NCBI GenBank assembly: GCA_027483505.1
Contig: JAIXUP010000009.1
Coordinates: 186,001-250,000 of the forward strand
DNA length: 64,000 nucleotides
Direction: 5' to 3'
Origin: Hyphomicrobiales bacterium
Lineage (GTDB): Bacteria > Pseudomonadota > Alphaproteobacteria > Rhizobiales > Beijerinckiaceae
A program made the translations under genes and the position numbers. Each line of letters starts with the position of its first letter. Within the stretch, counting starts at the first letter, position 1. The notes beneath the pieces were generated by a model that saw only the letters and a list, made by a program, of their open reading frames with translations, was not told the DNA's origin and did not search any database. Shown one piece after another: positions 1 through 64,000 of the stretch.

Positions 1-438
1 GTGGGCGCGCGCTTCAGGGTGCGCATCGGCGGCAAGACCTCCGAATTGTCCAACAAGCCGGTTGATTGCGAGGTCGAGGTGATCGGCCTGGCACGCGATG
101 GCCTGCAGTCCTTCGGGGACGCCAAGACCCCGATGGGCGACATGGCCTGCCTCCGCATCGGCGGCGAAATCGATGTGGTTGTGCTGAACCACCGCACGCA
201 GGCCTTTGGCCTTGAGATGTTCACGCTGGTCGGAGTCGATCCGCGCAAGAAGAGCCTGATCGTGGTCAAGTCGGCCCAGCATTTCCATGCCGCCTACGGG
301 CCTATCGCCTCGCGGGTGCTGTACAGCGAGACGCAGGGACCCTCGACGCAGAACTATGCGACCCACCCGTACAAGCGGGTGACGCGGCCACTCTATCCGC
401 TCGATCCGAAGCCGGGCGCCGGATCTCTGGTGCTGTAA
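1..438 (+). CDS. M81 family metallopeptidase (MlrC-like), 3' part
   Basis: The frame is open from the first base of the window to a TAA at 436-438, so the gene very probably starts upstream; the GTG at base 1 is not a credible start for a 145-residue protein. The residues match the C-terminal (MlrC_C) region of the MlrC/microcystinase C family, zinc-dependent hydrolases of about 490-510 residues that act on peptides or amide-linked compounds. The N-terminal metal-binding half is not visible. The stop is 4 bases before the next ATG, so it is probably co-transcribed with the dehydrogenase and aldehyde dehydrogenase that follow, which suggests a small catabolic operon. The substrate cannot be inferred. 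Confidence 0.75.
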   Translation: MGARFRVRIGGKTSELSNKPVDCEVEVIGLARDGLQSFGDAKTPMGDMACLRIGGEIDVVVLNHRTQAFGLEMFTLVGVDPRKKSLIVVKSAQHFHAAYGPIASRVLYSETQGPSTQNYATHPYKRVTRPLYPLDPKPGAGSLVL

Positions 439-442
439 CGCC

Positions 443-1336
443 ATGGCGAACGAAGACAGGGCCGTCGGCGTTGTCGGCCTCGGCAACATGGGCCTTGGCA
501 TGACCGCCACCCTGCTGCGAAAGGGCTTTGCCGTCACTGGTTATGACCTGTCGGCGGAGCGCTGCGCCCTCGCCGGGGCCGCTGGCGTCACGATCGCACA
601 CGATCTGCCGACGCTGGCGCGCGGCGCCGCGACCGTGGTGCTCTCGTTGCCGCTTGCCAGGCATGTCGCGGCGACGGTCGAAGGCGACGACGGACTCGTG
701 GCCCATGCTTTGGCTGGCTCCGTGATCATCGACACGTCGACCTCGGAGGCGGCGACGTCGCGGCGCCTCGCAGCCCTGTGCGCCGCAAGATCCATCGGTT
801 TTCTCGATGCGCCCGTGTCCGGCGGGCCGGCAGGCGCCAGCGCCGGGACGCTGGCCATCATGATCGGCGGCGAGGCTGGCCATGTCGCCGCGGCCCGGCC
901 CGTGCTCGACGCCATGGGCACAAAAGCGCTACATGTCGGGCCGTCCGGCGCAGGCAATGTCGCCAAACTTGTCAACAATCTGCTGGTTGCGTCCCACCTG
1001 CTGACCATGTCGGAAGCCATGAGCCTGTCGGAAGCGGCGGGCGTGCCGGCCGCGGATGTGCTCAAGGTCGTCAACGCCGCATCGGGCCGCAGCGCGGTCT
1101 CTGAGGTCAACTATCCGCGCTGGATCGAGAGTGGCGGTTTTGACTCCGGCTTCACCATGGGGCTGATGCGCAAGGATGTCGGGCTCGCGGCGGCGCTTGT
1201 CGCAGAGGTTGGGGCCAGCCTGCCGATGTCGGAACTGGCGGCCAGATTGTGGAGCGAAAGCGCGGCCCGCCTCGCGGATGGCGAGGATTTCAACCGGATC
1301 ACGCAGTTGCATCCTGCGCCGAGGTCGTCCTCATGA
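443..1336 (+). CDS. NAD(P)-dependent oxidoreductase, 3-hydroxyisobutyrate dehydrogenase family
   Basis: The 297-residue product has the layout of beta-hydroxyacid dehydrogenases (MmsB, GarR, GlxR). It has a Rossmann GLGNMG motif at about residues 12-17, the substrate-binding DAPVSGG segment at about 122-128 and the catalytic Lys at about 175 in GNVAKLVNN. It should oxidise a 3-hydroxy acid or reduce a semialdehyde with NAD(P). The ATG follows the MlrC stop by 4 bases and the TGA overlaps the next start (ATGA), so the three genes form a tight operon. Pairing with an aldehyde dehydrogenase suggests successive oxidation of a hydroxy compound to an acid. The exact substrate is not visible. Confidence 0.85.
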   Translation: MANEDRAVGVVGLGNMGLGMTATLLRKGFAVTGYDLSAERCALAGAAGVTIAHDLPTLARGAATVVLSLPLARHVAATVEGDDGLVAHALAGSVIIDTSTSEAATSRRLAALCAARSIGFLDAPVSGGPAGASAGTLAIMIGGEAGHVAAARPVLDAMGTKALHVGPSGAGNVAKLVNNLLVASHLLTMSEAMSLSEAAGVPAADVLKVVNAASGRSAVSEVNYPRWIESGGFDSGFTMGLMRKDVGLAAALVAEVGASLPMSELAARLWSESAARLADGEDFNRITQLHPAPRSSS

Positions 1337-2874
1337 GCGGCCAATCCATGCTGAACCCGGATCGCGCCGCACGATTGGCCGAACTTCTGTCCCTGTTCCT
1401 GCCCAACAGGCAGATCGGCAGCGTCATCAAGGGCGACATCCTTGCCGGCACGGGCGAGCAGATCGTGCTGACGGACGCCTTCACCGGGCTGCCGCTGGCT
1501 GCCTATGCGGATGGCGGCGCGGGCGCCGCGGAGGCGGCTGTGCAGGCCGCCGAAGCTGCCTTTCCGCTCTGGCAATCGCTGACCGCTTCGGCCCGCGGAC
1601 GGATCATCTGGGCCATCGGGCAGCAGGTCCGTCAGCATGCCGCAGCGCTGGCGGAGATGGAGGCCATCTCGGCGGGTAAGCCCATCCGCGACGCGCGGGC
1701 CGAGGTCGGACGCGTCGCCGAGATGTTCGAGTACTATGCCGGCTGGGCCGACAAGATCGAGGGTTCGGTCATTCCCGTGCCGACCAGCCATCTCAACTAT
1801 GTCCGGCGCGAGGCCTACGGCGTCGTCACCCAGATCACGCCGTGGAACGCGCCGATCTTCACGGCGGGCTGGCAGATCGCGCCGGCGCTGGCGGCCGGCA
1901 ATGCAGTGGTGCTGAAGCCGTCGGAACTGACGCCGCTGACCTCGCTGGCGCTCGGCATGCTGATTGCCCGCACCGATGCGCCAAGGGGCCTCGTCAATGT
2001 GTTGGCGGGACACGGCCACACGGCGGGCGCCGCAGCCGTGGCCCATCCGCTGACGCGGCTGGTGGTCTTCGTCGGATCGGTCGGAACGGGGCGCGTGATT
2101 GCGACGGCCGCCGCTGAGGGCCTCAAGCCGGTGATCCTCGAGCTGGGCGGCAAGTCGGCCAACATCGTCTTTGACGACGCCGACATCGACCGCGCGCTCA
2201 TGGGCGCGCAGGCAGCGATCTTTTCCGGGGCCGGCCAATCCTGCGTGGCGGGCTCGCGGCTTCTGGTGCAGCGCGCCATCCGCGAGGAGGTGGTGGCCAG
2301 GCTCGCCCAAGCTGCCGGTCGTATTCCGATCGGCGATCCCCTCGACGAGGCGACACAGATCGGTCCGATCAGCAACCAGCGGCAATGGAGCCGAATCAGC
2401 GAGATGGTAGCGGAGAGCCAGGTCGAAGGGGCCAGCCTGGCGGCTGGAGGGGCGCGGCCGGCGGGCCTTGAGCGCGGCCATTTCTACGCCCCGACCGTCC
2501 TCGACGCGGTGACGCCGGGCATGATGATCGCGCGCGAGGAGGTGTTCGGGCCGGTAGTCTCTGTCATGAGCTTCGACAGCGAGGATGAGGCTGTATCGCT
2601 CGCCAACAGCACCGCGTTCGGGCTGGCCGGGGCGGTCTGGACGCGGGATGTCGGCCGGGCTCACCGGGTGGCTGCGAAGGTCAGGGCCGGGACGTTCTGG
2701 ATCAACAGCTACAAGTCGATTTCCGTGATGTCCCCGTTCGGCGGCTTCCACGCGTCCGGGCATGGACGTTCGTCCGGACTTGAAGCGCTGCATGCCTACA
2801 CGACGACCAAGAGTGTCTGGGTCGAGACCGCGGAGCATCCTGCGGCCGCGTTCGGCTACGCCGGAGAGCGCTAA
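1333..2874 (+). CDS. Aldehyde dehydrogenase family protein
   Basis: The frame is open from 1249, but the ATG at 1333 overlaps the previous stop as ATGA and gives 513 residues, the usual family length, so it is taken as the start. The product is an NAD(P)+-dependent aldehyde dehydrogenase. The nucleophile Cys is at about residue 304 in GAGQSC and the general base Glu at about 270 in LELGGK. The conserved EEVFGPV segment is near the C-terminus. It probably oxidises the product of the upstream dehydrogenase. It converges with the ABC transporter ATPase gene 3 bases away. Betaine-aldehyde or gamma-aminobutyraldehyde-like substrates are possible but not shown. Confidence 0.88.
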   Translation: MSGQSMLNPDRAARLAELLSLFLPNRQIGSVIKGDILAGTGEQIVLTDAFTGLPLAAYADGGAGAAEAAVQAAEAAFPLWQSLTASARGRIIWAIGQQVRQHAAALAEMEAISAGKPIRDARAEVGRVAEMFEYYAGWADKIEGSVIPVPTSHLNYVRREAYGVVTQITPWNAPIFTAGWQIAPALAAGNAVVLKPSELTPLTSLALGMLIARTDAPRGLVNVLAGHGHTAGAAAVAHPLTRLVVFVGSVGTGRVIATAAAEGLKPVILELGGKSANIVFDDADIDRALMGAQAAIFSGAGQSCVAGSRLLVQRAIREEVVARLAQAAGRIPIGDPLDEATQIGPISNQRQWSRISEMVAESQVEGASLAAGGARPAGLERGHFYAPTVLDAVTPGMMIAREEVFGPVVSVMSFDSEDEAVSLANSTAFGLAGAVWTRDVGRAHRVAAKVRAGTFWINSYKSISVMSPFGGFHASGHGRSSGLEALHAYTTTKSVWVETAEHPAAAFGYAGER

Positions 2875-2877
2875 CCG

Positions 2878-3657
2878 TCAGCCCAGCGTGCGGGCCAGAA
2901 AGCCCTTCAGGCGCTCGGTTTGCGGGTTGCTGAGAACCTCACGGGCGACGCCCTGCTCCTCGATCAGGCCGCCATGCAGGAACACTACCTTGTTGGCGAC
3001 CTCGCGCGCGAAACTCATCTCATGCGTGACGACAATCATGGTGCGGCCTTCCTCCGCGAGACTCCGCATGACGCGCAGGACCTCGCCGACCAGTTCGGGG
3101 TCGAGCGCGGAGGTCGGCTCGTCGAAGAGCATGACTTCGGGCTCCATGGCGAGGGCGCGGGCGATCGCCACGCGCTGCTGCTCGCCGCCCGACATGTGGG
3201 CCGGGTAGGCGGCCTTGCGATGGGCCACGCCAACCCGTTCGAGATAGCGCTCGGCGCGCGCAACCGCGTCGGGCCGGCTCAGCCCAAGCACCCGGATGGG
3301 CGCTTCGATGACATTCTCCAGAGCCGTCATGTGGGCCCAGAGGTTGAACTGCTGGAAGACCATGCTCAGGCGCGCCCGGATCCGCTGCAACTGCTTCGGA
3401 TCGCTCGCCATCAACTCGCCGGACGTATTGGGGGTCAGTTTCAGTTCTTCGCCTGCGACAATGATGCGTCCTTCGTTCGGCCGCTCGAGCAGGTTCAGGC
3501 AGCGCAGCATCGTGCTCTTGCCCGAGCCGGAGGCGCCGATCATGGCTGTCACATCGCCCGCCCTTGCACTCAGCGAAATCCCTTTCAGGACCTCGACCGC
3601 GCCGAAGCGCTTCCTGATGTTATCCGCGCGGAGTTTTTCGGGTGCATCCTGCATCAT
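2878..3657 (-). CDS. Amino acid ABC transporter ATP-binding protein
   Basis: The 259-residue product is an ATPase of the polar amino acid uptake family (HisP/GlnQ/OccP-like). Walker A GASGSGKST is at about residues 41-49, the signature MSGGE at about 155-159, and Walker B MLFDEP followed by the D-loop at about 176-187. It energises uptake through the two HisQ/HisM-type permeases upstream in the same operon. It is the last gene of that operon, 4 bases after the M14 hydrolase stop. Specificity lies in the binding protein and is not evident here; the octopine/lysine/arginine/ornithine subgroup is the nearest guess. Confidence 0.92.
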   Translation of the reverse strand: MMQDAPEKLRADNIRKRFGAVEVLKGISLSARAGDVTAMIGASGSGKSTMLRCLNLLERPNEGRIIVAGEELKLTPNTSGELMASDPKQLQRIRARLSMVFQQFNLWAHMTALENVIEAPIRVLGLSRPDAVARAERYLERVGVAHRKAAYPAHMSGGEQQRVAIARALAMEPEVMLFDEPTSALDPELVGEVLRVMRSLAEEGRTMIVVTHEMSFAREVANKVVFLHGGLIEEQGVAREVLSNPQTERLKGFLARTLG

Positions 3658-3661
3658 GTCC

Positions 3662-4831
3662 TCACAGGCTCAGCAATCGGCCGCTGCGGTTCAGGGTCGT
3701 TCCGGCGATCTTGCCCAGGCGCTTGCCGGCGGTCGTGAAGCGGTTGGCGCCGCGCGCGAACAGCACCCCGTCGGACTGCGCCGACACCACTGTGACGGTG
3801 CCGCTGATCGGGTCGATGATGTCGGCAATGGCGTCGCCTGCCTTCACCATGGCTCCGGCCTCGACATGAAAGGCGACGATCCCGGCTGCCGGGGCCGTCA
3901 GCGGCTCGGCGCTGGCCAGGGGCGTTACGCTGGCCATGGCGGCGGGGATCGGCGGCGCCACACCCCCCACAACGCCACAATGGCGCAGGAAGGCGACGAT
4001 GGCGTCGGCATCGGCCCGTCCCGTGGCATGGCCGACATCGGCCTGGCCGCGCAACTCGACCGTGACCGAGTGGCTGGCGAGCGGAACAGGATGGTCCGGG
4101 AACCGCGCGCGCAGCTCGACCCAGGGCCGGCTGAACACCTCGTCAAAGGGATCGCCACCCGACTCGACGGCCGTGAGCGTGGCGCGCGAGCCGAGGAAGG
4201 CTCCGAGCGGTGCGAAGACATCCGCCGATGTCGGCTGGGTGTAGAGGTGCATGGCGCCTTCCGAGTCGCAGTGCAGATCGAGGATGAAGTCGGCGCCGGC
4301 GGCGAGGCTGACCAGCAGCTTCTTCAGCGCGCCGACCTGCGTCGATGGCGTCCAGGCTTCGACCTCATCGGCGATCGCCTGCCTGATCAGCGCCGTATTG
4401 GCGTGCGGGTCGGCGCCGAGCCTGCCGTCGATGCGGGCAGCGACCCCCGGCGTCAGATGCGGATAGTCGCGGTTGAAATTGACGCCGTCACCCAGCGCAA
4501 AGCGGCCCATGGCATGGCCGAAGACAATCTGCCCGAGCCCGAGCGGGTTGGCGACGGGCACGAGATTGATGCGGCCGATGATCAGCCCCGCGTCTTCCAG
4601 CGCCAGCAGGCGTTCGCGCAGGTGCACGGCGCAGATCATGCCTGGGATCTCGTCGGCATGCAGCGAGGCCTGCACGTAGACCTCCGGGCGTGCGCCTTCC
4701 TCGCCGAAGCTCTGCATGACAAGGCTGTGGGCCGAGCCGGGTGCGAGCGGGGGAAGCTTATGGGCCGTGGTGAACATCGCGCTGGGCAATCCTTGTTCGG
4801 GTGGCTCATCCCGCACTGAGATGGCATTCAT
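3662..4831 (-). CDS. Succinylglutamate desuccinylase/aspartoacylase-type (M14) deacylase
   Basis: The 389-residue product is a zinc carboxypeptidase-fold amide hydrolase. The zinc motif HADE falls at about residues 58-61 and a second metal-site segment, DLHCDSEG, lies in the middle. The C-terminal quarter forms a barrel-sandwich-like domain. Relatives remove N-acyl groups from amino acids (AstE, aspartoacylase, DoeB). The gene lies inside an amino acid ABC transporter operon, between a permease and the ATPase, so it likely deacylates the imported compound in the cytoplasm. The chosen ATG lies within a 19-bp inverted repeat; an internal ATG at 4777 is an alternative start. Confidence 0.85.
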   Translation of the reverse strand: MNAISVRDEPPEQGLPSAMFTTAHKLPPLAPGSAHSLVMQSFGEEGARPEVYVQASLHADEIPGMICAVHLRERLLALEDAGLIIGRINLVPVANPLGLGQIVFGHAMGRFALGDGVNFNRDYPHLTPGVAARIDGRLGADPHANTALIRQAIADEVEAWTPSTQVGALKKLLVSLAAGADFILDLHCDSEGAMHLYTQPTSADVFAPLGAFLGSRATLTAVESGGDPFDEVFSRPWVELRARFPDHPVPLASHSVTVELRGQADVGHATGRADADAIVAFLRHCGVVGGVAPPIPAAMASVTPLASAEPLTAPAAGIVAFHVEAGAMVKAGDAIADIIDPISGTVTVVSAQSDGVLFARGANRFTTAGKRLGKIAGTTLNRSGRLLSL

Positions 4832-4835
4832 CTCA
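4817..4835. promoter_or_regulatory. Inverted repeat over the start of the deacylase gene
   Basis: TGAGATG-GCATT-CATCTCA is a perfect inverted repeat (7-bp arms, 5-bp spacer), and the deacylase ATG (minus strand, 4831-4829) lies inside one arm. Just upstream is the 12-bp palindrome CGATTATAATCG at 4851-4862. Either could be an operator, or the first could be a start-site hairpin in the mRNA. Function is inferred from symmetry only. Confidence 0.4.
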
Positions 4836-4864
4836 ATGCAGAAAGATGATCGATTATAATCGTC

Positions 4865-4917
4865 TAGAGCATTGCGTACGCACAGAACCGGTATCCACTT
4901 CCGTGCGCAATGCTCTA
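4865..4917. repeat. REP-like intergenic palindrome
   Basis: The arms TAGAGCATTGCG (4865-4876) and CGCAATGCTCTA (4906-4917) are perfect reverse complements of 12 bp. They flank a centre that contains AACCGGTATCCACTT. This architecture (AGAGCAT arm, GAACCGG-TCCACTT centre, ATGCTCT arm) resembles a dispersed intergenic repeat I know from Rhizobiales genomes. The minus-strand stop codon TAG of the permease at 4915-5628 lies in the repeat arm. It sits inside an operon and could terminate or stabilise the upstream mRNA segment. Confidence 0.7.
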
Positions 4918-5628
4918 CCGGGCCGGGACCGGGCCGGACACCTTGCGGTTGAGATGCTTCAGATAGCGCTTTTCAAGCAGCTTGAAGATGCCGACCACGG
5001 TGAAGGTGAGGACGAAGTAGAAGACCGCAGCGACCCCGAACGAGTCGGTGACGCTGAGGTGGTTGTAGTAGACGTCGCGGGCGACGCGCGTGATCTCGAC
5101 CAGCGTCACGGTGCTGGCCACGGCCGTCGCATGCATCAGGCCGACGACCTCGTTGCTGTATTGCGGCAGCGCACGACGCAGCGCGCCGGGCCAGAGGATG
5201 CGGGCATAGATCTGGAGCTTCGTCATGCCGAGGCTCTGGGCCGCCTCAAGTTCGCCCGATGGGGTCTGGCGCAGCGCGCCGGCGAAGATCTCGGTGGTGT
5301 AGGCGGTCGTGGAAATCGAGAAGACCAGCCAGGCGCAGAACCAGGCATCCTTGAACAGGAACCAGACCGCGCTCTGGCGCATCCACTCGAATTGCGCGAG
5401 GCCGTGATAGACCATGAACATCTGCACCAGCAGCGGCGTGCCGCGGATGACATAGGTGAAGAGGAACACCGGCATCGACAGCCATTTGTTCTGTGACACC
5501 CGCGCCATGGCGAGGGGGATCGACAGGACAAAGCCGGTCGCCAGCGCGATGGCGAGCAGGATGAGGGTAACGCGCAGTCCCCTGAAGAAATCAGGCAGGG
5601 CGGCGAGGACCACAGGCCAGTCGAACAT
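4915..5628 (-). CDS. Amino acid ABC transporter permease (HisM-type)
   Basis: The 237-residue inner-membrane permease has about five hydrophobic segments. The BPD_transp_1 EAA loop, EAAQSLGMTKLQIYARILWPGA, spans roughly residues 130-150. It pairs with the HisQ-type permease encoded just before it; the start ATG overlaps that gene's TGA by one base (TGATG). The stop codon is contributed by the REP-like palindrome, so the C-terminal tail (after KHLNRKVSG) may differ from orthologues. It is part of the amino acid importer operon 7200-2878. Confidence 0.9.
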   Translation of the reverse strand: MFDWPVVLAALPDFFRGLRVTLILLAIALATGFVLSIPLAMARVSQNKWLSMPVFLFTYVIRGTPLLVQMFMVYHGLAQFEWMRQSAVWFLFKDAWFCAWLVFSISTTAYTTEIFAGALRQTPSGELEAAQSLGMTKLQIYARILWPGALRRALPQYSNEVVGLMHATAVASTVTLVEITRVARDVYYNHLSVTDSFGVAAVFYFVLTFTVVGIFKLLEKRYLKHLNRKVSGPVPAR

Positions 5629-6317
5629 CAGAAATCGACCTTTCTGACCCCGAGAGAATAGCGCTTCTGCACCAGATGCAGTCCGACCAGCGACACGGTG
5701 GTGATGGCGAGGTAGATCACGGCAATGGTGGCGTAGAAGGTGAACGGCTCACGCGTGGCAGAGGCCGCGAGGCTCGCCCGGTGGACCATGTCGTCGAGAC
5801 CGATGATCGAGACCAGCGCCGTCGCCTTGACCATGATCAGCCAGTTGTTGGCGAAGCCCGGAATGGCGTGGCGGATCATCTGCGGCAGCACGATGCGCGA
5901 GAAGACCTGCAGGGGCCTGAGGCCATAGGCATGGCCTGCCTCGATCTGGCCGCGCGGGATGGCGAGGATCGCGGCGCGGAAGGTCTCCGTCAGGTAGGCG
6001 CCGAAGATGAAGCCCAGCACCAGCACGCCGGCCATGAACGGGTTGATGTCGATGTAACCCCAGCCCTGCCGGTCGGCCAGATTGTTGATGGTGATCTGGC
6101 CGCCATAGAACAGCAGCAGCATCAGCAGCAGCTCGGGCACACCACGGATCAGCGTGGTGTAGATGTCGGCGATCCAGTGCGCGACGCGACTTTCCGGCAG
6201 CTTGGCCGCAGCGCCGAGCAGACCGAAGACGCAGGCCACCAGCAGCGATAGCGCCGCCACGCTCAGCGTCGATTTGAGGCCCCCCACAATGGCGGGCAGA
6301 TAGCCGTGCAGGATCAT
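5628..6317 (-). CDS. Amino acid ABC transporter permease (HisQ-type)
   Basis: An upstream extension to 6374 exists, but the ATG at 6317 (MILHGYLPAIVGG) fits the family N-terminus and gives 229 residues. It is an inner-membrane subunit of a polar amino acid importer, with hydrophobic helices and an EAGHAYGLRPLQVFSRIVLPQ EAA loop near residues 140-160. It is translationally coupled to the HisM-type permease through a one-base overlap. The spacer to the binding-protein gene carries two hairpins, which fits higher expression of the binding protein than of the permeases. Confidence 0.88.
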   Translation of the reverse strand: MILHGYLPAIVGGLKSTLSVAALSLLVACVFGLLGAAAKLPESRVAHWIADIYTTLIRGVPELLLMLLLFYGGQITINNLADRQGWGYIDINPFMAGVLVLGFIFGAYLTETFRAAILAIPRGQIEAGHAYGLRPLQVFSRIVLPQMIRHAIPGFANNWLIMVKATALVSIIGLDDMVHRASLAASATREPFTFYATIAVIYLAITTVSLVGLHLVQKRYSLGVRKVDF

Positions 6318-6334
6318 GGGCGTGCCCGAGTGTC

Positions 6335-6419
6335 GTGGCCGGTGTCGAGCCGGCCACCCCGGTTCCGTGAGCAAGAGTGCAGGTCAAACCGATGAGATCA
6401 CCGGCACAAGGCCGGTGAT
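6335..6419 (-). promoter_or_regulatory. Two stem-loops between binding-protein and permease genes
   Basis: GTGGCCGG/CCGGCCAC (6335-6342, 6350-6357) and ATCACCGGC/GCCGGTGAT (6397-6405, 6411-6419) are perfect inverted repeats in the 121-bp spacer downstream of the binding-protein stop. There is no T tract, so they are more likely mRNA-stabilising or attenuating hairpins than full terminators. Such hairpins are common between solute-binding-protein and permease genes. Confidence 0.5.
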
Positions 6420-6438
6420 GACATTGCTGCTGGCGCGC

Positions 6439-7200
6439 TCAGCTGCCGGAGATGTCGAAGTCGAAGTACTTTGCCGCCATCGCCTTGTAGGTGCCGTTGG
6501 CCCGGATGGTCTTCAGAGCCGCGTTGATGCGGGCCTTGAGGTCGCCATCGGTCTTGCGCACCGCGATGCCGACGCCGCCACCCGTCCCGATACGGAAGGT
6601 GTCGCCGATCTGGCCGTAGCCCTTGCCTTCCGGCTTCTTGAGGAAGCCTTCGGAAGACACGACGGACGAGCCGACGGCGATGTCGCCGCGGCCGGCCGCG
6701 AGCTCCATGTAGACTTCGGTTTCCTTGGCGACGAGCAGGATCTCGCTGTCCTTGTAGTTGTCCTGGACGAACTTGGCGCGCGGCGAGTTGCGCAGCACGA
6801 TGATCTTCTTGCCCTTGAGCGTCTCTGGCTTCACATCCGGGAACGAACCGACCTTGCCGACCCAGCGCGAGGGCACGTCATAATAGGGGTCCGAGAAGTC
6901 GACGGCCTTCAGGCGCTCTTCGGTGATCGTCATCGAGGCGACGATCATGTCGAACTTGCGGGCGTTCAGGGCCGGCAGCATGCCGTCCCATTCCTGCTGG
7001 ACGAGGGTGCAGGTGACCTTCAATTCGGCGCAGACGGCATTGGCGATGTCGATGTCGAAGCCGGAGAGCTTGCCATCCGGCGCAATCGACGAGAAGGGTG
7101 GGTAGTTGCCTTCAACGCCGATGCGCAGCGCCTGCTGGGCGAGGGCGGATGTGGTCGTGAGGGCGGCGAAGGCGGCGGCAATGAGAAGCTTGCGGATCAT
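6439..7200 (-). CDS. Amino acid ABC transporter substrate-binding protein
   Basis: The ATG at 7200 is preceded by a GGGAGA ribosome site and opens a signal peptide (MIRKLLIAAAFAALTTTSALA, cut before QQ); the longer frame to 7239 lacks this logic. The mature protein is a family 3 periplasmic binding protein (LAO/HisJ-like, 253 residues in all). Its N-lobe has a YPPF segment and the usual DGMLPAL and DMIVASMTITEER segments. It captures a polar amino acid or derivative for the permeases and ATPase downstream. As first gene of the operon it sets the promoter in the 66-bp gap shared with the RpiR regulator. Confidence 0.9.
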   Translation of the reverse strand: MIRKLLIAAAFAALTTTSALAQQALRIGVEGNYPPFSSIAPDGKLSGFDIDIANAVCAELKVTCTLVQQEWDGMLPALNARKFDMIVASMTITEERLKAVDFSDPYYDVPSRWVGKVGSFPDVKPETLKGKKIIVLRNSPRAKFVQDNYKDSEILLVAKETEVYMELAAGRGDIAVGSSVVSSEGFLKKPEGKGYGQIGDTFRIGTGGGVGIAVRKTDGDLKARINAALKTIRANGTYKAMAAKYFDFDISGS

Positions 7201-7243
7201 GGCTGTCTCCCGGGTGTGATCAAAAGGATGCTTGACCATGATA

Positions 7244-7253
7244 GAAAATTTTC
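7244..7253. promoter_or_regulatory. Candidate operator GAAAATTTTC
   Basis: This perfect 10-bp palindrome is centred in the 66-bp gap between the divergent binding-protein gene and the RpiR regulator gene. RpiR-family proteins commonly bind A/T-centred palindromes of the GAAA-TTTC type, so autoregulation and control of the transporter operon from this site are plausible. The assignment is inferred from position and symmetry. Confidence 0.5.
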
Positions 7254-7266
7254 AGAAATACAAGTC

Positions 7267-8178
7267 ATGAAAATTACCGACCCTCAAGCCTTGCGCGGCC
7301 GGGCTCCGGGCCTCGCCTTCGCAGCCTCTGCCCTGGGCCAGGTCCTGGCAAAGGAACAGCGCAATGGTTCGGCGTCGAACAAGCGGATCGCCGACTACCT
7401 GTTGCGCAATCCGGTGCGGGCTTCGGCGGCGAGCATCGAGGATGTGGCCGGCGCGGCCGGGGTTTCGAGCGCCACACTCAGCCGCTTCGCACGCAGCGTC
7501 GGGCATGCCGGCTATGCCGAGTTCCGGCATGAGCTCGCGGCCACGCTGCAAGCTGTGCTGCAGCCGGTCGAGAAGCTGAAGGACAGCTTCCTCAGGGCCG
7601 GGCCGGAGGGAGCTCTGGCGGCCGAGGGGCTTGAGTCGACCATGTCCAACATCCGGGCGACGGCTGAAGCGCTGACAGCGGGTCTGCTGGCCGATGTCGT
7701 GACGCGGCTGGTGTCAGCGCGCGCCGTCTATGTGATGGGCTTCGGCCTCAGCGCGCATCTGGCCGGCTACCTGACGCTCGGCCTGCAGCCCTTTCTGCCG
7801 TCCGTGATCAATGTCGTCGACTATGGCGGCACTGAGATCGCCGCCGGCAAGCTCATGCGGCTCGACCAGAATGACCTTCTGGTGGCCATCTCGCTGCCGC
7901 GCTATGCGCGCGATGTGGTGCAGCTCACGGCCTATGGCCGCGATCAGGGCGCCCAGGTCATCGCGATCACGGATTCGCCGGCCTCGCCGCTCGCGGCCTA
8001 TGCTGATGTGCTGCTGCTCGCCGAAGCCAGCCATCCCGTGCTGTCGAGTTCATCGAGCGCGGCAATGCTGGTGATCGAGGCGGTGATGGCGGCCCTGATG
8101 GCGTCCAATCCGGGCAATCTCGCGCATGCCGAGGCACTCACCGCCGCGATTTCGGGCTATCTGGTCTCAGGCACCTGA
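7267..8178 (+). CDS. MurR/RpiR family transcriptional regulator
   Basis: The frame is open much further upstream, but the ATG at 7267 (MKITDPQALRG) gives 303 residues, the family norm. The N-terminal HTH_6 domain (about residues 30-105) contains IEDVAGAAGVSSATLSRFARSVG. The C-terminal SIS domain (about 125-280) usually binds a phosphosugar or another small effector. It is divergent from the amino acid ABC operon and shares a 66-bp promoter region with the GAAAATTTTC palindrome, so it is the likely regulator of that operon. No strong ribosome site is visible before the ATG. Confidence 0.87.
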   Translation: MKITDPQALRGRAPGLAFAASALGQVLAKEQRNGSASNKRIADYLLRNPVRASAASIEDVAGAAGVSSATLSRFARSVGHAGYAEFRHELAATLQAVLQPVEKLKDSFLRAGPEGALAAEGLESTMSNIRATAEALTAGLLADVVTRLVSARAVYVMGFGLSAHLAGYLTLGLQPFLPSVINVVDYGGTEIAAGKLMRLDQNDLLVAISLPRYARDVVQLTAYGRDQGAQVIAITDSPASPLAAYADVLLLAEASHPVLSSSSSAAMLVIEAVMAALMASNPGNLAHAEALTAAISGYLVSGT

Positions 8179-8182
8179 TCGT

Positions 8183-8950
8183 TCAGCCGCCGCTGAGCTG
8201 GACGCGGCGCGCGGCGTGCATCAGCCTGGGCAGGTAGGTCTCGACCATCTCGGCTTCGGAAATGCGCGCCGACTGCGCGCTCAGATTGATCGCGAGCGTT
8301 GCGTTGCGCGGCCGGCCTTCGATCGATACCGCGATCGAGCGCAGCCCGATCTCGAGTTCTTCGCTGACGAGCGCATAGCCGCGGGCCCTGACGAGCGCGA
8401 GGCGCTCCTTCAAGGCCGCTCTGGTTGTCAGGGTCTGCGGCGTCAGCGCCCGGAGCGGCGAGGTCTGCAGGAAGGCCTCCAGTTCGTTGTGATGCATCCG
8501 CGCCAGAAGGGCCTGTCCCATGGATGCGGCGTGGGCCGGCAGGCGCGAGCCCACCGCAAGGCCGACCGTCATGATGCGGTGGCGGGCCGGCGAGCGGGCG
8601 ACATAGACGATGTCATGGCCGTCGAGGGTGGCCGCTGAGGCGGACTCCCCGATCTCCAGCGTCAGGTCCTGCAGGATGTCGCGGACGGTTTCCAGCTCTG
8701 ACATGCCGGAGAGGTAGGCGTGGCCGAGTTCGAGCACGCCAGCTGTCAGTTCGAAGTTCTTGCCGTCGGTGCGGGCCAGACCCTCGCCGCACAGCGTGTA
8801 GAGAAAGCGCCGGGCCGCGGCGCGGGTCAGACCGGTTCTGTCCGAAACATCGGTGATGGTGAGGCTGCGCACCCCGCCAAAGCTTCGCAGGACAGCAAGG
8901 CCTCGGCTGAAGGATTCGACCGTTTCAAGTTTCTGGGCCATGGCGCGCAT
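8183..8950 (-). CDS. pcaR: IclR family regulator of the pca operon (PcaR-like)
   Basis: The product of 255 residues (from ATG 8950; ATG 8941 is equally possible) has an N-terminal winged HTH (about 20-75) and an IclR effector domain. It resembles the PcaR/PcaU/PobR subgroup that controls protocatechuate catabolism. It is divergent from pcaI, and the gap holds a 15-bp site very like the Pseudomonas PcaR operator. I infer that it activates the pca operon when beta-ketoadipate or protocatechuate is present and represses itself. The symbol is given by context and family, not by a search. The open frame continues to 9097, but that part would cover the operator. Confidence 0.8.
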   Translation of the reverse strand: MRAMAQKLETVESFSRGLAVLRSFGGVRSLTITDVSDRTGLTRAAARRFLYTLCGEGLARTDGKNFELTAGVLELGHAYLSGMSELETVRDILQDLTLEIGESASAATLDGHDIVYVARSPARHRIMTVGLAVGSRLPAHAASMGQALLARMHHNELEAFLQTSPLRALTPQTLTTRAALKERLALVRARGYALVSEELEIGLRSIAVSIEGRPRNATLAINLSAQSARISEAEMVETYLPRLMHAARRVQLSGG

Positions 8951-8990
8951 TTCGTCATCCCGATGGGCAGCCTTGCGATGATCCGTAATT

Positions 8991-9005
8991 GTTCGATAAA
9001 CGAAC
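8991..9005. promoter_or_regulatory. PcaR-type operator
   Basis: GTTCGATAAACGAAC is a perfect inverted repeat (GTTCG-N5-CGAAC). From memory, the 15-bp PcaR site of Pseudomonas putida is GTTCGATAATCGCAC, which differs at three positions. A looser copy, CCGCTAAACGCAC, follows at 9012-9024. It lies 111 bp before the pcaI start and 41 bp before the regulator start, suited to joint control. Confidence 0.7.
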
Positions 9006-9115
9006 ATCAAGCCGCTAAACGCACAAATGATTGCACGCTCCTGGCGGGATCGGCATGTTGCCGAAACAGCGGCGATGCACTTTGGCAGCATGGCCACGGG
9101 CGGGAGAACCTATCG

Positions 9116-9973
9116 ATGGCCGAGTTCATGTCCCTCAGCGCTGCTGTCGAACAGCACCTGCGCGATGGCCTGACCGTGGCAATGGAAGGCTTCACGCACC
9201 TCATCCCCTATGCTGCAGGCCACGAGGTGATCCGGCAGTGCAAACGCGATCTGACCATCATCCGGATGACGCCGGACATCCTGTATGACCAGCTCATCGG
9301 GATGGGGCTGGTGCGCAAGATGGTGTTCTCCTGGGGCGGGAATCCCGGCGTCGGCTCGCTGCACCGGATGCGCGACGCAGTCGAGAACGGCTTCCCGGAA
9401 CGGCTCGAGCTGGAGGAGCACAGCCATGCCGCAATGGCCAACGCCTATGAGGCTGGCGCGTCGAACCTGCCCTTCGCGGTATTCCGCGGCTACAAGGGCG
9501 TGGACCTGCCGAAGGTCAATCCGAACATCCGCTCCGTCGCCTGTCCCTACACCGGCGAAATCCTGGCCACGGTTCCCGCGATCCGGCCCGATGTGGCGAT
9601 CATCCATGCGCTGCGGGCCGACCGGCAGGGCAATGTCATGCTTGAAGGTATCGTCGGCGTGCAGAAGGAGGCCGTTCTGGCGGCGCGGGCGTCGATCGTC
9701 ACCGTCGAGGAGATTGTCGATGATTTCGGGCCTCGCAGCGCCAATGCCGTGATCCTGCCGCACTGGACCGTCGGAGCGATCGTGCATGTTCCGGGCGGGG
9801 CGTATCCCTCTTACGCCCACGGCTATTACAAGCGGGCCAACGCCTTCTACATCGGCTGGGACGCGATCGCGCGCGAGCGCGAGAGCTTCGCCGCCTGGAT
9901 GAAGGCGAACGTGCTGGACGGATCGCCTGACAGTTTTGCAAGCTTGGCCTTCGGGTCCAGGAAGAGTGCATGA
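9116..9973 (+). CDS. pcaI: 3-oxoadipate CoA-transferase subunit A
   Basis: The ATG at 9116 follows a GGGAGAA ribosome site and gives 285 residues; the frame open from 8720 runs through the regulator gene and is not coding there. The product belongs to the family I CoA-transferase alpha subunits of the longer glutaconate/CatI type. The glycine-rich segment GAIVHVPGGAYPSYAHGY lies in the C-terminal third. With subunit B it moves CoA from succinyl-CoA to 3-oxoadipate in the beta-ketoadipate pathway. It is the first gene of the pcaIJHGL operon; co-location with protocatechuate dioxygenase supports this substrate over glutaconate. Confidence 0.85.
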   Translation: MAEFMSLSAAVEQHLRDGLTVAMEGFTHLIPYAAGHEVIRQCKRDLTIIRMTPDILYDQLIGMGLVRKMVFSWGGNPGVGSLHRMRDAVENGFPERLELEEHSHAAMANAYEAGASNLPFAVFRGYKGVDLPKVNPNIRSVACPYTGEILATVPAIRPDVAIIHALRADRQGNVMLEGIVGVQKEAVLAARASIVTVEEIVDDFGPRSANAVILPHWTVGAIVHVPGGAYPSYAHGYYKRANAFYIGWDAIARERESFAAWMKANVLDGSPDSFASLAFGSRKSA

Positions 9974-9983
9974 GGATAGGGCC

Positions 9984-10748
9984 ATGAGCTATTCCGCCAC
10001 CGAAATCATGACCATCGTCGCGTCCCGCTTCCTCACGAACAGCGACATCTGCTTCGTCGGCATCGGTGCACCGTCCGCAGCCTGCAATCTGGCGCGGCTG
10101 ACCCATGCGCCGGACATCACGCTGATCTACGAGTCCGGCACGCTGGGCACGCGGCCTGATGTGCTGCCGCTCTCGATCGGCGATGGCGAGTTGTGCGACA
10201 CGGCGCTGACCACGGTGTCCGTGCCGGAGATGTTCCGTTACTGGCTGCAGGGCGGGCGGATCACGCTCGGCTTTCTGGGCGGCGCGCAGATCGACCGGTT
10301 CGGCAATCTGAACACGACGGTGGTCGGCGACTATGCCAATCCAAAGGTCCGCCTTCCCGGCGGCGGCGGGGCGCCCGAGATCGCGTCGAGCTGTGGCGAG
10401 GTTTTCATCATCATGGCGATGAACCCGCGCGCTTTCATGACGAGGCTGCCGTTCATCACCTCGATGGGGCATGGCGCCGGCAGGGGCTCGCGCGAAGCGC
10501 TGGGCCTTTCCACCAAGGGGCCGACGCGGCTGATCACGGATCTATGCCTGTTCGAGCCCGATCCGGAGACGAGCGAGCTGACGGTCACGGCCATCCATCC
10601 GGGGGTAACGCGGGAGATGATCCAGGCACAATGCGGCTGGCCGGTGCGCCATGCGGATAAGGTCGGCCTGACGCCGGCTCCGACCGACAATGAACTGGCT
10701 GTGCTGCGCGATCTTCAGGCGCGCACCAATCAGGCGCATGCTGCGTGA
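9984..10748 (+). CDS. pcaJ: 3-oxoadipate CoA-transferase subunit B
   Basis: Start ATG 9984 has GGATAGG just upstream; the product is 254 residues. It is a family I CoA-transferase beta subunit. The catalytic Glu is in IYESGTLG at about residues 51-58, which takes the place of the classical SENG motif. Glycine-rich segments such as LPGGGGAPEIASS follow. It forms a heteromer with the preceding subunit, giving 3-oxoadipyl-CoA for thiolytic cleavage; the thiolase is not in this window. The gap to pcaI is 10 bases and pcaH starts 11 bases after its stop. Confidence 0.86.
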   Translation: MSYSATEIMTIVASRFLTNSDICFVGIGAPSAACNLARLTHAPDITLIYESGTLGTRPDVLPLSIGDGELCDTALTTVSVPEMFRYWLQGGRITLGFLGGAQIDRFGNLNTTVVGDYANPKVRLPGGGGAPEIASSCGEVFIIMAMNPRAFMTRLPFITSMGHGAGRGSREALGLSTKGPTRLITDLCLFEPDPETSELTVTAIHPGVTREMIQAQCGWPVRHADKVGLTPAPTDNELAVLRDLQARTNQAHAA

Positions 10749-10759
10749 CGGAGGGTGCA

Positions 10760-11473
10760 ATGACGAGGCTGATCTATCCGCTCGACGGGCTGAAGGCGCA
10801 TCCGCCCTCACTCTCTCCGGCCTACACAAGCACTGTCCGGCGTGCGCCGTCGAAGCCGCTGATCCTGCTACCGCATTCGCTGACCGAAGTGACCGGTCCG
10901 GTCTATGGCCATGACAGCGTCGTGGCGGGCGAGGCCGACCTGACGCGGCAGCATGCCGGCGAGCCGCTGGGCGAGCGGATCATCGTCACCGGACGCGTCC
11001 TTGACGAGGATGGCCGACCGGTGCCCGACAGTCTGGTCGAGGTCTGGCAGGCCAACGCCGCCGGCCGGTATATCCACGTGAAGGACCAGCATCCGGCACC
11101 GCTCGACGCCAACTTCACCGGCGCGGGCCGCTGCCTGACCGATACGGACGGGCGCTACCGTTTCGTGACCGTGAAGCCCGGCGCCTATCCCTGGCGCAAT
11201 CATCACAATGCGTGGCGTCCGGCGCATATCCATCTGTCGCTGTTCGGGCACAGCTTTCTCAGCCGGCTGGTGACCCAGATGTATTTTCCGGGCGATCCGC
11301 TGTTTCCGTTCGATCCGATCTTCAACTCGATCCCGGACGAGGCGGCGCGCAACCGCCTGATCGCGCGCTTCGATCTGTCGGTCACCGAACCGGAGTGGGC
11401 GTTGGGCTACCAGTTCGACATCGTCCTGCGCGGGCGTCAGGCCACGCCGATGGAGGAGCCCCATCATGACTGA
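10760..11473 (+). CDS. pcaH: Protocatechuate 3,4-dioxygenase beta subunit
   Basis: A GTG at 10745 is in frame, but GGAGGG at 10750-10755 points to ATG 10760 (237 residues). The product is the iron-bearing subunit of the intradiol dioxygenase that opens protocatechuate to 3-carboxy-cis,cis-muconate. All four Fe(III) ligands of the Pseudomonas enzyme are conserved: Tyr at about 104 (GRYIH), Tyr at about 143 (GAYPW), and His at about 156 and 158 (PAHIH). The stop overlaps pcaG by 8 bases, in keeping with stoichiometric subunit production. Confidence 0.95.
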   Translation: MTRLIYPLDGLKAHPPSLSPAYTSTVRRAPSKPLILLPHSLTEVTGPVYGHDSVVAGEADLTRQHAGEPLGERIIVTGRVLDEDGRPVPDSLVEVWQANAAGRYIHVKDQHPAPLDANFTGAGRCLTDTDGRYRFVTVKPGAYPWRNHHNAWRPAHIHLSLFGHSFLSRLVTQMYFPGDPLFPFDPIFNSIPDEAARNRLIARFDLSVTEPEWALGYQFDIVLRGRQATPMEEPHHD

Positions 11474-12062
11474 GCTGTTGTCCCCAGTCCATGACCTGAC
11501 GCCATCGCAGACGGTCGGGCCGTTCTTTCATTTCATGCTGACGCCGAAAGCCTACGGCGTGCGCGAGATCTTCACGGCTGACCTGACCCAGGAGGGACCG
11601 GGCGGCGACAGGCTTCGCATCGAGGGACGCGTGCTTGATGCGGACGGCGCACCCATTCCCGACGCCATGGTGGAAATCTGGCAGGCGGACGCCAATGGCG
11701 CCTATGCGCATCCCGCCTCGCCCAAACCTGCCGCCAATGGCTTCCGCGGCTTTGGACGGTGCCCGACCGACGCCCATGGCGCCTTCGCCTTCGACACCAT
11801 CATGCCCGGCATTGTGACGACCTTTGACGGCGCGCCGCAGTCGCCGCACATCGCCGTCACACTGTTCGCACGCGGCATGACCCGTCATCTTGTCACGCGG
11901 ATCTATTTTGCCGGCCGCGACGACCTGGCCGCCGACCCGGTTCTGGCACTGGTGCCGCCGGAACGTCGCAGCACGCTCCTGGCGGTCGCCGTTGCGAAGG
12001 GCCTGTGGGAGTTCACCATCCGCCTTGGCGGCGACGCTGAAACCGTGTTCTTTGAGGCCTGA
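11466..12062 (+). CDS. pcaG: Protocatechuate 3,4-dioxygenase alpha subunit
   Basis: This 198-residue paralogue of PcaH keeps the intradiol dioxygenase beta-sandwich but lacks the iron ligands, as in known alpha subunits: TVGPFFHF near residues 16-23, the VEIWQADANGAY strand near 69-80 and SPHIAVTLFARG. It helps form the active site of the (alpha-beta)n protocatechuate 3,4-dioxygenase. It overlaps pcaH by 8 bases and is followed 52 bases later by the fused pcaL gene. Confidence 0.93.
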   Translation: MTELLSPVHDLTPSQTVGPFFHFMLTPKAYGVREIFTADLTQEGPGGDRLRIEGRVLDADGAPIPDAMVEIWQADANGAYAHPASPKPAANGFRGFGRCPTDAHGAFAFDTIMPGIVTTFDGAPQSPHIAVTLFARGMTRHLVTRIYFAGRDDLAADPVLALVPPERRSTLLAVAVAKGLWEFTIRLGGDAETVFFEA

Positions 12063-12114
12063 CCTTGGGGCCGAACCGTCAACCGCCTGCTCCAACCACT
12101 CCGGAAAGCCTGCC

Positions 12115-13314
12115 ATGCCTGAAGCCCTGATCAATGGCGTTACGCTCAGCTACGAGGTGCGTGGCCCGGCCGGCGCGCCGCCCGTGGTGTTCTCCAATTC
12201 GTTGGGCACAAACCGCGCCATGTGGGCGCCGCAACTGTCGGCGCTGACCGGGCGGTTCCGTTGCCTCAGCTACGATACGCGCGGCCACGGCCAGTCACCG
12301 GTGTCGGGGCGGCCTTTTGCGATCAGTGATCTGGCCGATGACCTTGCCGGTCTGATCGAGCACGTGTTCGGCAAAACACCGGTCCATGTCGTCGGGCTGT
12401 CGCTGGGCGGCATGACCGGCATGGCGCTGGCGATCCGGCGGCCCGATCTGGTGGCCTCGCTGACGCCGATGGCGACCTTCGCCCTGACGGCTGCGCCCGC
12501 GTCCTGGGTCGAGCGCGCCGCGATCGTGCGCAAGGGCGGGGTCGAGGCCTTCGCGTCCACCATCCTGCAGCGCTGGTTCACGCCGGGCTTCGCGCAGTTG
12601 CAGCCCGCGCTTTACGCCAGCACCGAGGCAATGCTGCTGGCGACGCCGCGCGAAGGCTACGCTGCCTGCTGCGACGCCATCCGCGACCTTGATCTGATGG
12701 CCGGCCTCAAGGGCATCACAGCGCCGACGCTGGTGTTCTCCGGAGCCGACGATCCTGCCTCGCCGCCAGCCCTGCAGGACGCCATTCGCGACGCCATTCC
12801 CGGGGCCGGGCTCGTGCGCCTCAGTCCGGCGGCGCACATCATGAACCTCGAGCAGCCCGATCAGGTCAGCGCGCTGCTGACGGCATGGCTCGATCTCAAC
12901 CGCGCCCGTCTTGGCGCGCCGGCCCAACGCCCGGCGGCGCTGGAGGACGGGCTTGCCAACCGCAAGGCGGTTCTGGGTGCCGCGCATGTCGAACGCTCGC
13001 TGGCCAATGCCGGCGCGTTCAGCAGCCCGTGGCAGGAGTTCATCATGCGTACAGCCTGGGGCGAGGTCTGGGGCGATGCGACGCTGCCGTGGAAAACGCG
13101 CTCTCTGCTGACATTGCAGACGATGATCGCGCTCAACCGAGAGGAGGAGTTCAAACTCCACCTCAGGCCCGCCCTGCACAATGGCGTGTCCCTGCGCGAG
13201 CTTCGCGCCGCGCTCATCCAGGCCGCTGTCTATATCGGCGTGCCGGCCGCCAACAACGCCTTCAAATGGGCACGCGACGTGCTTGGCGACGAACTGGATG
13301 CGATCGGAGGCTGA
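12115..13314 (+). CDS. pcaL: Fused 3-oxoadipate enol-lactonase / 4-carboxymuconolactone decarboxylase
   Basis: The 399-residue product is a fusion. Residues 1-262 form an alpha/beta hydrolase (PcaD) with the nucleophile Ser at about 96 in GLSLGG, acid Asp at about 212-213 (SGADD) and His at about 241. Residues 276-395 form a carboxymuconolactone decarboxylase domain (PcaC), with LPWKTRSLLTLQTMIAL at about 324-340. The fusion order is that of PcaL in actinobacteria. It converts 4-carboxymuconolactone to enol-lactone and then to 3-oxoadipate. The ATG at 12115 is chosen because the hydrolase fold starts there. The partner cycloisomerase PcaB is not nearby. Confidence 0.92.
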   Translation: MPEALINGVTLSYEVRGPAGAPPVVFSNSLGTNRAMWAPQLSALTGRFRCLSYDTRGHGQSPVSGRPFAISDLADDLAGLIEHVFGKTPVHVVGLSLGGMTGMALAIRRPDLVASLTPMATFALTAAPASWVERAAIVRKGGVEAFASTILQRWFTPGFAQLQPALYASTEAMLLATPREGYAACCDAIRDLDLMAGLKGITAPTLVFSGADDPASPPALQDAIRDAIPGAGLVRLSPAAHIMNLEQPDQVSALLTAWLDLNRARLGAPAQRPAALEDGLANRKAVLGAAHVERSLANAGAFSSPWQEFIMRTAWGEVWGDATLPWKTRSLLTLQTMIALNREEEFKLHLRPALHNGVSLRELRAALIQAAVYIGVPAANNAFKWARDVLGDELDAIGG

Positions 13315-13320
13315 ACCGCG

Positions 13321-14088
13321 TCAAAGGCGCGCCGTCACGCCGCCGTCGACATAAAGCACATGGCCGGTGACGAACGAGCCGGCATCGGAGGCGAGGAAGA
13401 TCGCCGCCCCCACCAGTTCCTCGACCTTGCCCCAGCGGCCAAGGGGCGTGCGGTCTGTGAGCCAGCCGGAAAAGGCCGGATCGGCCACCAGCGCCTTGTT
13501 CAGTTCGGTGTCAAAATAGCCGGGACCGATCCCGTTGACGCGGATGCCATGCTTGCCCCAGTCGATCGCCATGCCTTTGGTCAGCATCTTCACGGCGCCC
13601 TTGGATGCGGTGTAGGGCGCAATGCCTGGGCGGCCCAGTTCGCTCTGGACGGAACAGATGTTGATGATCACGCCGCGCCGGCGGGTGATCATGCCCTTCA
13701 CGACGGCCTTGGACACCACGAAGACACTGTCGAGGTTGGTGCGCATGAGGCGCGACCAGTCCTCTTCGGCATAGTCCTCGAGCGGACCGCGCTTCTGCAT
13801 GCCAGCATTGTTGACCAGGATGTCGATCGGGCCGATCTCGGCTTCGATGCGCTCGACTTCCGGTCCGACCTCGGCGCTGCTGGCCGCATCGAAGCGGCTC
13901 GTGCTGATCTCGTGCCCCGCCGCGCGCAGGCTGGCGGCCCCGCTGTCGAGGCGCGCCTGATCGCGGCCGTTGAGCACCACATGGACGCCCGCCGCCGCAT
14001 AGCCCGCCGCCAGCGCATGGCCGATCCCCGTGCTGGAGCCGGTGATCAGCGCAATCTGGCCTTTCAGATCGAACAATGTTGATGTCAT
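13321..14088 (-). CDS. idnO: SDR oxidoreductase, gluconate 5-dehydrogenase-like
   Basis: This 255-residue classical short-chain dehydrogenase has the cofactor motif TGSSTGIG at about 16-23, NNAG near 92-95 and the YTASKGAVK catalytic Tyr/Lys near 157-165. The whole sequence looks like gluconate 5-dehydrogenase (IdnO/Ga5DH), which reduces 5-keto-D-gluconate to D-gluconate. GGGGGA lies just upstream; ATG 14091 and 14088 are adjacent and 14088 gives the better spacing. It is divergent from an idonate-5-dehydrogenase-like gene, which supports the assignment. The symbol is tentative, as SDR specificity is hard to read. Confidence 0.75.
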   Translation of the reverse strand: MTSTLFDLKGQIALITGSSTGIGHALAAGYAAAGVHVVLNGRDQARLDSGAASLRAAGHEISTSRFDAASSAEVGPEVERIEAEIGPIDILVNNAGMQKRGPLEDYAEEDWSRLMRTNLDSVFVVSKAVVKGMITRRRGVIINICSVQSELGRPGIAPYTASKGAVKMLTKGMAIDWGKHGIRVNGIGPGYFDTELNKALVADPAFSGWLTDRTPLGRWGKVEELVGAAIFLASDAGSFVTGHVLYVDGGVTARL

Positions 14089-14131
14089 CATCTTTCCCCC
14101 ACGTCGCATGATCCTAATCAGACGGGCGTGG

Positions 14132-14151
14132 ATTCGTCACCCGTCACGAAT
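14132..14151. promoter_or_regulatory. Candidate operator between idnO and idnD
   Basis: ATTCGT-N8-ACGAAT is a perfect inverted repeat in the middle of the 92-bp gap between the divergent idnO- and idnD-like genes, a good place for a repressor of both. No regulator gene of an obvious sugar-acid type is adjacent; the Lrp gene downstream of idnD is a weak candidate. Confidence 0.4.
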
Positions 14152-14180
14152 GCGCAAGATTGAACAACAAGGAGAGGCCG

Positions 14181-15212
14181 ATGAAGGCTGTCATGATCCA
14201 TGCCGCGCGCGACCTGCGCATCGCCGATGTCGCGGCAACTGCGCCCGGGCCGGGACAGGTGCGGGTGCGGATCGGCGCGGGCGGAATCTGTGGCTCCGAC
14301 CTGCACTATTACCAGCATGGCGGGTTCGGCGTCATTCGCCTGAAGGAGCCGATGGTGCTTGGCCATGAGGTCGCCGGAACCGTCGAGGCGCTGGGCGAGG
14401 GGGTCTCGCATGTGGCGGTGGGCGCACGGGTGGCGGTCAGCCCGAGCCTGCCCTGCGGCGTTTGCCGCTTCTGCCAGCGCGGCCTGCAGCAGCACTGCCT
14501 CGACATGCGGTTCTATGGCAGCGCGATGCGCTTCCCCCATGTGCATGGGGCCTTCCGGGAAGCGGTGGTCTGCGAGGCTGTGCAGGTCCACGAGGTGACG
14601 GGTGACGTCAGCCTCGGCGAGGCGGCCATGGCGGAGCCCCTGGCGGTCTGTCTGCATGCTGCGAGGCGGGCCGGGCCGCTTCTGGGCGCACGTGTGCTGG
14701 TCACCGGCTCCGGCCCGATCGGCGTTCTGGCGGCGATCGCGGCGCGCCGCGCCGGGGCGGCGGAGATCGTCGTCACCGATATTGCCAACCAGCCCCTGGC
14801 CTATGCGCGGTCCGCCGGGGCCGATGCGGCGCTGAACACGGCGGCGCATCCGGAGGTGCTGGACCCCTACAAGGCCGACAAGGGACAGTTCGACGTCTGT
14901 CTCGAGGCGTCCGGCAACGGCCATGCGCTGCGCGCCGCGCTGGACGTTGTGCGGCCGGGCGGAGTGATCGTCACGCTGGGGCTGGGCGGCGAGGTGAGCC
15001 TGCCGCTCAACACCGTGGTCGCCAAGGAGATCGAGTTGCGCGGCACATTCCGCTTCCACGAGGAGTTCGGGCTGGCCGTCCGGATGATCAGCCGGAAGCT
15101 GGTCGATGTGAAGCCGCTGATCAGCCACACCATGGCTGTCGATGATGCGTTGGTGGCCTTTGAACTCGCCGGTGACCGCTCGCAGGCCATGAAGGTTCAA
15201 CTCAGCTTCTGA
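14181..15212 (+). CDS. idnD: L-idonate 5-dehydrogenase-like zinc alcohol dehydrogenase
   Basis: The ATG at 14181 is preceded by AGGAGAGG, so the in-frame ATG at 14160 is rejected; the product has 343 residues. It is a zinc-dependent medium-chain dehydrogenase. The catalytic zinc site includes Cys at about 37 (GGICGSD) and GHE at about 61-63. The structural zinc Cys cluster is CGVCRFCQRGLQQHC at about 93-107, and the Rossmann motif GSGPIG lies near 175-180. It likely oxidises L-idonate to 5-ketogluconate, the substrate of the divergent idnO product. Sorbitol/xylitol dehydrogenase activity is an alternative. Confidence 0.82.
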   Translation: MKAVMIHAARDLRIADVAATAPGPGQVRVRIGAGGICGSDLHYYQHGGFGVIRLKEPMVLGHEVAGTVEALGEGVSHVAVGARVAVSPSLPCGVCRFCQRGLQQHCLDMRFYGSAMRFPHVHGAFREAVVCEAVQVHEVTGDVSLGEAAMAEPLAVCLHAARRAGPLLGARVLVTGSGPIGVLAAIAARRAGAAEIVVTDIANQPLAYARSAGADAALNTAAHPEVLDPYKADKGQFDVCLEASGNGHALRAALDVVRPGGVIVTLGLGGEVSLPLNTVVAKEIELRGTFRFHEEFGLAVRMISRKLVDVKPLISHTMAVDDALVAFELAGDRSQAMKVQLSF

Positions 15213-15220
15213 GTGCGCCG

Positions 15221-15694
15221 TCAGGGCAGATAGGTCATCGGCAGTTCGTGGGTGTCCTTGATCTCTTCCATCACGAAGCTGGCGGAGACGTCGGTCATGT
15301 CGACCCGCGCAATCAGGCGTTGATACAGCCGGTCATAGGCCGCGACATCCGGCACGCGGGCGCGCAGGATGTAATCAATGTCGCCCGCCGTGCGGTAGGC
15401 CCCGATGATTTCGGGAAGCTCGGCAATCGCGGTGCGGAACGCCCGTGCCCAGTCGGCATTGTGCCGGCCGGTGCGCACCACGATGAAGACCGAGAGGCCG
15501 AGGTTCAGCGCGCGCGGCTCAAGCAGCGCCGCGCGGCCCCTGATGACGCCAGCGGCCTCAAGCTGCTGGATGCGCCGCCAGCAGGCATTGCGCGACAGGG
15601 CGATCCGTTCGCTCAGCGCATCGAGTGACAGGTCCGAATCGCGCTGAAGCTCGGTGAGGATGCGTTTATCGATTGCGTCGATCTGATGGGACAT
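15221..15694 (-). CDS. Lrp/AsnC family transcriptional regulator
   Basis: This 157-residue protein has an AsnC-type winged HTH at about 5-65 (SLDALSERIALSRNACWRRI) and a C-terminal RAM ligand-binding domain ending near residue 150. Such proteins form octamers and respond to amino acids. The gene converges with idnD (8 bases between stops) and is divergent from the DUF6356 gene, with a 121-bp AT-richer gap that should hold its promoter. Targets are unknown. Confidence 0.9.
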   Translation of the reverse strand: MSHQIDAIDKRILTELQRDSDLSLDALSERIALSRNACWRRIQQLEAAGVIRGRAALLEPRALNLGLSVFIVVRTGRHNADWARAFRTAIAELPEIIGAYRTAGDIDYILRARVPDVAAYDRLYQRLIARVDMTDVSASFVMEEIKDTHELPMTYLP

Positions 15695-15815
15695 TGTCTC
15701 TTAATTTTGTTCTTCTGGAGAAGGATATCTCGTATCTCGCCCAAACATTCAAGATATTCGGGACAAGTTTGGCCGCGCAGCCGGCTATCGTTAGGCACCT
15801 GCTACGGAGAGCGCG

Positions 15816-16061
15816 ATGTCCAACCCATTCACCCGTCATCCGGAAGCCCTTGGCGAAAGCTTTGGCCAGCACTTCGGCCATGCGATGAGCTATTCGGGGC
15901 GCCTGTTTCTCGCATCATGCGCGGCCTTCATCCACGCGCTGCTGCCCTTCCTGTTCGAGAAGACGGCCAGCACCATGATCAGGGCGATGTATGCCGAGAT
16001 GACCAGCCGCGGCGCCTCCGCTCCTGTCGAGCCGGCGCCGAGAATTCAGCCGGCCGAGTGA
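15816..16061 (+). CDS. DUF6356 family small protein
   Basis: The 81-residue product starts at an ATG preceded by GGAGAGCGCG. The pattern HPEALGESFGQHFGHAMSY, then a hydrophobic stretch with FIHALLPFLFEKTAS and IRAMYAEMTSR, is that of a small alphaproteobacterial family (DUF6356) of unknown function. One membrane segment is likely at about residues 30-48. It lies just upstream of the tRNA gene and divergent from the Lrp gene. Confidence 0.7.
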   Translation: MSNPFTRHPEALGESFGQHFGHAMSYSGRLFLASCAAFIHALLPFLFEKTASTMIRAMYAEMTSRGASAPVEPAPRIQPAE

Positions 16062-16119
16062 GCGAATTTGCTGAGCGGGGTTGAAACCCTCCACCATGCT
16101 GGCTATACGCACCGGCGGC

Positions 16120-16196
16120 AGCAGTGTAGCTCAGTTGGTTAGAGCGACGGATTCATAACCCGTAGGTCACCAGTTCAAGTCTGGTCACTGCTACCA
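16120..16196 (+). tRNA. tRNA with anticodon CAT (Met, elongator type likely)
   Basis: The cloverleaf closes. The acceptor stem AGCAGTG (16120-16126) pairs with CACTGCT (16186-16192), and discriminator A plus an encoded CCA end at 16196. The D arm GCTC...GAGC and T arm ACCAG-TTCAAGT-CTGGT are clear. The anticodon loop is TTCATAA. The A1-U72 pair in the acceptor excludes the usual unpaired C1 of initiator tRNA. Elongator Met is most likely; Ile2 with a lysidine-modified CAT anticodon cannot be excluded by eye. Confidence 0.93.
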
Positions 16197-16201
16197 ATCC
16201 T

Positions 16202-16840
16202 TCAGGGGCGTGACGCGAGCTTCTTGAGCCGGACCACCTTGAAGTAGCCCTTGCCGACATGTGTCGTCTGATAGCGGCCCGTGCGCCGGCCCCAGTCCGT
16301 GATGCGGCTGACCTTGAAATCCGTGCTCCAGCCGACTTTCTTGGCGAGCGGCGCGAGCGCCGACCAGAACGCCGCGCCCGTGCCTTCCGACGCCACCAGA
16401 CGGCTTGAAACCACGATTTCGCCGCCCGGCCTGAGGACGCGGTCCATTTCGTCGAGCGCCTGTTCCGGGTCAGGCACCAGCGTGATCACGAACTGGGCGG
16501 TGACGGCATCGAAAGCCTCGTCGGCAAAGCCCAGGCGGCAGGCGTCCATGACGCTGAGCCCGATGACGGCGCTGAGGCCGCGTTCACGCACCTTGCGGCT
16601 GGCGACTTGAAGCATGTCTTCGGACAGATCGACGCCAACAACCCGCTTGTCTGCGGGAAAATAGGGCAAGGTCAGCCCTGTTCCGACGCCGATCTCCAGA
16701 ATGTCACGCCCGCAGGCTACCGCGGCGTCGACCGCCTCGCGCTGCGCCCGTGCCAGCAACTGGACATAGACCTTGTCGTAGAATTTTGCCCAGACACGAT
16801 AAACGCGCTTCTGGCCCTCAAGGTCATAGGTCACCGGCAT
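16202..16840 (-). CDS. pmtA: Phosphatidylethanolamine N-methyltransferase-like (PmtA)
   Basis: This 212-residue class I SAM methyltransferase has motif I LEIGVGTG at about 48-55, an acidic residue GVDLSEDM at about 69-76 and a motif IV region AVTAQFVITLVPDP. The N-terminal YRVWAKFYDKVY segment and overall length resemble the Rhodobacter/Sinorhizobium PmtA family. That family methylates phosphatidylethanolamine to phosphatidylcholine at the cytoplasmic membrane surface. It ends 5 bases from the tRNA 3' end in opposite orientation and starts 26 bases from the mnmA stop, so it may be co-transcribed with mnmA. The lipid substrate is inferred from family resemblance. Confidence 0.75.
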   Translation of the reverse strand: MPVTYDLEGQKRVYRVWAKFYDKVYVQLLARAQREAVDAAVACGRDILEIGVGTGLTLPYFPADKRVVGVDLSEDMLQVASRKVRERGLSAVIGLSVMDACRLGFADEAFDAVTAQFVITLVPDPEQALDEMDRVLRPGGEIVVSSRLVASEGTGAAFWSALAPLAKKVGWSTDFKVSRITDWGRRTGRYQTTHVGKGYFKVVRLKKLASRP

Positions 16841-16866
16841 GGCAGGGGAGGTCCGTTCTGGGTCAG

Positions 16867-18039
16867 TCAGGCACTGGCGACAAGCGCGGCCGCCGGCAGG
16901 TTGGCCGCTGCCCGCGCAACCGGCTGGATGATGCCGCCGCCAAGCACGCGCGCATCCGGCCGGGCGCTGTCATACAGCACGCAGGCCTGCCCCGGCGCGA
17001 CGCCCTCTTCGGCGTCAAGCAATTCCACCAGCCATTCGCCGCCGATGCGGCGCAGCAGCGCCGGCTTTGGCGCGCGGGTCGAGCGGACGCGGGCCGCGAC
17101 CTCAATGCCGTCGACCACATCGCCGGTCAGGGATGCGCCAAGCCAGTTCATGTCCCGGACCCTGACGGTCTTCGTTGCGAGCGCGCTGCGCGGCCCGACG
17201 ATGACGCGCGCCGTCTCGGCATCCAGCCTGACGACATAAAGCGCCTCGCTCGCGGCCACGCCGATGCCCTTGCGCTGGCCGACCGTGAAGCGAAGAATGC
17301 CATCGTGATGGCCGAGCACATTTCCGCCCATGTCGACGATCTCGCCGGGCCGGGACGCGCCGGGCCTGAGCCGCTCGATGACGTCGGCATAGCGACCGGA
17401 GGGGACAAAGCAGATGTCCTGGCTGTCCGGCTTGTCTGCGATCGCGAGGCCGAGTTCGGCCGCGAGCTCACGTGTGCGGCTCTTGGGCAGCTCGCCAAGC
17501 GGGAAGCGCAGGAGGTCAAGCTGGTCCTGCGTCGTGGCGTAGAGGAAATAGCTCTGGTCGCGCCCTTCATCGGCGGCGCGGTGCAGCGTGCGGCGGCCTT
17601 CAGGACCGGCTTTGGAGACGACATAGTGGCCGGTGGCGAGGGCGTCGGCGTCGAGCTCGCGGGCAAGACCGAGCAGGTCGCGGAACTTGACCGTACGGTT
17701 GCAGTCGACGCAGGGGATCGGGGTTTCGCCGGACAGGTAGCTGTCGGCGAAGCGCTCCATCACCTCGTTGCGGAAGCGGCTCTCGTAGTCGAGCACGTAA
17801 TGCGGAATCCCGATGGCTTCCGCCACACGGCGGGCGTCGTGGATATCCTGGCCGGCGCAGCATGAGCCGGCCCGGTGCACGGCGGCGCCATGATCGTAAA
17901 GCTGCAGCGTGACGCCAATGACTTCATAGCCCTGGGACTTGAGGAGCGCCGCAACCACGGACGAATCCACCCCGCCCGACATCGCCACGACGACGCGGGT
18001 TTCGTGAGGGGACTTGGCGATGTCCAGTGAGTTCGGCAA
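16867..18039 (-). CDS. mnmA: tRNA-specific 2-thiouridylase
   Basis: The 390-residue product inserts sulfur at U34 of Lys, Glu and Gln tRNAs. The PP-loop SGGVDSS is at about 21-27. Cys at about 113 in [10 protein letters not shown] and Cys at about 210 in DSQDICFV correspond to the two catalytic cysteines of E. coli MnmA. The C-terminal beta-barrel region follows. Length fits the family (about 360-400). It is chromosomal housekeeping and independent of the flagellar genes that follow on the other strand. Confidence 0.96.
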
Positions 18040-18310
18040 AGGCCCTGATCCCGGCTTGTGGCGCTGTCGAATGGAAGCTCGTCACCATATAGGGCGGTTC
18101 CCGAGCCGATGCCAGCCGGTTTGCGCGTCAGGGAGATGCGGCGCAAGCGGCAGATTTTGCCCCGTTGCGTGCACAAACTGCCTCGCATGACCTGCCCGAA
18201 TGGGAGTTGCTTCACCGAAAATCCATTCCTGACAATGACTTGAGGGGAGAGCAAGGCTGGCGCGATGCTTGCTGGCACAGTGGCGTGGCCCTTCAGAATG
18301 AGAGCACAAG
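18040..18310. other. Intergenic region mnmA-fliK
   Basis: This 271-bp gap lies between the divergent mnmA and fliK genes and should hold both promoters. No TTAACC or TTAA-N7-TTAA element like those before fliF and flhA was found. A 61-codon frame at 18058-18243 has a GTG start without a ribosome site and an unremarkable composition; it is not called. The sigma-54-like string TGGCAC at about 18272 lacks a GC at the right spacing. Confidence 0.5.
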
Positions 18311-19684
18311 TTGAGCATCAGCGCTGCTGCCTTGAACCCGTCCAGTCCGCTGCCTGCCCGTCCGGCCGCGCCAGCGCGTGCCGAAGATCGTGCCGCGCAG
18401 GAGCGGCCGTTCGCATTGCCACCTGACGCGCAATCGCCCGAGGCCACCCCGCGCGCGCCAATCAAGATCAGCAAGTCCGATCTGGAGGCGCCCGGGAGGG
18501 ACATCTCCGAAGCAGATCGCGACAGTGCCGGGCCATCGACGAAGACGCCTCAGGACAAGGATTCAAGCGAGACGAACGGCAAGACCGAAGACGCGGCAGG
18601 GCGCGTGGACGCAGGGAGCGCCGCCGCGCAACCAGCCCCGGATGCAAATCTTGCGACCGAGGCCAAGACCGAGGCCAAGACCGAAGCCGAGACCGAGGCC
18701 TTGGCTGTTGCCGCTGCCCTGGCTGTTGCACAGGAGATTGCGGCTCCTTCCCAGATGTCCGTCCAGCAGGCAGCGGACATGGCAGCGGTCGTTGTCCAGC
18801 CCGCGCCGGCCGTTGAAGATCCGGTGTCCGATGCTGCCGCAACGCAGACAAGCGACGCGGTTGTTATGGCCTCGGGCCCGTCTGTTGCGGACAAAGCCGT
18901 GATTGCTGCACGTCCCGCCGGGTTGCCCGCGTCGGACACCGCGAAGGAGGCCCTTCCGCAACAGCCCGCCACCGCAGAGGTCGCGCAGACTGTGCCGAAG
19001 GGTAGCGGCAGACACGAGAAGATGGCGGACGGGCCCTCAGCCGAGCCGATTGCGGGCGACAAGGGCGAGTCCGAGCTGACGCCGCGCGCCGAACAACCTC
19101 AGCAGGCGCAGGCCATGCAACCTGCCGCCCATCGACCGGCCGATGGCACCCAGCTTGGGACGCTCCTGTCGAACCTGCAGGCCGCGACCAACCCCGCTGC
19201 GCCGCCGGCGTCGCTCATTCAGCCGCCGAAGCCGGAGGGGGCGCAGGCGCATCTGGCCAAGGCGATCCCGCCCAGTGCTGTGCCGATCGAGATCGGATTG
19301 CGGGCTTTGCAGGGCGCGCGCGAGTTCCAGATCAGGCTCGACCCGGCAGAACTCGGGCGCGTCGAGGTCCGGCTCGAGATCGGTGACGACAAGTCCGTCA
19401 GCGCCAAGGTCGTTGTCGACCGTGTCGAGACGCTTCACCTGCTGCAGCGCGAGGCGAAGACGCTCGAACGCGCCTTCGAGCAGGCCGGCCTCAAGTCAAG
19501 CGACAGCGGCATCGACATCTCCTTGCGCGATCACGGGCAGCAATCGAACCAGCAGCGCGGCGAGGCCTTCACCGATGAATTCGGCGCGCGCGCGCGCAAC
19601 GCTGCCGCCGCGCCGATCGTCCTGCCTGCCGACATTCCCGTCCGCCGCTCGCTGCATGTTGGCGCGCTCGACCGTTCGATCTGA
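18311..19684 (+). CDS. fliK: Flagellar hook-length control protein
   Basis: The 457-residue product is Ala/Pro/Glu-rich and low in order up to about residue 320. This part includes a TEAKTEAKTEAETEA run near 116-130. It is followed by the compact FliK C-terminal domain (FQIRLDPAELGRVEVRLEIG at about 338-357) that switches export specificity when the hook reaches its length. The TTG at 18311 is the only start that keeps the full frame; it has no clear ribosome site, so the N-terminus is uncertain. flgD follows 12 bases later, and the gene heads the fliK-flgD pair of the flagellar cluster. Confidence 0.85.
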   Translation: MSISAAALNPSSPLPARPAAPARAEDRAAQERPFALPPDAQSPEATPRAPIKISKSDLEAPGRDISEADRDSAGPSTKTPQDKDSSETNGKTEDAAGRVDAGSAAAQPAPDANLATEAKTEAKTEAETEALAVAAALAVAQEIAAPSQMSVQQAADMAAVVVQPAPAVEDPVSDAAATQTSDAVVMASGPSVADKAVIAARPAGLPASDTAKEALPQQPATAEVAQTVPKGSGRHEKMADGPSAEPIAGDKGESELTPRAEQPQQAQAMQPAAHRPADGTQLGTLLSNLQAATNPAAPPASLIQPPKPEGAQAHLAKAIPPSAVPIEIGLRALQGAREFQIRLDPAELGRVEVRLEIGDDKSVSAKVVVDRVETLHLLQREAKTLERAFEQAGLKSSDSGIDISLRDHGQQSNQQRGEAFTDEFGARARNAAAAPIVLPADIPVRRSLHVGALDRSI

Positions 19685-19696
19685 GGAGCCAAGGCC

Positions 19697-20368
19697 ATGA
19701 CCACGATCGCAGCCGCCCAAGCCGCTTCAAACGCCGCAGCGACCACGTCGACCGGCAAGAAGGATGATCGCGCGCAGATCGCAGGGAACTTCGACCAGTT
19801 CCTGCAATTGCTGACCACGCAGCTCAAGAACCAGGACCCGACTGCGCCGCTCGACACAAACCAGTTCACGCAGCAGCTTGTCCAGTTCGCACAGGTCGAG
19901 CAGCAGCTGAAGCAGAACGAGACGTTGACCTCGCTGCTGAGCATGAGCAAGTCGACCAGCACCGCCAACGCCATGGGCTTTGTGGGCAACCGTGTGACGA
20001 TGGATGGCTCGACCAGCCGACTGAAGGACAATGTCGCCGAATGGCGTCTGGACGCACCGCGTGGCGGCAACGCCACGATCACGATCAAGGACAAGAGCGG
20101 CAGTATCGTGCAAACGAAGACGATCGCCCTGACTGCGGGAGCCCAGACCTTCAAATGGGATGGCGGCAAGGCCACTGGCCTCAACGCGCCGGACGGTGAC
20201 TACTCCATTGTTGTCGACGCAACCGACGCACAGCGTAATCGCATCGACGTGAAGACCGAGGTCACCGGTGTCGTCGACGGCGCCGACTTCAGCGGCGACA
20301 CCCCGATCCTGGTGATCGGAACGGCCCGCATTCCTGTCGACAAGGTCAAATCCGTGAGCCGCCTCTAG
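19697..20368 (+). CDS. flgD: Flagellar hook assembly (scaffold) protein
   Basis: The 223-residue product begins with the FlgD signature FDQFLQLLTTQLKNQDPTAPLD near residues 35-56, followed by QFTQQLVQFAQVEQQ. A FlgD_ig/Tudor-type C-terminal part begins near residue 85. It caps the growing hook so that FlgE subunits can polymerise. The start has GAGG 14-11 bases upstream and the gene follows fliK by 12 bases. The hook protein gene flgE is not in this window, unlike the Caulobacter arrangement, where flgE is next to flgD. Confidence 0.95.
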   Translation: MTTIAAAQAASNAAATTSTGKKDDRAQIAGNFDQFLQLLTTQLKNQDPTAPLDTNQFTQQLVQFAQVEQQLKQNETLTSLLSMSKSTSTANAMGFVGNRVTMDGSTSRLKDNVAEWRLDAPRGGNATITIKDKSGSIVQTKTIALTAGAQTFKWDGGKATGLNAPDGDYSIVVDATDAQRNRIDVKTEVTGVVDGADFSGDTPILVIGTARIPVDKVKSVSRL

Positions 20369-20437
20369 CCATGCGGGAGCCGGAGATGACGGCGGGGTCC
20401 CAGAGCGAATCAGCGGAATTCGGCTGGTCTGATGACC

Positions 20438-20452
20438 TTAGCCAAATTTTAA
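20438..20452 (+). promoter_or_regulatory. CtrA-box-like element before sciP
   Basis: TTAG-N7-TTAA (20438-20441, 20449-20452) is one base from the CtrA consensus TTAA-N7-TTAA and lies 57 bp before the sciP ATG. A GANTC methylation site (GAATC, 20407-20411) lies just upstream. In Caulobacter sciP is activated by CtrA, so the placement is meaningful. Confidence 0.6.
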
Positions 20453-20508
20453 GCGGCTTGCGCGTACATTGCCTCGGACATTGGTCTGTAGAGTTGTGTG
20501 AGCGTGAA

Positions 20509-20784
20509 ATGACCGAGGGTCTTAGACCACGAGTGAAGTATGTCATCGGCCCAGATGGGAGCCCTTTGACGATCGCGGACCTGCCGCCTCCGGGCACGCA
20601 CCGCTGGGTGATCCGCCGCAAGGCGGAGGTTGTAGCAGCCGTTCGCGGCGGCTTGCTCAGCCTCGAGGACGCCTGCCAGCGCTACACGTTGACCACCGAG
20701 GAGTTCCTCAGCTGGCAGCTGTCGATCGATCAGCACGGCCTCGCAGGCCTGCGCACAACGCGAATCCAGCACTATCGGCAGTAA
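20509..20784 (+). CDS. sciP: CtrA inhibitor SciP (DUF1153)
   Basis: The frame opens at 20371, but the ATG at 20509 gives 91 residues, the length of Caulobacter SciP (about 93). The start MTEGLRPRVKYVIGPDGSPL matches it closely. The longer start would also run through the CtrA-like box. The HTH lies at about 30-75 (RWVIRRKAEVVAAVRGG, then LSLEDACQRYTLTTEEF). SciP binds CtrA and blocks its activation of target promoters after it is made, closing a negative feedback loop late in the cell cycle. It sits between flgD and fliF, as in Caulobacter. A hairpin terminator follows at 20815-20859. Confidence 0.93.
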   Translation: MTEGLRPRVKYVIGPDGSPLTIADLPPPGTHRWVIRRKAEVVAAVRGGLLSLEDACQRYTLTTEEFLSWQLSIDQHGLAGLRTTRIQHYRQ

Positions 20785-20802
20785 GCACAACAGTTCAGCC
20801 CG

Positions 20803-20817
20803 TTAACGATTGGCTAA
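20803..20817 (+). promoter_or_regulatory. CtrA-box-like element overlapping the sciP terminator
   Basis: TTAA-N7-CTAA (20803-20806, 20814-20817) overlaps the left arm of the hairpin at 20815-20859. It is the first of two such elements before fliF, 73 bp upstream of the second. Protein binding here could influence termination or act with the proximal box; this is inference. Confidence 0.4.
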
Positions 20818-20859
20818 GCCGTTTTCAGCGCAGATGCGCCGGAAACGGCTTATTTTTTT
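20815..20859 (+). terminator. Rho-independent terminator after sciP
   Basis: TAAGCCGTTT (20815-20824) pairs with AAACGGCTTA (20843-20852), and an inner GCGC-AGAT-GCGC stem lies in the loop. Seven T residues follow at 20853-20859. It separates sciP from the fliF operon, so fliF needs its own promoter. Confidence 0.88.
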
Positions 20860-20875
20860 GCGCAGCCCCATTCTG

Positions 20876-20915
20876 TTAACCACCTGCTAACCACGCACCG
20901 GGAAAAACTTGCCTA
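20876..20915 (+). promoter_or_regulatory. fliF promoter region with TTAA-N7-CTAA box
   Basis: TTAA-N7-CTAA (20876-20879, 20887-20890) is a CtrA-type element, and TTAACCAC/CTAACCAC are its two half-sites. From 20888 it runs into a block, TAACCACG-N2-CC-N1-GG-N1-AA-N1-A-N1-TTGCCTA, ending at 20915. The same block occurs before flhA at 30594-30621. The GTG start of fliF is about 68 bp further on. Confidence 0.65.
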
Positions 20916-20982
20916 GCTGTTCGCCTGTGGTCCGCATGATGCGGGCCGGCGACCGGTCCTTTGGTTGATGTGAGGCAATGGC

Positions 20983-22653
20983 GTGAACAGCCTGGTTCAG
21001 CAGTTCAGCAAATTGGGTGCGGGCCGGCTTGCCGCCATGCTGACGGTGACGGCTGCGCTTCTGATCTTCTTCGGCTTCGTGATGTTCCGCTTTTCCCAGC
21101 CGACGATGGGCCTGCTCTACAGCGACCTGTCGCTTCAGGACGCGGCGCAGATCGTCAAGGACCTCGAAACGCGGAACATCAAGTACGAGACCCGCGGCGA
21201 CGGTTCGGCCATTCTGGTGCCGCGCGGCGACATCCCGCGCGTCCGGATGGAACTCGCCTCCAAGGGCCTGCCTTCGGGCGGCGGCGTCGGCTACGAGATC
21301 TTTGACAAGGGCGATGCGTTCTCGTCGACGAGCTTTGTGCAGAACATCAACCACCTGCGCGCTCTCGAAGGCGAGTTGACCCGCACGATCCGCGGTCTCG
21401 GACGGGTGCAGAACGCGCGCGTCCATCTGGTCATCCCCGAACGCAAGCTGTTCGAGCGCGACCGCGAGCCGCCGCGCGCCTCGATCGTGCTGAAGCTGCG
21501 CGGTGACCTCGAAGCGGGTCAGATCAAGGCGATCCGCCACCTGGTCGCTTCGGCCGTCGAAGGGCTCAAGCCCGAGCGGGTTTCGATCGTGGACGAGGGC
21601 GGCCGGCTTCTGGCCGACGGGGCGCAGAGCGACACGGCCGGAATGACCGGGTCCGTCGGCGATGACCGGCAGACCACCATCGAGCGCCGCGTCAAGGCCC
21701 AGATCGAGGAAATCGTCGCGAGCGTGGTCGGCTCTGGCCGCGCGCGGGTTCAAGTCAGCGCCCAATTGGAAATGAACCGCGTCGAAAGCCGCTCCGAGAC
21801 CTTCGATCCCGAAAGCAGGGTGGCGCGCTCGACCCAAAGCCGCACCGAAAGCTCCGCCAACAGTGAGCCGGGCGCGCAGGGCGTGACGGTCGGGAACGAA
21901 CTGCCGGGAGCGCAGGGGCAGGGCGGCGGACAGGCACAGACCCGCGAGCAGAGCAGCAAGAACGAGGAAATCACGAACTTCGAAATCTCCCGCACGACGC
22001 GGACCGAAGTGCTGGAGGGCGGCCGCCTGCGCCGACTGTCGGTTGCGGTGCTGATCGACGGCATCTACGCCCGTCCCGCTGCGGGGGGGGACGCGATCTA
22101 TCAGCCGCGCCCGCAGGAGGAACTCGACCGGATCGGCGCGCTTGTGCGCACGGCCATCGGCTTCGACCGCCAGCGCGGCGATCAGGTCGAGGTCGTCAAC
22201 CTGCGTTTCGCCGACGCGCCGCAACCGATCGAACTGAAGGAACAGACGCTGATGCAGCAGCTGCTGTCCTTCACCAAGGATGACGTCCTGCGCGCCATCG
22301 AGCTTGGCGTCATCGCCCTGCTGACACTGATTGTCCTGATCACGGTGGTGCGGCCGCTGCTCAAGCAGGTCCTTGCGCCCGAGAAGCCGAAGGGCCGCGA
22401 TGGCGATGGCGGCCAGTCGCAGGGCGGTGGTGGCGGCATGCAATCCCTGCCCAATGCTGCCGAAGGTCAGCAGATGTTGGCCGGCCCGGCGTCCTCCGAT
22501 ACGCCGTCCGAGCGCATGCTGGCGCTTGCGCAGATCAAGGGGCAGATCAAGGCGCAATCCGTCGAGAAGATCGGTGGCATGGTCAACCAGAACCCGTCTG
22601 ACGCCGTCGCCGTGCTGCGCTCCTGGGTCCATGAACAGCCGTCGGGGGCCTGA
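20983..22653 (+). CDS. fliF: Flagellar MS-ring protein
   Basis: The 556-residue product has a first membrane helix at about 18-37, a YscJ/FliF domain with FVQNINHLRALEGELTRTI near 112-130, a periplasmic linker and a C-terminal membrane helix near 440-462. The tail ends in a FliG-binding segment rich in Asp, Ser and Ala. It forms the MS ring, the base of the flagellar motor. GTG at 20983 is the only suitable start. fliG follows after 3 bases. This order (sciP, fliF, fliG, flbE/fliH, fliN, flbD) is that of the Caulobacter fliF operon. Confidence 0.96.
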   Translation: MNSLVQQFSKLGAGRLAAMLTVTAALLIFFGFVMFRFSQPTMGLLYSDLSLQDAAQIVKDLETRNIKYETRGDGSAILVPRGDIPRVRMELASKGLPSGGGVGYEIFDKGDAFSSTSFVQNINHLRALEGELTRTIRGLGRVQNARVHLVIPERKLFERDREPPRASIVLKLRGDLEAGQIKAIRHLVASAVEGLKPERVSIVDEGGRLLADGAQSDTAGMTGSVGDDRQTTIERRVKAQIEEIVASVVGSGRARVQVSAQLEMNRVESRSETFDPESRVARSTQSRTESSANSEPGAQGVTVGNELPGAQGQGGGQAQTREQSSKNEEITNFEISRTTRTEVLEGGRLRRLSVAVLIDGIYARPAAGGDAIYQPRPQEELDRIGALVRTAIGFDRQRGDQVEVVNLRFADAPQPIELKEQTLMQQLLSFTKDDVLRAIELGVIALLTLIVLITVVRPLLKQVLAPEKPKGRDGDGGQSQGGGGGMQSLPNAAEGQQMLAGPASSDTPSERMLALAQIKGQIKAQSVEKIGGMVNQNPSDAVAVLRSWVHEQPSGA

Positions 22654-22656
22654 GCC

Positions 22657-23706
22657 GTGGCCAGCGCACCCCGCCCGAGCAGCGCGGCCCTCACGGCCAA
22701 CGGCCAGCCGAAGGAGCTGACCGGCCCGCTGAAGGCTGCCGTCATCCTTCTGCTGCTGGGCGACGAGTTCGGCAAACCGATCTGGACCGAACTGGAGGAC
22801 CACGAAATCCGCATCCTGTCGCGTTCGATGACCGAACTGGGCACCGTCGAAGCGGATATCGTCGAACGGGTCATGGTCGATTTCGTGGCGAAGTTGTCGA
22901 ATGCAGGCTCGGTGACGGGCTCCTACGACCGGACCGAGGCGCTGTTGCTGCGCATCCTGCCCAAGGCGCATGTCTCGGCCATCATGGAGGAGATCAGGGG
23001 GCCGGCGGGCCGCAACATGTGGCAGAAGCTCGCCAACATCGAAGCTGCTGTCCTCGCCAACTTTCTGAAAAACGAATATCCGCAGACGGTTGCGGTCGTA
23101 CTCTCGAAGATCAAGCCGGACCATGCGGCGCAGGTGCTCAGCATGCTGCCGGAGGACTTCGCGATCGACTGCGTGCAGCGGATGCTGCGCATGGAGAATG
23201 TCCAGAAGGAGGCGCTTGATCATATCGAGCAAACCTTGCGGTCCGAGTTCGTCGCGACTTTGGCGCAAACCCAGCGGCGCGACCCGCACGAGATCATGGC
23301 GGTGATCTTCAACTCCTTCGACCGGCAGACCGAGGGGCGCTTCCTGTCGTCGCTCGATGCCATCAGCAAGGACGCCTCGCGCAAGATCCGTGCGCTGATG
23401 TTCACCTTCGAGGACCTTCAGAAGCTCGATCCGGCCGGTGTCCAGACCTTGCTGCGGGTCGTGGACAAGGACACGCTGTCCCGCGCGCTCAAGGGCGCCA
23501 ATGACAAGGCCAAGGAGTTCTTCTTCGCCGGCATGTCGGCGCGCGCCGCCAAGAACATGCAGGACGACATGCAGAGCCTCGGGCCGCTCAGGTTGAAGGA
23601 GGTCGACGAGGCCCAGTCCCGGATGGTGCAGATGGCCAAGGATCTGGCCGACAAGGGCGAACTGATGATCGCCAAGAACAATGCCGAAGACGAACTGATC
23701 TATTGA
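22657..23706 (+). CDS. fliG: Flagellar motor switch protein FliG
   Basis: The 349-residue rotor protein starts at GTG 22657, 3 bases after fliF. It has the N-terminal FliF-binding part, the middle domain with [28 protein letters not shown] near 137-164, and the charged C-terminal torque domain ([22 protein letters not shown] at about 249-270). It couples MotA/B stator force to the rotor and, with FliN, sets rotational direction. Length and motifs are normal. Confidence 0.96.
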
Positions 23707-23722
23707 AGTCGAGAAAGCCAGC

Positions 23723-24331
23723 ATGAACGCCGCCAGATTCACCTTCGAGACAGACTTTCGCGCCGAGGCCAATGGCCGCCGTGCGACCGATGTCGACGTG
23801 GCGGCGGCGCGTGAGCAGGGCTTCAATGACGGCTATGCCAAAGGCCAGGAGTCGGCGGAGGCCAAGGCGAGCGCCGCGCTCACGCACATGGCCGGGCTCA
23901 TCTCGGTCCAGGCCGAAAGGCTCCTCGCCGTGCATGGCGACCGCATGGCGCTGATCGAGGCCTCCGCCGCCGCGCTGGCGGTCAAGATGGCGCGGCGCAT
24001 GGCCGGCGCGGCGCTGGCCGAGAAGCCGCAGGCCCTGATCGAGCAGGCCGCGCGCGAATGCCTTGTACATGCCCGCAGCGCCCCGCATCTGGCCGTCCGC
24101 GTCCATGCCGGCTTCGTCGAGGACGCCGAGCGCCTCTTCGGCCGGCTGACGCATGAGAGCGGCTATCCCGGCAAGGTCATCATCCTGGGCGAACCCGAGA
24201 TCGCCGAGGGCGACGCGCGCCTCGAATGGGCCGATGGCGGCGTCGTGATCAACCGCGAGGCTGTCGACGCCATGATCGACGCCGCCGCCGAGAAGGTGCT
24301 GGGCGCCCGCCCGGACACCCTGCTGAGCTGA
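23723..24331 (+). CDS. fliH: Flagellar export ATPase regulator FliH/FlbE
   Basis: The 202-residue product has an Ala/Glu-rich helical N-terminal half, EQGFNDGYAKGQESAEAKAS near 30-50, typical of FliH coiled coils. The C-terminal part (GEPEIAEGDARLEWADGGVVINREA near 155-180) is shared with FliH/FlbE proteins. It would bind the FliI ATPase and help dock it at the export gate. Position between fliG and fliN matches flbE of Caulobacter. Sequence conservation in this family is low; the call rests on context plus the C-terminal pattern. Confidence 0.85.
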   Translation: MNAARFTFETDFRAEANGRRATDVDVAAAREQGFNDGYAKGQESAEAKASAALTHMAGLISVQAERLLAVHGDRMALIEASAAALAVKMARRMAGAALAEKPQALIEQAARECLVHARSAPHLAVRVHAGFVEDAERLFGRLTHESGYPGKVIILGEPEIAEGDARLEWADGGVVINREAVDAMIDAAAEKVLGARPDTLLS

Positions 24332-24344
24332 GGGAGCACCAATC

Positions 24345-24686
24345 ATGTCCAATGCAGACCTTCCGCTTCCGCCCCTGACCGCCGGCTCCGGGGTTCCGTC
24401 GCCGTCCGGACATGACAGGTCCGGGCCTGTGGCGAACAAGACGGCGGAGGACCTCGAGCAGGTTTTCGACGTGCCCGTCACGGTCGCCGCGATCCTGGGA
24501 TCGCACCGCATGCCGATCGGCGACATGCTGAAGCTTCAGCCGGGCGCCGTGCTGGAACTCGACCGCCGCGTTGGCGAGGCCATCGACATTCTCGTCAACG
24601 ACCGCCTCGTCGCGCGCGGCGAGGTCGTGATCGTCGAGGACAAGCTGGGTGTGACCATGACCGAGATCATCAAGGCCGAGCGGTGA
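24345..24686 (+). CDS. fliN: Flagellar motor switch protein FliN
   Basis: The 113-residue product has a disordered N-terminal 35 residues and then the SpoA (surface presentation of antigens) domain. Its hallmarks are VFDVPVTVAAILGSHRMPIGDMLKLQPGAVLELD and a C-terminal RGEVVIVEDKLGVTMTEII. It builds the C-ring with FliM and FliG. No fliM is in the window. The flbD activator gene begins 67 bases after its stop. Confidence 0.95.
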   Translation: MSNADLPLPPLTAGSGVPSPSGHDRSGPVANKTAEDLEQVFDVPVTVAAILGSHRMPIGDMLKLQPGAVLELDRRVGEAIDILVNDRLVARGEVVIVEDKLGVTMTEIIKAER

Positions 24687-24753
24687 GCCGCCCCGTGCCG
24701 ACACACGCAATGTATTCCGGGGTGCGGGGCGTCCCAGCTGGAAGGAATGAGCC

Positions 24754-26118
24754 ATGAGACTGCTGATCGTCGGAAGCCTCAAGGGGCAACTCATCGCGGC
24801 CGCAAAGATCGCTGTGGCGCGCGGCGCTTCGGTCGCCCAGGCCGACACGATCGAACAGGCTCTGTCGGTCCTGCGCACCAAGGGCGCGGATCTGGCGATG
24901 GTCGACGTCGCGCTCTCGATCCGGACGCTGGTCGACGCGCTGGAGGCGGAGCGCATCCGCACGCCGATCGTGGCCTGCGGCACGGGAACGGACGCGCGCG
25001 CCGCGGTCGCCGCAATCCAGGCTGGCGCCAAGGAATATGTGCCGTTGCCGCCCGATCCGGATCTCATCGCCGCCGTGCTGGAGGCGGTTGCCAATGACAG
25101 CCAGACCTTCGTCTGGCGCGATCCGGCGATGGAGCGCGTGGTCAAGCTGGCCGAACAGGTGGCGCGCTCGGAGGCGCCGGTGCTCGTCACCGGCGAAAGC
25201 GGGGTCGGCAAGGAGGTGATCGCCCGCTTCCTGCACCAGAAGTCAGGCCGCCGCGACCGTCCGATGGTGGCGGTAAACTGCGCCGCGATCCCGGACAACC
25301 TGCTGGAAAGCGAGCTGTTCGGCCATGAGAAGGGGGCTTTCACCGGCGCCGTGGCGCGGCGCATCGGCAAGTTCGAGGAAGCCAGCGGCGGAACGCTCCT
25401 GCTCGACGAAATCTCGGAGATGGACGTGCGGCTGCAGGCCAAGCTGCTGCGGGCGCTGCAGGAGAAGATGATCGACCGGGTCGGCGGCTCGGCTCCGGTG
25501 AAGGTCGATCTGCGCATCATCGCCACCTCGAACCGCAACCTGACGGATGAGGTGCGCAAGGGCAATTTCAGGGAAGACCTGCTCTATCGGCTCAACGTCG
25601 TCCATCTGAAGATGCCGCCGCTGCGCGAGCGGCCGCAGGACGTGCTGGTGCTGGCTGACCACTTCGCCCGAAAGTACGCCGAACTCAACGGCTTGCCGGT
25701 GCGCCCGCTCGACTCGGAAGCGCGGCGCGCGCTGACGCTGAATGCCTGGCAGGGCAACGTGCGCGAGTTGGAGAACACCATCCATCGGGCCACCTTGCTG
25801 GCAAGCGGCATGGAGATCAGCATCGAGGCCCTGCAAACCCCGGACGGCGAGGCCTTCGGCACGCGCAATGTCGGCAGCATCGCTGAACGGGCGGCGCTGA
25901 CGGCGGAAGCGGTGACGCGCTCTCTGGTCGGGCGCACGGTGGCGGATGTGGAGCGTGATCTCATTCTGGACACGCTCGACCATTGCCTCGGCAACCGCAC
26001 CCACGCCGCCAAGATCCTCGGCATCTCGATCCGCACCCTGCGCAACAAGCTCAACGAGTATACGTCGGTCGGCATCGCGATTGCCGAGCCGGGACAGGCG
26101 CGGGCAGGGGCCTTGTAA
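24754..26118 (+). CDS. flbD: Sigma-54-dependent flagellar activator FlbD
   Basis: The 454-residue product has a degenerate N-terminal receiver-like region (1-115) without a normal phospho-acceptor site. A sigma-54 AAA+ domain follows (about 125-360) with Walker A GESGVGKE, the sigma-54-contacting GAFTGA loop and Walker B LLLDEISEM. A Fis-type HTH at the end (HCLGNRTHAAKILGISIRTLRNKL) completes it. In Caulobacter FlbD activates class III/IV flagellar genes and represses fliF. GGAAGGAAT precedes the ATG. It is the last gene of the fliF operon here; flhA is displaced 4.5 kb downstream. Confidence 0.93.
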   Translation: MRLLIVGSLKGQLIAAAKIAVARGASVAQADTIEQALSVLRTKGADLAMVDVALSIRTLVDALEAERIRTPIVACGTGTDARAAVAAIQAGAKEYVPLPPDPDLIAAVLEAVANDSQTFVWRDPAMERVVKLAEQVARSEAPVLVTGESGVGKEVIARFLHQKSGRRDRPMVAVNCAAIPDNLLESELFGHEKGAFTGAVARRIGKFEEASGGTLLLDEISEMDVRLQAKLLRALQEKMIDRVGGSAPVKVDLRIIATSNRNLTDEVRKGNFREDLLYRLNVVHLKMPPLRERPQDVLVLADHFARKYAELNGLPVRPLDSEARRALTLNAWQGNVRELENTIHRATLLASGMEISIEALQTPDGEAFGTRNVGSIAERAALTAEAVTRSLVGRTVADVERDLILDTLDHCLGNRTHAAKILGISIRTLRNKLNEYTSVGIAIAEPGQARAGAL

Positions 26119-26217
26119 ACATGCTCCATCATGCGGCGGGATCGGCGCAACGCGCATCCCCTGCTGGTGCGCCGTCCATCGATGTCCTGAATCAAGTCCG
26201 GAAAGCGCCGGCAAGAC

Positions 26218-26236
26218 AATAATTTACATAATTATT
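26218..26236. promoter_or_regulatory. AT-rich inverted repeat before the acyl-CoA synthetase gene
   Basis: AATAATT-TACAT-AATTATT is a perfect inverted repeat (7-bp arms, 5-bp spacer) in otherwise GC-rich DNA, 74 bp before the GTG start. It looks like a regulator site, for example for a TetR-type fatty acid regulator. It is the only clear operator-like feature in the flbD-fadD gap (26119-26309). Confidence 0.5.
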
Positions 26237-26271
26237 CTGTTATCTCGCGCTGCAAATAGACTGTGCTATGG

Positions 26272-26302
26272 AGCCTCCCAACAAAAAAATCATTGGGAGG
26301 CT
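26272..26302 (+). promoter_or_regulatory. Hairpin that would cover the fadD-like ribosome site
   Basis: AGCCTCCCAA (26272-26281) pairs perfectly with TTGGGAGGCT (26293-26302) around an A-rich 11-base loop. The right arm contains GGGAGG, the ribosome binding site of the GTG at 26310. Folding of the mRNA would hide the site, so translation may be controlled. No T tract follows, so it is not a terminator. Confidence 0.6.
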
Positions 26303-26309
26303 TACAATC

Positions 26310-28061
26310 GTGACTCAACCAGATGCTGCCAGACCCTGGCTGGCCTTTTACCCACCGGGCGCCACGCCCACGATTGAATCCGCCCCGTTCCGGACAGTCG
26401 CCGAACTGGTGAGCGCGTCGGCGAGACTTTATGGCGAACGCACGGCCTTTACGGTCGTCATGCCGAACGGCATGTATGGCGATCTGAGTTTCGCCGAAAT
26501 CGACCGGATGTCTGATGCTTTCGCCGTCTATCTGCGCGAAGTGGCCGGCCTCGAACCCGGTGACCGCGTGGCCCTTCAGGCGCCCAACTCGCTGCCGATT
26601 CCGGTCGTCGCCTTCGGCACGTTCAAAGCTGGTTGCGTGCTGGTCAACGTGAACCCGCTCTACACCGCCGAGGAAATGGGCCGGCAGTTCGCCGACGCCC
26701 AACCGAAGGCTCTGGTGATTGTCGACATGTTTGCCGACAAGCTGCCTGAAGCGCTGAAGCACTGCCCGATCCCCAACGTGATCGTGACGCGCGTGGCCGA
26801 GTTCATGCCGGCCATGGTCAAGGGCGTGATCGGCCTGGTCCAGCGTTATTGGGACCGCTCCATCCCCGAAGTGCAGGTGCCGCATATCAGGCTGCCGGAT
26901 GCTCTCGCAGCGGGCGAAAACCAGCGGTTTATCCGCAAGATCGCCGTCGAAAGCTATGCGTCCGCGCTTGACGGGACGTCGCTGGCCGCGCTGCAGTACA
27001 CTGGCGGCACCACCGGCGTGAGCAAGGGCGCGATGCTGACCCATGGCAACATCGTCATGAACATGGCGCAGACCATGACGTTCATGGAAGGCCATGTGAA
27101 GAAGGGCGAAGAGACCGTCCTGACCGCCATCCCGACCTATCACATTCTTGCCTTCACATTGAATTTGCTGGGTTTCTTCTGGCTCGGCAACCGCAACGTG
27201 CTGGTGCCGAACCCGCGCCCGCTGGCCAATCTGAAGCGAGCCTTCGAGAACTACAGGATCACCTGGATCGTCGGCGTGAACACGCTGTTCAACGGGTTGA
27301 TGAACGAGTTCTGGTTCGCCGAGAATCCGCCGAAGCACCTGAAGGCCTCGTTTGCCGGCGGCATGGCCCTGCACGGCGCGGTGGCGGAGCGCTGGCTGAA
27401 GATGACGGGCACGCATGTGATCGAGGGCTATGGCCTGACCGAAACCTCCCCGGTGGTGACGGGCAACCCGATCGGCAAGGCCCGCGACGGCTCGATCGGC
27501 ATCCCCGTGCCCTCCACCGAGATCATCCTGATCAATGATGAAGGACAGCAGGTCCCGGCCGGCGAGGCCGGCGAGATCGCCGTGCGCGGCCCCCAGGTCA
27601 TGGCCGGCTACTGGCACCGCGATGACGAGACCGCCAAGGTGATGACCGCCGACGGCTTCTTCCGCACCGGCGACATCGGCACCATGGACCCGGACGGCTA
27701 TTTCCGCATCATCGACCGCAAGAAGGACATGATCCTGGTCTCGGGCTTCAATGTCTTCCCCAATGAAGTCGAAGACTGCCTCGCGCGCCTTCCCGGCGTG
27801 CAGGAGGCCGCCGTCATCGGCGTGCCGGATGGCGCTGCCGGCGAAGCGGTGAAAGCCTTCATCGTCAAGGCCGACCCTGGCCTCACGGTCGAGGACGTCA
27901 AAGCCCACTGCAAGGCGCATATGACGGGCTACAAAGGACCGAAGCATATCGAGTTCCGTACCGAGTTACCCAAGTCGAACGTTGGCAAGATCCTGCGCAA
28001 GGATTTGCGCGCCGAGGAACTGGCCAGCCTTGCTGCGGCCAAGAACACAAAGGCGGCCTGA
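26310..28061 (+). CDS. fadD: Long-chain acyl-CoA synthetase (FadD-like)
   Basis: The start is set at GTG 26310, 10 bases after GGGAGG; an ATG at 26268 is in frame but would place the ribosome-site hairpin inside the coding region. The 583-residue product is an ANL-superfamily AMP-forming ligase. The P-loop YTGGTTGVSKGA is near 229-240, YGLTETSPVV near 376-385 and the hinge DRKKDMILVSG near 469-479. It activates fatty acids to acyl-CoA, with an AMP intermediate. A bile-acid:sodium symporter family gene follows after 2 bases, suggesting joint uptake and activation of an organic acid. Confidence 0.88.
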   Translation: MTQPDAARPWLAFYPPGATPTIESAPFRTVAELVSASARLYGERTAFTVVMPNGMYGDLSFAEIDRMSDAFAVYLREVAGLEPGDRVALQAPNSLPIPVVAFGTFKAGCVLVNVNPLYTAEEMGRQFADAQPKALVIVDMFADKLPEALKHCPIPNVIVTRVAEFMPAMVKGVIGLVQRYWDRSIPEVQVPHIRLPDALAAGENQRFIRKIAVESYASALDGTSLAALQYTGGTTGVSKGAMLTHGNIVMNMAQTMTFMEGHVKKGEETVLTAIPTYHILAFTLNLLGFFWLGNRNVLVPNPRPLANLKRAFENYRITWIVGVNTLFNGLMNEFWFAENPPKHLKASFAGGMALHGAVAERWLKMTGTHVIEGYGLTETSPVVTGNPIGKARDGSIGIPVPSTEIILINDEGQQVPAGEAGEIAVRGPQVMAGYWHRDDETAKVMTADGFFRTGDIGTMDPDGYFRIIDRKKDMILVSGFNVFPNEVEDCLARLPGVQEAAVIGVPDGAAGEAVKAFIVKADPGLTVEDVKAHCKAHMTGYKGPKHIEFRTELPKSNVGKILRKDLRAEELASLAAAKNTKAA

Positions 28062-28063
28062 TC

Positions 28064-28945
28064 ATGGTTGGCGCATTCGAACAGACCCTGCTCGCCATCA
28101 TGATGGCCTTCATCATGCTGGGCATGGGCGCAGCCCTGACGCCTCAGGATTTCAAGAGCTCGCTGAAGCGGCCCTTCGGCCTCTTCATTGGCCTGGTCTC
28201 GCAATACGGCTTCCTGCCGCTGATCGGCTTCACGCTGGCGCTGCTTTTGCCGCTGAGCCCCGAGGTCAAGATCGGGCTGATCATCATGTCGTGCATGCCC
28301 GGCGGCACGACCTCGAACATCTTCACCTATTTCGCCAAGGGCAACCTTGCCTTGTCGATGTTGATGACGGTGAATTCGACCGTCTTCGGCGTGGTGCTGA
28401 TTCCGCTGCTGATCGTGCTCTATGCCGCCGGCCTTGGCATCACGGTGCCGGCTGACAACATCGTCCGCACGCTGATCGTGCTCTTGGTGCCGGTTCTGAT
28501 CGGCATGGCGCTAAGACGATGGAACGCCAATGTGGGCGCGATCGTCGAACTGGCGGGCGGCGCGCTTGGCATCTTCTTCATCCTGTTCATCATGGTGTCG
28601 TGGGTTCCGCGCAACTGGCAGTTCCTGATGACGACATCGCCTGCCGTCTATGCGGCGGTGATCGGGCTGGGCCTTCTGGGCTTCCTGGCGGGCTATGTCT
28701 TCAGCATCCTGCTGAAGCTTCATCCCATCAACGCGCAAACCATTTCGATGGAGATCGGCATCCAGAACGGCCCGCTCGCCATGGCGATCGTGCTGTTCAG
28801 CTTCGCCGGCATCCAGCAACAGCAGATTGTCGCCGTGCCTGCGCTCTATTCTCTGTTCATCGTGATCAATGCGACGCTGCTGACCCTCTGGTACCGGCGC
28901 ATCAACGAGCGGTCCCAGCAGAGACTGCCCGATTCATTCCTCTAG
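28064..28945 (+). CDS. BASS family (bile acid:Na+ symporter-like) transporter
   Basis: The 293-residue inner-membrane protein has about nine to ten hydrophobic segments. The BASS hallmark MPGGTTSNIFTYFAKGN lies near residues 77-93, and MEIGIQNGPLAMAI near 229-242 is the crossing-helix region. Family members carry out Na+-coupled uptake of bile acids, pantoate, pyruvate or other organic anions. The ATG follows the ligase stop by 2 bases, so the pair is an operon. The substrate could be a carboxylic acid activated by the ligase; this is inference. Confidence 0.88.
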   Translation: MVGAFEQTLLAIMMAFIMLGMGAALTPQDFKSSLKRPFGLFIGLVSQYGFLPLIGFTLALLLPLSPEVKIGLIIMSCMPGGTTSNIFTYFAKGNLALSMLMTVNSTVFGVVLIPLLIVLYAAGLGITVPADNIVRTLIVLLVPVLIGMALRRWNANVGAIVELAGGALGIFFILFIMVSWVPRNWQFLMTTSPAVYAAVIGLGLLGFLAGYVFSILLKLHPINAQTISMEIGIQNGPLAMAIVLFSFAGIQQQQIVAVPALYSLFIVINATLLTLWYRRINERSQQRLPDSFL

Positions 28946-28993
28946 GCAGTGCATCGCCGGAGCGTCACGCATCGAGCCGCGTGTCATCCGGCC

Positions 28994-29026
28994 AAAAGAA
29001 AGCCCGCCCCGGATGTCGGGGCGGGC
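28994..29026 (-). terminator. Terminator of the Arg/Tyr repeat protein gene
   Basis: GCCCGCCCC (29002-29010) and GGGGCGGGC (29018-29026) form a 9-bp GC stem with a 7-base loop. On the minus strand it is followed by TTTCTTTT (29001-28994). It lies 21 bp after the stop of the minus-strand gene ending at 29047. On the plus strand no T tract follows, so it is not a strong plus-strand terminator. Confidence 0.8.
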
Positions 29027-29046
29027 CATGTCGAACCTGGTTCTGA

Positions 29047-29388
29047 TCAGTAGAAATAGATGCGGCGCACGGGGCGGCGATAGTACACGCGGCGGACCGG
29101 ACGCCGATAGTAAACACGGCGGACTGGACGCCGGTAATAGACCCGGCGGACCGGACGCCGGTAGTAGACGCGGCGACGCACGACGCGGCGGCGATAGGAG
29201 TACTGGCTGAACTCCTTGTCGGCTTCGTCAAGCGTCTTCTTGTCGTCCGCCGCGACCTCGATGGTCTCGGGCATCTGCGCAACAGGCAGGTTCGGCGTCG
29301 CCTCGGTTGCGGCCTCGGCAAGGCTTGGTCCGATAGCGGCTGCCGCCAGTCCACCAAACAGCCCCATCAGGAAAGTTCTGCGTTCCAT
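29047..29388 (-). CDS. Tat-exported protein with Arg/Tyr repeats
   Basis: The longer frame to 29595 is rejected; ATG 29388 opens a twin-arginine-like signal (MERRTFLMGLFGG, then a hydrophobic stretch ending LAEA), giving 113 residues. The middle is acidic (DDKKTLDEADKEF). The tail is four perfect copies of RRVYYRRPV and a final RRIYFY, highly basic and aromatic. All DNA differences between the four 27-bp units are synonymous, so the peptide repeat is under selection. A periplasmic or cell-surface role with polyanion binding can be imagined, but no function is known. It has its own terminator. Confidence 0.75.
   Translation of the reverse strand: MERRTFLMGLFGGLAAAAIGPSLAEAATEATPNLPVAQMPETIEVAADDKKTLDEADKEFSQYSYRRRVVRRRVYYRRPVRRVYYRRPVRRVYYRRPVRRVYYRRPVRRIYFY
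29068..29175 (-). repeat. Four 27-bp coding tandem repeats
   Basis: Four contiguous in-frame units each encode RRVYYRRPV. The units vary only at third codon positions (for example GTC/GTT/GTG, TAC/TAT, CCG/CCA/CCC). This is a coding repeat kept by protein selection rather than a recent slippage array, and it is not CRISPR. Confidence 0.9.
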
Positions 29389-29496
29389 GTTGTCCTCCGT
29401 TATCGTGAGCCCTCTCACCAGCGTATGCCGCCTTGCCGAAAGGTCATATACGTGAAAACACATAGTTCTGATGTGAAACCAAAAGGTCGTGAATCG

Positions 29497-30528
29497 ATGG
29501 ACCTGTCCTACGCGCAGAACATGGAAGACATGCATCTCGACATGGTCTTTGCCGGTCATGGTCCGGGCTTCTACATCGACATCGGCGGCGGCCATCCGGT
29601 AGCCGACAATGTGTCATTCCGCTCCTATCTGGCGGGCTGGCACGGCCTCGTCATCGAACCGCAGACCCAGTTGCACCGGCTCTATGGCTCCGTCCGGCCG
29701 CGGGACATCGCGCTTGACGTGCTCGTCGGGCGCGAAGCGGGAAGCGCCGCCTTCCATGTGGTCGACAAACTGCATGGCTTTTCGACGACCGTCGAGGCGC
29801 ATGCCCTTGGCGCCACCGCGTTCGGGGCGTCCTACGACACGCAGACGAGAGCCATGACCACGCTGGCCGTCCTGTGCAGCCAGCATGCGCCGCCCGCCGG
29901 GATCGACTGGCTGAAGATCGATGTCGAAGGCGCCGAGGAGGCCGTGCTGGCGGGGAACGACTGGTCGCGCCACCGGCCGCGCGTGGTCCTGATCGAGGCC
30001 ATCGCGCCCGGCACCATGGAGCCATCGCATCAGGGCTGGGAGCCGATCCTGCTCGGGGCCGGCTACAGCTTCGGCTTCTTCGATGGCCTCAACCGCTGGT
30101 ATGTCGCAGAAGAGGCTGCCGCGCTCGCCATGCGCTTTCCCGCCGCCTACTGCGACTGGGGAAGCGTCAGGCACCTGTACGACCACGGCCGGGCGCGGGA
30201 GCGGGCGGACCATCCGGACCATGCGCTGGCCAGCGCGCTGGCGGGTCTCGATCCCGCCGCGCTGCCGTTGGTCGACCGGGCCACCATCTTCGGCTTTCTG
30301 ACCAAGAATGTCAGCGCCGACGACCTGCACGGGCCTGCCTCGAGCGCCATGCTGGACCGTTTTGCCCATCTCTGGCTCGGCGGCGAGCCGCACGGCTATG
30401 AGCCCGCGAGCGGTGTCGGGCAGACGCTCGAGGACGCCCTTCAGGCGATGATCGCCACCGACGCCTTCTGCGCGGCGCTCGGGCGGATCGCCGCCGCCTA
30501 TGATGGCGGCTTCATCATGGAGGGGTGA
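29497..30528 (+). CDS. FkbM family methyltransferase
   Basis: The product has about 343 residues from ATG 29497 (MDLSYAQNMED); in-frame upstream starts at 29425 and GTG 29452 are possible. The FkbM domain spans about 5-185. GFYIDIGGGHPVADN near 27-41 is the SAM-binding start, VIEPQ near 56-60, and IDWLKIDVEGAEEAVL near 136-151 is the family hallmark. These enzymes O-methylate sugars or polyketides. The C-terminal 150 residues have no recognised domain. The neighbours do not explain a substrate. Confidence 0.8.
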   Translation: MDLSYAQNMEDMHLDMVFAGHGPGFYIDIGGGHPVADNVSFRSYLAGWHGLVIEPQTQLHRLYGSVRPRDIALDVLVGREAGSAAFHVVDKLHGFSTTVEAHALGATAFGASYDTQTRAMTTLAVLCSQHAPPAGIDWLKIDVEGAEEAVLAGNDWSRHRPRVVLIEAIAPGTMEPSHQGWEPILLGAGYSFGFFDGLNRWYVAEEAAALAMRFPAAYCDWGSVRHLYDHGRARERADHPDHALASALAGLDPAALPLVDRATIFGFLTKNVSADDLHGPASSAMLDRFAHLWLGGEPHGYEPASGVGQTLEDALQAMIATDAFCAALGRIAAAYDGGFIMEG

Positions 30529-30592
30529 GGCGTCGACGCCGCAGCCTGCGACATCCTTGCCAGCCCCGATCTTCAGTCTTCGTTAACCACGT

Positions 30593-30621
30593 TCCCGGCA
30601 AGATTTGCCTACCGATCTGTT
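30593..30621 (+). promoter_or_regulatory. flhA promoter block shared with fliF
   Basis: TTAACCACG begins at 30593 and is followed without gaps by CC (30604-30605), GG, AA, then TTGCCTA-like sequence ending about 30621. It matches the block before fliF (20887-20915) at about 21 of 29 positions. The first eight bases TTAACCAC are a CtrA-type half-site. The flhA ATG is 58 bp downstream. Confidence 0.6.
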
Positions 30622-30636
30622 GGCACGATGCCGGCA
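30621..30636 (+). promoter_or_regulatory. Sigma-54-like promoter before flhA
   Basis: TGGCACG-N4-CGGCA has GG and GC dinucleotides with the exact 10-base spacing of sigma-54 promoters (TGGCACG-N4-TTGCA consensus). The -24 element is perfect; the -12 element lacks the TT. It lies 43 bp before the flhA ATG. The flbD product would be the natural activator. A chance match is possible. Confidence 0.4.
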
Positions 30637-30678
30637 GTGGGTGTCGAAGCAACGTGATCTTTCGGGCTGGGGCAGACA

Positions 30679-32853
30679 ATGAGTGATGCGACGGTGGGCC
30701 GGGCCCCGCAGGCGCCAGGAGTACCCCCGCGGGCCGGCGGGGGCTTCGCGCTGCCGAGCTTCGGAGAGATCGGCGCGCTGGCGCGCCGTCCGGACCTGCT
30801 GCTGGCCTTCGGCGTCGTCGGCATCCTTGTCGTGTTCATCATGCCGCTGCCGCCGCTGCTGCTCGACATGCTGCTGGCGGTCTCGATCATCCTGTCGGTG
30901 CTGGTGCTGATGACAGCCCTGTTCATCGAGGAGCCGCTCGAGTTCTCGTCATTTCCGACCGTGCTTCTGGTCGTGACCATGCTCCGGCTGGCACTGAACA
31001 TCGCCTCGACCCGCCTGATCCTGACTCATGGCCATGAGGGGCCGCAGGCTGCGGGCCATGTCATCGAAGCCTTTGGCGGCTTCATCATGGGCGGCAACTT
31101 CGTCATCGGGGTCATCGTCTTCGTCATCCTGGTGCTGGTGAACTTCATCGTCATCACCAAGGGTTCGGGGCGCATCGCGGAGGTCGCGGCGCGGTTCACG
31201 CTGGACGCAATGCCGGGCAAGCAGATGGCGATCGACGCCGATCTCTCGGCCGGGCTGATCGACCAGGATGAGGCCCGCCGCCGCCGCAAGGCGCTGGAAG
31301 ATGAAGCCGCCTTCTTCGGCGCCATGGACGGCGCCTCGAAGTTCGTGCGCGGCGACGCCATCGCCGGCATCATCATCACCTTTATCAACGTCGTCGGCGG
31401 CATCCTGATCGGGGTGGCGCAGCGCGGCATGTCGTTCGGCTCGGCTGCGACCAGCTACACCATGCTGTCGGTCGGCGATGGCCTCGTCAGCCAGATTCCG
31501 GCGCTGATCGTGTCGACTGCGGCCGGCCTTCTGGTGTCGAAGGCCGGTGTGCGCGGCGCCGCCGACAAGGCGCTGATCAAGCAGATGTCGGGCTATCCCA
31601 AGGCGCTCGGCATGTCCGCCGGCGTGATGGGCGTGATGGCGCTTCTGCCCGGCATTCCGTTCATCCCGTTTGCGACGCTCGCAGCCGGATCGGCCTATCT
31701 CGCCTGGAAGTTCGGCAAGATCCAGAAGGCGCTTGGCACGGACAAGGATGCCCAGCGGGTTGCGCAGGACATTGCCTCGGGCAAGACCCCGGCAGGCGGC
31801 GTGGACGCCTCGCGCGAGGAGACCATGACCGACATGCTCAAGATGGACGATCTCAAGATCGAGATCGGCTACGGGCTTCTGCCGCTGGTCGACGGCAGCC
31901 TTGGCGAAGACAGGTTGACCGAGCAGGTCAAGGCGCTGCGCCGCCAGCTGGCCGGCGAGTTCGGCTTCGTCATGCCGAGCGTGCGGATCGTCGACAATGT
32001 GGCGCTCGATGCCTCGCTCTACATCGTCAAGGTCAAGGAGATCGAGGCCGGGCAGGGCACGGTCTACGCCAACCAGTTCATGTGCATGGACCCGATGGGC
32101 GGACAGGTGGACCTGCCCGGACAGCATGTGCTGGAGCCGACCTTCGGCCTGCCCGCCACCTGGATCGACAGCTCGCTGCGCGACGAGGCGCAGCTGCGCG
32201 GCTACACGGTCGTCGACGCGGCGACCGTGATCTCGACACATCTGACCGAGGTGCTGAAAGCCAACATGCCTGAGCTGCTCAGCCATGTCGAAACCCAGAA
32301 GCTGCTGCGCGAACTGCCCAAGGAGCATGCCGAACTGGTCAAGGAGATCGTGCCGCAGCAGATTTCCACCACCGGCATCCAGCGCGTGCTGCAGCTCCTG
32401 CTGGCCGAGCGCGTCTCGATCCGCGACCTTGGCAACATCATCGAGGGCATTTCGGAAGCGGCAGGATCGATGAAGAACCCGCGCGACATCGTCGAGCATG
32501 TGCGCTCGCGCCTCGGCCGCCAGATCTGCGCGCAGTACACGCAGGCCAACGGCACGCTGCCGATCATCACGCTGTCACCGGCCTGGGAGGGTGCATTCGG
32601 CGAGTCGATCGTCGGCGAACAGGACAACCGTCACCTCGCCATGCAGCCGTCCAAGCTGCAGGAGTTCGTCAAGACGACGCGCGAGCGCTTCGAGGAAGCG
32701 GCGCGCATGGGCGAGATGCCCGTGCTGGTCTGCTCCGGCCACGCCAGGCCCTTCGTGCGCCAGATCATCGAACGCTTCCGGCGCGAAACCCCCGTTCTGG
32801 CGCAGGCCGAAATCCACCCCAGGGCGCGTCTGAAGACGGTGGGGAGCGTGTGA
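30679..32853 (+). CDS. flhA: Flagellar export apparatus protein FlhA
   Basis: The 724-residue product has about eight N-terminal membrane helices (residues 45-350). The conserved FHIPEP-family cytoplasmic loop is present (KGSGRIAEVAARFTLDAMPGKQMAIDADLSAG near 153-184). A large cytoplasmic domain runs from about 375 to the end and docks chaperone-substrate complexes. It is the core export gate of the flagellar type III system. In Caulobacter flhA follows flbD directly; here 4.5 kb of unrelated genes separate them, and flhA has its own promoter elements. Confidence 0.97.
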   Translation: MSDATVGRAPQAPGVPPRAGGGFALPSFGEIGALARRPDLLLAFGVVGILVVFIMPLPPLLLDMLLAVSIILSVLVLMTALFIEEPLEFSSFPTVLLVVTMLRLALNIASTRLILTHGHEGPQAAGHVIEAFGGFIMGGNFVIGVIVFVILVLVNFIVITKGSGRIAEVAARFTLDAMPGKQMAIDADLSAGLIDQDEARRRRKALEDEAAFFGAMDGASKFVRGDAIAGIIITFINVVGGILIGVAQRGMSFGSAATSYTMLSVGDGLVSQIPALIVSTAAGLLVSKAGVRGAADKALIKQMSGYPKALGMSAGVMGVMALLPGIPFIPFATLAAGSAYLAWKFGKIQKALGTDKDAQRVAQDIASGKTPAGGVDASREETMTDMLKMDDLKIEIGYGLLPLVDGSLGEDRLTEQVKALRRQLAGEFGFVMPSVRIVDNVALDASLYIVKVKEIEAGQGTVYANQFMCMDPMGGQVDLPGQHVLEPTFGLPATWIDSSLRDEAQLRGYTVVDAATVISTHLTEVLKANMPELLSHVETQKLLRELPKEHAELVKEIVPQQISTTGIQRVLQLLLAERVSIRDLGNIIEGISEAAGSMKNPRDIVEHVRSRLGRQICAQYTQANGTLPIITLSPAWEGAFGESIVGEQDNRHLAMQPSKLQEFVKTTRERFEEAARMGEMPVLVCSGHARPFVRQIIERFRRETPVLAQAEIHPRARLKTVGSV

Positions 32854-32886
32854 GGGGGGGCTCATGAATTGGGCGTCCCATGCTGT

Positions 32887-32952
32887 CAGCATTTCAGGGA
32901 CTGGGTCGCCTCTTGCAGCGCACGAAACGGGTCCCTGTTCTCGCAAATGCTG
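32887..32952. repeat. Long two-part inverted repeat after flhA
   Basis: CAGCATTT-CAGGGAC (32887-32901) can pair with GTCCCTG (32931-32937) and AAATGCTG (32945-32952), leaving a 7-base bulge and a 29-base loop. It lies in the 172-bp gap after the flhA stop, next to an AT-richer gene. It lacks a T tract. It may be a structured RNA, a processing hairpin for flhA mRNA or a remnant of an element. Confidence 0.45.
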
Positions 32953-33025
32953 GGAGGCAGGGTGAGAGATCTGCGCAGTTGATATCATGTCATCGCAACT
33001 CAAACATAACTGTTGAAGCAGCGGT

Positions 33026-33532
33026 TTAGCCGAGCGGTGAAATCTTCAGGTCCAGCCGGATGCGCGGATCAACAGGCCCTGCACGCGGAACCCACGATAC
33101 GGTCAAGGTCCACTCTCGCGCGGTCCGGCTGCATTGGCCTTGTCCGCAGTCTTCCGTGACGATGCGGCGGTTGATGACGCAACGCGTCAGATTGACATTT
33201 CTTATGCAATTTGCTCCGATATTCTGCAATTCAGACAGAATAATTTGATCAAAATTCCTCTTGTCTAAGCGCAAAATACGCCCAATTTGATCTTCTACCT
33301 CACGTACATTGTCCAAACGCGCATCATATGGCGCATTGTCCCACAGCGTCCGAGACACAGTCCCTTCGAGAACTCTGGTCGTGAAGTTAGGCGGCGCGCA
33401 GGCTGTCAAAGCCATCAGCGTGGCAAGGCACAGCACAGGCCATTGCAAGACGCGCGGAAGAAGCGGCCAACTGACGGCAGTGGTTTCTGTACAACCAATT
33501 CGTTCAGTCAATCCTCGCCCCTTCCATCGCAT
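33026..33532 (-). CDS. Putative lipoprotein, unknown function
   Basis: The 168-residue product has a hydrophobic segment and lipobox LMALTAC with the lipidated Cys at about 45. The 28 residues before the hydrophobic core are long for a signal peptide, so a later start is possible. The mature part has several Cys (NCIRNVNLTRC, EDCGQGQC) and no family I recognise. Base use is AT-richer than the neighbours, especially 33180-33300, and the flanking gaps are AT-rich too, which suggests acquisition by transfer. It faces flhA across a gap containing a long inverted repeat. Confidence 0.6.
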   Translation of the reverse strand: MRWKGRGLTERIGCTETTAVSWPLLPRVLQWPVLCLATLMALTACAPPNFTTRVLEGTVSRTLWDNAPYDARLDNVREVEDQIGRILRLDKRNFDQIILSELQNIGANCIRNVNLTRCVINRRIVTEDCGQGQCSRTAREWTLTVSWVPRAGPVDPRIRLDLKISPLG

Positions 33533-33699
33533 ATCGCCGTACAGAATGACCTATGCATGATCTGCATGTTGTCTTTTGGAATTGCGGTGAAATGACGCCG
33601 TTTTGATATCAGTTGCGCCAGTTCGAATAATTTCTTCGCCAAACGACCCGTAGGCGTCTGACGACATTGCCGAGACCATCGCTTCTGCGCCGCGCCTCC
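33533..33699. other. AT-rich gap between the lipoprotein and cupin genes
   Basis: The 167 bp here include TATGCATGATCTGCATG and GAATAATTTCTTC and are clearly AT-richer than the surroundings. They probably contain the promoter of the minus-strand lipoprotein gene. No conserved ORF or terminator was identified. Confidence 0.4.
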
Positions 33700-34026
33700 T
33701 CACCCCTCCGGCAGCATCACCAGCCTGTCCGGGCGCTTCACCTCGATCTCGATGAAGGCGATCGGGTGGTCCGAGCCGTTCATCACGTCGTGGGTGATGC
33801 CGGCGGGGCGCATGTAGCTCTGGCCGGCGGCGAGGGCCGTATCGCTGATATCCGTTCCGTTGTGGACGCGCAGGATGCCCGGCGTCAGCATGATCACGAA
33901 ATAGGGCCAGCCGTGGCTGTGCCAGCCGGTGACGGCGCCGGGCGCGAAATCCCAGCGCGTGATCCGGACGGCGTCATCATCGGTCTGGGTGGTGGGCACG
34001 GCGGGAATGTCGCAAACGAAGGCCAT
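33700..34026 (-). CDS. Cupin domain protein
   Basis: The ATG at 34026 follows AGGAGATCGCC, so the longer frame to 34056 is rejected; the product has 108 residues. It is a single small beta-barrel cupin with metal-ligand His in WHSHGWPYF near residues 36-44 and a second part, MRPAGITHDVMNGSDHPIAFIEIE, near 71-94. It may bind a small ligand or a metal; the catalytic role is unknown. It lies 26 bases downstream of the MprF-like membrane protein gene and is probably in its operon. Confidence 0.82.
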   Translation of the reverse strand: MAFVCDIPAVPTTQTDDDAVRITRWDFAPGAVTGWHSHGWPYFVIMLTPGILRVHNGTDISDTALAAGQSYMRPAGITHDVMNGSDHPIAFIEIEVKRPDRLVMLPEG

Positions 34027-34052
34027 GGCGATCTCCTGACGGACAACAGGCG

Positions 34053-35087
34053 TCATACGGGTTTGGGGTGCCCGGCCGCATAGCGCGCCCGCTCGAACAG
34101 GAGCACGACGGGGATGGCGACGACCAGCGGCAGGATCAGATAGAGCAGCCGCCAGACCAGCAGCGCCGCGAAAACCGACGAGGCCGGCACATCGGTCATC
34201 AGGGCGAGAAAAATGGCCTCCATCACGCCTACGCCGCCCGGCACTTGGCTGACGAGGCCGGCGGAAAACGACAGCAGGAACGCCCCGAGGACGAGGAGGA
34301 AGCCGGGGTGGTTCTCTGCGGGGAGGGCGAAGTAGATGATGCCGGCGGCGCCGATGATCTCGAGCGGGGCGATCACGGTCTGGATCGCCACGATCCGGGC
34401 CTTTGGATAGGCCACCTCCGTGCCCTTGATGGTGAGCGCCGGCAATTCGAGCAAAGCCCCGATCATGTAGAACATGCAGGCGGTCAGCAGCGCGAGGCCG
34501 GCCAGCCGCGCCGTGGTTTCCGAGACAGCGAACCAGCCTGACAGTTGCGCCATCGGCTCCAGCAGATGCGGCGCGCCGATCAGCGCGAAGCCGAGCATCA
34601 GGGCCGTGGCGTAGAAGAAGGTCAGCGTGCAGATGGCGACCAGGATCGCCACCTCAGGACCTGTCAGCCCCTTGGCCGTATAGGCCCGGTAGCGCACCGC
34701 GCCGCCGGACAGCACGCTCGCCCCGATGTTGTGGGCGATCGCATAGGTCACGAAGGCCGTGGTGGCGACATAAGGGAACGAAATGCCCCTGTCCTTCTTC
34801 AGGTGCATCAGCGCGAGCTTGTCATACCAGCCGAGGGCGAGGTAGGCGAGGATCGCCGACAGCGTCGCGAGGGCGAAGCCATCTGGCGGGATCGCGGCTA
34901 CCTTGCCGCCGATGACCCGCGCGATGGTCGCGATGTTGGAGAGAATGTCGCCCTTGTCGAGCGCCGCCTTGATCAGCGGATTGGTCGCGGCCTCGGCCTC
35001 GAGCTTGAAATAGAGCAGCCGGACGGACCAGATCACCGCGACGATGCCGACCAGCGGCCAGAGGTAGTCCTTCAGGCGTGCGAGCAT
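34053..35087 (-). CDS. Lysylphosphatidylglycerol synthase-type (UPF0104) membrane protein
   Basis: This 344-residue polytopic protein has about eight hydrophobic helices. It resembles the N-terminal flippase half of MprF and the UPF0104 family (NIGASVLSGGAVRYRAYTAKGLT near 118-140, SQVPGGVGVMEA near 275-286). The synthase (GNAT-like) half of full MprF is absent, so it may move a lipid or another amphiphile across the membrane rather than aminoacylate it. It is 3 bases from the DUF305 gene stop, so the two are co-transcribed. Confidence 0.82.
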   Translation of the reverse strand: MLARLKDYLWPLVGIVAVIWSVRLLYFKLEAEAATNPLIKAALDKGDILSNIATIARVIGGKVAAIPPDGFALATLSAILAYLALGWYDKLALMHLKKDRGISFPYVATTAFVTYAIAHNIGASVLSGGAVRYRAYTAKGLTGPEVAILVAICTLTFFYATALMLGFALIGAPHLLEPMAQLSGWFAVSETTARLAGLALLTACMFYMIGALLELPALTIKGTEVAYPKARIVAIQTVIAPLEIIGAAGIIYFALPAENHPGFLLVLGAFLLSFSAGLVSQVPGGVGVMEAIFLALMTDVPASSVFAALLVWRLLYLILPLVVAIPVVLLFERARYAAGHPKPV

Positions 35088-35090
35088 GCC

Positions 35091-35450
35091 TCAGCTGCCG
35101 CGCTTCTTCAGCCACTCGCGCATGAACGCGATCTCCTTGTCCTGGGCAGCAACGATCCCGGTCGCGAGTTTCTTCAGCTCCGCATCCTTGCCATGCTCCA
35201 GGACGATCTTCGCCATTTCGACCGCCGCGATGTGATGCGGGATCATGCCGCGGACGAAATCGACATCGGCGTCGCCGGAGAAACGGATGTCCATGTCCTT
35301 GTGCATTCTGGCGTTGACGGCCTGATAGGCTTTCGTCGCAGCAGACGCCGACGGCGCGGCAGGCGCGCCGTGGCTGGCATGCTGGGCCGCGCCCGGTCCG
35401 AGCATCGCAAGAAGAAGGGCGGACGCCATGATGATTGCTGGCCTGGACAC
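35091..35450 (-). CDS. DUF305 family exported protein
   Basis: The 119-residue product has an N-terminal signal sequence (cleavage after about residue 22, GAAQH) and a short DUF305 four-helix ferritin-like domain. The hallmark is DFVRGMIPHHIAAVEMAKIVL near residues 63-83, with His/Met residues that in relatives (CopM) bind copper. It is likely periplasmic. It is the first gene of a minus-strand operon with the UPF0104 protein and the cupin. Confidence 0.88.
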   Translation of the reverse strand: MSRPAIIMASALLLAMLGPGAAQHASHGAPAAPSASAATKAYQAVNARMHKDMDIRFSGDADVDFVRGMIPHHIAAVEMAKIVLEHGKDAELKKLATGIVAAQDKEIAFMREWLKKRGS

Positions 35451-35561
35451 TGTCGTCTCCTGTGTTGGGCTCCGACCGTGCCTGTGTCACAGTCTCGGCG
35501 TTGCCGCGCAGGGCGAGGCGCGCAACCTGAGTCAGTTGAGCTTGGATTCGCATGGAACACA

Positions 35562-36188
35562 ATGACCATGAGCGCACACGGCATCATCCTCAACCTTGAG
35601 GGCTACACCTTTGTTCCACCGGGCAAGATGGCCACGGTCGTCACTTTCCTTGAGATGCGGGTGCAGCCTGCGCTCCGTCCGGACCCGCCGGGCACGGACG
35701 GGCTGGCGCTTCGCAGGCTGTCCATGGGTGAAACGGAGCGTTACCTTGCGATCTACCGGACCCTGGGCGAGCGCTGGATGTGGTTCAGCCGGCTGGTGCT
35801 GGAGCGATCGCGTCTCGACGCGATCCTGTGGCACCCCGCCGTTGAGGTCCATGCGTTGCAACGCGATGGCGTGGATTGTGGCCTGCTTGAACTCGACTTC
35901 CGCGAGGCAGGCGCCTGCGAGATCGCCTTTTTCGGCCTGTTTGACAGCGAGGTCGGTGGCGGCGGCGGCCGCTGGATGATGAACCGGGCGCTGGCGCTGG
36001 CCTGGCGATCAGGGATCGACCGGGTGTGGGTCCACACCTGCCACTTCGATGATCCGCGCGCGCTGGCCTTCTATCAGCGCTCGGGCTTCCGGCCCTACAA
36101 GTGCGCGATCGAGGTCGATGACGATCCGCGCCTCAAGGGCAAAATGCGGCGCGATGCGGCGCCGCATATCCCGGTTTACGAGACCTGA
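35562..36188 (+). CDS. GNAT family N-acetyltransferase
   Basis: The 208-residue product keeps GNAT features: a beta4 strand VDCGLLELDFREAGACEIAFFGL near 104-126, a pyrophosphate-binding-like loop (VGGGGGRWMMNRALALAW, though the R/QxxGxG/A form is altered), and FYQRSGFRP near 171-179. It transfers an acyl group from acyl-CoA to an unknown amine. The frame is open far upstream through other genes, but codon use and homology start at ATG 35562. It converges with fliJ (9 bases between stops). Confidence 0.75.
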   Translation: MTMSAHGIILNLEGYTFVPPGKMATVVTFLEMRVQPALRPDPPGTDGLALRRLSMGETERYLAIYRTLGERWMWFSRLVLERSRLDAILWHPAVEVHALQRDGVDCGLLELDFREAGACEIAFFGLFDSEVGGGGGRWMMNRALALAWRSGIDRVWVHTCHFDDPRALAFYQRSGFRPYKCAIEVDDDPRLKGKMRRDAAPHIPVYET

Positions 36189-36197
36189 GGACTGCGG

Positions 36198-36605
36198 TCA
36201 GCCGCGCGTCATGCGCAGGCCGATGGCGTCCATGGCCGCCTGGTCGCGCACGCCTTGCACGGCGCGCTCAGCGGTCTTTTCGCGGTCATCGAGGATCTCG
36301 ACCTTCTTCATCTCTTCGAAGGCTTCGGCCAAAGCGGCCTTGGCTTCGTCGAGCTGGCCACGCAGGTTGTCCGCCGACTGCTGAAGGTTGTCGCGGCGGC
36401 CCTTGGCTGCCTTGGCATAGGTCGGATAGGCGAAATGTGCCGTATCGTTGATACCCGAACGCGCTTCCTCGGCCTTGATCTCGCGATCAAGTTCGTTGGC
36501 CATGCGCTCGAAATCAGCGATCATCATCTCGATCTGCGCAACCCGGCGACGCTTTTCGTCTACCTGGAAACGCTTGAGACGGATCAGGGTCTCTCGCGAC
36601 TTCAT
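36198..36605 (-). CDS. fliJ: Flagellar export protein FliJ
   Basis: This 135-residue, almost wholly helical coiled-coil protein is rich in Lys, Glu, Arg and Ala. It begins MKSRETLIRLKRFQVDEKRRR, typical of alphaproteobacterial FliJ. It recycles export chaperones and stimulates the FliI ATPase. It lies 145 bases downstream of fliI on the same strand; the gap between them holds no clear terminator or TTAACC element, so they are probably one operon. Confidence 0.88.
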   Translation of the reverse strand: MKSRETLIRLKRFQVDEKRRRVAQIEMMIADFERMANELDREIKAEEARSGINDTAHFAYPTYAKAAKGRRDNLQQSADNLRGQLDEAKAALAEAFEEMKKVEILDDREKTAERAVQGVRDQAAMDAIGLRMTRG

Positions 36606-36750
36606 GATGGTCTGTTACTCCCCAAACGCTGGCCGTCCGCCAGCCCTTGGACTGACCGGCCACAATCAAAGACCTTCGCGAGACACTCCCAACCTGACCG
36701 ATGCTGGTTGATCTTTCGTTACCGGATCTGCATTTTTCTGCTGATCGATG

Positions 36751-38085
36751 TCAGTTCGCCATGATTTCGGCGAGCATTCTGTAGCTCTCCTCCAGAGACG
36801 ACGCTTCATCCTTGCCCTGGGTCAGGAAGCCCTCGAGCGCCGGATTGAGCCGTATCGCCTCGTCGACCTCCGCCGACGAGCCCGGCCGATAGGCGCCAAG
36901 CCTGATCAATTCCTCCATATCCGCATAAGTGCCAAGGGTCTGGCGGGCCTTCTGGACCATTGGCCAATACGCGGGGTTCGCCGACTTCGGCATCGTCCGG
37001 GACACGGATTTGAGGATGTTGATGGCCGGGTAGCGGCCGCGCTCGGCGATTGCCCGCTCCATGACGATATGGCCATCCAGGATGCCGCGCACGGCATCCG
37101 CCACGGGCTCGTTGTGGTCGTCGCCGTCGACCAGCACCGTAAAGAGCCCTGTGATGGCGCCGGCTCCCGCGCCGGGGCCGGCCCGCTCCAGCAGGCGCGG
37201 CAACTCGCTGAACACTGTCGGCGTGTAGCCCTTTGTGGTGGGCGGCTCGCCCGCCGCAAGGCCGATCTCGCGCTGGGCCATGGCGAAGCGCGTGACCGAA
37301 TCCATCATGCACAGAACCTGCGCATCCTGATCGCGGAAGAACTCCGCCAGGGCGAAGGTCATGTAGGCTGCCTGCTTGCGCATCAATGCCGGCTCATCGG
37401 AGGTTGCGACGATCACGACGGAGCGTGCCAGCCCCTCCGCACCGAGGTCGTCCTGCAGGAACTCCTGCACCTCGCGACCGCGTTCGCCGATCAGGCCGAT
37501 GACGGACACGTCGCAGGCTGCATTGCGGGCCAGCATGGAGAGCAGAACTGATTTGCCCACGCCCGACCCGGCGAAGATGCCCATGCGCTGGCCGGTGCAG
37601 CAGGTCAGGAAGGCGTTCATCGCCCTGACCCCAAGATCAAGCGGCGCCCCCACGCGGCGACGGGCATGGGCGGGCGGCGGGTCGGCGCGAAACGGATAGA
37701 GCCGGTCTCCCTCGGGCAGCGGCGGGCCGCCGTCGATCGGGCGGCCGAAAGCATCGATCACCCGTCCAAGCCAGCCCCGTGACGGGCGGATTCCGGGGTG
37801 CGACCGCCGGACATGCGCGGGGCAGCCGCGCCGAATGCCTTCGAGGGGACCGAAGGGCATGACCAGAGCGCGCTCGCCGTCAAAGCCGACAACCTCGCAC
37901 GGTACTGTCACGCCGGAGCCGATCTCGATGTCGAGCCGCCCGCCAAGGCTCATAGCGCCGACCGGCCCTGCAATTTCCACGAGCAGTCCCTGCACGGCAG
38001 CCACGCGTCCATAGACATTGACCGGCCCGATCCCGTCGAGCGCTGCGTCCAGCGAGGTCAGCAACGGTGTTTTGTCAGCACTCAT
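36751..38085 (-). CDS. fliI: Flagellum-specific ATP synthase FliI
   Basis: The 444-residue product is the export ATPase, with Walker A GSGVGKS near residues 173-179, GERGREV near 201-207, Walker B and the [12 protein letters not shown] loop. It is homologous to F1 beta and forms a hexamer that unloads substrates at FlhA. Its ATG is 412 bp from the divergent ctrA ATG. The first 110 bp upstream (minus strand) include a TTAACCACG element at 38194-38186 and a 17-bp palindrome, so fliI and ctrA share a regulatory region. Length and motifs are normal. Confidence 0.96.
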
Positions 38086-38165
38086 GCCCCGACTTCGTCA
38101 AATGGAACCGCTACGACCGCGAACCGCTTTAGAACATTGTGAAATTTTGTGAGGAGAAACCCGCC

Positions 38166-38182
38166 GTAAACGATTCGTTTAC
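38166..38182. promoter_or_regulatory. 17-bp palindrome in the fliI-ctrA region
   Basis: GTAAACGA-T-TCGTTTAC is a perfect palindrome around one central base, and its core contains a GANTC site (38172-38176). Next to it on the minus strand is TTAACCACG (38194-38186). It is a strong candidate for a regulator site, probably for fliI or the distal ctrA promoter. Confidence 0.55.
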
Positions 38183-38308
38183 CCGCGTGGTTAACAATGA
38201 ACATGTCGAGGGTCCATGTGTCCATGCGAAAGCACGGTTCGTCGTGGCCCCAAGATCACCAGCTCGGCTGGTTGTGCGGACGGGTTGGTTCAAATCGGTT
38301 GAAACAAT

Positions 38309-38327
38309 TTGATTCAACTTGACTCAA
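38309..38327. promoter_or_regulatory. Tandem TTGAYTCAA sites with GANTC cores
   Basis: TTGATTCAA (38309-38317) and TTGACTCAA (38319-38327) are palindromic nonamers set 10 bp apart, one helical turn. Each contains a GANTC methylation site of the CcrM type. They belong to a set of five GANTC sites at 38172, 38311, 38321, 38353 and 38413 upstream of ctrA. Confidence 0.6.
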
Positions 38328-38365
38328 TCCGCACAACAGGACTTGCGCTCGCGACTCACACTTTG

Positions 38366-38373
38366 TTAACCAC
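38366..38373 (+). promoter_or_regulatory. TTAACCAC element before ctrA
   Basis: TTAACCAC lies 131 bp upstream of the ctrA ATG and is the same octamer found before fliF, flhA and (minus strand) fliI. CtrA autoregulation through such half-sites is known in Caulobacter. A GANTC site is 9 bp upstream of it. Confidence 0.5.
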
Positions 38374-38496
38374 TGTGTTCGTAGCGTGTCGCGTGGTGTT
38401 CGAACGGTTGGCGATTCGGTGCTTGCGGTCCGTGATGCGGTCGCGGCGCGGACGGGTTGGCGGCTTCCACAAGGACGAAAACGAGGACGATGGGAC

Positions 38497-39198
38497 ATGC
38501 GCGTTCTGCTGATTGAAGATGACAGCGCGACTGCTCAAAGCATTGAGCTGATGCTCAAGTCGGAGAGCTTCAACGTCTACACCACCGACCTTGGTGAAGA
38601 AGGCGTCGACCTTGGCAAGCTCTACGACTACGATATCATCCTGCTTGATCTGAACCTCCCCGACATGTCGGGTTACGAGGTTCTGCGCTCATTGCGCGTC
38701 GCCAAGGTCAAGACCCCCATTCTCATTCTGTCCGGCCTGGCCGGCATCGAGGACAAGGTCCGCGGCCTCGGCTTCGGGGCTGACGACTATCTGACCAAGC
38801 CATTCCACAAGGATGAGCTCGTCGCCCGCATCCATGCGATCGTCCGGCGCTCGAAGGGCCATGCCCAGTCGGTGATCACGACCGGCGACCTGATCGTCAA
38901 CCTCGATACCAAGACGGTGGAAGTTGACGGCCAGCGCGTGCATCTGACCGGCAAGGAATACCAGATGCTCGAGCTGCTCTCCCTTCGCAAGGGCACGACG
39001 CTGACCAAGGAAATGTTCCTCAACCATCTTTATGGCGGCATGGACGAGCCGGAGCTCAAGATCATCGACGTGTTCATCTGCAAGCTGCGCAAGAAGCTGG
39101 CCAATGCCTCCGATGGCAAGAACTACATCGAGACGGTCTGGGGCCGTGGCTATGTGCTGCGCGAGCCGTCTGAATCGGAAGAGCGGATCCCGGCCTGA
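38497..39198 (+). CDS. ctrA: Cell-cycle response regulator CtrA
   Basis: The ATG at 38497 starts [21 protein letters not shown] and gives 233 residues, as in CtrA orthologues; the open frame upstream is not used. The receiver has the acidic pair at 8-9, phospho-acceptor Asp51 in LLDLNLPD and a Lys in TKPFHKDE. The OmpR-type winged HTH occupies about 125-225. CtrA controls replication origin firing, flagellar and division genes. The C-terminus ends in Pro-Ala, not the double Ala tag of Caulobacter CtrA, so ClpXP recognition may differ. It receives phosphate through ChpT, encoded 6.6 kb away. Confidence 0.97.
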
Positions 39199-39240
39199 TT
39201 GCAGCCTGTCCGGCGTGCGCGCCGGATCACACATGGACCG

Positions 39241-39278
39241 ACCAGAAAGCCCCGGGCGCGAGCCCGGGGTTTTCTGGT
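39241..39278. terminator. Bidirectional terminator between ctrA and cheR
   Basis: CCCCGGGC (39250-39257), a GCGA tetraloop of GNRA type, and GCCCGGGG (39262-39269) form the core. The stem extends through ACCAGAAAG/TTTTCTGGT to about 17 bp. T tracts occur on both strands (TTTT at 39270-39273, and AAA at 39246-39248 as TTT). A smaller hairpin, TCCGGCG-TGCG-CGCCGGA, precedes it at 39209-39226. Confidence 0.85.
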
Positions 39279-39327
39279 TCGTGCGTCCGGCGGGGCAGGG
39301 TCGCCGAGCCGCTGGCGTCGATGGGTC

Positions 39328-40278
39328 TCAGCCGTTTGCGGTCTTCTGCGTGACAAGGCGCAGGGGCGGGCGCTGGACTGGTTCCAGGGCGGCAGGCCGC
39401 GTGCGCACCGGTGCAGATGACACTGCGACCGGCCGCATGACCTTCTCCCCGCTGACGGCGCGCGCGGCCGCCTTGCTGCTGCGGTGCAGGCCGCGGCGAT
39501 CCGGATCCGCATCGAACAGGTCGCTGACGCCATGGGCCGTTTCGGTGGCGCCGAGCATCAGGAAGCCGTCAGGCCGCATCTGCCGATGCAGCGCTTCGAG
39601 CACTGCGCCCTTGGTCGGACGGTCAAGGTAGATGAGCAGATTCCGGCACAGGATGAGGTCGAACTGTCCAAAATGCTGGCATGGATCGAGCAGGTTGTGC
39701 GTCTTGAATGTCACCATCTGGCGAATCCGATCCGACAGACGCCAGCGATCACCTTGCCGTGCGAAGTGCTTCAGCAGCAGGCGTATCGGAAGGCCGCGCT
39801 GCACCTCGAACTGCGAGTACAGTCCCGAGCGGCCGCGCTCGACCATTTCGCCGGAGATGTCAGTCGCCAGGATATCGAAGCGCCAGCCTGGCAGGATTGG
39901 CCTGAACTCGTCGATCAACATGGCGATCGAGTAGGGCTCCTGTCCGCTCGAGGCGCCAGCGCACCAGATGCGCAGGACGCGTTCTGCACGGCGGGCCGAT
40001 TGCAGGGCCGGCAACACAACATCACGCACATGGTTGAATGGGCAGGCGTCGCGGAAGAAAAGCGTCTCGTTTGTCGTCATGGCCTCGATGGTCGCGGTCT
40101 CAAGCCTGGGGTCGCCCGCCATGAGGCGACGGACGAGCGTGCCCAGGTCCGGCAAAGCATGCCTGCGGCAGACGGCGCCGAGGCGGCCTTCGGCGAGGTA
40201 CCGCTTCTCTGCGGACAGGGCGAGGCCTGAGCGTTTGCGCAGGAACTCGCACAGCCAGGCGAACTCGCTGTCTGTCAT
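39328..40278 (-). CDS. cheR: Chemotaxis methyltransferase CheR
   Basis: The 316-residue product has an N-terminal CheR_N helical domain (1-75) and a SAM-dependent methyltransferase domain with TTNETLFFRD near 69-77, WCAGASSGQEPYSIAM near 105-120 and FDLILCRNLLIYLD near 205-218. It methylates glutamates of chemoreceptors for adaptation. The last 45 residues are a Pro/Arg/Ala-rich tail. It overlaps cheB by four bases (ATGA) and is the last gene of the che operon, ending at the shared terminator with ctrA. Confidence 0.95.
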   Translation of the reverse strand: MTDSEFAWLCEFLRKRSGLALSAEKRYLAEGRLGAVCRRHALPDLGTLVRRLMAGDPRLETATIEAMTTNETLFFRDACPFNHVRDVVLPALQSARRAERVLRIWCAGASSGQEPYSIAMLIDEFRPILPGWRFDILATDISGEMVERGRSGLYSQFEVQRGLPIRLLLKHFARQGDRWRLSDRIRQMVTFKTHNLLDPCQHFGQFDLILCRNLLIYLDRPTKGAVLEALHRQMRPDGFLMLGATETAHGVSDLFDADPDRRGLHRSSKAAARAVSGEKVMRPVAVSSAPVRTRPAALEPVQRPPLRLVTQKTANG

Positions 40279-41429
40279 TGCGGTGAACTCCCGAGAATCA
40301 TGCGGCTCAGTGCAGGCCCGATCTCGTCGATGCCAAGCGTCTGATCGGCGAGCCCCTGCCGGACGATGGAGCCCGGCATGCCCCAGACAACGCTGGTCGC
40401 CTCGTCCTGCACGATGATCCGCGCCCCTGAATCACGCAACTGCCGGGCGCCGACCGTGCCATCGCTGCCCATGCCGGTCAGCACGACGCCGAGAGCCGAC
40501 GCCCCGTAGACAGCTGCGGCGTCAGTGAAGGTCAGATCGATTGCCGGCTTGCAGAAGCTGACGGCGGGGCCATCGTCCAGGCAGAAGCGCGGCCGGCCCC
40601 CGCAGCGCTCAAGCCTCAGGTGGCGGCCGCCCGGCGCGATGTAGATGCGGCCGCCGAGGGGCTCCTCGCGGTGACACGCTTCCGCCACCGGTTGCCGGAA
40701 ACGCGAGGCCAACTGCTGCGCGAAAGAGGCGGTGAACAGGGCGGGCATGTGCTGGATGACGATCACAGGCAGCAGCGCGATGGCAGGCCCGAGATGGTCG
40801 AGCACGCGCGTGATCGCCTTAGGACCGCCTGTGGAGGCTCCGATCAGCAATGCCCTCGGCGCAACCTCGGGCCTGGTTTCCGCAGCCTCCAAGGCCACCG
40901 GCTTCGCATGATCGTCGGCCTGGATTCGCGTGCCGGCGCCAAGCAGGGCGAGGGTGGGGCGCTGGCGTCCTGGAGGCAGGCTCTTCGCGCTGATGAGCCT
41001 TTCAAGCGTGCTCAGGAACACATCGCGGAAGCTTGTCGACATGGTCAGGTCGCGATTGCGGTCCGGCTTGGTCAGGATTTCGAGCGCGCCCAGAGCCTGG
41101 CATTCCAGCACCAGCGGTGTGTGGCGCGCGGTCAGGCAGGACGCCACCATGATGCGGCTAGCGGGGCTCGCTCGGCGCAGCTCCCGCAGCGTCTCCAACC
41201 CGTCAGAAACGGGCATTTCAAGATCGAGAACGATGATGTCGGGCCGGTGCCGCTCGGCGGCGGCGATCGCGCTCGTCCCGTCCGCCGCCACGCCGATCAC
41301 AGCAAGGGCAGGATGTTCGCTGATCCAGCGGCTGAAAAGACCGCGCGCCACGACCGAGTCGTCGATAATCAGCACCCGGGCCCTGGCGGCCTGGGTTGCG
41401 CTGTCATTCTGACGCGGAGAAGGGGTCAT
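40275..41429 (-). CDS. cheB: Chemotaxis protein-glutamate methylesterase CheB
   Basis: The 384-residue product has a receiver domain (about 17-135) with DDS at 22-24 and phospho-Asp in IIVLDLEMP, joined by a linker to a methylesterase domain (about 185-375). The catalytic Ser is in GASTGG, His in VIQHMP and Asp in GMGSDG. It removes methyl groups from receptors when phosphorylated by CheA. The start follows the cheY gene by 61 bases. The operon contains no receptor and no cheD. Confidence 0.95.
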   Translation of the reverse strand: MTPSPRQNDSATQAARARVLIIDDSVVARGLFSRWISEHPALAVIGVAADGTSAIAAAERHRPDIIVLDLEMPVSDGLETLRELRRASPASRIMVASCLTARHTPLVLECQALGALEILTKPDRNRDLTMSTSFRDVFLSTLERLISAKSLPPGRQRPTLALLGAGTRIQADDHAKPVALEAAETRPEVAPRALLIGASTGGPKAITRVLDHLGPAIALLPVIVIQHMPALFTASFAQQLASRFRQPVAEACHREEPLGGRIYIAPGGRHLRLERCGGRPRFCLDDGPAVSFCKPAIDLTFTDAAAVYGASALGVVLTGMGSDGTVGARQLRDSGARIIVQDEATSVVWGMPGSIVRQGLADQTLGIDEIGPALSRMILGSSPQ

Positions 41430-41490
41430 TGAAGCCTTTCGGGCTTGCCTTCAGAATATCGGATGGTGTGCAACGGCTCTCCGCCACTCC

Positions 41491-41856
41491 TCAGTCAAGG
41501 CCCACCTGCTGAAACTTCGAGATCAGGATCTCGGCGTCGAACGGCTTCATGACGTACTCGTTGGCGCCTGCATGCATGGCCCGCGCGATCTGGGCGATGT
41601 CGTTCTCGGTCGTGCAGAAGACCACCTTCGGAGCCTTGCCGAGCGGCAGGGCGCGCAAGGCCCTGAGAAAGTCGAAGCCGTCCATCACAGGCATGTTCAG
41701 ATCGAGCAGGATCGCATCCGGCATGCGCTGCTGGCAAAGCTCCATGGCCTGCGCGCCATCTTCGGCCTCGCTAACCTGGAAGGACAGGCCCTCCAGAATC
41801 CGCCGGGCGACTTTCCGGATCACCGCTGAATCATCAACTACCAGGCAGGTTTTCAT
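41491..41856 (-). CDS. cheY: Chemotaxis response regulator CheY
   Basis: The frame is open to 41913, but ATG 41856 (MKTCLVVDDSAVIRKV) gives 121 residues, the standard CheY length. It is a single receiver domain with DDS at 8-10, phospho-Asp in AILLDLNMP near 52, and Lys in VMKPFD near 103. Phosphorylated by CheA, it acts on the flagellar switch (FliM/FliN). The spacer to cheW is 31 bases. Confidence 0.94.
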   Translation of the reverse strand: MKTCLVVDDSAVIRKVARRILEGLSFQVSEAEDGAQAMELCQQRMPDAILLDLNMPVMDGFDFLRALRALPLGKAPKVVFCTTENDIAQIARAMHAGANEYVMKPFDAEILISKFQQVGLD

Positions 41857-41887
41857 TTGTGCTTGTCCTAAAATGGCGCTGGCGGGC

Positions 41888-42379
41888 TCAAGCTGCGCGT
41901 TGCATGGTTCCAAGGGTGCGTTTCAAATCAAGGATCACGATAATCCCGGTATCGAGCCTGTGGACGCCTTGCGACACGGCCCTCCACGCTGCCCCGATGT
42001 GGACCGGGCACGGTTCGAGGGTCGATGCCGGCAGACGCATCACGTCGCCGATGCCGTCGACGAGCAGCGCAAAGGGTTCGCCGCCGCTCTCGACGCCGAC
42101 CGCCATGCGCTCCCGACGGCCGGGCGTCTCGTCCATGCACAGCAAGGTCCGCAGACAGATGGCTGTGACCACCCGACCACGCAGGTTGATCAGTCCTGTG
42201 ACCATCGACGGGGCGAGCGGCACCGGGGTGATCCTGTTGACCGAGAACACTTCATGGACATCGTTGATGGGCAGTCCAAACGTCTGCCCGCCCACCTTCA
42301 TCGCGACATAGGCGACTTCGCCGCCGTTCTCGGCGCTTGTGGAGGCAAGGAGGCCTGTCTCTGCTCGCTTGGCGGTCAT
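41888..42379 (-). CDS. cheW: Chemotaxis coupling protein CheW
   Basis: The 163-residue product is a single CheW SH3-like domain with GQTFGLPINDVHEVFS near 31-46, LINLRGRVVTAICLR near 64-78 and the Asp-Gly pair in LLVDGIGDVMRLP. It links receptors to CheA. The first 22 residues are extra and polar. It overlaps cheA by 4 bases (ATGA), so the two are translationally coupled. Confidence 0.94.
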   Translation of the reverse strand: MTAKRAETGLLASTSAENGGEVAYVAMKVGGQTFGLPINDVHEVFSVNRITPVPLAPSMVTGLINLRGRVVTAICLRTLLCMDETPGRRERMAVGVESGGEPFALLVDGIGDVMRLPASTLEPCPVHIGAAWRAVSQGVHRLDTGIIVILDLKRTLGTMQRAA

Positions 42380-44988
42380 GCGGCCTCGCGTATGCCGGTG
42401 GGCGCGCGCCGCAGGGCGGCAAGCAGGGCCGGCCGGTCGAACTTGGCGACCAGTTCGCCAAGGCCGACAGAATGGGCGCGAGTGGCCAGTTCGGGGTGCG
42501 GGATAGAGACGAGGCCTATGACGGCGACATGCCCGTGGCGGGGGTGGCCAGCGAGGGCCTTGACCAGATCAAGACCACCGCTCGCATCATTTTCCACGTC
42601 CGCCACGATCATGCCGACGCCTGCCTGAGCCTCGAGCGCCGCCAAAGCCTCGCTCAGGCCGGAGCAGGGCACCGGCGTATGGCCCGCAGCCCTGATCACC
42701 GGCAGCAGCATGTCGCGCAGGAAGCTGGACTGTTCGACCAGCAAGACACGGGATGGCGTTGCCTCTGCGGCGGCCCTGGGCGTGGCCAGCCAGTCGGGAT
42801 AAGCCTGCGTCAGATAGTGGGCGAGATCGATCACCTCGGTGGCGCGGCCGGCGATCAAGGCCGAGCCGAGAACACCTTTTTCATGGTCGCTGAAGTCGAT
42901 GTCGACCGGCTGCGTGACGATGTCGAGAATCGCATCGACAGCCATGCCCATGCTGCGGTGGCCATCCGAAAAGATCACAATCGGCTGAAGCCCGCTGTCC
43001 GGCAGGCGCATGGCCTCGCTGCCCCTGATGATCGGCATGAGCTTGCCGCGATACTGCACGAGCGGCCGGCCCGAGGCCTGCTCGATCCGCGTTGCATCGA
43101 TTTCCTCAAGCCGCGTCACCAGCGACAGTGGCACGGCCCTGACCGCGCCACTGCACTGGAAAACGAGGATTGTTTCGCTGGTGCTATCCTCTTCGGGGGA
43201 TGGGTTGGCTCCGGCCTCCTTGATACCGTCGTTGGCTTCGCTGTCACCGATGAGGCGCGCAATCCCGTTGGCATCAAGGATCAGCACCACGGCGCCGTCG
43301 CCCAGAATCGTGTTGCCCGAGAACAGGGGAATTGACTTCAGCCCGCTGTTCAGCGGCTTGACCACGATTTCCTCCGTCTGCAGCACGGCATCGACCAGAA
43401 GGCCGAATTGCTGCTGCCCGAACTGGATCACCACGACGAAGCCCGTCTCCGGGGCGCTTTCGCCAGCCTGAAGCAGCGATGACAGCGTCACCACCGGCAG
43501 CAGCCGTTCGCGCAACCTGAGGACGCTGGCGCCGTTGACGGTTTCGACCGCATGATCGCTGCCGGGACGCACGCGCACGAGTTCCCTCACAGCGGCTTGC
43601 GGGACGGCGTAACGCTGGTCCGCGACAGTCACGATCAGCACCGAAACGATCGCGAGCGTCAGCGGAATCTTGACCGAAAAGGTCGTGCCGCGGTCCCGCT
43701 CAGAGGTGATGTCGATGGCGCCGCCGATGGCTTCGACATTGGACTTGACCACATCCATGCCGACGCCGCGGCCGGACACGCTGGAGACTGAAGCGGCGGT
43801 GGAGAAGCCTGCATGGAGGATATAGCGCGACACCTGCGCGTCGGTCATCCTATCAAGCTCGGCTGCGCTCGCGAGCCCTGCCTCAAGCGCCTTTGCGCGG
43901 ATGCGGGCGACGTCGAGACCCTTGCCGTCGTCGGCGATGCGGATCGTGATCGAGCCGCCTTCATGGCCGGCGCTGAGCCGGATGCGGCCGGTCTCGGACT
44001 TGCCCTTGGCCAGACGCTCGGCCGGGCGTTCGATGCCATGGTCGGCGGAATTGCGGACCATGTGCATCAGCGGGTCCTTGATCAACTCCAGCACCTGGCG
44101 GTCGAGTTCGGTGTCGGCTCCGTCCATGACAAGGTCGATCTTCTTGCCGAGTTCGGCGGACAGATCGCGGACGAGGCGGGGCAGCTTGTTCCAGGCATTC
44201 CCGACCGGCTGCATGCGCGTCTTCATCACGCCGTCCTGCAGTTCGGCGGTGATGTGAGAAAGGCGCTGCAGCGGCAGCTTGAAGTGCTGGTCGTCCTCCC
44301 GCCGGGCGATCTCGATCAGCTGGTTGCGGGTCAGAACGAGTTCGGACACCATGGTCATCAGGTGTTCGAGGGTGCCGACCTGAACGCGGATGGTCTGGTT
44401 TCCGGGCCGTGCCTCGCCGGGTTCGTCGGCAACCGGGGCGGGAGCTGGCGTGGGTGCCGGTTTTGGCGCGGGGGGCGCGGTCAGATCCGGGCCTTCAGTC
44501 GCACGGAAGGCACGTTCAAGCTCGTCGGCTGAGGCTTCGCCGGGCCTTGGGGCCGGGGCCTGAGCGGCCGCCGCTTCCCCCGCCCGGCCGGCGGGTGCAG
44601 TCCCGGGCGGGTCCGTCATGGCCCAGGCGGCATCAAGTGCGTTGATCAGGTCGCTGTCGTCGCCGTCCGGTTCCATGCCGGCGGTTGCCAGCGCCTGAAG
44701 GATCAGCTTGATGCGGTCGATCACCTTCAGGATCAGCGTAACCATCGCGGGCGTCGCCGGCGCTCCGTCGCGCAGGCGGCCGAGGAGTGTTTCGCCAGCA
44801 TGGGCAATCGCCTCCAGCCGGGGAAGGCCGAGGAAGCCGCAGGTGCCCTTGATGGTATGCAGCATGCGGAAGACATTGCGCAGGATATCGACGTTCGAGG
44901 GGTTGCTCTCGAACTCGACCATCTGACGGTCCACGGTCTCAAGGTGCTCGTGGGATTCCGTCAAAAACTCTGTGAGGAGTTCGTCCAT
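42376..44988 (-). CDS. cheA: Hybrid chemotaxis histidine kinase CheA
   Basis: The 870-residue product has an HPt domain (1-105) with phospho-His at about 44 in HTIKGTCGF. An Ala/Pro-rich linker runs from about 125 to 195, a dimerisation domain from 198 and the HATPase from about 300 to 445 (HMVRNSADHGIE, then DDGKGLD). A CheW domain (450-585), a second CheW-like domain (605-745) and a C-terminal receiver (760-868) follow. In the receiver the usual acidic pair is Glu-Gln (VEQS); the phospho-Asp (VADVEN) and Lys (AKFD) remain. No Shine-Dalgarno is seen before the ATG, where a long hairpin ends. Confidence 0.95.
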   Translation of the reverse strand: MDELLTEFLTESHEHLETVDRQMVEFESNPSNVDILRNVFRMLHTIKGTCGFLGLPRLEAIAHAGETLLGRLRDGAPATPAMVTLILKVIDRIKLILQALATAGMEPDGDDSDLINALDAAWAMTDPPGTAPAGRAGEAAAAQAPAPRPGEASADELERAFRATEGPDLTAPPAPKPAPTPAPAPVADEPGEARPGNQTIRVQVGTLEHLMTMVSELVLTRNQLIEIARREDDQHFKLPLQRLSHITAELQDGVMKTRMQPVGNAWNKLPRLVRDLSAELGKKIDLVMDGADTELDRQVLELIKDPLMHMVRNSADHGIERPAERLAKGKSETGRIRLSAGHEGGSITIRIADDGKGLDVARIRAKALEAGLASAAELDRMTDAQVSRYILHAGFSTAASVSSVSGRGVGMDVVKSNVEAIGGAIDITSERDRGTTFSVKIPLTLAIVSVLIVTVADQRYAVPQAAVRELVRVRPGSDHAVETVNGASVLRLRERLLPVVTLSSLLQAGESAPETGFVVVIQFGQQQFGLLVDAVLQTEEIVVKPLNSGLKSIPLFSGNTILGDGAVVLILDANGIARLIGDSEANDGIKEAGANPSPEEDSTSETILVFQCSGAVRAVPLSLVTRLEEIDATRIEQASGRPLVQYRGKLMPIIRGSEAMRLPDSGLQPIVIFSDGHRSMGMAVDAILDIVTQPVDIDFSDHEKGVLGSALIAGRATEVIDLAHYLTQAYPDWLATPRAAAEATPSRVLLVEQSSFLRDMLLPVIRAAGHTPVPCSGLSEALAALEAQAGVGMIVADVENDASGGLDLVKALAGHPRHGHVAVIGLVSIPHPELATRAHSVGLGELVAKFDRPALLAALRRAPTGIREAA

Positions 44989-44990
44989 GC

Positions 44991-45040
44991 GCGACGATGC
45001 AACCTACGCTACAGCTACTGTGAGCGCTCACCATCGTCGC
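44991..45040 (-). promoter_or_regulatory. Long hairpin in the cheA leader
   Basis: GCGACGATG (44991-44999) pairs with CATCGTCGC (45032-45040). Between them is the perfect 12-bp palindrome GTGAGCGCTCAC (45020-45031). In the chpT-cheA mRNA the structure ends 2 bases before the cheA ATG, where no ribosome site is seen. It could set the ratio of cheA to chpT translation. Confidence 0.5.
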
Positions 45041-45106
45041 TAAGGGTGAATGATCGGTTGAAATGTCGCTGAAATCGTAAACAACGTTGCGGCTTTGCAG
45101 CCCCAT

Positions 45107-45775
45107 TCAGGCAGCCGGCGGCGCCGCCGTAATGGTGACGGTTTCGCCGTCGAGCTTGAGGTCGACGTCAAGCCCGGCGGCGCGTGCAACCTGCCCGGCA
45201 TAGTAGGGCTGGATGGCGTGGGCGTCGACCACCCCGTTGCTGGCCCGGCCGGCGAGCAGGTCGGCGGCATGGGGCGGTATTCGGGCGTTGATGCCGGTGG
45301 CTGTAATGGTGAAGCGGCCCTGCTCGCCATCGACGGTGGCGTCGACCACGAGGGAGCCGCCGCGCGGAATGGCGCCCGCCCCGATCATCAGCAGGTTCAG
45401 GACAAGTTTGACCTGGTTCTTGGGCAGCAGCGCACGCGGAACATGCCACGACAGCTTGACCTTTTCGTCCGCGAAGAAGGACGCCGCGACGTTGCCCGCA
45501 TCGCCCGTGTCGATCATCGCGCCTGCCGATCCCGCGGCGCCGAAGGCGATGCGTGCGAACTGCAGCCTGGCGGAGGCCTGGCGCGAGCTCTTTCGGACGA
45601 GATCGATCGAGAACTCCTTCATCGACGCGTCGCCGGTGTCATACAGTTCGATGCCGTTGACGATCGCCCCGACCGGACTGATCACGTCATGGCAAACGCG
45701 GCTGCAGAGCAGGCTCGCCAGATCAAGGCCTTCCAGCGTGACTGCCGCGATGTTTGCCGGCGCGTCTGTCATCAT
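45107..45775 (-). CDS. chpT: Histidine phosphotransferase ChpT
   Basis: GGGAG lies 7 bases before ATG 45775; the frame open to 46402 runs through another gene. The 222-residue product has the ChpT phospho-acceptor His at about 29 in SRVCHDVISPVGAI. It has a degenerate HATPase-like C-terminal half (VKLVLNLLMIGAGAIPRGG near 120-138). In Caulobacter and Brucella ChpT passes phosphate from CckA to CtrA and CpdR. The gene lies directly upstream of cheA on the same strand, 118 bp apart. A GANTC site (45799-45803) is in its promoter region. Confidence 0.92.
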   Translation of the reverse strand: MMTDAPANIAAVTLEGLDLASLLCSRVCHDVISPVGAIVNGIELYDTGDASMKEFSIDLVRKSSRQASARLQFARIAFGAAGSAGAMIDTGDAGNVAASFFADEKVKLSWHVPRALLPKNQVKLVLNLLMIGAGAIPRGGSLVVDATVDGEQGRFTITATGINARIPPHAADLLAGRASNGVVDAHAIQPYYAGQVARAAGLDVDLKLDGETVTITAAPPAA

Positions 45776-45922
45776 TGCTGCACTCCCATTTGAGCGGCGA
45801 ATCGTTATAGTGTATGTGTCTCGGTGTAGCGGGCCGCGTGCGGCCTTGCAAAGCGGATGGTAAGACCCTTCCGGCCCACACGCTGGAATTGCAGCCGCGG
45901 AAAGTTCGGCCCCGTGCCCGTC

Positions 45923-46771
45923 ATGCCCCTCATTCCCGCGAACTTCCTTGGGCTGATGCAAGATCAGCTTGCCTACAAGCTGTTCGTGGCGTCTCTCGCT
46001 GGCGCGCAGGCGCTGATGGACTTCTGGTGCGGACAAACCGCGCGGACCGAGAAGACCGATGGTTCGGTCGTTTCGGAGGCCGACCATGCCGCCGATGCGG
46101 CTGTGAGAAAAGCCCTGGCCGAGCTCTCGCTCGAGGCTCAGCTGGTGAGCGAGGAATCGGAGTCCCATGCGGCTGCCGGCGACGGGACGTTCCTGCTGCT
46201 GGACCCGCTGGATGGAACCGACGAGTTCCTCGCCCATGGCAAGGAATTCTGCGTCTGCCTCGCGGCCATCCATCACGGACGCCCCGTCGCTGGCGCGATC
46301 GTGGCGCCCGCGCTGCAGCGGGCATGGTACGCCGGCGAGACATGCTTTGGCGTCGATCTCGGCCCAGATCTGTCGCCGCCGGCCCGGTCGGAGCCGCTGC
46401 ATGTGCGCAACCGGGCGACCGCCGAGCCGACACGGGCGCTCGTCAGCCGCCGGAATGGCGACGCTCGGTCGGACGCCGCCTTGAGGCGCTGCGGGGTGTC
46501 GTCGCTGATGCCGGCCTCATCGGCGATCAAGTTCGGCTTCCTCGCCGAAGGCAGGGCTGACATCCTCGTGCGGCACGGCCGCACCATGGCGTGGGACATT
46601 GCCGCAGGCGAGGCCGTTCTGGCTGCAGCGGGCGGCAGCGTGCGCGGCTTCGATGGTCGGGCGCTGATGTACAGCGGGTCGGATGGCGGGTTCGGCAATC
46701 CGCCCTTCATCGCCGTTGCGGACGAAGGGCTGGTTCAGCCCGTCCTGCTCGCGGTTCAGTGCACCAACTGA
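45923..46771 (+). CDS. cysQ: Inositol monophosphatase family protein (CysQ-like)
   Basis: The product has about 282 residues from ATG 45923 (alternatives 45857 or 45956). Metal-binding motifs of the family are present: VSEADHAAD near 49-57, EES near 78, LLLDPLDGTDEF near 93-104 and WDIAAGEAVLAAAGG near 221-235. They fit 3'(2'),5'-bisphosphate nucleotidase CysQ or histidinol-phosphate phosphatase relatives. It would recycle PAP from sulfate assimilation. The gene is divergent from chpT and its 3' end overlaps the opposite YHS-domain gene by 16 bases. Confidence 0.78.
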   Translation: MPLIPANFLGLMQDQLAYKLFVASLAGAQALMDFWCGQTARTEKTDGSVVSEADHAADAAVRKALAELSLEAQLVSEESESHAAAGDGTFLLLDPLDGTDEFLAHGKEFCVCLAAIHHGRPVAGAIVAPALQRAWYAGETCFGVDLGPDLSPPARSEPLHVRNRATAEPTRALVSRRNGDARSDAALRRCGVSSLMPASSAIKFGFLAEGRADILVRHGRTMAWDIAAGEAVLAAAGGSVRGFDGRALMYSGSDGGFGNPPFIAVADEGLVQPVLLAVQCTN

Positions 46772-47289
46772 GTTTCCACCGCCGACCAGTTGCGTTGCGC
46801 CACGGCGCGCAGGTCCGGCTCGGCCAGCCATCTGGCCTTGTTCTGTGAATTGCGGAACAGCAGCAGCCCGCCGTCCGCGATCAGGAAGTATTCCGGATTG
46901 GAGGTGACCGCGCGCCCGCCCGCCACGCCGACCGGATCATATCCGCCGAAAATCGGGCTGTAGACCTCTGGATTGCGCGCGAATGCACTGCGGTTTGCGG
47001 CGTTGGCGAAACGCCAGACGATGCCGTTGTGCATGAGTTCAAACTGCGCCCGGCCGCCGATTGCGCGACCTGACGTGAAATAGGACACAGGGTCGATGCC
47101 ATCAAGCGCCAGCCCGCTGCTGTGCTGGATCGGTACGAGTTCGCTGATCTTGGGCAATTCCGGCAGGGTTGGCAGGCGGCTGTCTGCGCCTGCGCCCGAT
47201 GCATCCACCGCTGACACGCACAGGCCGAGCGCCACTATCGCCGGAGCCGCGCGGTCGAACCAGGTCCGATGCCTTGCATTGGCCGTCAT
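46756..47289 (-). CDS. YHS domain-containing exported protein
   Basis: The 177-residue product starts with an N-terminal hydrophobic segment (signal or anchor, about 13-32). A YHS-like domain follows: GIDPVSYFTSGRAIGGRAQFELMHNGIVWRFANAANR near 63-100, then a PEVYSPIFGGYDPVG segment near 106-120. The family often appears in the periplasm and may bind metal, but the canonical Cys residues are absent. It ends within the last codons of the CysQ-like gene on the other strand. Confidence 0.78.
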   Translation of the reverse strand: MTANARHRTWFDRAAPAIVALGLCVSAVDASGAGADSRLPTLPELPKISELVPIQHSSGLALDGIDPVSYFTSGRAIGGRAQFELMHNGIVWRFANAANRSAFARNPEVYSPIFGGYDPVGVAGGRAVTSNPEYFLIADGGLLLFRNSQNKARWLAEPDLRAVAQRNWSAVETQLVH

Positions 47290-47424
47290 CGCAGATGATC
47301 CTGTCGCGTGTGATTCGGTTCCGGCGTCACGATCCGGTCCCGTATGAATTACATCTGGTCAGCTACAGGCTGACATGTAACCGAAAGGTTGACGCCCGTG
47401 TTTCGCCAGGAGGTCGTGTTGCAG

Positions 47425-48006
47425 ATGAGGTTGCCAATCCGTTTCGCGATGCTGGCGTTTTTGCTGGTGGCCATGACCGGCCTTGCCCCGCATTCCGCCT
47501 CTGCGCAGCAGGGCAATGGCGGCACCTTCAAGCCGGCCGAGCTGATCGGGTCAGGGCACAAGTTCTTCGGCAACGTCTCGCGCGGCCTCGCGCTGGCGAT
47601 CGAGGAAGCCGTGCGCCGCTGGGGCGAGCCCAACGGCTATGTCCTGGGCCAGGAGGGGTCGGGCGCGTTCGTGGCCGGACTGAGGTTCGGCGAGGGCACG
47701 CTTTACACCCGCAACGCCGGAGACCGGCGCGTGTTCTGGCAGGGGCCGTCGCTCGGCTTCGACTTCGGCGGCGACGGCGCGCGCACCATGATGCTGGTCT
47801 ACAACATGCCGCGCACCGATGCGATCTTCCAGCGCTTCGGGGGGGTCGACGGTTCCGTCTATTTCATCGCCGGCTTCGGCTTCACCGCGCTCACCGCAGG
47901 CGACGGCGTGACGGTCGTGCCGATCCGCAGTGGCGTCGGCGCCCGGCTTGGCGTGAATGTCGGCTATCTCAAGTTCACGCCGAAATCGACATGGAATCCT
48001 TTCTGA
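47425..48006 (+). CDS. eipA: DUF1134 (EipA-like) envelope protein
   Basis: AGGAGG at 47408-47413 supports a start in the ATG 47425 / TTG 47419 pair; the ATG gives 193 residues. The signal peptide MRLPIRFAMLAFLLVAMTG ends near ASAQQ. The mature part is the DUF1134 domain: GSGHKFFGNVSRGLALAIEEAV near 41-62, FVAGLRFGEGTLYTR near 81-95, and RIYF-type glycine-rich strands. In Brucella the homologue EipA is a small soluble periplasmic barrel needed for envelope integrity, and is controlled by CtrA. The symbol is given by family resemblance. Confidence 0.85.
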   Translation: MRLPIRFAMLAFLLVAMTGLAPHSASAQQGNGGTFKPAELIGSGHKFFGNVSRGLALAIEEAVRRWGEPNGYVLGQEGSGAFVAGLRFGEGTLYTRNAGDRRVFWQGPSLGFDFGGDGARTMMLVYNMPRTDAIFQRFGGVDGSVYFIAGFGFTALTAGDGVTVVPIRSGVGARLGVNVGYLKFTPKSTWNPF

Positions 48007-48112
48007 CAGACCTTTCGGTCGTCACGGAACTTTCTTGCCGGTTTCAAATCCAGCCATGACGTCCTTACCGTAACGTGATAACGTTTCACCCCAGAACGTG
48101 GGGACGCTTGTC

Positions 48113-49501
48113 GTGATTGAAGCTGTCATGCTGGCTGCGCTGGGCTTCCTTGCCGCAACCTTTCTGTGGCTCCTGATCCTGCCGGCCATCAGCCGACGCG
48201 CCGAGCGGCTGGCCCGCCGCCGCGCCGAACTGACATTCCCGATTTCGGTCGACGAGATCGCCGCCGAGCGCGACCATCTGCGCGCCGAGTATGCGGTCAG
48301 GCAGCGTGAGCTGGAACGCCGGAGCGAGGAGAGCGCCGCACTGCGGGCCGAGGCGCTTGCGAAGGTCGGTGGTCTCGATATCCAGATTTCCGAGTTGAAG
48401 ACCACGCTCGGCGTGCGCGACGTCAACATTGCCGACCTTTCCGGGCGGCTGACGGACACCGCGGCCGATCTTGCGCAAACGCGCGCCCGGCTGGCCGATG
48501 AAGAAGCCGGGCATGCCGGAACGCGGGCTGACCTTGCGATCCGGGGCGAAGCGCTGGCGGAGCGGGACAAGGACATCGCCGCTCTCCGGGTCGAGCGCGC
48601 GGACCTGACGGCGACGCTGGCCGCGCGCGTGCGCGATCTTGAAGCCGCCACGGATCGCGGCAACCATCTGAGCCGGGAACTGGCCGCCACGGCAGGTGCA
48701 TTGGCCACGCTGCGCGACGCCCATGCTGCCTTGTCAGGACAGCGCGACCAACTCGAGACATCCTTGTCCGCCAGTGAAGCGCTCGGCGCGGCGCAGGCCG
48801 CCGAACTGTCGCGTCTGAGGGCCACGCTTGCAGACACGCAGGCCAGCTTCGCGGCGGAACAGGCCGGCCACAGCACGACTCGCTTTGCCTTCGAACAGCG
48901 CGGCGTCGAGCTTTCCGCCCTCCTGAGCGAACGAGACACTCTGCGCCAGCGGCTGAAAGCAAGCGACGACGCGCTTGCGACACAGACCCAGATCGTCACC
49001 GAACTGCAGGCGGCCAAGGCCACGATCACGGCGCAGGAGAAGGCAAGCCGCGTGGAGATCGGCAAACTCAGCGCGGACCTCCGCGGGCTGGTCGCCGACA
49101 AGGCCAGGCTGGAAGCCGCCCAGGGCACGATCCGCCGTGAGGCCGAGGCGCGGACGCATTCCCTCAACGCGAACCTTGACGAGATGCGGGCGAAGCTGGC
49201 GGCCATGAAGGCCGAGCGGACCAGCCTTTCTTCCGAGTTGTCTGAGCTTAGGCGCAGTGCCGAGAAGGCGCGCGCCCGGATAGAGGCGGAGAATGCCGAA
49301 CTGCGGCGGGCGATCATTCAGGTCGGCGACGCGTTCCTCGAGCGCGCTCCTGCGTCCGACGCGGCATCAGCGCGTTTCACCGCTTCGGATTTGCCGCCTT
49401 TGGGCGCCAGCGGCGGCAAGGGCTCCGCCAAGGCGACACGCACGGGCGGGGGCATGGCGCGCAAGACGCCGCCGATCGTGCCGGACCGCGCCGCCGAGTG
49501 A
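48113..49501 (+). CDS. Membrane-anchored coiled-coil protein, unknown
   Basis: The GTG at 48113 follows GGGGA by 9 bases; the GTG at 48098 is less likely. The product has about 462 residues. One N-terminal membrane helix (about 4-25, ending FLWLLILP) is followed by Arg residues on the inner side. About 390 residues of Ala/Glu/Leu/Arg-rich heptad sequence (coiled coil) follow, then a short Pro/Gly/Lys tail. No catalytic domain is visible. It resembles a scaffolding or envelope-spanning protein. It has no known family I recognise and no operon partner on this strand. Confidence 0.75.
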   Translation: MIEAVMLAALGFLAATFLWLLILPAISRRAERLARRRAELTFPISVDEIAAERDHLRAEYAVRQRELERRSEESAALRAEALAKVGGLDIQISELKTTLGVRDVNIADLSGRLTDTAADLAQTRARLADEEAGHAGTRADLAIRGEALAERDKDIAALRVERADLTATLAARVRDLEAATDRGNHLSRELAATAGALATLRDAHAALSGQRDQLETSLSASEALGAAQAAELSRLRATLADTQASFAAEQAGHSTTRFAFEQRGVELSALLSERDTLRQRLKASDDALATQTQIVTELQAAKATITAQEKASRVEIGKLSADLRGLVADKARLEAAQGTIRREAEARTHSLNANLDEMRAKLAAMKAERTSLSSELSELRRSAEKARARIEAENAELRRAIIQVGDAFLERAPASDAASARFTASDLPPLGASGGKGSAKATRTGGGMARKTPPIVPDRAAE

Positions 49502-49537
49502 TCTGACGGCAGGCCGCGCGCCGCACAGGCTGTGTTT

Positions 49538-51976
49538 TCAGAACCGCTGCGCGATGGCCGCGACGCCATTCAGCACCGCGCGAGTCAGCGGACGAGGCAG
49601 GCGCTCGGCCACGTCGAGGGCAAGCCCGCGGAACGGCTCAAAGCGGAACACCACAGTTGATCGGCCTGCCGGCACCTGCACGGTCCGGAACAGCACGTTG
49701 CCGCGCAGAAGGGTTTCAGGCTGGCCGTTGACTTCGACGGTCCACCAGCGCTGCCAGGCGTCGTTCAGGACGAGAAAGCCGCATGATGGGGATACGACAT
49801 CCACGGCCACGATGGTGTTGCCGTAGCTGCGGATGGATGCCGAAGCCGCGCCGGGCGCGCCTGCCGCCGCGCACGCGGCCGGGGGCGGAAGCTCGGCGAG
49901 CGCCACCATGCGGCGCGGGTCGAAATCACGCGGCCAGATGCCGGTTGCGATGATCGCCTCGATGTTGGCTTCGCGCGCCTCGGGCACAACGAGAACCCGC
50001 GGCAGGGCAGCGCTGTTCTCATAGATGTAGCCGTCCGACGTCCTGCCGATCAGCCGGAGAACACCTGCAGGCAGCGTACGGTCCACCTCTTCGACCGGCA
50101 CGCGGCTGACAATGAACCGCAGGCCGAGCATATCCGCCAGCAGGGAGCGGTAGCCGGGAAACAGCGGGCTGAAACTGCGCTGGTCGGGCAGCGCGATGTG
50201 ATCGCCGGCGCCGGTGGCGCGCGCATAGTCACCCAGCCGCAGCGGATTGTAGCCCAGCACATGGTCGAAACCGTGGGTCATCGACACGTTCGGCCAGTGA
50301 AAATCAATGCCGAGCAACTCAACGCGGTCGCGCCGGTCCGGGGCTGCGGTCCGGGCGAGCTCGGCCCTGATGCGCGCGATGGTCGGGTTGGCGGTGTCGG
50401 GACGCAGGACGTCATACTGGCTGGTCGGCAGGCCGGTGGACTCGCTCGGGCCGTTGCTGGTCGACAGGTCGACGGCGAGCAAGGCAGCCACGAACAGCGC
50501 TGCGCCGAGTGGCGCGCTGAGCTGCGCCCGGCGCAGGAACCAGAGCATGGCCCCGCTCAGCGCGAACAGGATTGCGGCAGTGACCAGCGGCGACCACGCC
50601 ACCCGGGTCCGACCGAGCAGCAGCGCCAGCCACACTGCCGCAGCGAAAGCCGCAGTGAGCGTGGCCGCGATGGCGAGCCATTGCCAGCGTCGCAACTCCG
50701 GCGAGGTGCGCGTGACCAGCACATGTACGCAATAGCCGGCCAGAATGGCAGCCAGTGCGCCGAAATTGAACAGGGCGTCGGCCGGGCGTCGATAATAGGC
50801 CACGCCCGGCAGGAGTTGAAACAGCGCGCCGAACACGGGCGTGTAGCGACCAAGCGCATAGAACAGCGCCAGCGCCGTCAGGATTGCAATGGCCCTGACA
50901 GGTGGATCCCAGGCGCGGCCGCGCACGATGCCGACGGCCAGGATGGCCAGCAGCGGCAGGGCGCCGAGATAGGCGACGCTCATGTTGCGGGCGAGGTAGA
51001 GGTCGACATTGCCGAAAAAGCTGTTCCAGGCCGGGCTTGGCTGACCCCAGAAATTCTCAAGAGGCCCCGCCGCGCCGAACAGGTTGGCGATGAAGAGGGT
51101 CAGGAGGGAGGCTGGGTGCAGGCTGCCTTTCCCCGCGCCCTCATAGTCGATGGCCGGTCGGTTGGACTGTTCGGCGAGCATCAGCGTGAACAGGATTGGG
51201 ATCGCCGCGGTGAGGACAGCTGCGACGCCGGTCGCGATCAGCGGTCTGAGGCTGTGGCGGATGGCCCGCCAGACAGAGGCCGATTGCAGCCAGGCGGCGA
51301 TGGTGAGGCCCGCCAGCGTGTAGACGCCGATCAGCGCCACCTGATCGCGTCCGAGGATCATCAGGCCGACGAACAGGCCGGCCAGAAGCCCCCAGCGGAT
51401 ACTGCGCCGGCCGATGGCGCGCGACATCAGCCAGAGCGCGATGGCGAAATAGCTCAGGCTCATGACCTGGCCGATGTGCTGGATGCGCCAGGCCGCCGCC
51501 GCGCCGAAGGCGAAGACAAGCGCCGCCGTCACCGCCCCTGCCGGCGCCCAGTCCCGGTCCCGAAAGAGCATGACCAGCGCCAGCGCCCCCGCCAGAAGCG
51601 CGCCGAGCACGACCGCATCGCCGACAAGCGGACCGGGCCGGGGAAAGAGCAGCGCCGCGATCACATGCGGGGGTGAGAACACCAGCGATTGCGGATCCGC
51701 GATCTGCGGATGACCGCCGAAGACATGGGGGTTCCAGAACGGGCTGTCGCCCCGGGCCAGCGAGCCGGCGAGAAACTGGAGCTGCGGCTGGAAATGGGCC
51801 TTGGCGTCCCAGGGGATCGTCAGGGCTCCCGAGAGCCAGGCCCAGTTGAGGGCACCCCAGAACACGCAGACGATGGCGATTGTGGCCAAGGTCCCGGCGC
51901 GGGTCCAGGCCGATGGCTCCGCAGTTGCGTCAGAGTGCTGATCCAGAGCCGATTCCCGAGACATGGCGACGATCAT
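49538..51976 (-). CDS. Large polytopic membrane protein, YfhO/GT-C type
   Basis: The 812-residue product has a dozen or more hydrophobic helices in the first 480 residues and a mixed C-terminal globular part. GT-C-like features include DAKAHFQPQLQFLAGSLARGDSPFWNPHVFGGHP near 57-90. The C-terminal part resembles the YfhO family (VLVLNDAW..WWTVEVNG, then VFRFEPFRG). Such proteins transfer sugars from lipid carriers on the outer face of the membrane. Starts at 51976 or 51964 are both without a ribosome site. It is 60 bp downstream of the RibA paralogue on the same strand. Confidence 0.72.
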   Translation of the reverse strand: MIVAMSRESALDQHSDATAEPSAWTRAGTLATIAIVCVFWGALNWAWLSGALTIPWDAKAHFQPQLQFLAGSLARGDSPFWNPHVFGGHPQIADPQSLVFSPPHVIAALLFPRPGPLVGDAVVLGALLAGALALVMLFRDRDWAPAGAVTAALVFAFGAAAAWRIQHIGQVMSLSYFAIALWLMSRAIGRRSIRWGLLAGLFVGLMILGRDQVALIGVYTLAGLTIAAWLQSASVWRAIRHSLRPLIATGVAAVLTAAIPILFTLMLAEQSNRPAIDYEGAGKGSLHPASLLTLFIANLFGAAGPLENFWGQPSPAWNSFFGNVDLYLARNMSVAYLGALPLLAILAVGIVRGRAWDPPVRAIAILTALALFYALGRYTPVFGALFQLLPGVAYYRRPADALFNFGALAAILAGYCVHVLVTRTSPELRRWQWLAIAATLTAAFAAAVWLALLLGRTRVAWSPLVTAAILFALSGAMLWFLRRAQLSAPLGAALFVAALLAVDLSTSNGPSESTGLPTSQYDVLRPDTANPTIARIRAELARTAAPDRRDRVELLGIDFHWPNVSMTHGFDHVLGYNPLRLGDYARATGAGDHIALPDQRSFSPLFPGYRSLLADMLGLRFIVSRVPVEEVDRTLPAGVLRLIGRTSDGYIYENSAALPRVLVVPEAREANIEAIIATGIWPRDFDPRRMVALAELPPPAACAAAGAPGAASASIRSYGNTIVAVDVVSPSCGFLVLNDAWQRWWTVEVNGQPETLLRGNVLFRTVQVPAGRSTVVFRFEPFRGLALDVAERLPRPLTRAVLNGVAAIAQRF

Positions 51977-52036
51977 AGACGCAAAACAGGGGGCACGTCG
52001 CGCCTGTCCGTGGCAGCAGGCGACCCGATCAAGGCC

Positions 52037-53167
52037 TCAATCGTTGGGCGCGGCGCGCGCCATCAGGGCGTCCATGTCGATGTAGTGGCCGGCCCTGTCG
52101 CGCTTGGACTCCAGATATTGGACATTGTGCTTGTTGGGCCGCCCGAGCACGCGCCGGCTGGCCTGGACCTCAAGGCCGGCATGGCGGATCGCGCCGATCT
52201 TGACCGGGTTGTTGGTCATGGCGACGACGCGCTTCACGCCAAGCTGCTTCAGCATCTCGGCGGCGAAATCGAAGCGGCGCTGGTCGAGGTCAAAACCGAG
52301 TACCTCGTCGGCGTCATAGGTGTCCCAGCCCTCGCTCTGCAGGCGATAGGCGCGCATCTTGTTGGAGAGGCCGTTGCCGCGTCCCTCCTGGTCGAGATAG
52401 AGCAGAATGCCGCCCTCGTTTTCCGCCATCCAGCGCACCGTCTCACGAAGCTGGTCGCCGCAATCGCACTTGAGTGAGCCGAACAGGTCGCCGGTCAGGC
52501 AGGCGGAGTGGATGCGGACGTGCACCGGCTCGTCATAGTTCAGCTTGCCGACAACGATCGCGACCTGGTCGCGCAGGCCTTCGCCGCCGCGGAAGATCAC
52601 GAACTCGGTCTTGGGCGCATCCTCAAGCGGAACGGGCGCGCGCCCGACAATGCTGAGTTCCTCGACCTGCGACTTGCGGAAGCTGTTGATCGCTGTGACC
52701 TCGACGCGCACCAGCGGTTCGTCGGCCACGGAGGCGGGGTCGACCGGCACGATCACCAGCGCGGGAATGATGAGCGAGAGGGCGGCCAGCTCCAGGGCAC
52801 TGATGTCGATGGCGCTGGCGATCGCGATCGGCGCATCGATCCGGCCCTCGACCTTCAGCACCAGCTGTTCGATGCGGGCCATGTCGATGACCGGCAGCGC
52901 CACCGTGCCCGGGACCTTGCGGCCCGTCGCGCCCAGACGGCGGAGGCGGGCCGCCGGCAGCGTCAGGCGCGCCTTGCCGTCTGCAAACGCATTCAGCTTG
53001 TCGACGAAGGCGGCATCGAGCAGTTCGGCAGACACGATCAACGCCGCGCCTTCACCGCCGGTGAGCAGCAAGGGCCGGCCAGAGCGGAGTTCCGAGATGG
53101 CGCGGTCGACCGCCACCTGGTCCTGTCCGCGGTCAAGGCCGAGCATCGAACGCTTGTTCGCCTTCAT
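52037..53167 (-). CDS. ribA: GTP cyclohydrolase II family protein (RibA paralogue)
   Basis: The 376-residue product (ATG 53167; the open frame to 53254 extends through the start of a divergent region) has a C-terminal GTP cyclohydrolase II domain. Zinc Cys residues are at about 223, 234 and 236 (SACLTGDLFGSLKCDCGDQL). Tyr in LLYLDQEGRG and Arg in DQRRFDF correspond to catalytic residues. The loop reads GRGNGL where RibA usually has an aliphatic residue before GL. The first 190 residues form a degenerate domain of DHBP-synthase-like length without its motifs. It is probably a specialised paralogue that serves the neighbouring pathway rather than the riboflavin enzyme. Confidence 0.85.
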   Translation of the reverse strand: MKANKRSMLGLDRGQDQVAVDRAISELRSGRPLLLTGGEGAALIVSAELLDAAFVDKLNAFADGKARLTLPAARLRRLGATGRKVPGTVALPVIDMARIEQLVLKVEGRIDAPIAIASAIDISALELAALSLIIPALVIVPVDPASVADEPLVRVEVTAINSFRKSQVEELSIVGRAPVPLEDAPKTEFVIFRGGEGLRDQVAIVVGKLNYDEPVHVRIHSACLTGDLFGSLKCDCGDQLRETVRWMAENEGGILLYLDQEGRGNGLSNKMRAYRLQSEGWDTYDADEVLGFDLDQRRFDFAAEMLKQLGVKRVVAMTNNPVKIGAIRHAGLEVQASRRVLGRPNKHNVQYLESKRDRAGHYIDMDALMARAAPND

Positions 53168-53341
53168 CAGAGCACCATGCTTTCCGTCAACATATTTCTC
53201 GAACTGCATACGTGGAACCACGGATGGCCAGTTCAAGGAGCGGCACACAAACATCCGGCGCTTGAACCGTGCATGAACATCAGTGCATCATCCGTCGGTT
53301 GGTCGGCGCATCCCGCCGGACCCGGTTTCCAGAAGGTGCTG
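53168..53341. other. Divergent promoter region ribA-cybB
   Basis: This 174-bp gap contains the promoters of the RibA paralogue (minus) and the cytochrome b561 gene (plus). No clear operator or riboswitch was recognised; an FMN riboswitch would be unexpected at this length and none of its conserved core was seen. Confidence 0.4.
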
Positions 53342-53902
53342 ATGATGCAGACCGACTCCGGACCGCCCGCCTACAGCGCGCCGGCGCGCCAGTTCCACTG
53401 GGTGACCGCCGCTTTCGTGTTCGTCATGATCCCCGTGGGCGTGATCATGGCCGAACGTGGCGAGCGCAACATCTGGGACGGCACCACCAACGCGCTGTAT
53501 TCGGGCCACAAGCTCGCCGGTTTCATCCTTCTGTTCGTGCTGATCGCACGCTTAGGCTACCGGTTGGTGAAGGGCGCGCCGCCGGATGAGCCGACGTTGG
53601 CGCCATGGCAGAAGACGGTGTCCCACATCACGCATTGGGCGATCTATGCGGTGCTGTTCGCCCAGATCATGACAGGCTGGGTCGGCGTGTCGCTCTACCC
53701 GGCGCTCGACATTTTTGGGCTGTTCTCTCTGCCGGGCCTGGTCGAGCCCGACGAGGGCGCGGCGGCAAGGGTCCTTTTCGCGCACAAGCTGTTCGGATTT
53801 CTGCTTGTGGCCCTCATCGCAATGCATGTCGGTGCGTCATTGCACCATCACTTCATCCGCAAGGATGGCGTCCTGCGGCGCATGCTGCCGAAAAAGACCT
53901 GA
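53342..53902 (+). CDS. cybB: Cytochrome b561 family protein
   Basis: The 186-residue product has four membrane helices and haem-ligand His residues: ARQFHW near 15-20, SGHKLAGF near 54-61, HWAIYAVL near 101-108, AHKLFGF near 149-155. It is a di-haem integral membrane electron carrier of the bacterial type, proposed to move electrons between quinol and periplasmic acceptors. AGAAGG precedes ATG 53342. It stands alone on the plus strand inside a minus-strand metabolic block. The symbol is by family only. Confidence 0.88.
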   Translation: MMQTDSGPPAYSAPARQFHWVTAAFVFVMIPVGVIMAERGERNIWDGTTNALYSGHKLAGFILLFVLIARLGYRLVKGAPPDEPTLAPWQKTVSHITHWAIYAVLFAQIMTGWVGVSLYPALDIFGLFSLPGLVEPDEGAAARVLFAHKLFGFLLVALIAMHVGASLHHHFIRKDGVLRRMLPKKT

Positions 53903-53910
53903 GGCGACCG

Positions 53911-54747
53911 TCAGGCTGGCCTGGCGAAAAGATCGAGGTGGCCGACAAGGCCCTGCCGGGCAGCCGATTTGGCGGCGAGCCAGCTTGCGATCTCGGCTTC
54001 GGGAACCTTGCCGGTCTCGTGCACGGCGGAGGCGATGCCGCCGGTCAGCGCCGTAACGAGGGCTGCGTCCTCGCCTGTCATCAGCCAAGGGCTTTCGCCG
54101 GTCTCGGCCGTGTAGCCCGCTGTCCGGAAGGCGTCGGCCATCACCATGCAGGCGTCCGGGCCTGCGGCGGGGCCGAACCCCTTGTCCGAGTGCTGGTGCG
54201 CGTGGAAGGCGGCGACCATGGCGGCGTCCGCCGGATGTGGCGGCTGCCAGATCTCGCGGCCGTCATAGGTCAGGACCGTGTAGAGCGGCAGCTTGCGATC
54301 CTTGAGCGCACCGACAAAGCGGCCGATCCAGCGCGGAGAGACGAGGTCGAAAAGCGCTGCAGCCGTCACAAGGTCAGGCCGCCAGTCGAGCACGCGCTCA
54401 AGGTCGGTGTTGAGATCGGCGCGGCGAAAGTCGACCATCAGGCGCTTGCCACCCTTGACGAGCAGCAGTTCTTCCCCGGCTTCGGAGGCCTCGTCGGCCC
54501 AGGCCATCAGCCGTGTGCGGGCGGCGCCGAGCAGCACCGGGTCGTAGTCCACGAGCGTCCAGTGCTGGCTGTCGCCGAAGAGCATATAGGTGCCGCGCAG
54601 GTTCGAGCCGGCGCCGCAGCCCAGGTCCATCACCGCGATATGGTCGGGCGCGCCGAACCAATCGCTGACGCAGGCAGCCAGTTCGCGGTTGACCGAGCGG
54701 TGATCGACCGGCTCGCGCAGGGCCAGCCATTCGGCGGAGAAGCTCAT
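53911..54747 (-). CDS. Class I SAM-dependent methyltransferase
   Basis: The 278-residue product (ATG 54747; a TTG two codons upstream is in frame) has motif I VMDLGCGAGSNLRG near 39-52 and motif II WTLVDYDP near 64-71. LVTAAALFDLVSPRWI near 127-142 occupies the motif IV/post-I region. A C-terminal cap of mixed helices follows. The substrate is unknown. It starts 13 bases after the GT4 gene stop, in an operon with the PTPS homologue and the MDR dehydrogenase, so it may methylate the product of that pathway. Confidence 0.85.
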   Translation of the reverse strand: MSFSAEWLALREPVDHRSVNRELAACVSDWFGAPDHIAVMDLGCGAGSNLRGTYMLFGDSQHWTLVDYDPVLLGAARTRLMAWADEASEAGEELLLVKGGKRLMVDFRRADLNTDLERVLDWRPDLVTAAALFDLVSPRWIGRFVGALKDRKLPLYTVLTYDGREIWQPPHPADAAMVAAFHAHQHSDKGFGPAAGPDACMVMADAFRTAGYTAETGESPWLMTGEDAALVTALTGGIASAVHETGKVPEAEIASWLAAKSAARQGLVGHLDLFARPA

Positions 54748-54760
54748 CGGCAAGGGCCTT

Positions 54761-55813
54761 TCATGGTCGCACCGATTTCAGAACGTCGGCGATGATGCGG
54801 GCTGTGTCCTGCCAGCGGGGAAGGGCGCTGGCGGAGGCCCATGCGGCATCGCCGTGGCGCTGGCGGGCGACCGTGTCGCCGATCAGATAGGCGATCGCTC
54901 CGGACAATTCGCCGGCATCGCCGGGCGGCACCTTCTGTGCGGCGGACTCGGGCAGGGCCGCCGCGCCCGGGCCGGACAGGGTCGTGACGATGGGCAACCC
55001 GCGTGCCAGCGCCTCGGTCAGCACCATGCCGTAGCCTTCGAAATGGGAGGCCATGACGAAGAGGTCGCTGCTGCGGTAGTGTGCGTCCAGCTCGGCTTCG
55101 CTCATCGCGCCCAGCATCGTGATGCGGGTGGCGAGGCCGCGCGCCGCGATCAGGGCGCGCAGGCTGGCGGGATAGGGCGAGGCCTCGTCGCCCGCGCCGA
55201 TGATGGTGAGATGCCAGGGCAGGGCGGCGAGCGGCACGAGCGCCTCGATCAGCACCTCGTAGCCCTTGCGCGGGCTGAGCGAACCGACGGCGAGCAGCTT
55301 CAACGGTTGGCCGAAGGCGGTTTCGCGGGCGCGCTGGCTGGGTTCGACGCCGGGTTCCGCGACCGTGATCCTGGCGGCATCGACGCCGAACTCGCCGACC
55401 AGCAGATCGCGCGTGCCATGGCCGGTGACGATCACGGCGGCGGCATAGCCGAGTGCCGCGCTCTCCAGCCGCTTGAGTTCAGCGGCGCGTGCCGGTGGCG
55501 TGCCCGTCTCAAGGGCCAGCGGATGATGGCAGAGCGCCACCACGCGGCCTGCGAGACCCGCCGCCATCCCGGTCGGGAATGCCCCATAGGCGAGGCCGTC
55601 GATCAGCAAAGGGCTGCGCCAATCCTGCGCCAGAAGCAGCCGGCTGGTCTCGGCGAGGTCCGCGTCGGTGGGCGCCGGGAACGAGCCGGGCAAGGGGACG
55701 TGCACGGGATCGACGCCGAACGCCGGCAGCAGCCGCAGGACATGCCTGTCATAGGCATAGCCGCCGGTCGGGCGGCCCAGATCTCCCGGAATGGCGAAAG
55801 CCGCCGGCGTCAC
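54761..55813 (-). CDS. Glycosyltransferase family 4
   Basis: The 350-residue GT-B protein has an N-terminal acceptor domain starting IPGDLGRPTGGYAYDRHVL near 8-26. The C-terminal GT4 domain contains LLAVGSLSPRKGYEVLIEA near 173-191 and the nucleotide-sugar site ASHFEGYGMVLTEALARGLPIV near 255-276, with the retaining-enzyme E-x7-E pattern. It would add a sugar to an unknown acceptor. Its start overlaps the PTPS homologue stop by 4 bases (ATGA), so the pair is translationally coupled. Confidence 0.88.
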   Translation of the reverse strand: MTPAAFAIPGDLGRPTGGYAYDRHVLRLLPAFGVDPVHVPLPGSFPAPTDADLAETSRLLLAQDWRSPLLIDGLAYGAFPTGMAAGLAGRVVALCHHPLALETGTPPARAAELKRLESAALGYAAAVIVTGHGTRDLLVGEFGVDAARITVAEPGVEPSQRARETAFGQPLKLLAVGSLSPRKGYEVLIEALVPLAALPWHLTIIGAGDEASPYPASLRALIAARGLATRITMLGAMSEAELDAHYRSSDLFVMASHFEGYGMVLTEALARGLPIVTTLSGPGAAALPESAAQKVPPGDAGELSGAIAYLIGDTVARQRHGDAAWASASALPRWQDTARIIADVLKSVRP

Positions 55814-56211
55814 GGCAAGGAAGCCTCATAGGAGGCGCGGGCGAGGTCGGTCTCGTGCAAGGTGACGCGGATCTTGGCCAGGCCCTTGCCATCCTCGCCG
55901 AGCGCGCCCGCCTTCGCCGCCTTGGCGATCTCGTCGAAGATGTGCTTGCAGAGGAATTCGGTGGTGGTGAGGATGCCCTTGAACTGCGGCACCTCGTCGA
56001 GGTTCTGGTACTTCAGCGGCTTCAGCGTCTCGGCCAGCACGTCGAGCGCTGCGCCGATATCGACCACGACGTTCTTGCTGGTCATCTGTTCGCGGAAGAA
56101 GGCGACGTCGACCACGAAAGTCGCGCCATGCATGTTCTGGGCAGGCCCGAAGAACGGATCGGGCAGCGAGTGGCCGATCATGATGCGGTCGCGGACTTCG
56201 ACGGAGAACAT
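55810..56211 (-). CDS. 6-pyruvoyl-tetrahydropterin synthase family protein with altered zinc site
   Basis: The 133-residue product has the T-fold of PTPS/QueD: IGHSL near 12-16, NMHGATF near 26-32, TTTEFL near 82-87 and TLHETD near 117-122. In classical members the zinc is held by His in the first segment and two His in an HGH motif, and a Cys four residues before HGH is catalytic. Here HGH reads HGA and the Cys position is Ala (residue 24), while the two Glu are kept. It therefore probably carries out a different step. The gene lies between the GT4 and MDR genes. Confidence 0.8.
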   Translation of the reverse strand: MFSVEVRDRIMIGHSLPDPFFGPAQNMHGATFVVDVAFFREQMTSKNVVVDIGAALDVLAETLKPLKYQNLDEVPQFKGILTTTEFLCKHIFDEIAKAAKAGALGEDGKGLAKIRVTLHETDLARASYEASLP

Positions 56212-56222
56212 GGCAATTCCTT

Positions 56223-57212
56223 TCAGTAGCTGAGAACGGCAGTAAGCCCCTTCGCGCCGGGCGCGAACAAGGCCGGCAGGCGGGAGGGGGCTTCAGTGAA
56301 GGGGATGTCGTCGGTGATCAGGGCGTCGAGCCGCGCATCGTCCAGAAGCTCCAGCGCCTTGGCCATGCGGCGGCCATAGCTCCAGCGGGCGCGGCGGCTG
56401 TCCGACACATGGCCGACCTGGGATGAGATGAGCCTGAGGCGGCGCGAATGGAACGCCCCGCCGAGCGCGATGGGGGTATCGCCTGCGCCATGCCAGCTCA
56501 ATTCGATGATCGCGCCCTCGAAACCTGCGAGCGCGATGGCCCTGTTGAGGCCTGCCGCGCTGGCAGAGGTATGGAACACGATGTCCGCGTCCTCAGCACC
56601 CGCACCGTCGCTGCTGAAGCGGCAGCCGAGCGACGCGGCGACGCTGGCGCGGGATGTGTCGATGTCGACGATCGTCACGTCCGCACCGGGCAGCCTTGCG
56701 GCCAGCGATGCGACCAGCAGGCCGACCACGCCCGCTCCAACCACCGCGATGCGGTCACCGGGCCCCGCGCTTGAATCCCACAGCGCGTTGAGCGCCGTTT
56801 CCATGTTGGCGGCGAGCACGGCGCGGCGCGGCGGCAGGCTGGCGGGCAGCAGCGTGAGCTGCTCAGGGGGCAGTGCGAAGCGGGCCTGGTGCGGATGCAG
56901 CGCGAACACGCTGCGGCCGATCAGGTCTGCGGGGCCGTCCTCGACCACGCCGACGGCGCAGTAGCCGTACTTGACCGGAAAGGGGAACGCGCCCGCCATG
57001 TTCGGGCCTTTCATCCGTTCGATCTCCGACGCTGGCACGCGGCCTTCGAAGATGAGGCGCTCGGTGCCCCGGCTGACGCCGCTGTAGAGGGTGCGGACCA
57101 ATGCGTGGCCCGGCGACAGGGTGACGATCTCGTCATTCAGGGCGCATTCACGCGCGCCCACATACCAGAGCGCGCGGGTTCCGATCTGGCGAGGGGCCGT
57201 CTCTGTCGTCAA
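56223..57212 (-). CDS. MDR superfamily dehydrogenase
   Basis: The 329-residue medium-chain dehydrogenase has a short N-terminal GroES-like part and a Rossmann domain with VVGAGVVGLLVA near 155-166 and acidic VDIDTSRAS near 178-186. The zinc-site GHE and the structural Cys cluster are absent, so it is a zinc-free MDR or one with an altered metal site. It resembles zinc-binding alcohol dehydrogenases and BchC-like proteins in length. It is the first gene of the operon that includes the PTPS homologue (11 bases downstream), the GT4 and the methyltransferase. Confidence 0.82.
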   Translation of the reverse strand: MTTETAPRQIGTRALWYVGARECALNDEIVTLSPGHALVRTLYSGVSRGTERLIFEGRVPASEIERMKGPNMAGAFPFPVKYGYCAVGVVEDGPADLIGRSVFALHPHQARFALPPEQLTLLPASLPPRRAVLAANMETALNALWDSSAGPGDRIAVVGAGVVGLLVASLAARLPGADVTIVDIDTSRASVAASLGCRFSSDGAGAEDADIVFHTSASAAGLNRAIALAGFEGAIIELSWHGAGDTPIALGGAFHSRRLRLISSQVGHVSDSRRARWSYGRRMAKALELLDDARLDALITDDIPFTEAPSRLPALFAPGAKGLTAVLSY

Positions 57213-57294
57213 GGGATTCGTCCAAAGCGCTGCAGCGCCCTATGTGGGGCACAAACCAGAGCCGGTCCACTCTCACATTGTCCATGAGCACAAG

Positions 57295-59121
57295 ATGAAC
57301 CAGCGCCCCGAACCTCAGGACTTCACACCCGAAGCCAATGTGACGTCGGTGCCCGAGCGGAGCGACGGTCTGACGCCGGCGGGCCTGCAGTCCCGGGCGA
57401 TGATGACGCGGCGGCGGCTCACCGTGCTGGTGCTGAATGTCGCTACCTTCGTTGCCCTGATGTGGGGGCTTTCGATCGTTCTCGCCGCCGGCGGCTGGAC
57501 CGTGATCGACGTGATCATCTTCGTGGCCTTTGGCTTCGGCGCGCCGTGGACCGTCCTCGGCTTCTGGAACGCCGTGATCGGGTTGTGGCTGCTGCACGGC
57601 GTCAGGGATGGCGTCGCGCGGGTCGCGCCCTTCGCCGCGGCAGGGCATTCCAACGATCCGATCACGCTGCGCACGGCGATCTTCATGACCCTGCGCAATG
57701 AGGATCCGGGCCGGGCGATCTTCCGCCTCAAGACCGTGAAGCAAAGCGTTGATGCGACGGGTTTTGGCGCGGCCTATGACTATTTCCTCCTGTCCGACAG
57801 CAATGACGAAACGGTGGCGGCGCGCGAGGAACTGCTGGCGCGGGAATGGGCGCGTGAGGTCGGCGATCCGTCCCGCGTGATCTATCGCCGCCGCACCGAC
57901 AACACCGGCTACAAGGCTGGCAATGTGCGCGAGTTCTGCGAGCGTTGGGGCGACCGCTACGAATTGATGCTGCCGCTCGATGCCGACAGCCTGATGTCCG
58001 GCGAGGCAATCATCGCCTACACCCGCATGATGCAGGCGCACCCGAAGCTCGGCATCCTGCAAAGCCTCGTCGTCGGCATGCCCTCGCAAAGCGCCTTCGC
58101 CCGCATCTTCCAGTTCGGCATGCGGCAGGGCATGCGCTCCTACACGATGGGTCAGGCTTGGTGGGTCGGCGACTGCGGTCCGTTCTGGGGCCACAATGCC
58201 TTCGTGCGCATCGCGCCGTTCCGTGACGCCTGCCATCTGCCGGTCCTGCCGGGCGGCCCTCCGCTGGGCGGCCATGTGATGAGCCATGACCAGGTCGAGG
58301 CGACGCTGATGCGCCGCGCCGGCTATGAGGTGCGTGTCCATCCCGAAGAGGGCGGTTCGTGGGAAGAGAACCCGCCGACCATGCTCGAATTCGCCAAGCG
58401 CGACCTGCGCTGGTGCCTCGGCAACCTGCAATACGTGAAGCTGATGGACATTCCGGGCCTCAAGCTGATGAGCCGCTTCCAGCTTGTCTGGGCCATCCTG
58501 ATGTTCGTCGGGCTGCCGGCCTGGACGCTGATGATCGCGCTGTTGCCATTCAAGGTGATCGAGGACAAGGGGCTGGCGTTTTATCCATCCGGTCTCGCCG
58601 CTTTCCTCTATGTGCTGTTCTTCGTGATGTATCTTTCGCCCAAGTTCGCTGGTGCCGCTGATATCCTGCTCACCAAGGGCGGCACGGCGCGCTGGGGCGG
58701 GACGGCGAGGTTCCTCGCGTCCGCCGCGATCGAACTGGTGTTCTCCTTCCTGCAGGGCGCGGTCTCGACATTCCGCACCACGATCTTCATGATCGGGCTC
58801 GCCTTTGGCAAATCGAAGATCGGCTGGAACGGCCAGTCGCGGGATGCGCAGTCGCTCTCGGTGATGACCGCCCTGCAAGGGCTTTGGCCGCACCTGCTGT
58901 TCGGCATCTATGTGATCGGGTCGCTGTGGTACCTCTCGCCACATGTGATGTGGTGGGCGATGCCGCTGCTGGCCGGCTATGTTCTGGCCGTGCCATTCGC
59001 CGTGATCACGGCGTCTCCCGCGCTTGGCCGCTGGTTCCAGAAGTCTGGGCTTTGCGCCATCCCCGAGGATGTCAGCGCGCCGCCGGAAGTCGAAGCCGTG
59101 CTGAAGGCTTCCCGCTCATGA
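57295..59121 (+). CDS. opgH: Glucans biosynthesis glucosyltransferase H
   Basis: The ATG at 57295 (MNQRPEPQDF) gives 608 residues; the frame open from 57091 runs through the MDR promoter region. This family 2 processive glucosyltransferase has two membrane helices near 45-90 and a GT2 domain with YRRRTDNTGYKAGN near 200-213 and the LPLDADSLM DxD-type site near 233-241. VEATLMRRAGYEV follows near 331-343, and several C-terminal helices end the protein. It makes the beta-glucan backbone of osmoregulated periplasmic glucans. It is shorter than E. coli OpgH (about 847), lacking the long N-terminal part. opgG is not adjacent. Confidence 0.93.
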   Translation: MNQRPEPQDFTPEANVTSVPERSDGLTPAGLQSRAMMTRRRLTVLVLNVATFVALMWGLSIVLAAGGWTVIDVIIFVAFGFGAPWTVLGFWNAVIGLWLLHGVRDGVARVAPFAAAGHSNDPITLRTAIFMTLRNEDPGRAIFRLKTVKQSVDATGFGAAYDYFLLSDSNDETVAAREELLAREWAREVGDPSRVIYRRRTDNTGYKAGNVREFCERWGDRYELMLPLDADSLMSGEAIIAYTRMMQAHPKLGILQSLVVGMPSQSAFARIFQFGMRQGMRSYTMGQAWWVGDCGPFWGHNAFVRIAPFRDACHLPVLPGGPPLGGHVMSHDQVEATLMRRAGYEVRVHPEEGGSWEENPPTMLEFAKRDLRWCLGNLQYVKLMDIPGLKLMSRFQLVWAILMFVGLPAWTLMIALLPFKVIEDKGLAFYPSGLAAFLYVLFFVMYLSPKFAGAADILLTKGGTARWGGTARFLASAAIELVFSFLQGAVSTFRTTIFMIGLAFGKSKIGWNGQSRDAQSLSVMTALQGLWPHLLFGIYVIGSLWYLSPHVMWWAMPLLAGYVLAVPFAVITASPALGRWFQKSGLCAIPEDVSAPPEVEAVLKASRS

Positions 59122-59879
59122 ACGCGCGTGTTGCCCTGCCGAAAGGAACGGCGAAATCGCTGCATCGCTCATTGCGCGTCTACCATGGCGACAAGAGCCG
59201 CCAGCCCGCGATGGATGCGATGTATGCGCGCTTCGTGAAGCCCGGCCAGCTCGCCTTCGACATCGGCAGCCATGTGGGGGACCGCATCTCGTCCTTCCGG
59301 CGGCTTGGCGCGAAGGTCGTGGCGCTGGAGCCGCAGCCCGGCTGTGCGCGCGCCATCCGGCTGATCCATGGCCGTGATGTCAACGTCACGCTGGTGCAGG
59401 CCGCTTGCGGCAAGGTGGCCGGCGAGGTTGTGCTGAAGGTCAACTCAGCCAACCCGACCGTGTCGACCGCCTCCGATGACTTCGTCAAGGCCGCTGCGGG
59501 CGCGGGGGGCTGGGAAACCCAGGTCTGGGATCATGCCATCACCGTGCCTTGCGTGACGCTGGACGGGCTGATCGCCGTCCATGGTGTGCCGGCCTTCATC
59601 AAGGTGGATGTCGAGGGTTTCGAGCTTGCCGTGCTGGAGGGACTGTCGACGCCTGTCGCCGCGCTGTCCTTCGAGTTCACCACGATCCAGCGCGATGTTG
59701 CCTATGCCTGCATCGAATGCCTGCAGGATCTCGGCGACTATCGCTTCGATCTCGCGCTTGGCGAAAGCCAGGAGATGGAATTTGACAAGGCGATCAGCGC
59801 TGACGAGATGATCCTGCACATCCAGTCCTTGCCGCATGACGCGAACTCGGGCGATGTCTATGCGGTGTTGCAGACGTAG
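59118..59879 (+). CDS. FkbM family methyltransferase
   Basis: The 253-residue product overlaps opgH by 4 bases (ATGA). FkbM motifs: LAFDIGSHVGDRISSF near 45-60, VVALEPQPGCARAI near 66-79 and PAFIKVDVEGFELAVLEGL near 159-177. It lacks a signal sequence, so it acts in the cytoplasm. Coupling to opgH suggests that it O-methylates a glucan precursor or a sugar donor, a decoration not described for this glucan class to my knowledge. It is the second FkbM gene in the window and is not a close copy of the one at 29.5 kb. Confidence 0.85.
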   Translation: MNARVALPKGTAKSLHRSLRVYHGDKSRQPAMDAMYARFVKPGQLAFDIGSHVGDRISSFRRLGAKVVALEPQPGCARAIRLIHGRDVNVTLVQAACGKVAGEVVLKVNSANPTVSTASDDFVKAAAGAGGWETQVWDHAITVPCVTLDGLIAVHGVPAFIKVDVEGFELAVLEGLSTPVAALSFEFTTIQRDVAYACIECLQDLGDYRFDLALGESQEMEFDKAISADEMILHIQSLPHDANSGDVYAVLQT

Positions 59880-60004
59880 TTCGCTTGCGATGTCATCCTT
59901 CGGCGGGCTCGGGATGAGGATCCGTGGGCTCGGCCAACCAGCAATCCTCATGGTGAGCCTGTCGAACCATGAGTTCCAGTTCGCACAGTAAAGAGGTCAT
60001 CCAT
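59880..60004 (+). repeat. Dispersed-repeat-like hairpins between FkbM and the periplasmic protein gene
   Basis: TCATGGT (59948-59954) and ACCATGA (59966-59972) flank GAGCCTGTCGA. This is the common alphaproteobacterial intergenic repeat with a TCGACAGGCTCACCATGA-like core (seen on the minus strand). Just upstream, TCATCC (59894-59899) and GGATGA (59912-59917) form a second, smaller stem. The pair lies in the 125-bp gap inside an otherwise tight operon. Confidence 0.65.
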
Positions 60005-60982
60005 ATGCTCCGCATCACCGCCACCCTCGCCGCCATCGCCTTCAGCGCCTCGGCCTTCGCGGCCTCGCTCGATGCCGTGCCGGTGACGGTGATCAACGAG
60101 TCCGAGCCGGTGTTGTGCGCGGAGAAGGACAACATCACCATCAAGACCATTTCGCCTGAAGTCCGGCGCTTCCGCATCGAGGCGGCGCATCCGCCCTATA
60201 TCGGCGGGCTGGTGAAGGACAATTGGGAGGCCGACTGGACCGCCTGCGACATGACCGGCGATCCCGTGTTCGCCGCGCCGGTGCCGCCGCGCCGGATCAC
60301 CTTCTACGAGAGCATCGAGTACTGGCTTGTGGGCTACACCTTCCCGACCTTCTGGCGCCCTGCCGACACCACGTTCCGGGTCGGTGACCGGGTCGAGAAG
60401 GGCCTGCATCTCGTGCAGCTGTGGAAGCTCGGCAAGGACAAGTCGTATGAGGTGCTGGTGGTCTATCCGCAGGATGGCTACTGGCGCGCGCGTCCGATGC
60501 CGCCGGCGCATCTCAGATTCAACGCCTATGGCTCGTCCTTCCTGTTCGGACCCGTCGAGCAGGAGGGCCGTCCTGTGGTGAACATCAGCGAGATCGTCTT
60601 TGATCCGAAGACGCTCGAATTCAAGATGACGTTCAAGGATGGCAATTCCGGCTCCCTGAAGCTGGAGAGCGTCGACGAGAACCGCATGGTGCTCGACGCG
60701 GTGCTCGACAAGCCGGTGACTGGCGGCAAGGCTTTCGCCGCGCTTCGCTCGATGTACGTCACCGATTTCAACAATGACGTGTCGCGCGTCGCCGTCCGCG
60801 AGCCCGGCGCAAGGCGCTGGCGCGAGGAGCACATCCTCGACTTCACCAAGGCGCAGGCCACGGATGTGTGGATGGGGCGGCTGACCCATTCGCAGCACAA
60901 CACCTCCTCGCCGGACCACGTCTTCAAGGGCTTCACGAAGGACCCCGTTCGCCCCGAGGTGGCAGCCCCGAAGAAGCCCTGA
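60005..60982 (+). CDS. Periplasmic protein of unknown function
   Basis: AAAGAGG precedes ATG 60005; the 325-residue product begins with a signal peptide (MLRITATLAAIAFSASAFAA, cut near residue 20). The mature protein is mostly beta-predicted, with one short Cys pair (VLCAEKD near 35 and TACDMTG near 80) that could form a disulfide. No family is recognised. It is adjacent to opgH-FkbM and overlaps the glucokinase gene by one base (TGATG), so a role in periplasmic glucan handling is an inference from context. It is not OpgG, which is longer and has a known fold. Confidence 0.75.
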   Translation: MLRITATLAAIAFSASAFAASLDAVPVTVINESEPVLCAEKDNITIKTISPEVRRFRIEAAHPPYIGGLVKDNWEADWTACDMTGDPVFAAPVPPRRITFYESIEYWLVGYTFPTFWRPADTTFRVGDRVEKGLHLVQLWKLGKDKSYEVLVVYPQDGYWRARPMPPAHLRFNAYGSSFLFGPVEQEGRPVVNISEIVFDPKTLEFKMTFKDGNSGSLKLESVDENRMVLDAVLDKPVTGGKAFAALRSMYVTDFNNDVSRVAVREPGARRWREEHILDFTKAQATDVWMGRLTHSQHNTSSPDHVFKGFTKDPVRPEVAAPKKP

Positions 60983-61968
60983 TGTCCCCGCTGCCCCATC
61001 CGCTGCTCGTCGCCGACATTGGCGGCACCAATTGCCGTGTGGCGATCGTTGATGCGCCGGGCGAGCCGCCGCGCACGGTCGGGCGCCTTTCCACCAAGGC
61101 CGAGCCGAGTTGCGAGGCGGCGCTGCTGCGTGCGCTCGCCGGGGCCGGCGCTGCACCACGATCAGCTCTTCTGGCTGTGGGCGGGCCTGTCATCGGGCAT
61201 CATGCCGAGTTGACCAATGCCGGCTGGAGCTTCGATGCGCTGTCGCTGATGGCGGCGCTGGGCGTCGAGAACGGGTTGCTCCTGAATGATTTCGAGGCGC
61301 TCGCCACCTGCCTGCCAGTCCTGGGGCCTGACGACCTGACGCCGATCTGTCCCGGTGCGCCAGCCGAGGGCGCGCGGCTCATCCTGGGGCCGGGCACCGG
61401 CTTTGGAGCGGCGGCCCTGGTGGGCCACGAGGGCCGTTACACGATCCTGCCGACCGAGGCCGGCCATATCGAACTGGGTCCGGTCACGGAGGAGGAGTTT
61501 GCGCTCTGGCCGCTGCTGGAGCGCGTCGAGGAGCGCGTCACGGTCGAAAGCGTGCTGTCAGGCTCGGGGCTGGCGCGCCTCGATGCGGCCTTGCGGCGGC
61601 GTGGCGGCACCGCTGCGCTGTGCCTCGATGGTGCGATGGTCAGTGTCCGGGCCGAGGCGGGCGATGTGGTCGCGCAGGGGGCGATCCGCCTTTTCGGCCG
61701 GCTGCTGGCGCGCGTCGCCGGTGATCTGGCGTTGGCCTACAAGGCGGTCGGCGGCGTGTTCATCGCCGGCGGCATCGCCCCCAGGCTGTTGCCGCTGTTT
61801 GACCTGCCGGAGATTCGCAGGGCCTTTTCCCACAAGCCGCCCATGGGCGCGCTGATGGATGCGGCCCCGCTCTGGCTGGTCACCGGCCCCGCTCCTGCCG
61901 AGCGCGGCCTTGCAAAGGTGGCGCTTGATCCGGCCGCCTTCGGGCTTGATAACCGGCTCTGGGTTTGA
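60982..61968 (+). CDS. glk: Glucokinase
   Basis: The 328-residue product has the hexokinase-fold phosphate-1 motif LLVADIGGTNCRVAI near 8-22, the LLNDFEALATCLP segment near 97-109 and GPGTGFGAAAL near 126-136. TEAGHIELGP near 152-161 contains the catalytic Glu/His pair. It belongs to the Glk (PF02685) group rather than ROK. It phosphorylates glucose, possibly glucose released from periplasmic glucan turnover or trehalose. One-base overlap with the periplasmic protein gene indicates coupling; a hairpin follows at 61972-62001. Confidence 0.93.
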   Translation: MSPLPHPLLVADIGGTNCRVAIVDAPGEPPRTVGRLSTKAEPSCEAALLRALAGAGAAPRSALLAVGGPVIGHHAELTNAGWSFDALSLMAALGVENGLLLNDFEALATCLPVLGPDDLTPICPGAPAEGARLILGPGTGFGAAALVGHEGRYTILPTEAGHIELGPVTEEEFALWPLLERVEERVTVESVLSGSGLARLDAALRRRGGTAALCLDGAMVSVRAEAGDVVAQGAIRLFGRLLARVAGDLALAYKAVGGVFIAGGIAPRLLPLFDLPEIRRAFSHKPPMGALMDAAPLWLVTGPAPAERGLAKVALDPAAFGLDNRLWV

Positions 61969-61971
61969 TCT

Positions 61972-62001
61972 GTGTCATCTCCGGCGCGTCCGGAATGACA
62001 C
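61972..62001 (+). terminator. Hairpin after glk
   Basis: GTGTCAT (61972-61978) pairs with ATGACAC (61995-62001) and TCCGG (61980-61984) with CCGGA (61990-61994) around CGCGT, with one bulged C. No T tract follows, so it may be a weak terminator or a REP-like stem. It lies between the glk stop and the SDR gene. Confidence 0.5.
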
Positions 62002-62020
62002 CGATACTTGGGGGGAACTC

Positions 62021-62767
62021 ATGCGACTGAAAAGCAAGGTGGCGCTGGTGACCGGCGCGGGGCAGGGCTTTGGTCAGGGCATCGCCGAGACGTTCGCGCG
62101 CGAGGGGGCGAAGGTCGCGGTGGTCGATCTTGATCTCGACAAGGCGAAGGCGGTCGCCAAGGCGATCGGGCGGCGCGCCTTTGCGATCAAGGCGGATGTC
62201 TCGAAGGCGCGCGATGTCGAACGCATGGTGGCCGCCACGATCAAGCGCTTCGGCGACCTTGGGATCATCGTCAACAATGCCGGCATCAGTCATCGCAACC
62301 GACCGTTGATGGAGGTGACGGAAGCCGAGTTCGACCGGGTCTTCGCGGTCAACGTCAAGTCGATCTTCCTGACCACCCAGGCGGTCGTGCCGCATTTCCG
62401 CGCCCGCGGCGGCGGAGTGATCTGCAACATCGGCTCGACGGCGGGCATCAGGCCGAGGCCGGGCCTGACCTGGTACAACGCTTCGAAGGGCGCGGTGAAT
62501 CTGGTGTCGAAGTCACTGGCGGTTGAACTGGCGCCCGACCGGATCAGGGTCGTGGCCATCGCGCCCGTGGCGGGCGAGACGCCGCTGCTCGCCACCTTCA
62601 TGGGCGAGGATACACCCGAGAAGCGGGCGCAGTTCCGCGCCTCGATCCCGCTCGGCCGTCTGTCGACGCCGCAGGACATCGCCAATGCCTGCCTGTTCGT
62701 CTGTTCGGACGAGGCGGCGATGGTGACCGGGGCCGTGCTCGAGGTCGATGGCGGGCGCTGTATCTAG
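62021..62767 (+). CDS. SDR family oxidoreductase
   Basis: GGGGGGAA precedes ATG 62021; the 248-residue product is a classical short-chain dehydrogenase. TGAGQGFGQG near 11-20 binds NAD(P); NNAG near 86-89, Ser in NIGSTAG near 136-142 and YNASKGAVN near 153-161 give the catalytic set. Substrate is unknown; FabG-like or glucose 1-dehydrogenase-like enzymes are similar. Its stop overlaps the opposite metallophosphoesterase stop by 3 bases. Confidence 0.88.
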   Translation: MRLKSKVALVTGAGQGFGQGIAETFAREGAKVAVVDLDLDKAKAVAKAIGRRAFAIKADVSKARDVERMVAATIKRFGDLGIIVNNAGISHRNRPLMEVTEAEFDRVFAVNVKSIFLTTQAVVPHFRARGGGVICNIGSTAGIRPRPGLTWYNASKGAVNLVSKSLAVELAPDRIRVVAIAPVAGETPLLATFMGEDTPEKRAQFRASIPLGRLSTPQDIANACLFVCSDEAAMVTGAVLEVDGGRCI

Positions 62768-63675
62768 GGAGCCTTGAGCACGCTTTGGTCCAGCAGGCCG
62801 ATCCCGCCCGTGGGCGTCAGGCCGCGGCGCTCCAGCGTGATCGGACCATCGCCGAAGCGGAACAGGTGCCAGCCGGCGTGTTCGCCATGGCCGCGTGGTC
62901 CCATCGAGCATGATGCCACGCCGACGACCGGGATCATGTGCGATGGCCCATTGAGCCAGGCGAGCGAGGTGCGGTGGTTGTGGCCGTGCACGACGAGTTC
63001 GGCGCCAGCCCTCGCAAGCATGGCCTCCAATGCCGCCGCGTCCTTGAGTTCGCGACCCGGCTTGGCCCCTCCGATCTGAGGCGGGTGGTGGATCAGGATC
63101 ACGCGGGTGAGCCCCTGCCGGCCGGCGTAGTGCAGCAGCATTTCGGCCTTTTCGAGCTGGTCTGCTCCCAGCCGGCCCCAGGCCATCAGGGGGCCTGTCG
63201 GAACGGCCGAGGTGAGGCCGATCAAGGCCAGCGGCCCGCGGCGCTTCAGCCAGGGATAACCCGTTGCGCCGTCGTCCGAGGTGGACCATGGCCGCATGTG
63301 GTCGTCCAGCGCGTGCAGGCTTGCCGGGACATAGGCGTCATGATTGCCGGGCACAAAGCTGACGCGGTCCCTCGGGCCGAGGCGGCCGAGAAAGGCGGTG
63401 GCGGTCGGGAACTCGGCTGCAAGGCCGATATGGGTCACGTCCCCGGTGCAGGCGATGTGATCGGGATTGTGCGCCGCGATGTCGTCAAGAACGCGCCCGA
63501 GCAGGGCCATGTCGTGCAGCCGCCGGCGCGAGCGCACCCAGTTGGCATAACCGATGGCGCGCTTGCCCATCAGATCGACCGGCCTGATCCTCGGCATCGG
63601 GTTGAGGTGTGGGTCGGAGAGATGCGCGAGCGTGAAAACCAAGGCTGGCCCCTGTTGCTTGTCGGGACCCTGCAT
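62764..63675 (-). CDS. Calcineurin-like metallophosphoesterase
   Basis: The product has about 303 residues. Metal-site motifs of the family are in order: LSDPHL near 18-23, ACTGDVTH near 77-84, PGNHD near 108-112, LIHHPP near 194-199 and VHGHNHR near 231-237. It resembles CpdA-type (class III) phosphodiesterases but acts on an unknown phosphoester. Start: ATG 63675 lies only 8 bases from a terminator hairpin and has no ribosome site; a TTG at 63642 has AGGGG upstream and could be the real start, still ahead of the first metal motif. Confidence 0.85.
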   Translation of the reverse strand: MQGPDKQQGPALVFTLAHLSDPHLNPMPRIRPVDLMGKRAIGYANWVRSRRRLHDMALLGRVLDDIAAHNPDHIACTGDVTHIGLAAEFPTATAFLGRLGPRDRVSFVPGNHDAYVPASLHALDDHMRPWSTSDDGATGYPWLKRRGPLALIGLTSAVPTGPLMAWGRLGADQLEKAEMLLHYAGRQGLTRVILIHHPPQIGGAKPGRELKDAAALEAMLARAGAELVVHGHNHRTSLAWLNGPSHMIPVVGVASCSMGPRGHGEHAGWHLFRFGDGPITLERRGLTPTGGIGLLDQSVLKAP

Positions 63676-63678
63676 CAG

Positions 63679-63705
63679 CAAAAAGCCCCGGACTGATCCG
63701 GGGCT
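63679..63705 (-). terminator. Hairpin terminator after the small gene, next to the phosphoesterase start
   Basis: AGCCCCGGA (63684-63692), loop CTGA and TCCGGGGCT (63697-63705) form a perfect 9-bp GC stem. On the minus strand a T tract (TTTTT, with the last arm base) follows. It terminates transcripts from the small gene at 63758-63877 and abuts the phosphoesterase start, so it may act as an attenuator for that gene. Confidence 0.75.
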
Positions 63706-63757
63706 TGGCCTGTCAGACGCTGCCAGTCAAGCCATCAGGGCCTGAACCGCGTCGGCT

Positions 63758-63877
63758 TCAGCTGCCGGTTCGGGGGATCAGCGCCGACACGATCACCGGA
63801 TCGGTCAACGTCACGGCCGGCTGCCATACATAGGCCTTGGGCGCGGTGAACATGGAAATCAGGGTTGCGAGAAACAT
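63758..63877 (-). CDS. Small protein of 39 residues, unknown
   Basis: This short frame is on the minus strand with ATG at 63877-63875 and TGA at 63760-63758. AAAGGA lies 9 bases before the ATG and a rho-independent terminator follows 52 bp after the stop, which together support a real transcript. The peptide begins MFLATLISMFTAPKAYVW and ends PRTGS; the N-terminal dozen residues are hydrophobic and could insert in the membrane. No family is recognised. A palindrome, ACTATG-AACCG-CATAGT, at 63935-63951 lies upstream. It could also be a leader peptide for the phosphoesterase gene. Confidence 0.55.
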   Translation of the reverse strand: MFLATLISMFTAPKAYVWQPAVTLTDPVIVSALIPRTGS

Positions 63878-64000
63878 GGTCGTGGTCCTTTGATTCGGTG
63901 GGTCACTGCGACCTGCGTGGCCGCTCCTGACATCACTATGAACCGCATAGTCTTCATTTGTGTTGCAAGAATGGCATGTCTTGGCTGTATCTTGGATCTA
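63878..64000. other. Upstream region of the small gene, to window end
   Basis: The last 123 bp hold the probable promoter of the 39-codon gene and an inverted repeat, ACTATG-N5-CATAGT (63935-63940, 63946-63951), that may be an operator. A plus-strand frame from ATG 63939 is open to the end of the window (about 20 codons) but has no ribosome site and is not called. Confidence 0.4.

Follow-up and report, generated by a model that had tools for sequence, protein, structure and literature searches.

What is made by a block of six minus-strand genes in which a GTP cyclohydrolase II (RibA) accompanies an MDR dehydrogenase, a PTPS-family protein, a GT4 glycosyltransferase, and a methyltransferase (MT)? 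The block lies in a 64,000-nucleotide stretch of Hyphomicrobiales DNA (the window, meaning the whole stretch analyzed). The original prediction for the locus had proposed a glycosylated, methylated product derived from a pterin or pyrimidine. The genes are as follows (window coordinates).

49538..51976, minus strand: YfhO/PMT-like membrane protein (family match)
52037..53254, minus strand: RibA, GTP cyclohydrolase II (family model, motif)
53342..53902, plus strand: cytochrome b561 (PF01292; start at 53342 likely)
53911..54753, minus strand: class I SAM methyltransferase (family match, predicted fold)
54761..55813, minus strand: GT4 glycosyltransferase (open reading frame, family match)
55810..56211, minus strand: PTPS-IV with FGPAQ..HGA, ortholog of SCO6650 / PDB 3d7j (profile match, motif)
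56223..57212, minus strand: MDR dehydrogenase, BchC-like, first gene of the operon (open reading frame, family matches)
57370..59121, plus strand: MdoH-type glucosyltransferase, divergent neighbor (family match)
58884..59879, plus strand: FkbM-family methyltransferase (similarity to L134:6101-7036, PF05050)

All six minus-strand genes were open frames at the coordinates of the original prediction, and its tight minus-strand operon of MDR, PTPS, GT4, and MT, with a 4-base overlap between the GT4 and PTPS genes, was upheld in coordinates and families; an alternative MT start (ATG at 54747) is possible. RibA and the membrane protein lie on the same strand, as predicted, but a plus-strand cytochrome b561 gene between the MT and RibA genes had been missed, and RibA therefore stands outside the four-gene operon. 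The 5′ part of the FkbM frame overlaps MdoH.

The best NCBIfam match of the MDR was TIGR01202 (bchC; 42.9 bits, under the cutoff of 291), and its profile was closest to alcohol and polyol dehydrogenases. The Cys/His ligands of zinc-dependent MDR enzymes were not seen: across 16 aligned MDR sequences, no column that was invariant or 90% conserved held a cysteine. The AlphaFold2 model of the MT (pLDDT, 96.6) retrieved generic class I methyltransferases with Foldseek. A role in anti-phage defense was rejected (among the six window proteins, one weak MT match to mad2, 22.3 bits); no PTPS match was found in the phage records searched.

The window PTPS carries FGPAQ (residues 21 to 25), the PTPS-IV signature (PMC5445326), and matched SCO6650 (PDB 3d7j) of Streptomyces coelicolor at an E value of 4.6e-39; FGPAQ..HGA/G recurred in 144 of 156 matched PTPS loci (FGPAxxxHGH in 9, other in 3). 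The CxxxHGH, CxxxxxHGH, and ExxHGH motifs of PTPS-I, -II, and -III were not found in the protein, and the QueD model gave 33.4 bits against a cutoff of 89.25. By motif and profile, we assign it as a PTPS-IV and ortholog of SCO6650, not QueD. Automatic annotation names the family 6-carboxytetrahydropterin synthase, which would make the protein QueD (queuosine) or a biopterin/folate PTPS; with that model score and three motifs missing, such an identity is extremely improbable, and the queuosine, biopterin, and folate roles failed the motif and model tests. The usual PTPS catalytic motif is lost (no Cys, and HGA instead of HGH), which leaves the ordinary PTPS chemistry assumed in the original prediction unsupported. 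The structural study of 3d7j reportedly found the protein without zinc and without PTPS activity. PTPS-IV has a solved structure (3d7j).

Neighborhood conservation was assessed at 38 PTPS-IV loci of the order (counts from fetched stretches) and co-occurrence over 199 genomes of the order, where Fisher P values are inflated by kinship among genomes. Partners at the 38 loci were MDR (37), GT4 (37), MT (33), the RibD paralogue RibD_C (25), and RibA (18); the first three counts place the MDR-PTPS-GT4-MT arrangement far beyond chance. The block is kept in Alpha-, Beta-, and Gammaproteobacteria and Actinomycetota, and the neighborhood conservation proposed as a check on the original prediction was borne out, both in several lineages of proteobacteria and in Actinomycetota. 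MDR, PTPS, GT4, MT, a CDP-alcohol phosphatidyltransferase (CDP-OH-P), and a flippase-like gene occur together at 6/6 proteobacterial loci (L165 to L170) and 6/6 Streptomyces-like Actinomycetota loci (L176 to L181); no CDP-OH-P transferase or flippase-like gene was found beside the window operon. The actinobacterial locus L189 holds a one-strand run, RibA-RibD_C-MDR-PTPS-GT4-MT, with FolB adjoining.

The cluster reductase RibD_C has no deaminase domain. It was found (E < 1e-50) in 41 of the 199 genomes, 40 of which also carry PTPS-IV, itself present in 54. At E 1e-50 it was missing from the window's genome, where a search for a stand-alone RibD_C returned none, and from 13 of the 53 other PTPS-IV genomes, among them G083, which has a PTPS fragment only. 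Within genus g39, both proteins occur in two genomes (G171 and G194) and neither in three (G035, G112, and G143). A RibD_C profile search placed 6p8c, named a diaminopyrimidine reductase, at the top (3.7e-41), with RibD-named entries from 4.1e-32 and further named diaminopyrimidine reductases ranking below RibD. The RibD_C of locus L153 scored 136.9 with the RibD C-terminal model, 112.8 with RibD, and 104.8 with the archaeal reductase, all under cutoff; the model scores do not settle the likely reductase substrate. In the locus stretches searched, RibD_C lay near one of six Streptomyces-like loci (weak, 84 bits). RibD_C and the membrane-lipid genes of relatives were outside the view of the original prediction.

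The window RibA scored 478.1 bits with NF006456 (cutoff, 464) and has the full zinc motif CLTGDLFGSLKCDC, plus RAY, whose Tyr corresponds to Tyr105 of E. coli (aligned to 2bz0), and a 200-residue N-terminal part; a three-Cys zinc motif and a catalytic Tyr are marks of GTP cyclohydrolase II. Among the three PF00925 genes of the genome, it alone has the full zinc motif and a RibA-model score, and as the sole full-motif RibA it would therefore be the riboflavin RibA. RibBX, RibD (425 amino acids; PF00383 and PF01872; separate contig), and, by eye, RibH are encoded away from the cluster, and ribB, the ribD deaminase, ribE, and ribH were not found among the operon genes and scanned neighbors. RibA could then be a plain riboflavin enzyme, its position incidental or for co-regulation, with the operon using another substrate, e.g., dihydroneopterin triphosphate from FolE, which is present in this genome. 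RibA's place apart from the operon, beyond a plus-strand gene, fits such an arrangement, as do 6 of the 36 order genomes with a RibA like the window's (E < 1e-45) that have no PTPS-IV (30 have it). We consider this unlikely, given that L189 has RibA and RibD_C in one block with MDR, PTPS, GT4, and MT, that RibD_C accompanies PTPS-IV in 40/41 genomes, and that 138/199 order genomes have no match to the window RibA at E 1e-20. On whether this RibA is the only one in the genome and serves riboflavin, the refuting condition set with the original prediction, the outcome was divided: no second full-motif RibA was found in the genome, yet those 138 genomes have no match to the window RibA, homologs of a riboflavin-synthesis formamidase are highly abundant in Rhizobiales (PMC9478397), and the window's genome has six creatininase-family places.

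FolE (PF01227) was retained in 22 of 23 genomes tested, including the window's (no match in G755). A replacement of FolE for folate, entertained because RibA, RibD_C, MDR, and PTPS could mimic GTP cyclohydrolase I and FolB adjoins L189, was rejected on this count. In genome G481, which has the cluster, the single PF00925 gene resembles RibBX in its length and model score. Where RibA has Met for Tyr, a creatininase lay on the same stretch in 6/6 cases, vs 3/56 for Tyr RibA, the three being proteobacterial. A study of SCO6655 reportedly found that this enzyme, with Met, stops at the formylated pyrimidine; if that result applies, Met RibA with creatininase and Tyr RibA would be two ways to one pyrimidine.

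Good support for a link between the cluster and the product of GTP cyclohydrolase II comes from the co-occurrence of RibD_C and PTPS-IV, the L189 run, and the twelve distant loci. On balance, the MDR-PTPS-GT4-MT operon and RibA probably form a biosynthetic pathway of their own that branches from the first intermediate of riboflavin synthesis. The product appears to be a pyrimidine or pterin that carries sugar and methyl groups and may be bound to the cell membrane. RibA, by family membership, would convert GTP to 2,5-diamino-6-ribosylamino-4(3H)-pyrimidinone 5′-phosphate. RibD_C, in most relatives, would turn the ribosyl into a ribityl chain with the 2-amino group kept; the window's genome has no stand-alone RibD_C, so the bifunctional RibD, or no reduction, would fill this step. 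MDR would oxidize a hydroxyl of the side chain. PTPS-IV, a T-fold protein without the PTPS catalytic set, may bind the pyrimidine or pterin and close or rearrange its ring. Judged by their families, GT4 would add a sugar and the MT a methyl group. In other lineages, the CDP-alcohol phosphatidyltransferase and the flippase-like protein may attach the product to a membrane lipid and export it.

Known pteridine glycosides have a biopterin core made via FolE, whereas clusters of the present kind have RibA and RibD_C. The sugar that they carry on a pterin (Chlorobium pteridine glycosyltransferase, PMC5683033; cyanopterin) makes them the nearest known product kind. The riboflavin start (RibA, RibD; diaminopyrimidine reductase; formamidase BrbF, PMC9478397) has the RibA, RibD_C, and creatininase families in common with the cluster, and the same first chemistry is therefore expected; riboflavin synthesis, however, has no place for PTPS-IV, MDR, GT4, and MT, and its RibD differs from the cluster reductase, which has no deaminase domain. 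Retention of a second RibD-type reductase in some bacteria may be explained by the cluster. The MDR-PTPS-GT4-MT order of the SCO6650-type cluster was found at the window, where the likeness to S. coelicolor is that of a PTPS ortholog. The loci compared, a Streptomyces fungicidicus plasmid locus (L075) and L177 to L181, have CDP-OH-P, MDR, PTPS, GT4, MT, a flippase-like gene, creatininase, and RibA. These loci have RibA with Met for Tyr and a creatininase neighbor, whereas the window has Tyr and no creatininase found nearby, and it has MdoH and cytochrome b561 where they have CDP-OH-P and the flippase.

PTPS-IV corresponds to AGeNNT cluster-node 62 (561 sequences; PF00925 and PF01872 neighbors), which shares FGPAQ with the window PTPS; MDR, GT4, MT, and CDP-OH-P are unnamed in the accessible part of that source (PMC5445326). 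It labels PF00925 GTP cyclohydrolase I / FolE2, whereas the Pfam definition is GTP cyclohydrolase II. The PTPS-IV name and the RibA/RibD_C neighborhood, with RibA labeled FolE2, are thus already in print; that label is corrected here, and the gene set offers concrete substrates. No account of the product or gene set was found in the literature searched beyond the accessible parts of PMC5445326 and PMC5041015, and the earlier statement that no characterized pathway has RibA, PTPS, MDR, GT4, and MT stands as far as those searches reach.

The cluster also invites comparison with other products. Precursors of cofactor F420 use the ribitylamino-pyrimidine route too. This common route, and an unpublished remark in the accessible part of PMC5041015 placing PTPS-IV in an F420 role in archaea, would speak for PTPS-IV serving F420. 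CofD (TIGR01819), however, had no match in the window's genome at E 1e-5 and was over cutoff in 11 of 40 cluster-bearing genomes tested; the role is very improbable overall and is contradicted for the window's genome, unless F420 arises without CofD. Membrane and glycan genes are common around the cluster (MdoH, FkbM, GT4, CDP-OH-P, flippase, and sulfatase), which, with the MDR profile and the lost PTPS motif, would agree with an operon for the synthesis or decoration of a glycan or lipid of the envelope, PTPS-IV and MDR acting on a sugar or polyol, not a pyrimidine. This is improbable, as it does not account for the association with RibA, RibD_C, and creatininase seen in two phyla.

Within the proposed riboflavin-derived branch, a lipid-linked product would be an unexpected redox lipid. 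In a bolder and rather improbable version, the product is a redox glycolipid that resembles a flavin or pterin and is anchored in the membrane: RibA and RibD_C would give a ribitylated diaminopyrimidine, MDR would oxidize its C2′ hydroxyl, PTPS-IV would close a pterin ring, GT4 and methyltransferases would decorate it, the CDP-alcohol phosphatidyltransferase would join it to lipid, the flippase-like protein would export it, and cytochrome b561 would exchange electrons with it. Reduction and C2′ oxidation would here reproduce the Amadori step catalyzed by GTP cyclohydrolase I. If true, a pterin would be reached by way of GTP cyclohydrolase II, and the product would belong to a new class of lipid-linked cofactors.

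The original prediction was supported in part: the evidence favored a conserved RibA/PTPS/MDR/GT4/MT pathway but not the YfhO-like (GT-C) protein as a general member, nor ordinary PTPS chemistry. The YfhO-like gene was found at 3 of 38 order loci and 18 of 128 loci of the wider set, mostly after RibA, and recurs in near relatives only. The conserved neighbor at 59969-60982 (AlphaFold2 pLDDT, 78.5) had no PDB match at E 0.001. The MdoH-type gene, at 29/38 order loci, is probably a lineage neighbor, and FkbM genes recur by the cluster in other lineages. Cytochrome b561 occurs at 21/38 order loci, and a functional tie to the cluster is possible.

The cluster described here appears to put the riboflavin entry step to another use, and has been partly noticed before. 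Its genes in the window, assigned by family profiles unless stated, are listed below.

Genes of the cluster and its surroundings
57212-56223, minus strand, MDR dehydrogenase
56211-55810, minus strand, PTPS-family protein
55813-54761, minus strand, GT4 glycosyltransferase (4-base overlap with PTPS)
54753-53911, minus strand, class I methyltransferase
likely 53342-53902, plus strand, cytochrome b561 (Pfam), between the methyltransferase and RibA
53254-52037, minus strand, GTP cyclohydrolase II (RibA)
51976-49538, minus strand, YfhO/PMT-like membrane protein
59969-60982, plus strand, protein of unassigned family, beside FkbM and MdoH

Gene coordinates and families agree with the original prediction of a minus-strand MDR-PTPS-GT4-methyltransferase operon with a 4-base overlap; the other gaps are 11 and 7 bases (open reading frame coordinates). 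RibA and the GT-C-like membrane protein do lie on the minus strand, as was claimed, with a plus-strand cytochrome b561 gene preceding RibA. RibA scored above equivalog model NF006456 (478.1 bits; cut-off, 464). Promoter-like sites (2 versus 0.9 expected) and terminator-like signals (5 versus 4.7 expected) in the searched sequence included none that was convincing. The protein at 59969-60982 is conserved in 31/128 loci of a wider set, in which certain genomes are counted twice; it had zero Pfam or NCBIfam matches, and a PDB fold search with its AlphaFold2 model (pLDDT 78.5) was empty at E 0.001.

PTPS was matched in 56 of 199 genomes of the order (Hyphomicrobiales/Rhizobiales) at E 0.001. The matches of genomes G122 (locus L073) and G151 (locus L072) are weak and carry a CYRLHGH motif, so 54 PTPS-IV genomes remain. 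Loci were retrieved for 40/57 PTPS places (stretches of 8 to 18 kb), 38 of them PTPS-IV. The predicted block is conserved across the order for MDR (37/38), GT4 (37/38), and the methyltransferase (33/38); of its remaining genes, RibA (any strength) was found in 18/38 and the GT-C-like YfhO, for which conservation did not hold, in 3/38. MdoH (29/38), a stand-alone RibD_C reductase (25/38), and cytochrome b561 (21/38) also recur, and one of the 38 loci (L045) is a second PTPS copy without any partner gene. In the wider set, YfhO occurs in 18/128 loci; in most of these it follows RibA, and the genome is that of a near relative (Bosea, Beijerinckiaceae, and others).

The RibD_C family (E below 1e-50) was found in 41/199 genomes, 40 of which also have PTPS-IV; the lone exception (G123) is 56% complete. 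Window-like RibA (E below 1e-45) was found in 36/199, 30 with PTPS-IV (Fisher p with PTPS-IV, relatedness ignored: RibD_C, 7e-29; RibA, 3e-15). RibD_C genomes span 24 genera, each with a PTPS-IV genome (count from hit tables), and within genus g39 two genomes (G171, G194) have both genes and three (G035, G112, G143) neither. The window genome has no stand-alone RibD_C (PF01872 search), its one PF01872 protein being a bifunctional RibD with deaminase domain; this absence is the main pathway gap for the organism, and is shared by 13/53 other PTPS-IV genomes.

The window RibA may serve riboflavin. On the question of another complete ribA/ribBA, raised in the original prediction, PF00925 occurs three times in the genome: in window RibA, in a RibB-RibA fusion, and in an NF005536 protein next to DUF1688. 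The RibA half of the fusion is degenerate (inspected by eye, it lacks the three-Cys zinc motif, and NF006803 gives 390.7 bits against a cut-off of 569), and the NF005536 protein is presumably of the uracil-degradation type. With the other two places degenerate or of a different type, a riboflavin role is favored. Counting against it, 138/199 genomes of the order had no match to window RibA at E 1e-20, formamidase homologs are described as highly abundant in Rhizobiales (PMC9478397), and members of the creatininase family turn up at six places in the window genome. The enzyme may have a dual role. At its N-terminus the fusion (contig C16, L002:1483-2820) also shows weak similarity to a helix-turn-helix domain (PF13560 scores 24.6 bits, under the cut-off of 27).

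The window PTPS is the sole PF01242 place found in its genome. Among solved structures its closest relative is 3d7j (Streptomyces coelicolor SCO6650; E 4.6e-39), for which the structure paper reportedly describes neither zinc nor PTPS activity. Invariant positions (alignment, n=25) are H14, F21-Q25, H28-G29-A30, D51, D72, E85, E120, and E129; in these sequences the second histidine of HGH is replaced by alanine and the motif cysteine is gone. The protein has FGPAQ, given as the PTPS-IV signature in a section of PMC5445326, and by inspection is without CxxxHGH, CxxxxxHGH, and ExxHGH, motifs of characterized PTPS groups (PMC5041015, in part). A QueD identity was unsupported by a QueD model test.

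Beyond the order, an even phylum sample gave PTPS matches in 19/299 genomes. The best 80 of 588 relatives in a named-species scan include, among the matches listed, Bosea, Ancylobacter, Hyphomicrobium, Xanthobacter, Paracoccus, Palleronia, Azospirillum, Polynucleobacter, Pseudohaliea, and Aquiluna (L139). Six distant proteobacterial loci (L165-L170) all join CDP-alcohol phosphatidyltransferase (CDP-OH-P) and LPG_synthase_TM flippase-like genes to MDR-PTPS-GT4-methyltransferase, with RibD_C in 5/6 (L168 ends at a contig edge). In Aquiluna's phylum, 24/296 genomes matched at E 1e-15, nine strongly (E below 1e-28); 7/9 were retrieved (L176-L182). Six Streptomyces-like loci (L176-L181), resembling the S. 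fungicidicus plasmid locus L075, carry CDP-OH-P, MDR, PTPS, GT4, methyltransferase, flippase-like, and RibA genes in 6/6, creatininase in five, and a weak RibD_C in one; in L182, MDR, PTPS, and GT4 alone were detected. CDP-OH-P catalytic residues, by what we take to be the catalytic motif, are invariant (n=12 sequences).

Loci retrieved from 9 of the 15 weaker actinobacterial genomes (L183-L191) all have consecutive RibD_C-MDR-PTPS-GT4, and their PTPS keeps HGH (FGPAxxxHGH; Cys absent), possibly an ancestral, zinc-using version. One, L189, the only one with RibA detected, has RibA, RibD_C, MDR, PTPS, GT4, and methyltransferase in one direction (Pfam confirmed), with gene ends overlapping or separated by ≤29 bases; the opposite strand carries FolB and an acyltransferase.

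Among 64 loci with a RibA match (certain genomes counted twice), the residue at the E. coli Tyr105 position is mostly Tyr (56 loci), with six Met and two Leu. Creatininase shares the stretch in 6/6 Met forms (all actinobacterial) versus 3/56 Tyr forms. The Met form SCO6655 is said to stop at the formylated pyrimidine. Sinorhizobium BrbF, originally annotated as creatininase, strips such a formyl group (PMC9478397, in part). That halt and a BrbF-like deformylation would mean that both lineages arrive at an identical diaminopyrimidine, a reading weakened because three Tyr forms also have creatininase.

From family assignments, the route would start with RibA and then the reductase. The RibD_C profile matched PDB entries 6p8c (3.7e-41, named diaminopyrimidine reductase), 2azn (2.1e-38, named uracil reductase; presumably the Methanocaldococcus enzyme acting on a diamino substrate), and 8dq9 (2.2e-33, named dehydroquinate dehydratase), then RibD-named entries from 4.1e-32 and further diaminopyrimidine reductases from 1.8e-17; NCBIfam models do not discriminate the two candidate substrates. 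MDR, with no conserved cysteine and a weak BchC likeness, may oxidize the side chain; PTPS-IV might close a ring or change the side chain, and putative glycosylation, then methylation, would follow. Sulfatase-family, acyltransferase, CDP-OH-P, and flippase-like neighbors in various lineages suggest that the product, or part thereof, is lipid joined in many of them; MdoH occupies the adjoining place in Hyphomicrobiales.

Roles in F420, FolE replacement, and defense were tested and unsupported. PTPS-IV is already a named group, with an unpublished archaeal F420 role assigned by one source (PMC5041015, in part), and its neighborhood with PF00925 and PF01872 is published in PMC5445326, whose PTPS section labels PF00925 GTP cyclohydrolase I/FolE2, whereas in Pfam it is GTP cyclohydrolase II. 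Literature searches found no paper on the cluster product; with the group named and the neighborhood printed, we rate the pathway as partly noticed before.

Roseibium hamelinense (G481, L145) has MDR-PTPS-GT4-methyltransferase and a single PF00925 gene, which in length and score resembles RibBX, making this a cluster that lacks an ordinary RibA. On two Streptomyces plasmids (L079, L083), PTPS-IV stands alone, MDR, GT4, and methyltransferase not being found in the stretch; in L079, FGSAQ replaces FGPAQ. On two Rhodobacterales plasmids (L080, L081), PTPS is without GT4 directly after it, and a gene annotated as ribokinase or a PfkB-type kinase lies close by; L081 carries an inositol-monophosphatase-family gene and GT4 further upstream.
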